Shown piece after piece: positions 1 through 33,734 of a stretch of 33,734 nt of DNA; positions within the stretch are counted from its first letter, which is position 1, and each line of letters opens with the position of its first letter. The position numbers and the translations under genes are program-made. The stretch is from Syntrophus sp. PtaU1.Bin005. Its GTDB lineage: Bacteria > Desulfobacterota > Syntrophia > Syntrophales > Syntrophaceae. The notes beneath the pieces are model-generated. The model made no database searches. It was not told where the DNA came from and saw nothing but the letters and a program-made list of their open reading frames with translations. The stretch covers positions 1 to 33,734 of the forward strand of contig MVRU01000024.1 in assembly GCA_002067745.1 (NCBI GenBank), given 5' to 3'.

Positions 1-1030
1 TTGAAGAGTCGACCTGGGTGAATTTGTCGAATATTTCTTCAAATTTATCCCGGGGGATCCCGATGCCCGTGTCGGCCACGGAAAAGAGCAGTTCGATCCG
101 TCGCGGCTTTTCCTGCTCCTGTTCCGGAACGGGTTCACCGGCCTCCTCATCATGCCGGCTGACGCGAACGACCACCTCGCCTTTCTCCGTGAACTTGATG
201 GCGTTTCCTATGAGATTGACCAGAATCTGCCTGAGCCGGACCGGGTCTCCGATCAGGTGGAGCGGGACATCTGGACGAAGGTGGCAGGCCAGTTCCAGCT
301 TCTTCTTGTGGGCGCGGATGGCCAGTTCTTCAACCGTCCTTTCGATCATTTCCCCGAGATCAAACTCCACGTTCTCAAGTTCCAGGTGGCCCGCCTCCAC
401 CTTGGAAAGATCGAGGATGTCATTGATAATATTCAGGAGGTTTTCTCCCGCATTTTTGAAGATTTCCACATAATGCTGCTGTTCGGGGGACAGGGGGGTC
501 TCCATCAGGAGCTCCGCCATGCCGATAATGGCATTCATGGGGGTCCGTATTTCATGGCTCATGGTGGCCAGAAAATCCGTCTTGGCCAGGTTGGCCGCTT
601 CGGCTTCTTCCTTGGCCTTGAAGAGCGCCTCCTCGGCCCGATTAAAAAAGTAGTCGCTGAAGGTGAAAATGGTGCGGCTCAGGCAGGCATTGAGCTTTTC
701 CAAAGCAAGCAGCAGGGCGTCACCCTGAAGTTCCCTGACAAGGATGGGGATCAGGATGGTGCGGTAAATTTCAAAGGCTTTCTGAACTTCTGAAAGGGAA
801 AAGCCGCCTTCCAGCCTCATTTTGCTGATATCGGCGATAAAGGCGTCAATCTTGGTGTAGTCCTGATGCACCAGTGCATCGTAGTTTGCATCGGTCGACT
901 TCGAGGTCGTGGCCAGAAGCTCTTCCAGGGGGCGGCTGGAGTATCGATTACTGACCTCTTCATGAAGGCGTACCGCCCACTGCCTGGCCAGCTGTTCGCC
1001 GTATTTCCGGAGCACTTCCGTAAGGTCCAT
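1..1030 (-). CDS. Sensor histidine kinase, RsbRD-type N-terminus (partial, 3' end outside window)
   Basis: The frame runs open from an ATG at 1030 to the left edge (about 343 residues visible). Residues 1-140 are helical, have no membrane segment and resemble the RsbRD N-terminal sensor fold. A short coiled coil ([14 protein letters not shown]) then leads into a HisKA domain whose H-box is [15 protein letters not shown], with the phospho-acceptor His at residue 159. The ATPase domain shows the N-box ([15 protein letters not shown]), the G1 box (VADTGIGIP) and the F-box ([10 protein letters not shown]). The G2 box, and any receiver domain of a hybrid kinase, would lie beyond base 1. The predicted role is a cytoplasmic sensor that autophosphorylates and passes phosphate to an unknown regulator. 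An upstream in-frame stop leaves ATG 1030 as the only good start. It follows the L,D-transpeptidase by 117 bp on the same strand. The kinase call is certain; the signal is unknown. Confidence 0.9.
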
Positions 1031-1147
1031 CGCTCTTGAATAATCCCTTTCCGGATATTGACGGGAAGAATGTCCTGTTGACTAGTAGAAGGTATCATTC
1101 TGCAATCCGTTATTTCCAGCAATTTTATCTCTGGGCTTCCCCCCGAT

Positions 1148-2863
1148 TCAATCCTTCTCTGTTGCGGTCCGGTGCGCCGCCTGTTCCATGGCGAGCTGCA
1201 AAGGGGCGTCATACCGGTAAATGTCCTCGCGAAACTGCACGAATCCATCCGCATCGGCCCAGGCTGTGAAATAGAGCACCTGGATTTCCACGGCTTTCGG
1301 AAGGCGGATGGTTTTCATTTCACCCGAGTCCATTGCGGAAACAAGCTCCTCCCGTGACGGCTTCCCCCGGAGGAGCGTCATGGCGAGATCCGTTGTCTTT
1401 TCGACGCGGATGCAGCCATGGCTGAAACTTCTCACCGTCTTTTCAAAGAGATGACGGTCCGGGGTGTCATGAAGGTACACATCAAAGGGATTGGGGAAGA
1501 TGAATTTAATCCGGCCGAGAGGATTTTTCGGTCCCGGCTCCTGACGCAGCTGGTACTTGAAATTGGAGGCCGTCACCTTCTCCCAGTTGACCTCCCAGGG
1601 AGGAATCACCTTGCCTGAACTGGAAAGGACTTTCATGTTTTCCCAGTAAAAATATTCGGGGTATTTCAGGATCAGGGGCACCACCTCATCGACGGCGATG
1701 CTCCGGGGAACATACCAATAGGGATTCAAGATGAAATGTGAAATCCGGCTTTCAAAGACGGGGGTGTTCTGGGCGTATTTTCCGACGACAATCCGGCTGT
1801 TCATCAGCTCATCGCTTCCTTCGAGAACCCTGAGCCGGAATTCCGGGATATTGATGACAACGACCTGGTCCCCCGTATCTTCAGGTATCCAGCGAAGGCG
1901 TTCGAGATTGACTTCGATCTGGCGGATTCTCTGAGCGACGGGAACATTCAGGGCTTCCAGGGTTTCGGGACCGACAGCGCCGTCGGCGTAGAGCCCATGC
2001 CTCTGCTGAAACGTCCGGACTGCCTGGTCGAGAGATTCATCGAACAGATCTGTTCCCCCGGTGATCTCGAAATGATCCGAGGCGTTAAGGTCTCCCGATA
2101 TCTTCAGTCGCTTCCGCAGCAGGGCAACGCGCCTGCTCTTGGCTCCCTTTTTCAGCCCTGCCGCATCGGAGGGTATAAACGGCCATCCCCCCCTGCGGTC
2201 GATTTCCTGGTATTTGAAAAGGGCCATCCGCAGTCGTATGTAAGAGGGGGTGATCGGCGCAAGGCTTTCCAGAACCGGCTGCACCTGTCCCGAGTCCAGG
2301 GCCTCTTCGAGAGCCTCGCCGAGATCGGGGGCCACCCGTTCCCGAAGATACCAATGAGCTTTTCTCTTGTCCCCTTTCATTCTGCCGGAGGCAAGGTCGG
2401 AGGCATAACGGAAAAAGGCATCGGTCAGGAGAAGATCGAGGTTCGCGCTTTCTTCCGCTGAGAGAGGGTTGCGTCCGAAAAATCCCCAGAATCCGGAAAG
2501 CAGGTCTTCGATTGCGGCAAGGTGATAGTCCTCCGGCCGCAGTCCATGGCGCGGGGCTTTTTGCAGGGCGTTCAGCAGAGCATCCGCGGCGGGCAGGGGA
2601 CCTTCCCGGTCGACCCATGCCGGGCGGAATCCGTGACGCGCGTAGAACTTCTTCACCCCCGGGGTGAATGAAGGCCTTTCTCCTCCGGAAGGGGCCGGAT
2701 TCCGGGGATTCGCCGCCTCGATCCGGTTTTGGATGGCGACCGCCATTTCATCAGCCTCCATGGCGCTTCCGGCTGCCAGTAGAGCGTTCTGGCCTGAAGA
2801 GGCCATCAGAAGCACCAGGGACGAAAAAACAACCAATAACGTTTTGCCGATACAAGAAACCAA
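1148..2863 (-). CDS. Murein L,D-transpeptidase (YcbB/LdtD-like, YkuD domain)
   Basis: Predicted exported enzyme that forms L,D (3-3) cross-links in peptidoglycan. From the TTG at 2863 (571 aa) the protein opens with a signal peptide (hydrophobic LLVVFSSLVLLMA). It continues with a scaffold region, a peptidoglycan-binding repeat (AVRTFQQRHGLYADGAVG) and a C-terminal YkuD domain. The catalytic motif is SHGCIRV, with the nucleophile Cys near residue 484 and an upstream HDTPDRHLF segment. This domain order and length fit the large LdtD family. The frame is open to 2986 and an ATG lies at 2953, but those starts add about 30-40 hydrophilic residues before the signal peptide and lack a ribosome site. 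The TTG is preceded by AGGAG with 7 nt spacing, so I prefer it. It lies downstream of murI on the same strand, which makes a small cell-wall group. Confidence 0.88.
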   Translation of the reverse strand: MVSCIGKTLLVVFSSLVLLMASSGQNALLAAGSAMEADEMAVAIQNRIEAANPRNPAPSGGERPSFTPGVKKFYARHGFRPAWVDREGPLPAADALLNALQKAPRHGLRPEDYHLAAIEDLLSGFWGFFGRNPLSAEESANLDLLLTDAFFRYASDLASGRMKGDKRKAHWYLRERVAPDLGEALEEALDSGQVQPVLESLAPITPSYIRLRMALFKYQEIDRRGGWPFIPSDAAGLKKGAKSRRVALLRKRLKISGDLNASDHFEITGGTDLFDESLDQAVRTFQQRHGLYADGAVGPETLEALNVPVAQRIRQIEVNLERLRWIPEDTGDQVVVINIPEFRLRVLEGSDELMNSRIVVGKYAQNTPVFESRISHFILNPYWYVPRSIAVDEVVPLILKYPEYFYWENMKVLSSSGKVIPPWEVNWEKVTASNFKYQLRQEPGPKNPLGRIKFIFPNPFDVYLHDTPDRHLFEKTVRSFSHGCIRVEKTTDLAMTLLRGKPSREELVSAMDSGEMKTIRLPKAVEIQVLYFTAWADADGFVQFREDIYRYDAPLQLAMEQAAHRTATEKD

Positions 2864-3035
2864 GTCTTTACTCCTGATCTTCAACTGGGAAATCTGTGAC
2901 AAGGGAAGAAGGTCCCTTTCCAAAGCCCTGAGTTGCTGCAAATATGGCACCATGATGTCTTGATTTCTCAGGGATACCCTTGCCAACGGGATGAAGAAGG
3001 CATCACATGCCGCCCCTGTTCAGGGCAAAAGCCCA
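2864..3035. other. Spacer between murI and the L,D-transpeptidase
   Basis: About 170 bp. It holds the AGGAG ribosome site (2871-2875, read on minus) that supports the TTG start of the transpeptidase. It also holds small overlapping inverted repeats around 3000-3035 (GGCAT/ATGCC, CCCTG/CAGGG, GGGC/GCCC) just after the murI stop. On the minus strand GGCAT-gtg-ATGCC is followed by TTCTTC, a weak terminator candidate. I see no gene here. Confidence 0.4.
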
Positions 3036-3848
3036 TTACAATGAGACCCGTTCAATACCGGGCAGAGAACGTCCGAGAAACCGTTCCGCAATCTGCTGAA
3101 ACCGAAGGGGAACATCCGTCACATAGAAGCGGTATTCCGGCGGCGTTCGCTCGGAATTCGTCAGCCTCCGGCTTTGAAGCAGGTCGGCGGTCATGTCGGC
3201 CATGGCCTCGGCGGAGTCCACCAGGCGGATGTCCGGACCGACGACATCCTGAAGAAGTGCCTTGATCAGCGGGTAATGGGTACAGCCGAGAACCAGCGTA
3301 TCGATGTGTTCGGCCAGAACGGGACGGAGATATTCCTGGGCGGTCAGGCGGGTGACGGGATGTTCGAGCCATCCCTCTTCAACCAGGGGGACAAAGAGGG
3401 CGCACGCCTGAGAAAAGATATGGGTCTCCGGCGCCAGCTGGCAGATGGCGCGGGCGTAAGCGTTGCTGTTGATGGTTGTGGGCGTGCCGATGACCCCGAT
3501 GGAATGCGTCCTCGTTTCCGCCGCCGCACGGAGGGCGCCGGCCTGGATCACATCCAGGACAGGGACGGCCGAAAGGGATTCGACGTTGGAGCGGGCAACA
3601 GCGGCCATCGTGTTGCAGGCAACGATGAGGAGCTTGACCCCCTTCTGAAGGAGAAACTCAGCGATCTGAACGGCATAGGCATTGATGGTTTCCACGGATT
3701 TGACGCCGTAGGGCACCCGGGCCGTATCTCCGAAGTAAAGGATGTTTTCAAAGGGCAACCTTTCCATCAAAGCCCGCACGACGGTCAGCCCGCCGATGCC
3801 GGAATCAAATACGCCGATGGGACGGCACTCAGTGGATGTTTTCTTCAT
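3036..3848 (-). CDS. murI: Glutamate racemase
   Basis: Converts L- to D-glutamate for peptidoglycan synthesis in the cytoplasm, without a cofactor. The N-terminus carries the family signature GVFDSGIGGLTVVRAL, followed by YFGDTARVPYG. The two catalytic cysteines lie in VACNTMAA and LVLGCTHYPL, so both halves of the active site are intact. From ATG 3848 the protein is 270 aa, which is usual for the family. The frame stays open to 3899, but that extension adds 17 residues not expected in MurI. Neither start has a convincing Shine-Dalgarno site, so the exact start is uncertain. It is the promoter-proximal gene of a cell-wall pair with the L,D-transpeptidase downstream. Confidence 0.95.
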   Translation of the reverse strand: MKKTSTECRPIGVFDSGIGGLTVVRALMERLPFENILYFGDTARVPYGVKSVETINAYAVQIAEFLLQKGVKLLIVACNTMAAVARSNVESLSAVPVLDVIQAGALRAAAETRTHSIGVIGTPTTINSNAYARAICQLAPETHIFSQACALFVPLVEEGWLEHPVTRLTAQEYLRPVLAEHIDTLVLGCTHYPLIKALLQDVVGPDIRLVDSAEAMADMTADLLQSRRLTNSERTPPEYRFYVTDVPLRFQQIAERFLGRSLPGIERVSL

Positions 3849-3975
3849 AATCGACGGGCAGGCTCTGTAACGTTCCTGTAACCCTGTGCGCATGTTCAAT
3901 AAAGCATTCGTTCATTCTGTGTGGGAAGGGTCTGTTACCGCATTTCCCGGGAATTTGCAAGGGATGCCTGTTTTT

Positions 3976-3997
3976 CCCACCCGTCTCAAGCGGTGGG
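3976..3997. other. 6-bp inverted repeat after the RNA methyltransferase gene
   Basis: CCCACC and GGTGGG, separated by 10 nt, lie just beyond the methyltransferase stop. On the minus strand the stem is followed by A residues, not U, so it is at best a factor-dependent end. On the plus strand it is preceded by a T run. Weak call. Confidence 0.25.
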
Positions 3998-4002
3998 GTC
4001 GT

Positions 4003-5223
4003 TCAACTCCGAGGGCCGTTCGTCCCTTCCTGCTTCGAGGCCGTTTTCCAGTCCCTGTAAGTCCCCTCGTAAAGCTCGTATTCCAGAAGGCGGCACTCAA
4101 TGCCGCTGTTGAAGAATATCATGCGTCGCCGGGTCTTCAAACCGACGTTTTTGGCCAGCTCGACGTTTCCAGTAAAGATGAATCCCCGGTATCCCGAACA
4201 GGAAGTTTTGAGGAAGCTGCCAAGGCCGGCATACGTCCGCTCCAGTTTCTGGACATTGCCGAGGCGCTCGCCGTAGGGAGGATTCATGACGACAATTCCT
4301 CCTTCCGGGGGGATGTCCGTTTCCGAATAATCGCAGACCGCCAGGTGGATCCAGTTTTGAACGCTGGCGTTTGCCGCATTCTGCTCCGTGGCGGCGATGG
4401 CCCGGCGGTCCATATCCGTGGCGATGATCTGGCCCGGAAAATGGCGGACGGACTTTTCCTGGGCCTTTTTCCGCAGCTCCTTCCAAGCGGCTGCAGGAAA
4501 GCCCTTGAGGTGGCGAAAGCCGAAATTGCTCCGCAGAAGGCCGGGCGCGCGGTTCAGGGCGATCAGGGCGGCTTCGATGGCGATGGTTCCGCTGCCGCAC
4601 ATGGGATTGACGAAAGCGCCTTTTCCACTCCAGCCCGTGGCAAGGACGATGGCCGCCGCAAGCGTTTCCTGCATGGGCGCCTTGACGGGAATTTTCCGGT
4701 ATCCCCGGCGGGACAGGGGCTCACCGGAGGTGTCCAGATAAATCTGAACCCTCTGCCCCTTCCAGAAAAGATGCACCACCGCCCGGTCCCGGGCCGGGCC
4801 GGAATCCGGCCTCCGGCCGCAGGTTTTCTGAAGGCGGTCGACGATGGCGTCTTTGCATTTCTGGTTGGCGAAACGGGTGTCCCTGATGGAGGGATGATCC
4901 ACCGTGGAGGTAACGCAGAGATAGCCGTCTTCATGGAGAACGTTTTCCCAGGCAAGGCCGTGAAGCCAGCGATAGAGATCGTCCGGGCCGCCGGCCTCGC
5001 CTTCGGCCATCAGGTAGAGAACACGGTGCCCCGTGCGCAGGGAAAGGTTCAGTCGCAGGGTGTCTCCCAGTGTGCCTTCGGTCACGATGGCGGCTTCCCG
5101 CTCCAATTCTATCGGAAAGCCCAGCGACTCGATTTCGCTTTTCAGGTAGGAAGCGATTCCCTTTGGACAGGTCACCAGGATCCTGCTGGATTTTCTCCAG
5201 AGGGGAAAGTGTCTGGAAGTCAT
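4003..5223 (-). CDS. THUMP-domain class I SAM-dependent RNA methyltransferase (RlmL/YcbY N-half type)
   Basis: Predicted N2-guanine RNA methyltransferase, most likely acting on 23S rRNA. The ATG at 5223 gives 406 aa. Residues up to about 160 form the ferredoxin-like/THUMP RNA-binding part. Next comes an SRRGYRK-(I)PVKAPMQETLAAA segment typical of the family, the SAM-binding loop FVNPMCGSGTIAIEAAL, and the catalytic NPPYGERLG motif, which marks base-amino methylation of guanine. The length fits the single-domain members rather than the fused RlmKL of enterics. Its ATG overlaps the bioB TGA (ATGA), so it is probably translationally coupled to bioB. A longer frame to 5589 only reads through bioB. 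Substrate position cannot be told from sequence. Confidence 0.88.
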   Translation of the reverse strand: MTSRHFPLWRKSSRILVTCPKGIASYLKSEIESLGFPIELEREAAIVTEGTLGDTLRLNLSLRTGHRVLYLMAEGEAGGPDDLYRWLHGLAWENVLHEDGYLCVTSTVDHPSIRDTRFANQKCKDAIVDRLQKTCGRRPDSGPARDRAVVHLFWKGQRVQIYLDTSGEPLSRRGYRKIPVKAPMQETLAAAIVLATGWSGKGAFVNPMCGSGTIAIEAALIALNRAPGLLRSNFGFRHLKGFPAAAWKELRKKAQEKSVRHFPGQIIATDMDRRAIAATEQNAANASVQNWIHLAVCDYSETDIPPEGGIVVMNPPYGERLGNVQKLERTYAGLGSFLKTSCSGYRGFIFTGNVELAKNVGLKTRRRMIFFNSGIECRLLEYELYEGTYRDWKTASKQEGTNGPRS

Positions 5224-6203
5224 GCAAATTCCTGCGCCGTTGCAATCATGTCCTGATCCATTCCGACATCCCGGCCCTGGGTGGTGAGGTAATTGCCCAC
5301 GATGACGCCGCTGGCTCCAGCGAGAAACACCCAGGACTGAAAGTCCCTCAGCGTGATTTCCCGCCCGCCGCAGATGAGGAGAGGCCTGGCGGGATGGATG
5401 AAGCGGTACAGGGAGACGATGCGCAGGGCCTCCATAGTTGCCAGGAGAGGCTGGTTTTCCAGCCTTGTTCCGGGCCGGGGATTGAGGAAGTTCATCGGAA
5501 TCCCATCGACATCCAGTTCCCTCAGGGTAAACGCCATTTCCACCCTCTGCTCCCACGATTCTCCAAGGCCGAAAATGCCGCCGCTGCAAAGGCGAAGGCC
5601 CGCCTTCCTCGCGATGCGGAGCGTCTCGATGTCTTCGTCGTAGCTGTGGGTGGTGCAGATCTCGGGGAAAAAGCTCCGAGCCGTTTCGAGGTTGTGATGA
5701 TAAAAGGTGACGCCCCCGGCCTTGAGCCGCTCTGCGGAAGAAGCCGTCAATTGTCCCAGGGAGGCGCAGAGGGTGAGGGGGGTTGATTTCTTAAGGGCTG
5801 ACGCTGCCTGGGCGATCGTTTCAATTTCATGCTCGTTCAGTTTGGTGCCGCTGGTGACCATGGAAAAGCGGGTCGCCCCGTTTGCATCCATCCGCCGACC
5901 TTCGGAAATCATGGCTTCTGGAGACATCAGCGGCCATTTCGATATGTCCGTGCGGTGATGAGCTGACTGGGAACAGAAGGCGCAGTTCTCGGCACAGGCT
6001 CCCGATTTGGCATTGAGAATGGAGCAGCGCACGATGCCGTCTTTTTGATAATGCTGCCGGATTTTGCAGGCGGCAAGGAAGAAATCCGGCGCGGAGCGGG
6101 GAGGCAGCTCCGTCAGGGAACAGGCCTCTTCGAAGGAGAGGGCATCGGGGCCCTCGTCGAGGATTTTCTGCGCCAGTTTATTGACCGTGGGGTCCAAGAT
6201 CAT
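5220..6203 (-). CDS. bioB: Biotin synthase
   Basis: Radical-SAM enzyme that inserts sulfur into dethiobiotin, the last step of biotin synthesis. The SAM [4Fe-4S] cysteines are in GACAENCAFCSQS (CX3CX2C). Later family blocks include YHHNLET, CSGGIFGLGE and NFLNPRPGT, the last close to the residues that hold the second iron-sulfur cluster. ATG 6203 gives 327 aa, the usual length, with AGGAG at 6213-6217 and 9 nt spacing. The frame opens at 6236, but that start lacks a ribosome site. It is divergent from birA, and the intergenic region carries a canonical BirA operator, so repression by biotin-loaded BirA is expected. The RNA methyltransferase overlaps its stop codon. Confidence 0.97.
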   Translation of the reverse strand: MILDPTVNKLAQKILDEGPDALSFEEACSLTELPPRSAPDFFLAACKIRQHYQKDGIVRCSILNAKSGACAENCAFCSQSAHHRTDISKWPLMSPEAMISEGRRMDANGATRFSMVTSGTKLNEHEIETIAQAASALKKSTPLTLCASLGQLTASSAERLKAGGVTFYHHNLETARSFFPEICTTHSYDEDIETLRIARKAGLRLCSGGIFGLGESWEQRVEMAFTLRELDVDGIPMNFLNPRPGTRLENQPLLATMEALRIVSLYRFIHPARPLLICGGREITLRDFQSWVFLAGASGVIVGNYLTTQGRDVGMDQDMIATAQEFA

Positions 6204-6258
6204 GGAAGTGTTCTCCTGTTGCTTGATAAAGGTCATCGCCTATCAGAGGCGCAGGGCT

Positions 6259-6290
6259 TTGTCAACCGGTAATTGGAAACGGGTTGACAA
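6259..6290. promoter_or_regulatory. BirA operator between divergent bioB and birA
   Basis: A perfect 9-bp inverted repeat: TTGTCAACC (6259-6267), a 14-nt spacer, GGTTGACAA (6282-6290). This matches the known bacterial BirA box (TTGTnAACC-N14/15-GGTTnACAA). Read outward, each half-site contains TTGACA, the consensus -35 hexamer: 6284-6289 toward birA and 6260-6265 (complement) toward bioB. Holo-BirA bound here would cover both -35 boxes. The matching -10 boxes are poor (TATTCC at 6307 for birA). The operator is firm by pattern; the promoter geometry is inference. Confidence 0.9.
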
Positions 6291-6319
6291 ATATGGGCCT
6301 CAATGGTATTCCGCCCAAG

Positions 6320-7303
6320 ATGAACACCAAGGAACGGTTGCTCCGATACCTTAAAGAAGAGCAGGGACGTTTTGTTTCCGGAGAGAAGGTCAGTTCCCGG
6401 CTGGCGATTTCCCGCTCTGCCATATGGAAGCACATCAGCAGACTGAAAGGGGAGGGGTATGATATTGAATCGTCCCCACGTAAAGGGTATGCCCTGCGCA
6501 GAATCCCCGACTGCCTCCTGGCTGGAGAGGTCCGGGAGGGCCTCGACACGAACCTTATCGGTCAGAAGCCGATCTTTCATTTCCAGGAAACGGACAACAC
6601 CAACAACCAGGCCAAAACGCTGGCCTACGACGGTGCACCGGAGGGCGCCCTGGTAATCGCCGAAGGGCAGTCCCAGGGCCGGGGCCGCCGGGGGAGGGTC
6701 TGGTTTTCGCCGCCCGGCCAGGGAATTTACGCCACCGTCATCCTCCGCCCCCATCTTCCCCTCAGTGAAGCCCCGAAGCTGACGCTGATGGCGGCCGTGG
6801 CGGCCGCCGATGCGGTACAGAACCGGACCGGTCTGACGGTCCGCATCAAGTGGCCCAACGACATTCTGGTGAACGGTCGGAAGCTGGCTGGAATCCTCAC
6901 AGAAATCGGAACAGAGATGGACTCCTTGGATTTTGCCGTTATCGGATTGGGTCTGAATGTCAATATACCCCGGGAATCATTTCCTCCCGGCCTCCGCATG
7001 CCGGCAACCTCCGTTCTCATCGAGCAAGGGAAGCCATTTCCTCGGATTTTCCTGCTCAGGGCCTGGCTGGAGGAGCTTGAAAAAACCTACACCCTCTTCT
7101 GCCAGGGCCATTTCAATACCATCCTGTCGCGCTGGAAAATTCTGGCGGACATTGTGGGCAACCGGATCGCCGTTGATCTTCCGGGCCGGCGGTACACCGG
7201 AGAAGTCCAGGAAGTGGACGAACACGGCGTTCTGATCCTTAAGGAACCCGACGGCACCCTCCAGAGGATCTTCTCGGGAGATGTCACCCTGTTGACGTCC
7301 TGA
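6320..7303 (+). CDS. birA: Bifunctional biotin operon repressor / biotin-[acetyl-CoA carboxylase] ligase
   Basis: Makes biotinyl-5'-AMP and attaches biotin to carrier proteins; the liganded dimer binds the bio operator. Residues 1-65 form a winged helix-turn-helix (VSSRLAISRSAIWKHISRL ... SSPRKGYAL), so this is the regulatory class. The ligase core has the biotinyl-AMP loop GRGRRGRVW, the KWPNDI motif and GLGLNVN. A C-terminal SH3-like domain ends in GDVTLL. ATG 6320 gives 327 aa. An in-frame TTG (6284) and ATG (6293) lie upstream, but they fall inside or against the operator, so I prefer 6320. There is no Shine-Dalgarno before it. If the -35 is the operator half-site, the message would start almost at this ATG. 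Confidence 0.95.
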   Translation: MNTKERLLRYLKEEQGRFVSGEKVSSRLAISRSAIWKHISRLKGEGYDIESSPRKGYALRRIPDCLLAGEVREGLDTNLIGQKPIFHFQETDNTNNQAKTLAYDGAPEGALVIAEGQSQGRGRRGRVWFSPPGQGIYATVILRPHLPLSEAPKLTLMAAVAAADAVQNRTGLTVRIKWPNDILVNGRKLAGILTEIGTEMDSLDFAVIGLGLNVNIPRESFPPGLRMPATSVLIEQGKPFPRIFLLRAWLEELEKTYTLFCQGHFNTILSRWKILADIVGNRIAVDLPGRRYTGEVQEVDEHGVLILKEPDGTLQRIFSGDVTLLTS

Positions 7304-7435
7304 TGGAGGCTGAAGAGCCAGCTTCACGCGACAGCAGATCCTCCACGTCATCGGAAACCCGAAAAAATTTTCGCGGTTGTGCTTTTGGCGTAATCCTTAC
7401 GAGGAATCCTTAGAAAAAATACCATGTTTACCTGA

Positions 7436-7464
7436 TTGATTTATTTTATCCGCCCCATTATAAA
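7436..7464 (+). promoter_or_regulatory. Sigma-70 promoter for the VPLPA-CTERM gene
   Basis: TTGATT (7436-7441), 17-nt spacer, TATAAA (7459-7464), in an AT-rich stretch about 105 bp before the ATG at 7569. The -10 matches five of six consensus bases and the -35 four of six, with ideal spacing. Found by eye. Confidence 0.5.
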
Positions 7465-7568
7465 AACGTTATGAGATTGAGGTTCATGCGGGTTTCATGG
7501 CATGAAGAATCGGCAACGGCTTTTTGGAAAAAAAGATGTCATTTTTTAATTTAAAGGAGGGTCTGTTT

Positions 7569-8291
7569 ATGAAAGGAATGAGATGCCACATGCGCATGAT
7601 GTTCCTGCTTGCCGCTGGATTGCTTTTCGGAATCGTTTCAATGGCCGGCGCGGCGCCCCTGGTGGTTTACTCGAACGATTTCGACGGGGCGGAATCCTTT
7701 TATGGGGGTGTTGCGGGAGGTTTGTCGGGTATCGTTACCACGGAAGGCGTGCAGGGCTACAGTGCCGACGGCTTTTCTGGGAATTTCCTCCGCAATACGA
7801 CTACGGGAAACCCAGCGGGAAGTACGGTGCTGACGCTGAGCAACCTGCCCGCCCACACTTCGATCGACGTCAATTTTCTCTTCGCCTTCATTGATTCCTG
7901 GGACAGCAGCAACGGCTCCGTTTCACCGGACTGGTTCAATGTGAAAATTGACGGGACCCCTGTTCTCCAGATCACCGCGGCCATCGCGAGTGGAAGCATC
8001 ACTTACGGAGGAATGGAGCTTGGAACGATGTATAATCGGGGATTTTCCGGCTGGGCAGACCGCGCCTTCGACATGGGTCCCGAATCGCTTCTTTCGATGG
8101 CCCATAGCTCATCCACCCTGAGCATCGAATTCTTTGCCAGCGGGAGCGGGTGGCAGGGAAGCTCCGACGAATCGTGGGCCATCGAGAATCTGCAGGTTAC
8201 CGCCAATCCCGTGCCGCTTCCCGGTGCCTTCCTTCTCTTTGCCCCCGGATTGGCCGGCCTTCTGGCGATCAGGAAAAGATTCCGGAAATAA
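7569..8291 (+). CDS. VPLPA/PEP-CTERM sorting-domain exported protein
   Basis: A 240-aa secreted protein of unknown function. It has an N-terminal signal peptide (MMFLLAAGLLFGIVSMAGAA, residues about 9-28) and a serine-, glycine- and aspartate-rich beta-type body. The tail is a sorting signal: NPVPLPGAFLLFAPGLAG, then a short hydrophobic stretch and a basic end (RKRFRK). Such tails are recognised by an exosortase and removed on export, usually in strains that make extracellular polysaccharide. The ATG at 7569 follows AAAGGAGGGT at ideal distance; the frame is open from 7524 but that start has no ribosome site. It stands alone, with its own promoter and a downstream hairpin, and no exosortase is nearby. 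The tail makes the class firm; the role of the body (adhesin, matrix or carbohydrate binding) is open. Confidence 0.88.
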   Translation: MKGMRCHMRMMFLLAAGLLFGIVSMAGAAPLVVYSNDFDGAESFYGGVAGGLSGIVTTEGVQGYSADGFSGNFLRNTTTGNPAGSTVLTLSNLPAHTSIDVNFLFAFIDSWDSSNGSVSPDWFNVKIDGTPVLQITAAIASGSITYGGMELGTMYNRGFSGWADRAFDMGPESLLSMAHSSSTLSIEFFASGSGWQGSSDESWAIENLQVTANPVPLPGAFLLFAPGLAGLLAIRKRFRK

Positions 8292-8385
8292 CAAAGGGCG
8301 GTTGAAAGGACAGGAGGGCCCACCGGTGATGATCCTGCCCGGTCTGTTTCTCCCCCTTCCGGATGGCCGCTTTCGAGTGGTGTCC

Positions 8386-8425
8386 GGATAAACAAGGCGG
8401 ACGTTTCCGCCCGCCTTGTTTATCC
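8386..8425 (+). terminator. 15-bp perfect hairpin after the VPLPA-CTERM gene
   Basis: Stem GGATAAACAAGGCGG (8386-8400), 10-nt loop, CCGCCTTGTTTATCC (8411-8425). It lies about 95 bp past the stop. The following GTTGCTTTCTGG is only weakly U-rich, so it is a stable structure rather than a classic intrinsic terminator. Confidence 0.5.
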
Positions 8426-8589
8426 GTTGCTTTCTGGCCGCTGAGTCACCTCAATAGCCGTTTTTCCGAAAACGGTTGATACGTCGCGGCGTCCAATCTA
8501 AACGATGATGACGTCCCATTCACCCGCTTGGTCCTGTCAATACGATTCCGCCTTCATCACGTGCTGACTTTTCGGCTGAAATCCGGTGA

Positions 8590-8745
8590 TCACCATTCCA
8601 TTTCTTCCAGCTCTTCCGACTTGGCAATCAAGTCGCAGACGATTTCCCTTGGATCGATCCCCTGTTTCCTGCAATCCGCAAGGGCCTCCATCAGACCGTT
8701 CTCTTCCAGCAGCTTAAGCACGACCTCCAGATCCTCTTTGTCCAT
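8590..8745 (-). CDS. Small acidic hypothetical protein (51 aa)
   Basis: An ATG at 8745 opens a 51-codon frame ending in TGA at 8590-8592. It is preceded on the minus strand by GGGGGGTAAAAGG, a plausible ribosome site. The product begins MDKEDLEVVLKLLEENGL, has two cysteines (DCRKQG and IVCDL) and ends EELEEMEW. It is strongly acidic and predicted helical, with leucine spacing that could give a small helical hairpin. I recognise no family. Codon use looks like its neighbours, which supports a real gene, but at this size chance cannot be excluded. It is followed downstream, across the spacer, by the VPLPA-CTERM gene in convergent orientation. Confidence 0.55.
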   Translation of the reverse strand: MDKEDLEVVLKLLEENGLMEALADCRKQGIDPREIVCDLIAKSEELEEMEW

Positions 8746-8930
8746 CCTTTTACCCCCCAACGACACGTTTTGAATGGATTCAGAATATCGGATCCATGCG
8801 TGATGTCAAGAGGTTAATGTGAAGGCCGGTTTGGCTTGTTCCTGTCCGGCATGGACGTCTCCGGTCCGCAGGAGCCGGAAAAGAAGATTTCGTTGATTCC
8901 CGCCAGGCGCCCTTTGGCTTCAGCCGCCAG

Positions 8931-9257
8931 TTATATTCCCGTCCTGTCAGACAAGGACTGAACCTGCAGCTTCTGCTCGGTCTGACTACGCCAGATCGCT
9001 ATCCGCTGAGAAGCCAGGATCTCCTGTTTAAGATGCTTCCGGAATTGTGACGGCTCAATGTTCATGACGCCGCAGATGAGTTCCAGAAAAACGTTTCCCC
9101 TGTCGAAAATAAAGGATTCCGCCAGTTCTCTTGATCCCGGCCGTTCTCCTTTGAGCGTCAGGACCGCATCCAGCATGACGGCAACCCACAGGCGGAAGGC
9201 CCCTGACCGGGTTGAAGGATCTGCATTGAAAATGGTCTCAAAATCATCTGCTTTCAT
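8931..9257 (-). CDS. Hypothetical protein (108 aa)
   Basis: From ATG 9257 the product is 108 aa. The frame opens at a TTG at 9305, which would add 16 residues. The core reads as three or four helices (GAFRLWVAVMLDAVLTLKG, then an SFIFDRGNVFLELICGVM segment and IEPSQFRKHLKQ). This recalls small proteins in which a W-containing helix precedes a helix-turn-helix-like end, but I cannot name a family. The C-terminus is polar and Gln/Ser-rich. No good Shine-Dalgarno is visible before either start. It is separated by 185 bp from the 51-aa gene on the same strand; a joint transcript is possible. Reading-frame length and composition are the only support. Confidence 0.5.
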   Translation of the reverse strand: MKADDFETIFNADPSTRSGAFRLWVAVMLDAVLTLKGERPGSRELAESFIFDRGNVFLELICGVMNIEPSQFRKHLKQEILASQRIAIWRSQTEQKLQVQSLSDRTGI

Positions 9258-9305
9258 GGGAAAATGAAGGGTATGGATTCCGGGTCGCTTCCGCCTGTGA
9301 CACAA

Positions 9306-9759
9306 TCACTCGGTTTCACGGCCCGGATTTCCATAGCCATGTTGACGACATGGTCTGGCTTGGAGTATCCTGAATGTTATAGCGTTCTATGAACTGTTCC
9401 TCCGGGTGGAGAAAAAATCCAAAGAGCGGCTGTCTATATTGGTTCAAAGGAACCCAGGCGATGTCCTGATGATCATGTCCGGCAGGTTCCGATTCATTTC
9501 GTGAGCGCTCAATCGATCTCAGGAAACTATCAGGCCAGGTGGAAGGAGAAGCGTCGGATGCTTGCGGGTGGCAGCGATGTTATGGCCAGAATTACTGGAA
9601 GCGTCTGTTTCCCGGCCGTTCTGTAACGTCTTTCATCTCCGAGCTCCCCTTTGAATGTTTGCCTTTCCTTATTGATTAGCAATTACAATGCCAGCTTCTT
9701 TCCCGATTTTCTTCTTTATGCACGCAGCGATTGGGTCCAGCCCGTTTCGAAGATTGCAG
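9306..9759. other. Gene-poor stretch
   Basis: About 450 bp without a convincing gene. Short frames (26-40 codons) occur on the plus strand around 9360-9500 but lack ribosome sites and recognisable motifs. Together with the decayed transporter that follows, it reads as eroded sequence. Confidence 0.4.
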
Positions 9760-10141
9760 CTTCGCCGCTTCAGGTCCGCCGTAATGCTTCGCATCCTCTT
9801 CTTTTTCATCCGGGGCGGGGGAAAACTCCTGGAGATAACCATTCGACTCCTTCCCCTGGGCAACCAGCAGGAGTGGATGCTCTTTGACAGATTCATCATT
9901 ACAGCCAAATCAACACGCAAGGTCACTCTGCTGATCGGTGGATTGCAGGGGATGCTGGGCGCGTTGGCCTTCTGGATCGTCGGCATTGAAGGGCCCATGC
10001 TGTGGGGCCTGATCATGGTCGTTACGACGATCGTTCTTCGGTTTTTCAGGTTTCATGCCGGGGCCGATTATTACCTCGCTCATGCAGTCCGTCTGTCATA
10101 TGTGCGAACAGCTCTACCAGGATCTTGACGTTCTGGAGTAG
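9760..10141 (+). pseudogene. Remnant of an AI-2E family (PerM/UPF0118) transporter
   Basis: Two frames carry pieces of one membrane protein. The first, up to about 10036, has the family-like blocks LFFFIRGGGKLLE, RLLPLGNQQEWMLFDRF and GLQGMLGALAFWIVG. It also has PMLWGLIMVV, the usual place of the GPxLWGxxM segment. The second piece, one frame over (10037-10141, ending in TAG), reads FGFSGFMPGPIITSLMQSV, like the family's last helix. The normal 60-odd residues between them are missing, and so is the N-terminal half, so the gene is dead by deletion plus frameshift. The frame is open from 9688, but residues before about 9760 show no similarity to the family. In intact form the family exports small molecules or ions across the inner membrane. 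Confidence 0.65.
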
Positions 10142-10232
10142 GGCCATGTTCAGACCGAAGGGCCCTCTGTCCCTTGAAGGTTCTGTCGAGGATTTGACAG
10201 CGCCGAGAGTGCGGTTGAAGAGGGGGCTTGTC

Positions 10233-11234
10233 TTATTGGAGGAAGGGTTTCAGGATAAAGTAAAGCAAGGCGGAGATGAAGGAAGATACGGGGATCGTCA
10301 GAATCCAGGCCCAGATGATGTTTCCGGCGATGCCCCAGCGGACTGCGGTGAGACGGATCGTGGAGCCGACGCCGACGATCGCCCCCGTTATGGTATGGGT
10401 GGTGCTGACCGGAATGCCGGCGAGCGAGGCCCCGATAATGGATATGGCCGCCGCCGTTTCCGCACAGAACCCGCCCATGGGACGAAGCTTGGTGATCCGT
10501 GTGCCCATGGTCTTTACGATCCGCCAGCCGCCGGAAACTGTTCCCATGGCAATGACGAAATAGCAGAGAAACACGACCCAGAAAGGAATGTAAAAGGTCG
10601 GCCCCAGCAGTCCCTTGCCGAAAAGCACCATGGCGATGATGCCCATGGTTTTCTGGGCGTCATTCATACCGTGCCCCAGGCTGTAGGTGGCTGCGGAGAA
10701 GAGCTGCAATTTGCGGAAGATATGGTCCAGCTTGGATGGGTTGGACCGTCGGCTCAGGTTAAGGACGAGGATCATCAGCGCAAGCCCCAGGATCATACCG
10801 ATCATGGGGGAAACGACAATAAAAATCGTTGCCTTGGTGATTCCCGACCAGACCAGGACCGATGAACCGCCCTTGACCATGCCGGCGCCGATCAGTCCCC
10901 CGATCAGCGCGTGGGAGGAACTGCTGGGCAGTCCGAAATACCAGGTGATGAGGTTCCAGATAATGGCGGCGCCCAAAGCGGAAAAAATCAAGAGGTTATC
11001 GATGATGTCCGGGTGAATGATGCCGGTGCCGATGGTTTTGGCGACGGGGACACCGATAAAGAAGACTGCGGCAAAATTGAAAAAGGCCGCCCAGATGACG
11101 GCATATTTTGGAGGAAGCACCTGAGTGGAGACGATGGTTGCAATGGAGTTTGCGGAGTCATGAAAGCCGTTGATAAAGTCAAAGACCAGGGCCACTGCAA
11201 CCAGAAAAATGACAAAGGCAAGAGAATCAAGCAT
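10233..11234 (-). CDS. pit: Inorganic phosphate transporter, PiT family
   Basis: Low-affinity, cation-coupled phosphate permease of the inner membrane. 333 aa with about ten hydrophobic helices. Both inverted signature repeats are present: DFINGFHDSANSIAT near the N-terminus and LGHGMNDAQKTMGI in the second half. The conserved loop GLPSSSSHALIGGLIGAG and its counterpart GIPVSTTHTITGAI are also intact. It lacks the large central cytoplasmic loop of enteric PitA, as is usual for short PiT proteins next to DUF47 genes. Its ATG overlaps the end of the DUF47 gene by 8 bp, so the two are co-transcribed. Confidence 0.95.
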   Translation of the reverse strand: MLDSLAFVIFLVAVALVFDFINGFHDSANSIATIVSTQVLPPKYAVIWAAFFNFAAVFFIGVPVAKTIGTGIIHPDIIDNLLIFSALGAAIIWNLITWYFGLPSSSSHALIGGLIGAGMVKGGSSVLVWSGITKATIFIVVSPMIGMILGLALMILVLNLSRRSNPSKLDHIFRKLQLFSAATYSLGHGMNDAQKTMGIIAMVLFGKGLLGPTFYIPFWVVFLCYFVIAMGTVSGGWRIVKTMGTRITKLRPMGGFCAETAAAISIIGASLAGIPVSTTHTITGAIVGVGSTIRLTAVRWGIAGNIIWAWILTIPVSSFISALLYFILKPFLQ

Positions 11235-11847
11235 TTTTCAGGACTATTCCCTCGGCAATATTGGACACATCTTCGCAGGTGTCGATGGCTTCTTCAATCC
11301 GTTCAAAAATTTCCTTCCACTTGATCAGTTCGACCACATCCTTTTCATGTTCGAACAGCCTGGTGACGGCCGTTCTCAGAACGACATCACCTTCATTCTC
11401 CGCCGTGTTGATCGCCACACAGGCGTCGATGATCATCCGGGCATTTTTCATGTTCCTCAGGGCGTGGACGACCTCCTTCACCTTGGAAATCGCTTTGTTG
11501 AGGATGCGGGTTTGTTCCTTCAGCTCCGGGGCCGGCTCCCTGATCCGGTAAAGGGACATTCGAATGGCACAGGCTTCGGTGATATCCAGAATGCTGTCCA
11601 TCTTGTTGACGAGGGCATAAATATCTTCCCGATCGAGAGGGGTGAGAAAGGTCCGGTGCATTTTCTCATAGGTCCGGTGCGTGATGACGTCGGCCTCGTG
11701 TTCGATTTCTTTGAGCCGGACAATCTTGGGTTCCGCCTGGTCATAATTTTCCAGGATATCCATGAACAGAAGACCGCCCTCTTCGATCTTGACCGCCAGC
11801 TCTTCGAAAAGATCGAAAAACTTTTCTTCTCGAGGGATTATTCTCAT
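11227..11847 (-). CDS. DUF47 family (PhoU-like) protein, Pit partner
   Basis: A 206-aa all-helical PhoU-like protein of the DUF47 family, which commonly sits beside pit genes and is thought to regulate phosphate uptake. Visible landmarks are an N-terminal FFDLFEELAVKIEEGG, the metal-binding-type EHEADVITHRTYEKMHRTFLTPLDREDI, and a C-terminal EIFERIEEAIDTCEDVSNIAE. The Glu/Asp and His residues that bind metal clusters in PhoU folds are kept. ATG 11847 has GGAAGGAG upstream at good spacing; the open frame to 11970 adds basic residues unlike the family and has no such site. It overlaps pit downstream. Confidence 0.9.
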   Translation of the reverse strand: MRIIPREEKFFDLFEELAVKIEEGGLLFMDILENYDQAEPKIVRLKEIEHEADVITHRTYEKMHRTFLTPLDREDIYALVNKMDSILDITEACAIRMSLYRIREPAPELKEQTRILNKAISKVKEVVHALRNMKNARMIIDACVAINTAENEGDVVLRTAVTRLFEHEKDVVELIKWKEIFERIEEAIDTCEDVSNIAEGIVLKNA

Positions 11848-12264
11848 CCGGTGCTTTCTCCTTCCCTGAAGTCGTCGACACGGCGTTGAGTATGAGGCGA
11901 CAACTTTCGCCGTCAGTGCTCTATAAAATAAACGCACAAAAAGCAACTGTTTTATCCATGGGATGCTCATGGTGAATCCCTGGAAATCCTACACCTGATC
12001 CCTCCCGGCATCCGGCCGGACGTCAGGGCGGCCGGATGACCAAATGCTCCGCGGCCTTCACCATTGCCAAGACTTAGGGAACATGATATGGATAATGTCA
12101 ATATCAGACCTTTGATATTACTGATATTTTTACCAAAGAACGACGACCGTGTCCAGGCAATACGCTGCGTGTCGCATCGTTGCGCTGCCTGCCCCCGAAC
12201 AGCAGGAGAATAGACACGGATCGGATCGAAAATCGAGACGTCAGAGTCGGAAAAGAGCCGCCTT
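11848..12264. other. Divergent intergenic region between DUF47-pit and mutM
   Basis: About 420 bp with no gene I can support. It holds the ribosome site of the DUF47 gene, an AT-rich segment at 12088-12140 that carries the inverted repeat at 12100-12128, and a TTGACA (minus strand, 12094-12099) that could be the -35 of the DUF47-pit transcript. The -10 is not clear. Confidence 0.4.
12100..12128. promoter_or_regulatory. 8-bp inverted repeat, candidate operator
   Basis: AATATCAG (12100-12107), 13 nt, CTGATATT (12121-12128), with a third related GATATTA in the spacer. On the minus strand the repeat is directly followed by TTGACA, a possible -35 of the DUF47-pit promoter. It does not look like an enteric Pho box. 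The regulator is unknown. Confidence 0.35.
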
Positions 12265-13044
12265 ATGCCTGAACTTCCCGAAGTTGAAACCCTCTGCCGA
12301 CAGTTGCGATCGAAAATTGTCTCTTCAAGGATCGCGGGGATATCCATCCTGGACAGCAGGCTGCAACTGCCTGAACATGTGAAGGGGCAGCAGGTGATTT
12401 CCGTGACGCGGAGGGGAAAATGGATCGTCATCGGGCTGGATGACGGGAGGAGGCTGGAAATTCACCTGAGAATGACAGGGCGGCTGCTCTGGCAGGAAAA
12501 GGAGGCAGCGCTGCCGATGCATTGTCGCCTTGTCTTCGATTTGTACTCTCACCAGGTGGTTATCGTGGACCCCCGGCGTTTTGCCACCCTGTCGCTGGCG
12601 GGGGGGGGAGAAGGGCACGACGGGGCTGTTGACGCGCTGGCTTCCCGATGCGCTGCAACCTTGATCGCAAAGGGCTGTAAAAGAAGGCGTCCGCTGAAGT
12701 CTTTTCTGATGGATCAGGGGATCATCCGGGGAATAGGGAACATCTATGCCTGTGAAATTCTCTACCGGGCGGGATTGAGCCCCCGGCGCGAGACAGCCGG
12801 CCTCTCGCCCGACGACTGGCGGAATGTTGAAAAGGCGATTGGGGCGGTCCTGACAAAAGCCATTGACTGCCGGGGGACGTCCATCTCCGACTGGCGTGAT
12901 CTCTTTGGCAACAAGGGTGAATATCAGAAGGAGCTTCTTGTCTACGGCCGTGAAGGGCAGAAGTGCCACCGGTGCGGGGAACTAGTCCACAGGGAGCGGC
13001 TTCTGGGGCGGGGAACATGGTTCTGCCCGGGATGCCAGATGTGA
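12265..13044 (+). CDS. mutM: Formamidopyrimidine-DNA glycosylase
   Basis: Base-excision repair enzyme that removes 8-oxoguanine and formamidopyrimidines and cuts by beta/delta-elimination. The N-terminus MPELPEVET supplies the catalytic Pro2 and Glu3. A lysine in RRGKWIV is the conserved third active-site residue. The H2TH motif region is intact (FLMDQGIIRGIGNIYACEILY), and the C-terminal zinc finger reads CHRCGEL ... WFCPGC. Its 259 aa are slightly short of the usual 270, mostly in the middle loops around 115-135 (AGGGEGHDG), but no key residue is missing. There is no strong Shine-Dalgarno before the ATG; the Pro-Glu requirement fixes the start. It is monocistronic as far as can be seen. Confidence 0.95.
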   Translation: MPELPEVETLCRQLRSKIVSSRIAGISILDSRLQLPEHVKGQQVISVTRRGKWIVIGLDDGRRLEIHLRMTGRLLWQEKEAALPMHCRLVFDLYSHQVVIVDPRRFATLSLAGGGEGHDGAVDALASRCAATLIAKGCKRRRPLKSFLMDQGIIRGIGNIYACEILYRAGLSPRRETAGLSPDDWRNVEKAIGAVLTKAIDCRGTSISDWRDLFGNKGEYQKELLVYGREGQKCHRCGELVHRERLLGRGTWFCPGCQM

Positions 13045-13146
13045 TTTCCTGAAGAGGATCTGTCCCCGGTTTACACAAGAAGGCGGGTATCGTATGGAGA
13101 AAACAAACGTTGCAAGGGTTTTGACCGTGTAACGATCCAGGCCGGG

Positions 13147-13896
13147 TTATTTCGACGCGGCCGTCGCGGCAAGCAGCACGGCCATGCCCTGCCTGATTCG
13201 GGAAACTCCACTGTAGCTGCGGATGTCGGCGGGGTTGAATTTGATGACGCACGTGGGTGTCGAATGGACATTAAACTGCCTGATGATGCGGTTGAATTCG
13301 GGATATACGGGCTTTAAGTCGTAGACTTTGAAGGGGATGTTGCGTTGTTCGAATCTGCGGACGATTTTCTGTTCGTCGACGGTATCCTGGTGTTCAGCAA
13401 GGGAAAACAGCTCCCGCCGGGCTCTGAGAACGTTCCTGCTGGAACCCGAGGCGCAGGCGGCGTAAAGAAAATAGCGGTTGAACAGAACCGTCTCCCTGTG
13501 AATGGGAAGATCGACAAAATGAATTTTAACGGCGTTCCTTTTAATCAACTCCTGCAGGGTGGAATCCAACTCCTCTTCCAGGGTCTGACAGGGGCCGCAG
13601 AAATAATCGGTAAAGATGTAAAGTTCGTATAATCCGGACCCTATGGAGGGGAGCCCGGGCTTCTCAAGGCCGCCGGCCGCTGACACCCGGCAGGGAAAAG
13701 CGACGCTGATCGCAAGATATCCCGCCACGGTCAAGAGGAGCGCCATCATCCTGCCCGATGAAAGGCGGGGGACAGCCGCTTTTGCCCTTGTATAGGAAAG
13801 GGTTTTCCGGCAGTATCGGTTGCGCGATGCAAGGCCTGGGACATCAGAATTGAAGATCCTGATGATGGTCAGCAGGTAACGATACAGGGTTTGCAT
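13147..13896 (-). CDS. Exported thioredoxin-fold (DsbA/DsbC-like) protein
   Basis: The mature part has a thioredoxin fold: LYIFTDYFCGPCQTLEEEL gives the redox motif CGPC, and HSTPTCVIKF gives the cis-Pro loop (TPT). Between them lies a helical insert, as in DsbA-like proteins. A clear signal peptide (MMALLLTVAGYLAISVAF ... VSAAG) begins at the ATG at 13749. ATG 13896 and a TTG at 14001 are upstream in frame, and none of the three has a good ribosome site. With 13896 the protein is 249 aa; with 13749 it is 200 aa and the signal peptide is N-terminal, which fits export better. The likely role is a periplasmic thiol oxidoreductase, partner unknown. It is convergent with mutM and divergent from the DUF3343 gene. 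Confidence 0.75.
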   Translation of the reverse strand: MQTLYRYLLTIIRIFNSDVPGLASRNRYCRKTLSYTRAKAAVPRLSSGRMMALLLTVAGYLAISVAFPCRVSAAGGLEKPGLPSIGSGLYELYIFTDYFCGPCQTLEEELDSTLQELIKRNAVKIHFVDLPIHRETVLFNRYFLYAACASGSSRNVLRARRELFSLAEHQDTVDEQKIVRRFEQRNIPFKVYDLKPVYPEFNRIIRQFNVHSTPTCVIKFNPADIRSYSGVSRIRQGMAVLLAATAASK

Positions 13897-14095
13897 TTCT
13901 GATGACGCCGACAAGATGGCTTCCTCCTTGGTCGGAGCTGTGGCGGTATTCCGGGAACGTGTTGCTCGTGATAGCCCGGTTCCCCATATTGTAAAATGCA
14001 AAAAACCGCCCCCTTTTTCCCAGCGGCGGGAAAAAGTCTTTTTTTGATGAGGCGTTTATGCCGGAGAGCCGGCGGCACATCCGGCAGAGCGCGTC

Positions 14096-14329
14096 ATGGA
14101 CAATATGATGACAGAAGTTTATGAGGTGGTTCTGTTCGATTCCGTCAGTCATGCTCTGAAAGCGGAAAAAATAATGATATCAGGAAACATCCCTTTCAAG
14201 CTGATACCTGTTCCCCGCCACATCAGTTCTGATTGCGGTTTTTGTATCCGTTTCCCTTCCCGGTTCCATCAGCAGGTTGCCGATGCCTTGAAAGGCACCG
14301 TGGAGTTCGTTGCCATCCGGCCTCTTTGA
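14096..14329 (+). CDS. DUF3343 protein (putative Se/S carrier-like)
   Basis: A 77-aa protein. Residues 8-60 follow the DUF3343 pattern: YEVVLFDSVSHALKAEKIM, a strand-turn IPFKLIPVPRHISSDCGFCIRF, and a final helix QQVADAL. The DCGFC pair of cysteines occupies the usual site of the family's reactive Cys. The family is described as a putative selenium/sulfur carrier and is often near YedF/SirA-like proteins, but its reaction has not been shown as far as I know. An alternative start is ATG 14108. No ribosome site is obvious. It matters here because the same window has a selenocysteine enzyme 14 kb away; no direct link is proven. Confidence 0.75.
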   Translation: MDNMMTEVYEVVLFDSVSHALKAEKIMISGNIPFKLIPVPRHISSDCGFCIRFPSRFHQQVADALKGTVEFVAIRPL

Positions 14330-14650
14330 GCAGGCGAAGTGCCGTTTCCTGCGGCGGCATCCCGTTCCGTCGATCGATGATCCGGCCAAGATGAGAGGCC
14401 GAAGGGTTCTGGAATACGCAGGAAAGAGACGGGATACACCGCCGCGGCCATCCGGCTGTCTCGAATGCCGGAACTGGAAAAAGCATAAAAAGGACGGTGC
14501 CCGTCAAAATCTGGTTATGCCTGCCGACGACAAAAAAGTCTCCGTGAATCTGTGTGATCCTCCGATGCCCTGGTCCCTGATCGTTCCCTGTCCGCCTGTG
14601 ACTTTCCCTTTTTTGCATTTCACCCCTGTTTTTCCCCTGTTCTCAATCTA
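14330..14650. other. Spacer after the DUF3343 gene
   Basis: About 320 bp. A 116-codon frame crosses it (14310-14660), but it overlaps the DUF3343 gene, is rich in Arg and Pro, and ends in a run of hydrophobic residues with no domain. I treat it as non-coding. No hairpin with a U tract stands out. Confidence 0.4.
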
Positions 14651-14665
14651 TGGCATTTAATTTGC
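14651..14665 (+). promoter_or_regulatory. Candidate sigma-54 promoter for the MCP gene
   Basis: TGGCAT-N5-TTGC, with the GG and GC exactly 12 bases apart as RpoN requires. Seven of the eight most conserved bases match. A second, poorer copy (TGGCACG-N4-TTGAC) lies at 14695-14710. The distance to the GTG start is about 134 bp. Pattern match by eye only. Confidence 0.4.
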
Positions 14666-14798
14666 CTTAACAGTCCCCAACAAAAGGGTGCCCATGGCAC
14701 GGTTATTGACTGCGTCAGAGGAACATCAGGCTGTCGGGTTCGTGGGCCAAGATATGGGTTTAATCATCTAATAACAAGAGAAATTCAGGAGGTAAGGC

Positions 14799-16445
14799 GT
14801 GAAAGGGATGAGATTAAGTGCCAAATTGACTGGCGGGTTCGTGGTGGTGGCATTGATTGCACTGGTCATCGGGCTGATCGGAATTACGCAGATCAAAAAG
14901 ATAGAAAATGCCGATACGGCGCTGTATCAGGAAAATACCGTTGGGCTGGGTATGATCGGCAAGGTCAATGAGGCCTATATGAATCTGCGGGTTGTGATGA
15001 TCTATAGCCTGGTGAACAGGTTTGCCCTGGATAAGGACATCAGCTCGGTGCTTGGAACGGTCAAGGAAATGGATACAAAAATCAAAGGGCTGATCGATAA
15101 CTATGAAAAGACGGTTACAAGCGATCAGGAACGGGATCTTGTCAACAGGATCAAGAAGAATCACGAGCAGTATCTTGTCAACTGCGATAAAATGGTGGGG
15201 CTGGCGGCAGCGGGCAAGAGAGATGAAGCCATGGCCGTAATTCAGGTGGCAAACCCGCTGGGTCAAGCCATCACAGGCGATCTGGAAAAGCTCAATGAAG
15301 GGGAGATGAAGCAGGCAAAGCAACGAGCGGAGGACAACAGCAGAATTGCCAACCGTGCGGTGTGGCTGGGCGGTATCATCACCATTCTGGGCATGGTCCT
15401 GGCCGTAGGGCTCGGTCTGTTGATCTCCGTTTCCATTACGCGCCCGATCAACCAGGTCGTTTCGGGACTTTCAGACGGAGCGGAACAGGTGTCCGCTGCG
15501 TCATCGCAGGTCGCATCTTCCAGCCAGATCCTGGCGGAAGGGTCTTCAGAGCAGGCGGCTTCCCTGGAGGAAACTTCCTCTTCACTGGAAGAGATGTCTT
15601 CAATGACCAAGCAGAATGCCGATAACGCCAGTCAGGCCAGATCTTTGATGGAGGAAGTGGGCAAGTATCAGGCCCACACCAGAGAGCAGCTGGAGAACCT
15701 GGTTGGCGCCGTTTCGGAGGTGGTCAAGTCCAGTGAAGAAACGAATAAAATCATCAAGACCATTGATGAAATCGCATTCCAGACCAATCTTCTGGCCTTG
15801 AATGCCGCGGTGGAAGCGGCCCGGGCAGGCGAGGCGGGCGCCGGTTTCGCCGTGGTGGCCGAAGAGGTCAGAAATCTGGCGATGAGATCCGCCGATGCTG
15901 CGAAAAACACCAGCAGTCTCATTGAAAACACCATCAAGGCCATTCAGAGAGGGAATGAATCCACCCAGCAGACCCAGAATGCGTTCAAGGACCAGATGGC
16001 TGTGGCCAGCAAGATCAAAGACCTGGTCGACGAAATTGCGGCTGCCACTTCGGAGCAGTCCCATGGCATTTCCCAGGTCAACATCGCCGTTGCGGAGATG
16101 GACAAAGTCACGCAGCGCACTGCGGCCAATGCGGAAGAATCCGCCAGTGCATCAGAGGAACTGAACGCTCAGGCTGAGCAGATGAAGGGCTACGTTGCAG
16201 AGCTGGTCCAGATTGTAGGAGGCTCCAGCCATGCGGTAACGTCTGCCGGTGGAAGAGGCGCATCAAGGGCTCTTTTGCAGACGGACCGGTCTGGCCGTTC
16301 GGGCCGAAGCGGCGCCAAACGGGCCGTCCTGTCCAATTTCAAACCTGATTTGAAGGGCCGGAAGCTATTGGCTTCGGGAAGAACCCGCGCGGTTTCTCCC
16401 GAAGAGATTCTTCCCATGGAAGACGAGGGATTCAAAGATTTTTAA
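14799..16445 (+). CDS. Methyl-accepting chemotaxis protein (4HB sensor)
   Basis: Inner-membrane chemoreceptor of 548 aa. TM1 is about residues 12-30, followed by a periplasmic four-helix-bundle-type sensor of about 150 residues and TM2 at 188-212. A very short HAMP-like linker ([12 protein letters not shown]) joins a cytoplasmic signalling coiled coil. The highly conserved hairpin tip for CheA/CheW ([20 protein letters not shown]) is at about 323-342. Methylation helices flank it ([18 protein letters not shown] and the [16 protein letters not shown] stretch). A basic, Ser/Arg-rich tail ends in EGFKDF, which fits the loose x-F-x-x-F pattern of CheR/CheB tethers. The GTG start follows AGGAGGTAAGGC. 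No che genes are nearby, and the ligand is unknown. Confidence 0.95.
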
Positions 16446-16543
16446 AAAGGTTAAAAAAATAGTTGCATCCCGGTTTCGACTATGGTAGTAACTCTCATGT
16501 TTGTGCAGTGTCCGTTTTATATTAAATAAAATCCATTAAAGAG

Positions 16544-16581
16544 AACCGCACAATCCTCAGGCGAGGGCGTGCGGTTTTTTG
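16544..16581 (+). terminator. Intrinsic terminator after the MCP gene
   Basis: Stem AACCGCAC (16544-16551) with GTGCGGTT (16569-16576), running into TTTTTTG. A good rho-independent terminator about 100 bp past the MCP stop. If the cold-shock gene starts transcription upstream of it, it would instead sit in that leader. Confidence 0.8.
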
Positions 16582-16610
16582 TTGGGTAAAACGGGCTCTG
16601 CCGGTTCGAG

Positions 16611-16624
16611 TGGTCTACGGACCA
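16611..16624 (+). other. Small TACG-loop hairpin in the csp leader
   Basis: TGGTC-TACG-GACCA, a five-pair stem capped by a stable UNCG-type tetraloop, about 60 bp before the cold-shock ATG. It may stabilise the leader RNA. Nearby GGTTCGAG resembles a tRNA T-loop, but no tRNA cloverleaf can be drawn. Confidence 0.35.
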
Positions 16625-16685
16625 TGCGGACCTAATTAATTGAATGGGTTTTCAGGAAGAAAACCACAAAAAGGAGTTGTTAAAG

Positions 16686-16886
16686 ATGTCAGAAGGAACA
16701 GTAAAATGGTTCAACGCGTCCAAGGGGTTTGGTTTTATCGCACAGGACAATGGAAATGACGTATTCGTTCATTTTTCCGCTATCAAAATGGATGGTTACA
16801 AGGCCCTCGAGGAGGGAGCCAGAGTCAGGTTCGATGTTGTCAAGGGCAACAAGGGTCCCGCGGCGGACAATGTTGAATTACTGTAA
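16686..16886 (+). CDS. Cold-shock protein (CspA family)
   Basis: A single cold-shock domain of 66 aa that binds single-stranded RNA/DNA and acts as an RNA chaperone. RNP1 is KGFGFI and RNP2 is VFVHF, both intact, inside [18 protein letters not shown] and the following strands. It ends with [10 protein letters not shown], the normal C-terminus. ATG 16686 follows AAAAAGGAG at good distance; the open frame to 16644 has no support. A DEAD-box helicase gene, another class of RNA-structure factor, follows on the same strand after a strong hairpin. Confidence 0.95.
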
Positions 16887-17024
16887 TATCGGGTTGAGCT
16901 TCAGGGGATAACAAGGCCGGCGAGAAGGAGGCGGCGACAGGCTCAGGCAGTCTGCGCCAGGGAGCCGCATGGAACGCCGACAACGTTAGCCCGAGAAGGA
17001 CGGCCGGAAAAAAGAGCTGATTGA

Positions 17025-17067
17025 ACACAACAGGGGACAAGGTGCTAAGCCTTGTCCCCTGTTGTGT
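17025..17067 (+). other. Perfect 18-bp hairpin between csp and the DEAD-box helicase gene
   Basis: ACACAACAGGGGACAAGG (17025-17042), a 7-nt loop, and its exact complement (17050-17067). No U tract follows on either strand, so it is not a standard terminator. It ends 66 nt before the helicase ATG, so it would form in the leader of that mRNA or at the 3' end of the csp mRNA. Confidence 0.6.
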
Positions 17068-17133
17068 AGAGCGGAATCGCTTTGTTTCCGTCCGCCCGGA
17101 TTTTGTGAAAGGGATTGTTACATAGAAGAAGAT

Positions 17134-18906
17134 ATGAAGACATTTGATGAGCTTGAGCTGAAGGCCGATATTCTTAAAGGGTTGGACGGGCTGGGTTTTT
17201 CTCTTCCGACGCCGGTGCAGGAAAAGGTTATTCCAATTCTCCTGAAGCAGCAGGTCGACGTGGTCGGACTTGCGCAAACAGGAACGGGGAAGACGGCTGC
17301 CTTCGGCATACCGCTGATCCAGTTGACGGATGTGCGGAGAAAGCAAACCCAGGCTCTGGTCCTGTGCCCGACCCGTGAGCTCTGTGTTCAGGTGACTGGA
17401 GATCTGAACCTGATAGGTCGGTACGTTCCGGGCCTGAGAATCACTTCGGTTTACGGCGGGGCGAGCATTGTTCATCAAATTCGTGAACTTCAAAAAGGGG
17501 CGCAGATCATCGTGGCCACTCCGGGGCGCCTTTATGATCTGATCCGCCGGCAGTCCGTCGATCTTTCCGCCCTGAACTGGGTTGTCCTGGACGAAGCGGA
17601 TGAGATGCTGCAGATGGGTTTCAGGGAAGAGCTGAACGCGATTCTGGCTGAAACACCCGATTCAAAAAACACCCTGCTCTTTTCTGCGACCATGTCGGGT
17701 GAAGTAGCCGGGATTGCATCGGATTACATGAAAGATCCCGTTGAAATCACCGTTGGCCGCCGCAATGCCGGGGCGGAAAATGTCCATCACGTCTATTATG
17801 TCGTGTCAGACCGGTACCGTTACCAGGCCCTGAGGCGCATTGCCGATATGACCCCGGATCTCTACGGGATCATTTTTTGCCGGACGCGGCTGGAGACGCG
17901 CGACATCGTTGAAAAGTTGATCGAGGATGGCTACAGCGCCGATGCCCTCCATGGTGAGCTTTCCCAGAGCCAGCGGGACCACGTGATGCACAAATTCCGC
18001 AGCAGAAATATCCGGATGCTGGTGGCCACGGATGTGGCGGCCAGGGGGCTGGATGTCAACGATCTGACCCATGTGATTCATTACAGTCTCCCGGACGAGC
18101 CTTCAGGCTATACGCACCGGAGCGGCCGCACAGGCCGTGCGGGAAAGGCGGGTATTTCCGTCGCCCTGATCGGTGTGCGGGAAAAGTACAAACTCCGGGG
18201 CATCGAGCGGAGTCTCAAGAAGAATTTCGAGGAAGGCCGCATCCCTTCCGGTCATGAGATCTGTAAAAAAAGGCTCCTCAGCCACATGGAGGCCGTCAAG
18301 CAGGCCGAGATCGATCCGGAACAGATCGACCCCTTTCTGCCCGTTATCTCCAGGACCCTGGAAACCCTCGACCGGGAGGAACTGATCAAACGTTTTGTTT
18401 CTATGGAATTTAACCGTTTTCTGGCGTCTTACCGGAACGCACCGGACTTGAATGTCGTCGAAAAGGTGACCGTTAAGAAAAAGATTCGGGAGGCCGGAAA
18501 ATCGTCTTCACCGGTTCACAGGAAATCAACCCGCTTTCTGATCAATGCCGGAAAGAAAGACGGCATCAGCCAGAAAGGCCTGATGCGCGATCTGTCTCAT
18601 GCCATGGGGATACCGCAGCTTCGCCTGGACGGAATCGAAGTGATGAACAACACCTCCGTCCTGACGGCTGACAGCCGATTTGCCCGGAAGATGGCGCAGG
18701 CCCTGCGGACGTTAACGGCCAACGGACGGCCTGTCACCATAGAGATTGACCGGAGAAACAGCGTTGGACGCAAGGCCGAAAAGCAGCCTTACGATTCAAG
18801 CCGCACGAAGCAGGATGGAAAAGTCCGGAGAGTCCTGCCTGAAGGCGAGCACCGATTCGCGCCCAGGGAGACGACAGGGCGGCATCGCGGATGCCACCTG
18901 AGCTGA
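17134..18906 (+). CDS. DEAD-box ATP-dependent RNA helicase with C-terminal DbpA-type RNA-binding domain
   Basis: Unwinds short RNA duplexes in ribosome assembly or RNA decay. 590 aa from ATG 17134. Motifs in order: Q motif (GFSLPTPVQ), I (AQTGTGKT), Ia (PTRELCVQ), Ib (TPGR), II (DEAD in VLDEADEM), III (SAT), IV (IIFCRTR), V (ATDVAARGLDV) and VI (HRSGRTGRAG). After a linker of about 60 residues, a DbpA/CsdA-like RNA-recognition domain runs from RFLINAGKKDGISQ to PVTIEID. The tail is basic and low-complexity (PEGEHRFAPRETTGRHRG). This layout is DeaD/CshA-like. The ribosome site is weak (AGAAGAAG), and a strong leader hairpin lies upstream. The open frame to 17062 would start inside that hairpin and is unlikely. 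Confidence 0.93.
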   Translation: MKTFDELELKADILKGLDGLGFSLPTPVQEKVIPILLKQQVDVVGLAQTGTGKTAAFGIPLIQLTDVRRKQTQALVLCPTRELCVQVTGDLNLIGRYVPGLRITSVYGGASIVHQIRELQKGAQIIVATPGRLYDLIRRQSVDLSALNWVVLDEADEMLQMGFREELNAILAETPDSKNTLLFSATMSGEVAGIASDYMKDPVEITVGRRNAGAENVHHVYYVVSDRYRYQALRRIADMTPDLYGIIFCRTRLETRDIVEKLIEDGYSADALHGELSQSQRDHVMHKFRSRNIRMLVATDVAARGLDVNDLTHVIHYSLPDEPSGYTHRSGRTGRAGKAGISVALIGVREKYKLRGIERSLKKNFEEGRIPSGHEICKKRLLSHMEAVKQAEIDPEQIDPFLPVISRTLETLDREELIKRFVSMEFNRFLASYRNAPDLNVVEKVTVKKKIREAGKSSSPVHRKSTRFLINAGKKDGISQKGLMRDLSHAMGIPQLRLDGIEVMNNTSVLTADSRFARKMAQALRTLTANGRPVTIEIDRRNSVGRKAEKQPYDSSRTKQDGKVRRVLPEGEHRFAPRETTGRHRGCHLS

Positions 18907-18979
18907 GCGCATCGGCAATCCGTTCACTCGCCAACGCCTGAGCCTCTGGCACCTTCTCGCCCGGGAAAGCCGGTTCAAT

Positions 18980-20044
18980 TTACCGGGCCGGTGCGGCTTC
19001 GGGATAATAGCCCAAGATCCGGGACATGGGCGTCATTTCCCGAATCCTTCCCAGCGCTTTTTGAACGACCGGATCATCCTCCCTTCCCAGAAAATCCAGA
19101 AGAAACGCATAGGCGCCGGGATTCCGGCGGATGGGCCGGGATTCGATTCGCGTAAGGTTGATCTCATTTTCGGCGAACACCTGCAGGACTTCGAAAAGGG
19201 CACCGGCCCGATGCTGCGTGGAAAAGACCAGTGAGCATTTATTTCCGGGAGTGGCACTGGGCTCCCGGGAGATCAGGAGAAAGCGGGTAAAATTATCCGT
19301 GTTGTCCCCGATATCTTCCTTGATGACGTCCAGACCATAGAGTTCTGCGGCAATCGGACTGGCGATGACCGCTGTGGAACTCGGCCGCTCCTGGGACAGC
19401 CAGCGCGCCGCGCCGGCCGTGTCGTAAAAGGGGCGCGGCTCCAGTTTGTTTCGCGACAGGAAGCTGCGGCACTGCGCCAGGGCCTGGGGGTGGGAATAAA
19501 CCACCTTGATCTCCCGGTAGTCGGTACCGGGCAGGGCCAGGAGGCATTGGCGAACGGGAACCACGACCTCGCCGGCGATGTTAAGCTCCGTCTCTACCAG
19601 GATGTCGTTGACTTCGGTCACGGCGCCTTCCAGGGAATTTTCCACCGGCACCATCCCAAAGTCCAGCTCCTTGTCCCGCACCCCCTCGAACACATGGGCG
19701 AATTCCATGCAGGGAATGGGGATCATGTCTTCGGCATAGCGGCGGACGGCCAACTCGCCCCAGGCCCCGTGCTCTCCCTGAAAGCCCACCAGCTTAAGGT
19801 TTCGCTCCTGCAGCAGTTTGCTTTCCGAGATGATCGACTGATAAAGCTCCGTAATGAATTCCGGGCGGATCAGCCCACGGGCCTGGGACAGCATCTGTTT
19901 TAAAACCTGCTCCTCGCGGGCAGGGTCCAGGATGAACTGCTTGAGTTTGCCGGTCCTCAACACGTATTCCATGCGCTGGTTGATGAGCTTGACTATCTGC
20001 ATATCCGTCTGATCGATTTCGGCCCGTATTTCAGCTAAGTGCAT
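18980..20044 (-). CDS. pheA: Bifunctional chorismate mutase / prephenate dehydratase (P-protein)
   Basis: Takes chorismate through prephenate to phenylpyruvate in phenylalanine synthesis. Residues 1-85 are the AroQ chorismate mutase helices ([20 protein letters not shown]). Residues about 86-265 are the dehydratase, with [25 protein letters not shown] and the catalytic Thr-Arg-Phe in DNFTRFLLI. Residues about 270-345 are an ACT domain with the Phe-binding IESRP. With ACT intact, feedback inhibition by phenylalanine is expected. Its ATG overlaps the end of the DAHP synthase gene by 14 bp, so the two form a tight aromatic operon joining entry and branch enzymes. Confidence 0.97.
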
Positions 20045-20855
20045 CTTTTTTCTCCTTCATATAGCGTTCCAGGAGTCTGACTTCCTTTACGATTTCGTCA
20101 AACTCGCCGTGGGTCAGCGCCTGATCCTTGTCACTGAGGGCTTCCGGTGGATTTCGGTGGACTTCCAGTGTGATTCCGTCGGCCCCGGCCGCGACGGAGG
20201 CCAGGCACATGGGTTTGATGAGGCTGACTTTTCCCGTGCCGTGGGTGGGGTCCGTGATTACCGGCAGATGGCTGATTTCCTTGACCGCTGGAACAGCGCT
20301 AAGATCGAGTGTGTTCCTCGTGTAGGTTTCGAAGGTGCGGATCCCCCGCTCGCAGAGTACAACCTGAGGATTTCCCTCGTTCATGATGTATTCGGCGCAA
20401 TTGAGCCATTCCTCCAAAGTGGAGTACATGCCTCGTTTCAGCAGAACCGGCCGCTGGCATTTCCCCACTTCCTTCAGCAGCGAGAAATTCTGCATGTTCC
20501 GGGCGCCGATCTGCAGCATCTGGGCGAATTCCGCAACCCAGGAAACATCACGGGTATCCAGCACCTCGGTGATCACCGGCAGACCCGCGGCTTCTCCCGC
20601 TTTGGCAAGATATTTTAAGCCCTGCAGCCCCAGCCCCTGGAAGGCGTAAGGCGAAGTCCTGGGCTTGAACGCGCCGCCGCGGAGGATGTCGGCCCCGGCT
20701 GCCTTGACAGCCAGCGCCGTTTCCATGATCTGGTCGTCGCTCTCCACGCTGCATGGTCCTGCTATGATAACCAGGCTTTCACCGAACACGGCATTCCCCA
20801 CCTGGATTTTACTTCGCTCCTTGCCGAGCCCGGCCACTAGTTTCAGATTTTCCAT
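20031..20855 (-). CDS. 3-deoxy-7-phosphoheptulonate (DAHP) synthase, type I beta
   Basis: Condenses phosphoenolpyruvate and erythrose-4-phosphate, the first shikimate-pathway step. 274 aa, with [10 protein letters not shown], the [19 protein letters not shown] block, [14 protein letters not shown], the metal/substrate site DPTHGTG, and a late [12 protein letters not shown]. There is no N-terminal ferredoxin-like or C-terminal mutase regulatory domain, so it is the bare catalytic form; regulation may come from the adjacent pheA product. The ATG follows GAGGAAATTTCA. Names in use are aroF or aroG, so I leave the symbol empty. Confidence 0.95.
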
Positions 20856-21266
20856 TGAAATTTCCTCTATTCAAGACCGGAAGTCAGGAAGGACCCGGAG
20901 TTCTTTCGTGTTCTCACCGGCTGTCTTTCAAAGGCGGCAGCGGAATCGAGATGGCTCCAGTTCCTGTTTCCTATAATGAAAACCGGACGATTTATTAATT
21001 TTATTAAATACCATGTTTAGTTTTCACCAACAACTGAAATTTCCCTCGTCAGGACGGCTCCTCTGCCCTGCGCCGTTGATCGGCTTATGCCCGGATATCT
21101 ATCTCTGCGATGCCATTGACTTTCCAGGGCTTCTTTTCTTATAATATCCGAAATAAGGGATGGTGTTTTTATCTCAGGGAGGAGGGATCCTCTTCATCTT
21201 TCTTGAGGAAATCTCAAGCCTGAGACCAGCCCGGCCGATCGGGCCGGAACCGGAAGGAGCCTCAAG
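20856..21266. other. Divergent intergenic region before the lipoprotein gene
   Basis: About 410 bp without a gene. An AT-rich segment (20985-21015) could hold the promoter of the DAHP synthase-pheA operon, but no clear -35/-10 pair is seen. I found no Phe-rich leader peptide. Near the right end CCCGGCCGATCGGGCCGG is a short palindromic hairpin ahead of the lipoprotein ATG. Confidence 0.35.
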
Positions 21267-22227
21267 ATGAATGCACGTAACACCAAAAGGCATGGCCGGA
21301 AGATCTGTTTCGCCATCGTTTTGCTGGGCGTCCTGATCCTGCTGACGGGTTGCGCAATGACCTCGGCTCGGCCCCAGGGGATCGTCGGCACGGCAACCCT
21401 GCTTGAATCTGAGCGGACTGGCCTGGATCGAGGACGATCTGTTTCTTGGCGTTCACGATACCAAAGGCGGTCGGGAGAAGAATGCACTGCCCCGGGTCAG
21501 CATTGTCCGCCTTCCCAGATCCGAGACCAAGGGGGTCACCTGGAAATCTCCGGAGTTGAAATTTCCCGGACCCGGCGGCTCCGCCAGTGATCTGGAGAGC
21601 GCCAGCCGCATTCCGGGTGGAAGGGGCTTTCTGCTGGTTGAAAGCGGCCAGGCAGGCGAAGAGGCCCGGCGGATCTTCTTTGCACGATATCATGGGGGGG
21701 CGCTGACCATCGAGTCTTACGCATCCTGGCCCGTTCCCGTCGAAAATGTCGAGGCTACCGAGGTCTGCCAGGTCGGGCAGCAACTGGTTTTCCTTTACGC
21801 GGAGCGTGCCGGCGGCCTGCTGTCCACAAAAATCCGCTGGGCGAAACTTTCCCTGGATCCAATCCTGTTCGGGCCATTCAAGGAGGTCACGTATCACGCG
21901 GAAGACCCCGTCGGAATCAATACCCGGCCCATCGTTGCTCTGGCGGTTGACGGCGAGGGCTTCATCTACAGCGCGTCCGCCAGCGATCCTGGAATCGATG
22001 ACGGCCCGTTCCGCAGTGTGGTATGGCAGATCGGGAGGGTCCTTGCCGATCAAGAAGGCAATCCGACGGTCGAGCTGGGCGGGGAAAAACGGTTGGCAAC
22101 CCTGGACGGATTGAAAGTCGAGAGCATCGCCGTCCGCGAAACCAAAGAGGGCGGCAGGCAGATCTTTGTGGGAACGGACGATGAAAACTACGGCGGGATC
22201 ATCCGCCTGCTTCCCGGGGCGCCCTGA
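21267..22227 (+). pseudogene. Lipoprotein gene with one frameshift
   Basis: The first frame begins at ATG 21267 and encodes a lipoprotein signal peptide (FAIVLLGVLILLTGC, lipobox LTGC). It then loses sense near 21400. The remaining 270-odd residues are in the next frame, from about 21403: LSGLAWIEDDLFLGVHDTKG and a long soluble domain ending GGIIRLLPG at 22227. The two parts fit as one surface lipoprotein of about 315 aa if a single extra base is removed between about 21350 and 21403. Blocks such as SGLAWI, the VHDTK strand and LDGLKVESIAVRE suggest a beta-propeller-like fold (DUF3616/esterase-like), function unknown. Because both halves otherwise look intact, a recent mutation or a sequencing error is equally possible. 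Confidence 0.65.
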
Positions 22228-22417
22228 AGCGGAGTCCGCTCACTTCGCCCTTTGAACAGACGGCCGTCCAGCGTCGGATTGCCGCTGTAATCCAGGACCA
22301 GAACATTCTCAACGGCGACGTACCCGATCCGGGAAGAGCGCTTGAAACCCACGGGTCACCTGGCGTTCCGATGATCGATCTGCCGCGATCCCGGGGAACG
22401 GGCAGGGCTTTCCGTGA

Positions 22418-24457
22418 TCATATGACAAACAGGGCGTCAAGGGCGAGAATCCCTTTTTTGTAAACGCGCACGGGATTGAGATCGATTTCCCTGATCTCAG
22501 GGTGTGAAGAGATCAGCCCGCCGATTTTCACGATGGCCTCGGCAGCGCGCTCAATGTCCGCGGGAGCCGCTCCGCGCCATCCTTCCAGGAGTCTTCCGCC
22601 CTTCAGCTCGTACAGCATGGACTTTGCCTCTTCAAGGTTCAGCGGCGCAAGCCTGATGCTCGTGTCGCCCATGGCTTCGGCGGCAATGCCTCCCATCCCT
22701 GCCAGGACGCTTGGGCCGAAGCTGGCGTCGTTCTTGGCTCCGATGATGATTTCGACTCCCTTTTCCGCCATTTCTTCGATGAGGTATTTCCTCGGGCTCT
22801 CACCTTCTTTGCCTATCGCATCGATCAGCTCCAGGGCCTTCACCAGTTCATCCTCCCCGTAAATATCCAGATGCACGCCGCCGACCTCGGTCTTATGGGT
22901 AATGCGGCTGTCCAGCACCTTGACGGCGCAGGGTTTTCTCAGCCTTCTGAAAGCCTGCCGCGCTTCATCGTGATTGGAGCAGACCGCCCTTTCCGGTGTT
23001 GCGATGCCGATTCCGTTCAAGATGTCCTTGCCCTCCGCTTCGGTGAGAACCTTGCCTGCGAATCGGATTTCCCCCGGGGATTCTTCTTCCGCTGCGCCCG
23101 TTTCTCGGTATGCCGCCTTTGAATCACGGACCAGCGCCGTCACCGCCCTGGACACGCTGTCCGGGGAGGTGAAGACGGGGACCCCCATTTGCTCGACTGC
23201 TTCCACCGCCTCGGCCACGGCTTCAGGAAAGCCTGCTGTTGCGAAAAGAACCGGTTTGTTCGTTCTGTCGCGAATGGTGGTGAACAGTTCGATCGGGTCA
23301 ATAACCGCAGGTTCGTAAATGGCGAAAATGATCAGAACATCGATGGAAGGATCCTCGGCCATTGCGAGGAAAATATCCTTGAAAGAAGGCCCGGGTCTTG
23401 TCGTATCCACAGGGTTCTTGATATAGCTCATGGGGAGAAGCTTTTTGATCTTCTCCACGGCGCTTTGCCCCAGTTCGGGCAGCACGACGCCCCTGCTCCT
23501 CAGGTAATCGGTGATGACCATGCCGGGCCCGGCCTGGCCTGTGAGCAGCCCCACGCCGGGCTCACGGCCTGGTTCGAGCCTGACGCGCGACAGGAGCGCG
23601 GCGGCATCGAGAAGATCGTCGACCGTATCCGCTATGACCGCTCCGGCCTGCGAAAGGGCGGCGCATTTCAGGGCGTATGAACCCATCAGGTTTCCCGTGT
23701 GGGAAGCGGCGAAGTCGGCCACATCCGCCTTTCCAACCGTGAGCACGACCACGGGCTTGCTCTTTACCGTATTCTTTACGGCCTCATAGAGCCGGCGGCC
23801 GTTCGGAGTTCCTTCGAAATAGAGGAGAATGACCTTCGTCTCCGAATGCTGAGCCAGGTAGTCAACGGCGTCGGCGGTATCCACATCGGCTCCGTTGCCT
23901 GTCCCCGTGGCGATGCTGAGTCCCAGCTTGCGGCCGTAGAGAAGCGATGCGATCGTGAAGGTCATCGCCCCGCTCTGCGAAACAAGGCCGATCCCGCCGC
24001 GCTTCATCTTCATGATCCAGGGAAGAAAATTGGCGGAGACTGTTGAATGAAGATTTGCAAACCCGGCGGTGTTCGGTCCGAGAAGGCGCACCCCGTAAGT
24101 CCGGCACGCAGACAGAACCCTCTCCTGCAATCGTTTCCCCTCCTCTCCCGATTCCGCGAAGCCCCCGCTGATGATCAGTGCGGATTTCGCTCCCGCCCTG
24201 CCTGCTTCCTCAATGGTGTCGGGACATGACGCGGCGGGCACAGTGAGCACGGCAAGGTCGATCTTTTCCGGGATATCTGCAATTCTCGGATAGGCCTGAA
24301 ATCCGAGAATCGTGTCGGCCTTCGGATTTACCGGGTAAAGCCTTCCGGGAAAATCCTTCAGCGAAGACAGGACCTGATATCCGGCCTTGTATTCGTCGGA
24401 CGAAGCGCCGATGACGGCAATGGATTTTGGATTGAAGAGAGGTTCCAAGGCATGCAT
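22418..24457 (-). CDS. Acyl-CoA synthetase (ADP-forming type, fused alpha and beta)
   Basis: Interconverts acyl-CoA + ADP + Pi with acid + CoA + ATP. In a fermenter or syntroph it can make ATP from acetyl- or other acyl-CoA. Domains: CoA-binding Rossmann part (PKSIAVIGASSDEYKAGYQV); succinyl-CoA-ligase-like parts with LLGPNTAGFAN, GLVSQSGAMTF and the presumed phospho-His in ASHTGNLMGS; and C-terminal ATP-grasp (CAVKVLDSRITHKTEVGGV ... EIDLNPVRVYKKG). ATG 24457 gives 679 aa, normal for the fused form. The frame opens at 24583, but that start adds a basic stretch. A strong promoter lies at 24643-24671. Some relatives are protein acetyltransferases, but no GNAT domain is present. Substrate is unknown. 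Confidence 0.9.
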   Translation of the reverse strand: MHALEPLFNPKSIAVIGASSDEYKAGYQVLSSLKDFPGRLYPVNPKADTILGFQAYPRIADIPEKIDLAVLTVPAASCPDTIEEAGRAGAKSALIISGGFAESGEEGKRLQERVLSACRTYGVRLLGPNTAGFANLHSTVSANFLPWIMKMKRGGIGLVSQSGAMTFTIASLLYGRKLGLSIATGTGNGADVDTADAVDYLAQHSETKVILLYFEGTPNGRRLYEAVKNTVKSKPVVVLTVGKADVADFAASHTGNLMGSYALKCAALSQAGAVIADTVDDLLDAAALLSRVRLEPGREPGVGLLTGQAGPGMVITDYLRSRGVVLPELGQSAVEKIKKLLPMSYIKNPVDTTRPGPSFKDIFLAMAEDPSIDVLIIFAIYEPAVIDPIELFTTIRDRTNKPVLFATAGFPEAVAEAVEAVEQMGVPVFTSPDSVSRAVTALVRDSKAAYRETGAAEEESPGEIRFAGKVLTEAEGKDILNGIGIATPERAVCSNHDEARQAFRRLRKPCAVKVLDSRITHKTEVGGVHLDIYGEDELVKALELIDAIGKEGESPRKYLIEEMAEKGVEIIIGAKNDASFGPSVLAGMGGIAAEAMGDTSIRLAPLNLEEAKSMLYELKGGRLLEGWRGAAPADIERAAEAIVKIGGLISSHPEIREIDLNPVRVYKKGILALDALFVI

Positions 24458-24642
24458 GAGTTCACCATGCTTTCTGCGGTTAAGAGAAGATTGAGGAAAA
24501 AACCTGTGCGCCCTTCTACGCCTCCGTGCGGGTTGGTGAGCGAAGAGGAATGGCAGGAGGATCCGTTCGAGACGCGATATCAAACCGGCAACAAGTCAAC
24601 TGTGTGAATTTACCTGCAATACATCAAAAAAATACACCTCAA

Positions 24643-24671
24643 ATTCTAGGCTTGCGAAGAAAGATTGTCAA
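24643..24671 (-). promoter_or_regulatory. Sigma-70 promoter of the acyl-CoA synthetase gene
   Basis: On the minus strand TTGACA (24671-24666), 17-nt spacer, TAGAAT (24648-24643). The -35 is perfect and the -10 matches five of six. This is the best sigma-70 promoter in the window. It predicts a leader of about 180 nt before ATG 24457, which is long enough to hold regulation. Confidence 0.7.
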
Positions 24672-24768
24672 GGCCCTTTCTTGAATGGTCGGTTTGTTCC
24701 AAGCCCCGCCCATCCCATCCCTCATTGCGCCATGTTCATAAATATTCGGGTGGTTCTGACTCCACGCA

Positions 24769-24803
24769 AAAAGGCAGAGCCATTGGACATGACTCTGCCT
24801 TTT
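24769..24803 (-). terminator. Terminator of the fdh operon
   Basis: AAAAGGCAGAG (24769-24779) and CTCTGCCTTTT (24793-24803) around a 13-nt loop. Read on the minus strand the stem ends in TTTTT. It lies about 45 bp after the fdhC stop, and the A/T flanks could let it act both ways. Confidence 0.85.
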
Positions 24804-24849
24804 ATGCATATCGGGTGAAGCACCCTTATTTTATGTTGCCGGTCCTGTC

Positions 24850-25521
24850 TTAATGACCGTGCCCGTGCCCTTCCTGCTTTTCTTCGCCGTAGACCACCAG
24901 CGTCCCGTGTTCCTCCATCTCCTTTAGCCACTTGGGATGCTGCTTTTTAAGCCAGGCTCTCGTCACCCAGCCCGTGGTCATGGCCGGCAGCGATCCGGGA
25001 GATCCTACCGTTCCAAGGTAGAGGTGGATGAAGAAAAAGGCGAAAATCGCCACAAACCCGGCGGCGTGGAGCAGGTACATCAGCCGGACGATCATGGCCG
25101 GAATGCTCAGGGGAAAGAGCATGATCAGACCTGAAAAGACCATGGCCGCCCCGCCAAGCGCCACCACCAGGAAGAACATCTTCTGGCCGGGATTGTACTT
25201 TCCCACCTCGGGAACCTGATCGACATGCCAGAGATAACCGCCCGCGGACTTGATCCAATCCATGTCCTCCGGGAAAACAAAGATCCCCGCCTCTTTCCAC
25301 CACATGCCTATGGCGAAGAAGAGAGAAAGGGCAAAAAAGAGGGCGGTGATGTTGTGGATGTATTTCAACGATTTCAGTCCGCCGAAGGGTTCACCGAGAA
25401 AGTTCAGGGAATGGAACATGATCCCCAGTCCCGAGAAACACAGCACCAGGCATGATATGGCCAGACACCAGTGAACGATTCGTTCAAAGGAGTCCGTGGC
25501 CTGAATTAATCCTTTTCTCAT
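24850..25521 (-). CDS. Formate dehydrogenase, cytochrome b (gamma) subunit
   Basis: Anchors the formate dehydrogenase in the membrane and passes electrons between FdhB and the quinone pool. 223 aa with four hydrophobic helices (about 15-35, 53-73, 115-137 and 146-170). His17, His56, His152 and His166 sit in helices at the positions expected for two heme b groups of the FdnI/FdoI family. The ribosome site (GGAGGGGAA) lies inside the last codons of fdhB, and the ATG is 2 nt past the fdhB stop, so the two are coupled. The C-terminus ends in a short His/Gly tail (GHGHGH) beyond the normal family end, possibly metal-binding. Confidence 0.93.
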   Translation of the reverse strand: MRKGLIQATDSFERIVHWCLAISCLVLCFSGLGIMFHSLNFLGEPFGGLKSLKYIHNITALFFALSLFFAIGMWWKEAGIFVFPEDMDWIKSAGGYLWHVDQVPEVGKYNPGQKMFFLVVALGGAAMVFSGLIMLFPLSIPAMIVRLMYLLHAAGFVAIFAFFFIHLYLGTVGSPGSLPAMTTGWVTRAWLKKQHPKWLKEMEEHGTLVVYGEEKQEGHGHGH

Positions 25522-25523
25522 GA

Positions 25524-26321
25524 TTATTCCCCTCCCTTCGTATCTTGTCCCTGATCTTCATCAGGAAGTTTGGGTCCGTGGATAATGTAATGCAGGAAAG
25601 ACCCCGCAACGACGCCGCCGGCGGCCAGGAGGCTCAACGGTTTCAGGATGTCCTTCCAGAGCACCGTGGTAACCGGCACACTGGGATTCTTCGGCAGGCC
25701 CTCATAAACCTCGGCCTTTTCACCCAGGACATAAATGACATGGGTTCCACCGACGAACTTGTCTCCGTAGACGTTGGCGTCCCCACCAAGCTCCTTTACC
25801 CGGGCATAGGCCTTCTTGATCATAGCGTCCTTGGGGCCGATGGTCAGGGCTCCGGTCGGGCAGGACTTGACGCAGGCGGGCTGCTGGTCCCCCTGGAGGC
25901 GGGTGTAGCAGAGATCGCATTTATAGACCTTGTCCGTCGCCCGGTCATACCGGGGAACATCGAAGGGACAGGCGGAAATGCAGTACTTGCAGCCGATGCA
26001 CTTTTCGTGATGGAGGCCCACGGTACCGTATTCCGTGTGATAAAGGGCGCCACTGGGGCACACCTTGACACAGGCCGCATCGGTGCAGTGCATGCAGCCG
26101 TCCTTCCGAAAGAGCCACTTGAAGTCGCCCTCTTTGGGGGCGTATTCCTGAAACCGGATCAGGGTCCAGGTGTTCCACTGGAGATCCGGCGGATTCTGAT
26201 AGCTCCCCCACTGTTTCGTTCTCAGGCCAGGCATTTCATTCCACTGCTTGCAGGCCACCTGGCAGCCGCGGCAGGCGGTGCATAATGTTGTGTCGATCAG
26301 TTTTACGAATTCAGTTTTCAT
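25524..26321 (-). CDS. Formate dehydrogenase, iron-sulfur (beta) subunit
   Basis: Carries electrons from the molybdenum/tungsten subunit to the cytochrome. 265 aa. Four ferredoxin-type cysteine sets for four [4Fe-4S] clusters are visible: CTACRGCQVAC (C14, C17, C20, C24), CMHCTDAACVKVCP, CIGCKYCISACP, and CDLCYTRL ... CVKSCP. A C-terminal membrane helix (LSLLAAGGVVAGSFLHYII) holds it on the periplasmic face, as in FdnH. It has no Tat signal of its own, so it must be co-exported with FdhA. The ATG lies 10 bp after the fdhA stop behind GGGGGGAGACG. Confidence 0.95.
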   Translation of the reverse strand: MKTEFVKLIDTTLCTACRGCQVACKQWNEMPGLRTKQWGSYQNPPDLQWNTWTLIRFQEYAPKEGDFKWLFRKDGCMHCTDAACVKVCPSGALYHTEYGTVGLHHEKCIGCKYCISACPFDVPRYDRATDKVYKCDLCYTRLQGDQQPACVKSCPTGALTIGPKDAMIKKAYARVKELGGDANVYGDKFVGGTHVIYVLGEKAEVYEGLPKNPSVPVTTVLWKDILKPLSLLAAGGVVAGSFLHYIIHGPKLPDEDQGQDTKGGE

Positions 26322-26331
26322 CGTCTCCCCC

Positions 26332-29300
26332 CTATGCCCTTTCCACGTTTACCATGAACGCCTTGTACTCCGGACAGAAGGTATTGGCGTCACCGACCGT
26401 AGGCGTCAGTAAATTTGTGCTGTCTCCACCGTCCTTGGGGAAGAGCCAGCCGTAATTGAAGGGAAGCCCAACCTGATGAACCGTCTTTCCTTCCACCTGG
26501 AAGGGCGTGAAACGCTTGGTCACCATGGCAACGCATTCCACGGATCCCCGAATGGAGGAAACCTTCACCCGCTGACCGTTCTGGATGCCTTTCTCCTTTG
26601 CCAGGAGATCGCCGATTTCGATGTAGAGTTCCGGCATCGCCTCCAGGAGCCAGGCCTGCCATCGGGTCAGAGCCCCGGAGCACCAGTGCTCCGTGCAGGA
26701 GTATGTCGTGCAGACATAGGGATATTTCTCACTGGCATTGGCCACCTTGTCGAGTTCGCCCTTGAAGATCTCGATGGCCGGATTGATAAGCTGACTCGAC
26801 ATGGGGTTTTTGGTCAGGGGGCCTTCCAGGGGCTCGTAGTGCTCAGGGAAGGGGCCTTCCACCATGCCCGGACCGAACAATGCGCCCACGCCATCGGTCT
26901 TCATGATGAAGGGGTATTTCCCCTTCTCCTTATCCGCCATGGGCGGCCAGGGGCCGTCGGGGACATCTCCGACCCACTTATCGCCGACCCATTCCAGAAG
27001 TTTCCGCTTGGGATTGTAAGGCTTCCCATAGATATCGCAGGAGGCCCGGTTGTAGATAACCCGCCGGTTGACCGGCCAGGCAAAGGACCAGTTGGGGAAG
27101 AGGCCGAGACCCGTCGGATCTTCCTTCCCGCGCTTCATCATCTTGTTCTCGCCGTCGGCGGTGAAGCTCCCCGCCATGATCCAGTTGCCTGAAGAGGTCG
27201 AACCGTCCGCCTGGAGATTGCCGAAGGTCGGTACCAGCTGCCCCTTTTTGAAGGTTGTCGTCGTTCCCTTCGCCTTATCCTCGATGACCGTGTCCTGAAG
27301 GAAATAGCCGTTGATCTGCTTGGACACCTTCAGGGCGTCGAACCGGCCTTTGCTGTCGGTGTAATCCCACTTGAGGTTGAGGATCGGCTCGGGATGAACG
27401 CCGCCCTCCTTGGCATAAAGTTCCTTGACGGCGTCCATGATCTTGAGCGTCATCTCGCCGACGGGAATGGCATCGCCGGGGGCCTCGGCCGCCTTGTACT
27501 TCCACTGGACCCAACGGCCCGAGTTGCTCTGGCTGCCTTCCTTTTCCATGGTGGCGGAAGCGGGAAGGAGGAAAACCTCCGTCTTGATCTTTTTGGGATC
27601 GACACCGGGCCCGCGCCAGAACTCATAGGTCTCGTTGTTGAAAATGTTCTCGCCTACCAGCCAATCAAGCTTCTCCAGGGCCTTCCGGACCTTGCCGGCA
27701 TTCGGGGAACTGACCGCCGGGTCGTTGGCTACGGAGAAGAGCCCCTTGACCTTCCCTTCGTACATCTTATCGAAGAGATGCATGAGGGAATAGGCCACGC
27801 CGTCATCCAGCTTGGGCAGCCAGGGATAGCCGAATTCGTTTTCCGCCGTTGCCTTGTCATCGAACATGGACTTGAGAAAGCTGACGTGAAACTTGGGATA
27901 GTTCGAATAATAGTTGGCCGATTGCGGGTCTTTCGATTCCGGTGTGTACTTATGGAGATATTTTTCCAGCGTATCCAGAGACGCCACGTGCATCTTCAGA
28001 TAACCGGGCAGATTGCCGTAAAGGATGCAGTGGTCCGTTGAACCCTGGACGTTCGGCTCACCACGGAGGGCGTTGATGCCGCCGCCGGCGATGCCCATAT
28101 TCCCCAGAAGGAGCTGGATGATGGCCATGGTCCGGATATTCTGGCTCCCAACGGTATGGTGGGTCCAGCCCAGGGCGTAACATTCCGTGCCCGCCTTGTC
28201 CGGGACACCCGTCGCGCTGTATTCGGAGTAAACCTTGAGCAGATTTTCCTTGGAAACACCGGTAATGCTGGAGACCTTGTCCAGGGTGTAGCGCGAGTAA
28301 TGCGCCTTCAGCATCTGGAAAACGCAGCGGGGATCGCTCAGGGTCATGTCCCGCTTGGGAATGCCCGCGTCGTCCTTTTCGAGGACCCAAGTGTCCTTGT
28401 TGTACTTCCGCTTTTCCGGATCATAGCCGGAAAAGAGACCGTCCTGGAAATTGAAATCGGGTCCTACAATAAAGGGAGCGTTGGTATAATTGACAACGTA
28501 GTCTTTGAAATACTTGTTGTTTTCAATGATGTAATGGATCATCCCGCCCAGAAAGGCGATGTCCGTGCCGGAGCGCAGGGGGACATGGTAATCGCAGCGG
28601 GCCGATGTCCTGGTGTAACGGGGGTCGACGTGGATGATTTTTGCCCCGTTCAGTTCCCTGGCCCGGAGGATCCACTTGAAAGCGATGGGGTGATGCTCCG
28701 CAGCATTGCTTCCCATAATGAGGATGCAGTCGCTGTTCTTGATGTCACAATAATGGTTCGTCATGGAACCGCGTCCGAACGACTCTCCCAGAGCCGCTAC
28801 CGATGGGCTGTGTCAGACCCGGGCCTGGTGGTCGATGTAGACGAGCCCCAGCGCCCTGCACTTGACGCTCATGAGCCAGCACTCTTCATTGTCCACGTTG
28901 GAGCTGCCCAGATGGCCGATGGTTTCACATCGGTTGACAACCTCGCCCTTGGCGTTGGTCTTGACAAAGCCGGCATCCCGGGTGTCCTTCACCAGGCGGG
29001 CGATCCGTTTGAGCGTCCAGTCCCAATCCTTCTCCTCCCACTTGTCGCTCATGGGAGCCCGGTACAGGACTTTTGTGAGGCGGTGCTTGTTCGCCTCTGT
29101 CAGGTCGAAGAAGCCCGCACCCTTGGCGCACAGGGACCCTTCGTTGATGGGGTGGTCGGCGTCCCCTTCAATGTTGAAAATTTTTCCGGTCATCTTGTCC
29201 ACACTGCAGACGAGTCCGCAGCCGACGGAACAGTAACAGCAGATCGTTGTTACCTGTTTTGCCGCCTTGACCCGGTTCATCTTGTTGAGCTCATCTGCGT

Positions 29301-29400
29301 AAGCTCTGGTGGGTTTCAGGTTGATGCCCAGGGTGGATAAGGCAATGCCTGATCCTACAGCGCCGGACAAGTGCAAGAAACCTCTCCTTGTGATGTCCAT
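26332..29400 (-). CDS. fdhA: Selenocysteine-containing formate dehydrogenase, catalytic (alpha) subunit
   Basis: Mo/W-bis-MGD enzyme for formate to CO2 or the reverse, about 1022 aa. An in-frame TGA at 28813-28815 (codon 196) reads as selenocysteine: HQARV-U-HSPSVAALGES, the exact position of Sec196 in E. coli FdnG. Without recoding the gene looks like two frames (26332-28764 and 28813-29478). N-terminus: Tat signal (DITRRGFLHLSG ... AYA), then a [4Fe-4S] site (CCYCSVGCGLVC ... CAKG). The rest is the molybdopterin oxidoreductase body and a C-terminal MGD-binding domain (KVSSIRGSVECVAMVTKRF). ATG 29400 follows AAGGAGGTAGAT and puts the twin arginines in place. The Tat signal makes it periplasmic. 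It lies between fdhE and fdhB. Confidence 0.97.
28780..28815 (-). promoter_or_regulatory. Sec UGA codon and bacterial SECIS hairpin in fdhA
   Basis: The UGA is at 28815-28813. Sixteen bases beyond it the mRNA can form CGGCUCU-GGG-AGAGUCG (28796-28780), seven pairs (one G-U) closing a G-rich loop. The bases after UGA (CACAGCCCAUCGGU) closely resemble the E. coli fdhF SECIS as I recall it. This is where SelB would bind. Confidence 0.75.
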
Positions 29401-29427
29401 ATCTACCTCCTTATGAATATGCCAAAA

Positions 29428-29441
29428 TTGACCTATGTCAC
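29428..29441 (-). promoter_or_regulatory. FNR/CRP-like half-symmetric site before fdhA
   Basis: TTGAC-CTAT-GTCAC, one base short of a perfect TTGAC-N4-GTCAA dyad of the CRP/FNR type. It lies 28 bp before ATG 29400. A possible promoter -35 (TTGACG, 29478-29473, minus) lies upstream, but its -10 is poor (TAGGTA), so fdhA may mainly be read from further upstream. Confidence 0.3.
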
Positions 29442-29650
29442 GCGTGGTATACCTATGTTTTTTTCCTTCCAGCGTCAAGGAAAAAACTCACATTTTGTCA
29501 TGGAAATTCATATGTTATAAAAAATACAATACAAGAGAGATGACGGAAGGAGGATTTCTGGAACGGTTGCTAGATGTCCGTGATGGAAAAAATGAGGGCG
29601 TTCTTTCCTGCGCATTCTGAAGAAATTCCGGTGAGATCTGTCACCGTCAA

Positions 29651-29687
29651 CAGGGCGGCCGGCCGGCCGGCCGGCCGGAGAGCCCTG
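29651..29687. repeat. GGCC tandem repeat inside a hairpin, fdhE-fdhA spacer
   Basis: An uninterrupted run of alternating GGCC units (about 29657-29678) flanked by CAGGGC and GCCCTG, so the whole stretch can fold on itself. It sits 30 bp after the fdhE stop and may end or stabilise the upstream transcript. No T tract follows on the minus strand. Rich in FseI/NaeI-type palindromes. Confidence 0.55.
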
Positions 29688-29718
29688 GCAGCAACCGGGA
29701 CTCCTTTACCGAACGGTT

Positions 29719-30603
29719 CTAAAAAACATTCCAGTCGGTGACGGTCATGGGGGCAAAATTCTTTTCCTGCATGATCACGTCGATATGGGTGAGGCCAAGG
29801 GCTGAAACGTCCAGGTCGCGGTCGTGCAGATCACTGACCCGGTACAGGGTAACAAGATAACGTTGACAGGAATCGCACGTGAAGGCCGCTTCCTGTGGTC
29901 TTTCTTCAATCAGGAAAAAATCCATCCCCTCCTGTCCTTCATATTCGCAATAAGGGCAGACCACCCGGCTGAAACGCCACAGGTGCCCGCAGCGCGAGCA
30001 GTGGAGCCGGCGTTCGCCGATCTTTTCTCCAATGACGGCCAGAGAAGGGAAAGAGCCGCAGATGGGGCAATAGCCTTTTTCCCATTTGAGCCCCTGGATC
30101 CGCTCGGCGATCTTCAGCGCCCTCTTTTCCAGGACAATTCTGGAGGCGGAATTCAGAATAAAACCGATTCGCGGCGCGGCAATCGAAAGGGTGCCGCCCC
30201 AGGTGGAGAGAAGGTTCTGCTGTCCGTCACGTTTTCTCGTGAAATAGTCCGAAAGGGCAAGCACCCCTTCGGAAAGGGCCTTTTCCAGGCGGTCAAGATC
30301 TTCCTTCAGATCGGGAAAGCCCTTCTGAAAAGCCGGGATCAGGGAGCGGACAAGATCCTCCCAGGGATCACTTTCCAAAAGCAAAGGGTGCTGCTCGATG
30401 GCCGGTACTCCTCCCTGAAAGCGGATCTCGTCGATCTGAAAAGGAGGATTTTCCTCCAGCTCCAACTCTTCCAGGAGGTGGTTTCTCGTTAAAATCAAAG
30501 GGCGGAAAGCTTCAAGGAGAGGCTGGTTGTGGGGGTGCCTTTCTACCTCCCGATCGATTATTTCTTCAAATCTCCTGATGCTGCCGCTCCTGTCTTTCAT
30601 CAT
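29719..30603 (-). CDS. fdhE: Formate dehydrogenase accessory protein FdhE
   Basis: Needed for maturation of Tat-exported, respiratory formate dehydrogenases; it binds the catalytic subunit before export. 294 aa. The N-terminal half is helical. The C-terminal half holds the rubredoxin-like metal sites: CPICGSFP, CSRCGHLW, CPYCEYEG and CDSCQRYL, four intact CxxC pairs that bind iron. It sits directly upstream of fdhA on the same strand, with 318 bp between the fdhE stop and the fdhA start. A preceding FmdE-family gene probably joins the transcript. No Shine-Dalgarno is clear at the ATG, and a second ATG is the next codon. Confidence 0.93.
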   Translation of the reverse strand: MMKDRSGSIRRFEEIIDREVERHPHNQPLLEAFRPLILTRNHLLEELELEENPPFQIDEIRFQGGVPAIEQHPLLLESDPWEDLVRSLIPAFQKGFPDLKEDLDRLEKALSEGVLALSDYFTRKRDGQQNLLSTWGGTLSIAAPRIGFILNSASRIVLEKRALKIAERIQGLKWEKGYCPICGSFPSLAVIGEKIGERRLHCSRCGHLWRFSRVVCPYCEYEGQEGMDFFLIEERPQEAAFTCDSCQRYLVTLYRVSDLHDRDLDVSALGLTHIDVIMQEKNFAPMTVTDWNVF

Positions 30604-30882
30604 AGTGCACCCTTCGTTTTTTGCTTCTTCTGTATCGGAAGGAAGAGGCCGGTGTCAAGGGATATGTGTCTTTATCGACATATCGGGCCGGAAAAACACC
30701 CTGACTCTGTCGGGGTGGACGTTCGACCTGTCCGGCAGCGGGCCTGGCTTTTTAGCCAGGGCGGTTGGCGTGTGATTCTGAAGCTCAAAGGAGGACGGTG
30801 ATTGGCGACTTTTGATCTCGCATGATCAAAAGGGGGGAGGTGCGCCCCGCCCCATGCTGCACGGGGCGGGGCGTCCGTTGAT
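30604..30882. other. Spacer with several hairpins between the FmdE-like gene and fdhE
   Basis: About 280 bp without a gene. It contains GATATGT/ACATATC (near 30660-30682), CCTGGCT-TTTT-AGCCAGG (about 30746-30763), and CTTTTGATC-N6-GATCAAAAG (30809-30832). It also contains the large GC hairpin listed separately. Four stems in one spacer suggest RNA processing or partial termination between the two accessory genes. Confidence 0.5.
30843..30873 (-). terminator. 11-bp GC hairpin after the FmdE-like gene
   Basis: CGCCCCGCCCC (30843-30853), 9-nt loop, GGGGCGGGGCG (30863-30873), just 10 bp beyond the stop of the FmdE-like gene. On the minus strand a C-rich stretch and then TTTT follow. A strong stem, weak U tract; probably a partial terminator. 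Confidence 0.6.
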
Positions 30883-31452
30883 CTAACGATATGGATCCGA
30901 TCCCTGGCAGCCGAGGCAGAGGTCCCCGTCGCTGACGGGATAGGACTCGCCGCATTTAGGGCACAGGGCAACCTTTCCTTTTTTCTTCTCCTGGATGAAA
31001 TCCGGTTTGATCTGAATACGCCGCAGGCTGAGCAGATCCTGTCCGGCTTCCCGGATTTCTCGGTAAAGCCTGTCGGAATCCTGTTCCTTCTTGGGTTTTA
31101 TCTTCATGAACCAGTTTCGAACCTCCTGCCAGGGCTCCATTTTATTCACATCCAGAAACACCCGAACCCCTTCCCCGGTATACTTGTCATAAAGGCTGAG
31201 CGCATAGCGCCCAAGGGGAAGGACCGTGAGCCACCCGTTGCCGGTGGTACAGGGGGTCAGAAGCTGTATCGCATCGGGGAGGCAGGTTTTTGTTTCGCAG
31301 AGGGCATCGTAAAGGATCCCCTCGGGTAGATTTTTTACCGCAAGGTCCACCATGAATCCTCCGATAAGGACGCCGGGGGCGGGGGAGCCGTGAAAGGACC
31401 TTACGATTTCAAAATATTCATCATAAGAGTAAGACATAATTTTCGAACTCAT
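30883..31452 (-). CDS. FmdE-family protein with C-terminal zinc ribbon
   Basis: 189 aa. Residues 12-125 follow the FmdE family (named from the formylmethanofuran dehydrogenase operon): SFHGSPAPGVLIGGFMVDLA, ALCETKTCLPDAIQLLTPC, TTGNGWLTVLPLGRYALSLYDK and GEGVRVFLD. The conserved His and Cys residues that bind metal in this family are all present. The C-terminus adds a zinc ribbon (CPKCGESY ... CLGCQG). The biochemical role is not established; the frequent company of molybdenum/tungsten enzymes suggests cofactor or metal delivery. ATG 31452 follows CTAAGGAG at good spacing. It is the first gene of the fdh cluster on the minus strand, and its upstream region abuts a transposase remnant. Confidence 0.88.
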   Translation of the reverse strand: MSSKIMSYSYDEYFEIVRSFHGSPAPGVLIGGFMVDLAVKNLPEGILYDALCETKTCLPDAIQLLTPCTTGNGWLTVLPLGRYALSLYDKYTGEGVRVFLDVNKMEPWQEVRNWFMKIKPKKEQDSDRLYREIREAGQDLLSLRRIQIKPDFIQEKKKGKVALCPKCGESYPVSDGDLCLGCQGSDPYR

Positions 31453-31548
31453 GGTGTTGTTTTCTCCTTAGCGTATAACGTCTCCAAAGACCGCAATCCC
31501 TCAGGCTGTATAAAGGGTTCAATTAACACTATGTTCTGGATCCCATAA

Positions 31549-31881
31549 TGTCAAGATGAAAAATGGCGCATCCTTCCGCAGTCCAACGGCAAACTGGAAC
31601 GCTTTCACGGAACCATCAAGGAAGAATGCATCCGCCCCGGGGTGCCACTATCCCTTGACGATGCCCGTAGAATGGTCCAAAAGTACATCACGTATTACAA
31701 TGAGACCAGGCTGCACAGCGCCATCGGGTACGTTTCCCCCTTGGACAGACTTGAAGGCAGAGACATGGAAATCTTCAAAGAGCGAGACGGAAAACTGGAA
31801 GCAGCCAGAGAGCTGCGAAAACATCAACGACAGAGGACCTATTCTGAAATCAATCCTTCAGGAGCAGCCTTTGTATGTTAA
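31549..31881 (+). pseudogene. C-terminal fragment of an IS3-family transposase (OrfB)
   Basis: The frame is open from 31549 to a stop at 31881, and the sense begins WRILPQSNGKLERFHGTIKE. It shows the end of the integrase core: QSNGKLERFHGTIKEEC and YITYYNETRLHSAIGYVSP, with the last catalytic Glu present (KLERFH). The N-terminal two thirds, OrfA and the left inverted repeat are missing. An internal GTG at 31642 opens a shorter frame but is not a real start. It is an inactive remnant. Confidence 0.85.
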
Positions 31882-31917
31882 AACAAGTGGGTCAAAAGTC
31901 CATTTCCGACTGAGACG

Positions 31918-32119
31918 GGATACCCTCCTATTCACCGGAACTTAATCTGGACGAATACTTAGACGGAAACCTGAAAAACAAAGTTCATTCTGGGAAGCAG
32001 ATTCGCAACCAAGAAGATATTGAAAAAAGCCCCGTTCATTTATGCGGACTCTCGTTAAACGGCCTGCTCATGTCCGTAATTATTTCAAGCACCCAAGAGT
32101 AGCCTATGCTGCGTAACGA
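31918..32119 (+). pseudogene. C-terminal fragment of an IS630-family transposase, frameshifted
   Basis: From about 31918 the plus strand reads PSYSPELNLDEYLDGNLKNK and VHSGKQIRNQEDIEK. It then shifts frame at a run of six A (32021-32026) and continues RSFMRTLVKRPAHVRNYFKH, ending PRVAYAA-stop. These are the typical last 70 residues of an IS630-type DDE transposase (YSPELNPDE motif). Everything upstream is lost. The single missing A restores a continuous frame, so it may be decay of a remnant that is dead anyway. Confidence 0.75.
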
Positions 32120-32193
32120 ACTTCAGATGTTTAATCGCCGGAGTAACAATGGAAATTATTTCGTCTTCCCAAATAAATTATGTTATTCATAAC

Positions 32194-32222
32194 TTGACAT
32201 AGGAGATGGCTCTGACTATATA
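32194..32222 (+). promoter_or_regulatory. Sigma-70 promoter of moaA
   Basis: TTGACA (32194-32199), 17-nt spacer, TATATA (32217-32222). A perfect -35 and a fair -10. TTATG-N5-CATAA, a small dyad, ends at the base before the -35 and could be an operator. The predicted leader is about 85 nt and shows no molybdenum-cofactor riboswitch that I can recognise. Confidence 0.6.
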
Positions 32223-32311
32223 AGCAACAGGTCAACAGCCGGGTCGGCTCATAAGTTTTGCCGTGCTTTAAACATACGACAGAGAAGGGTTGGTCAAAGA
32301 ACGTGGTAAAC

Positions 32312-33292
32312 ATGTTGGATTCTTATAATAGGAAGATTAACTACCTGCGCATTTCCGTGACCGACCGCTGCAATTTGCGCTGCAGGTACTGCATGCCGGA
32401 AGAGGGCATTTCCAAACTTGAACACGATAAAATTTTAAGTTTGGAAGATATCGTGAGATTGGTCAAGGTAGGGGCCGGGATCGGCATCCGCAAAATCAGG
32501 CTCACAGGCGGCGAGCCGCTCATACGCAGTCACATTACCCAGCTGATCGCCAGCATTCGCAAAATCCCGGCAATTGACGACATCGCCATTACCACCAACG
32601 GAGTTTTGTTTTGCGGTATGGCGGAAGAACTGAAAGCCGCGGGCCTGGATCGGGCCAATTTCAGCCTGGATACGATGGTTGCGGAAAAATTTGAATTCAT
32701 TACACGGCGCAATCATCGAACAGGAGTCAAAAGGGCGATTTTCAAAGCCCTGGATCTGGGCCTGGAGCCGGTGAAAATCAATACGGTGGTCATCAAGGGA
32801 TTCAACGATGATGAGCTGCTGGATTTTGCGAAGCTGGCCTATGATTTTCCTCTGCATATCCGGTTTATCGAGTTCATGCCGATCGGAGATGTTTTGTTCT
32901 GGAACAGGGACCGCATCATTTCTTCCGAAGAGATTCGGGAGAAGATTGCCCGGAGATATGAACTGGCTCCGACGAAGATCAGCAAGGGAAGCGGCCCGGC
33001 CGTGTATTTCAAGCTGGCAGGCGGTCGGGGTACGATTGGCTTCATTACGCCCATGAGCCATAAATTCTGTTCCGAATGCAACCGTTTGCGACTCACGGCG
33101 GAAGGAAAGCTGCGGGGCTGTCTGTACGACAAGCGGGAAATCGATTTAAAAGCGGCCCTGGAACATAAATCCGATGATGAGGAACTTAAAAAACTATTCA
33201 TTCAAGCCATTTCCCTCAAGCCGTCCGAACATCACATGAATGAGGGCTGGGGAAAGGACAACCTGCGCAAAATGAGCCAGATAGGCGGTTGA
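32312..33292 (+). CDS. moaA: GTP 3',8-cyclase MoaA
   Basis: Radical-SAM enzyme for the first step of molybdopterin biosynthesis, GTP to 3',8-cyclo-GTP. The N-terminal [4Fe-4S] site is CNLRCRYC (C20, C24, C27). SAM and substrate blocks RLTGGEPLIR and FIEFMPIGD follow. The C-terminal cluster that binds GTP is CSECNRLRLTAEGKLRGC, and the protein ends in the conserved Gly-Gly (SQIGG) that is needed for activity. From ATG 32312 it is 326 aa, the normal length. The frame is open from a TTG at 32258; a GTG at 32303 is an alternative. The product supports the formate dehydrogenase encoded just upstream on the other strand. No other moa gene is in view. Confidence 0.96.
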   Translation: MLDSYNRKINYLRISVTDRCNLRCRYCMPEEGISKLEHDKILSLEDIVRLVKVGAGIGIRKIRLTGGEPLIRSHITQLIASIRKIPAIDDIAITTNGVLFCGMAEELKAAGLDRANFSLDTMVAEKFEFITRRNHRTGVKRAIFKALDLGLEPVKINTVVIKGFNDDELLDFAKLAYDFPLHIRFIEFMPIGDVLFWNRDRIISSEEIREKIARRYELAPTKISKGSGPAVYFKLAGGRGTIGFITPMSHKFCSECNRLRLTAEGKLRGCLYDKREIDLKAALEHKSDDEELKKLFIQAISLKPSEHHMNEGWGKDNLRKMSQIGG

Positions 33293-33509
33293 ACTCGGCC
33301 GTCCCCGGATCATTCGGCCCGATAAACATCCGCATCGTTGTAACGATTCCCTCCTGAATCCTTCCTTTTTTTCTTCCTTTCGGATAACGGTGAATCCCCG
33401 TTGTGCTATGTGTAATATAATCATTTGATTTGATTAAAGAAATGTTTCATTTTTGTCTTTACCGCAACGGGAAAAAGATGTAGTACTGTACCCGTTCTGT
33501 TTGGTGCGA

Positions 33510-33538
33510 TTGACACATTCATTGGAAGGAATTTTAAT
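33510..33538 (+). promoter_or_regulatory. Candidate sigma-70 promoter near the right edge
   Basis: TTGACA (33510-33515), 17-nt spacer, TTTAAT (33533-33538). A good match on both boxes. The predicted start falls almost on ATG 33546, so a leaderless short message is possible, or the promoter served a gene lost to the insertion sequence. Confidence 0.45.
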
Positions 33539-33545
33539 TACAGTC

Positions 33546-33665
33546 ATGCGATGCGGAACATTCAAGGAGTCAGGCCTTTGCAGAAACGACCAGATCCAAT
33601 TGCTGGAGGCTGACCTGAAGGGTCATATCAGGAAAGAGGAGGCCGGATACAGCGGAAAATGGTAA
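33546..33665 (+). CDS. Short frame ending at an IS boundary (doubtful gene fragment)
   Basis: A 39-codon frame (MRCGTFKESGLCRNDQIQLL ...) that ends in TAA exactly where the insertion-sequence end begins. It is open upstream to 33453 in the same frame. I recognise nothing in it, and no ribosome site is seen. It may be the stub of a gene cut by the element, or chance. Confidence 0.2.
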   Translation: MRCGTFKESGLCRNDQIQLLEADLKGHIRKEEAGYSGKW

Positions 33666-33734
33666 TGACAACCGAAAATTGACCACCTGTGATAATCGAA
33701 TTTTGACCACCCAGAGCAGTGTTTATACTTTGGG
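33666..33734 (+). mobile_element. Left end of a probable IS21-family element (runs out of window)
   Basis: From TGACAACC at 33666 the sequence has two copies of a short repeat: GAAAATTGACCACC and GAATTTTGACCACC, spaced about 24 bp apart. Multiple TGACCACC-type repeats at the termini, before istA, are characteristic of many IS21-family elements. The transposase gene would lie beyond the right edge, so the call rests on the end repeats alone. Confidence 0.6.

Follow-up and report, generated by a model that had tools for sequence, protein, structure and literature searches.

Does the TGA triplet that interrupts a formate dehydrogenase reading frame in this stretch of DNA (the window, 33,734 nucleotides from Syntrophus sp. 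PtaU1.Bin005) end a gene, or is it read as selenocysteine (Sec) inside a single one? A mechanical table-11 ORF list splits the frame into two pieces, 28764..26332 (810 aa) and 29478..28813 (221 aa, TTG start), as the earlier note had expected when it spoke of a truncated gene at 26332-28764 and a second ORF upstream. We traced one frame from an ATG at 29400, which has an AAGGAGG ribosome-binding site on its 5' side, to a TAG at 26332; the TGA at 28815-28813 (minus strand) is the sole in-frame stop before that TAG and lies at codon 196, in the context DHQARV-stop-HSPSVAALGES (also DHQARV-stop-HSPSVAALGESFGRG), so that the position and context given in the earlier note are borne out by the frame. 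The features of this frame are:

26332..29400, minus strand: fdhA (fdnG-type), formate dehydrogenase-N alpha subunit, 1,022 aa including one predicted Sec, TAG terminator
28813..28815, minus strand: UGA, predicted Sec codon of fdhA, residue 196, motif U-H-S-P (UHxP)
29323..29400, minus strand: presumed Tat (twin-arginine) signal region, MDITRRGFLHLSG..., the true N-terminus of FdhA, assigned from the sequence and the characteristic motif

In a profile search the product of the whole frame matched TIGR01553 over residues 2-1021 (1422.5 bits; cut-off 814.2), and it is 87% identical, over its whole length, to a homologue from Syntrophus sp. The N-terminal region is one that we take to be a Tat signal from motifs of the form S/T-R-R-x-F-L-K, and the version TRRGFL/SRRGFL is common to the FdhA homologues. 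The upstream ORF, dismissed in the earlier note as spurious, holds the genuine N-terminal part of FdhA, with this signal and a 4Fe-4S motif; the accompanying statement that any standard gene caller would split the gene is right for table-11 ORF finders but not for RefSeq, which annotates E. coli fdnG as one CDS through the UGA. When fdhA was compared with four relatives, dN was 0.07-0.13 and dS exceeded 0.9 on either side of the UGA, and because dN is far below dS in both parts, the two halves behave as one protein under purifying selection. The two apparent ORFs are almost certainly one fdhA gene with its UGA read as selenocysteine, and the annotation is corrected from two ORFs to a single respiratory enzyme, one with a central role in the exchange of formate in syntrophy.

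The neighbouring genes on the same strand complete the picture of the locus:

25524..26321, minus strand: fdhB, four-cluster Fe-S beta subunit with a C-terminal transmembrane helix (FdnH-type), Form-deh_trans PF09163 and Fer4_11
24850..25521, minus strand: fdhC/fdnI, cytochrome b gamma subunit, TIGR01583 145.4 bits (cut-off 115.85), PF01292
29719..30603, minus strand: FdhE-like accessory protein, PF24859 27.9 bits, TIGR01562 56 bits (below cut-off)

The order of fdhA, an Fe-S beta subunit and a cytochrome b gamma subunit is that of the FdnG class of operons; FdhB itself scored 277 bits against TIGR01582, under the cut-off of 334.7. Upstream of fdhA lie FdhE-like, FmdE-like and MoaA genes. A 263-aa ORF at 21262-22053 (minus strand), in a gene-dense region, had no Pfam or NCBIfam match and may not be a gene.

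Codon 196 could be scored in 88 homologues spanning Syntrophales, Desulfobulbia and Desulfovibrionia, at 53-87% protein identity. It is TGA in 82 of them and Cys (TGC or TGT) in the other six, and TAA, TAG or Trp occurs in none of the 88 that cover the site. In Halodesulfovibrio sp. SZUA-473 a Sec and a Cys FDH-N alpha gene adjoin on one contig (L104, 5001-12763). An FDH-N paralogue from a same-genus genome (L030 in G003), with Cys at position 196 and an in-frame TAG at residue 402, was considered as a case of UAG serving as a Sec codon and rejected; it is probably a disrupted or misassembled copy.

The genome to which the window belongs, a metagenome-assembled genome of 165 contigs (99.6% complete, 2.7% estimated contamination), carries a tRNA-Sec (SelC) at 77.4 bits, above the cut-off and called tRNA-SeC with anticodon tca by ARAGORN, a single SelB above the cut-off (370 bits, with SelB winged-helix domains 2 and 3), SelA (608 bits) and SelD (375 bits). 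With selA, selB, selC and selD all in one genome, the organism is Sec-decoding. These are the four genes for which the earlier note had proposed a search, and what it had named as counter-evidence was not encountered: selB and selC are present, and the homologues continue past the TGA. The same genome has four TGA-containing FDH genes. Its selD (L018, C27:31560-32489) is itself a selenoprotein gene, with one in-frame TGA in the motif U-A-C-K and its own hairpin after it.

Directly downstream of the fdhA UGA lies the candidate SECIS element:

28780..28796, minus strand: SECIS hairpin core CGGCUCU-GGG-AGAGUCG (CGGCTCTGGGAGAGTCG), 7 bp, GGG loop

Two weaker pairs, G19-U37 and A18-U38, lengthen the core to 9 bp, and the loop begins 23 nt past the UGA. 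The bSECIS model describes a loop of 3-9 nt, a stem of 4-16 bp and a spacing of 16-37 nt, together with G in the first two loop positions and an MFE of at most -7.5 kcal/mol (PMC13188914); the fdhA hairpin, with its 3-nt GGG loop, 7-9 bp, 23 nt and -9.8 to -10.4 kcal/mol, lies within all of these limits, in agreement with the earlier note, which had described a hairpin with a G-rich loop at SECIS distance. When the peptide was recoded synonymously 5,000 times, 0.9% of the recodings had a helix as long, as well placed and with a G-first loop, and 0.4% had as low an MFE for nucleotides 18-41. Over all 45 nt the MFE was not unusual among these recodings (P 0.48), and folding-energy z for 40-56 nt was not significant against shuffles (-0.2 to -0.7); since the regional value is not significant, we do not base the SECIS claim on energy. 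Rfam at gathering thresholds gave no match, and in a relaxed search the best hit, SECIS_3 with 24.9 against 63 bits, and also SECIS_2 with 18.4 against 70 bits, fell far short of the gathering scores, so the hairpin is not filed under these families. The core helix is invariant among the relatives and hence offers no compensatory change that would support the pairing directly. Two SECIS geometries occur in the window genome: the FDH-F Sec genes (L023 on contig C4 and L024 on C40) have a GGUCU loop, similar to that of E. coli, 18 nt from the UGA, and the FDH-N genes a GGG loop 23 nt after it; the single SelB above the cut-off presumably reads both.

Selection on the RNA sequence of the hairpin is visible at synonymous sites. 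Normalised synonymous entropy had a mean of 0.74 over 500 comparable codon columns and was exactly 0, in 82 of 82 Sec genes, at CAC (197), GCT (203), CTG (204), GAG (206) and TCG (207); the lowest-entropy windows of the entire gene are codons 199-207 and 197-207. At codon 202 the amino acid varies (A, P, S or T) while bases 2 and 3, which are paired in the stem, are fixed. The six Cys genes have different synonymous codons at the hairpin, and their helices are of 2-7 bp, shorter or misplaced, with higher energies; the loss of the hairpin in Cys homologues shows that it is the RNA, rather than the protein, that is constrained. We regard this synonymous-site invariance as the decisive evidence for the hairpin, far stronger than its energy.

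Of 297 genomes sampled from the phylum, 98 contain the exact 20-mer CGGCTCTGGSAGAGTCGTTY and none contains its reversed control. In 31 of the 32 loci checked it follows an in-frame TGA, and in the remaining one (L151 in G075) a TGC: this locus is a Cys-encoding FDH-N with an intact 20-nt SECIS and looks as if Sec had recently given way to Cys, leaving the hairpin as a remnant. The window genome has the 20-mer twice, in the window and in an FDH-N paralogue on contig C28 (56% identical). The exact 20-nt SECIS, of the form CGGCTCTGG[GC]AGAGTCGTT[CT] and present in about a third of the sampled phylum genomes, is a sharp family marker, by which Sec formate dehydrogenases can be recognised in DNA sequence alone.

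Other readings of the locus have to be set against these data. The TGA might be a true stop, a disabling mutation or a sequencing error, leaving a pseudogene or two genes; the table-11 ORF finder does yield two ORFs, and TGA serves as a normal stop in the window as well, where it ends 10 of the 19 gene-sized ORFs. Such a stop would, however, have to recur at one and the same codon in 82 homologues, drawn from many independent assemblies, and never as TAA or TAG, with purifying selection on either side of it and a hairpin frozen at synonymous sites behind it, and we consider it vanishingly improbable. The UGA might instead be read as another amino acid, Trp or near-cognate Cys, without the Sec pathway. 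Low-level read-through of UGA is well known, and Cys stands at codon 196 in six homologues; yet Trp stands there in none, the four genes selA, selB, selC and selD are all present, and the hairpin is kept with TGA and lost in the Cys homologues, which makes this reading extremely unlikely.

It might finally be held that the hairpin is not the SECIS, its nucleotides being kept solely to serve codon choice or the protein, and some other structure being used by SelB. The regional MFE, which is not significant, and the top Rfam match, which is under threshold, would fit such a view, but the freely degenerate sites are invariant only in TGA-containing genes, the first base of codon 202 is free (Ala/Pro/Ser/Thr) beside a paired C and G that are fixed, and the loop is one that the bSECIS model accepts, so that we hold it very unlikely. 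Selenocysteine at the UGA, as the earlier note had proposed, agrees with the machinery in the genome, the exchange of TGA with Cys, the Sec aligned in chain 1h0h_A and the hairpin frozen at synonymous sites.

We are therefore nearly certain of the full explanation, in which fdhA encodes the catalytic subunit of an FdnGHI-type formate dehydrogenase that receives Sec at UGA 196 by way of the hairpin and SelB. By analogy with its homologues, SelA would make Sec-tRNASec using selenophosphate from SelD, SelB-GTP carrying this Sec-tRNASec would bind the hairpin at 28796-28780, and Sec would be placed at codon 196 in place of release factor 2 action. The Sec selenium would then be expected to ligate the Mo or W of the bis-MGD cofactor, and the mature enzyme would probably be exported, periplasmic and membrane-anchored, as homologous proteins suggest.

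A cluster on contig C58 of the same assembly as the window (L114, 144-12242) encodes HdrA, FlpD/MvhD, FDH-F and the alpha and beta subunits of an FDH-N, with no in-frame TGA. Its FDH-N is 77% identical to the window FdhA and has Cys (TGC) at the Sec position, and its FDH-F has Cys at the catalytic position. Sec versions of FDH-N, FDH-F and FlpD all exist at other places in this genome; the Sec counterpart of the FDH-F lies on C4 (71% identical, TGA) and that of the FlpD on C153 (56% identical, TGA in CHW-U). Fifteen loci have both FDH-N and FDH-F, and they are Sec/Sec in 13 cases, Cys/Cys in two (C58 and L070 of Smithella) and mixed in none. Smithella sp. AS10tlH2TH_73 parallels the window genome in having, besides the Cys/Cys locus L070, a Sec/Sec locus L060; none of the papers in the collection searched names both Smithella and selenocysteine. 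In a quick, unrooted LG+G4 tree, the C58 copy joins two Cys copies from Smithella in one fully supported group within the Sec genes, and four changes are needed for the six Cys rows; the Sec-to-Cys direction agrees with published work (PMC1794560). A search of three same-genus genomes did not turn up the Cys FDH-N copy of C58, and the contig may have been binned in error. Its tetranucleotide correlation with the window is 0.91, a value that does not decide on contamination, and its FdhB shares 86% identity with the window FdhB and 75% with that of Smithella L070; being nearer to the window, it speaks for the same genus.

Judged from gene sequences, C58 is plausible as a selenium-independent backup module. 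That the window Sec fdhA is half of a selenium-dependent/-independent pair, with C58 as a coordinated backup that arose when an entire gene neighbourhood changed from Sec to Cys, is a tentative suggestion that we think rather unlikely to be correct; if true, the C58 cluster would back up formate metabolism under selenium scarcity. Selenium-regulated Sec/Cys FDH pairs occur in Treponema primitia and paired Sec/Cys isoforms also in Acetobacterium woodii (PMC6288185), and sets of Cys isoforms are described in Methanococcus maripaludis (PMC2933860). Sec and Cys copies of the same enzyme in one genome are common to these three organisms and to the window genome; theirs belong to a different FDH branch.

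Among known systems, the closest in organism is Syntrophus aciditrophicus, for which 19 selenoproteins, including four FdhA, were listed in 2006 (PMC1794560). The window genome is from the same or a very near genus and likewise has four TGA-containing FDH genes, and differs in the additional Cys-only FDH-N/FDH-F cluster. The closest proteins with solved structures are selenocysteine-containing Desulfovibrio formate dehydrogenases, whose chains match FdhA over nearly the full length (1,268 and about 1,245 bits). In the best solved relative, the tungsten FDH of D. gigas (1h0h_A), the letter X is a modified residue, Sec, and aligns with residue 196 of the window protein; many other matched chains, 6sdr, 8bqg and 8cm4 among them, bear the title 'alpha subunit, selenocysteine-containing'. 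Compared with these enzymes the window operon adds a cytochrome b gamma subunit, which makes it FdnGHI-like and presumably membrane-anchored. The fdnG of E. coli K-12, 46% identical to the window FdhA in protein sequence, is of the same TIGR01553 family, with the UHxP motif, the fdnGHI gene order and a hairpin directly after the UGA, and in RefSeq its in-frame stop is likewise codon 196, as the earlier note had stated. Its hairpin, GGUAGCAAGUCUUGCUCC, has a GUC loop about 4 nt nearer to the UGA, in contrast to the GGG loop of the window (GGC in relatives) 23 nt after it. No selenoprotein is more widespread in bacteria than Sec-containing FdhA (PMC13188914), and the fdhA of the window is an ordinary further example of this well-known phenomenon.
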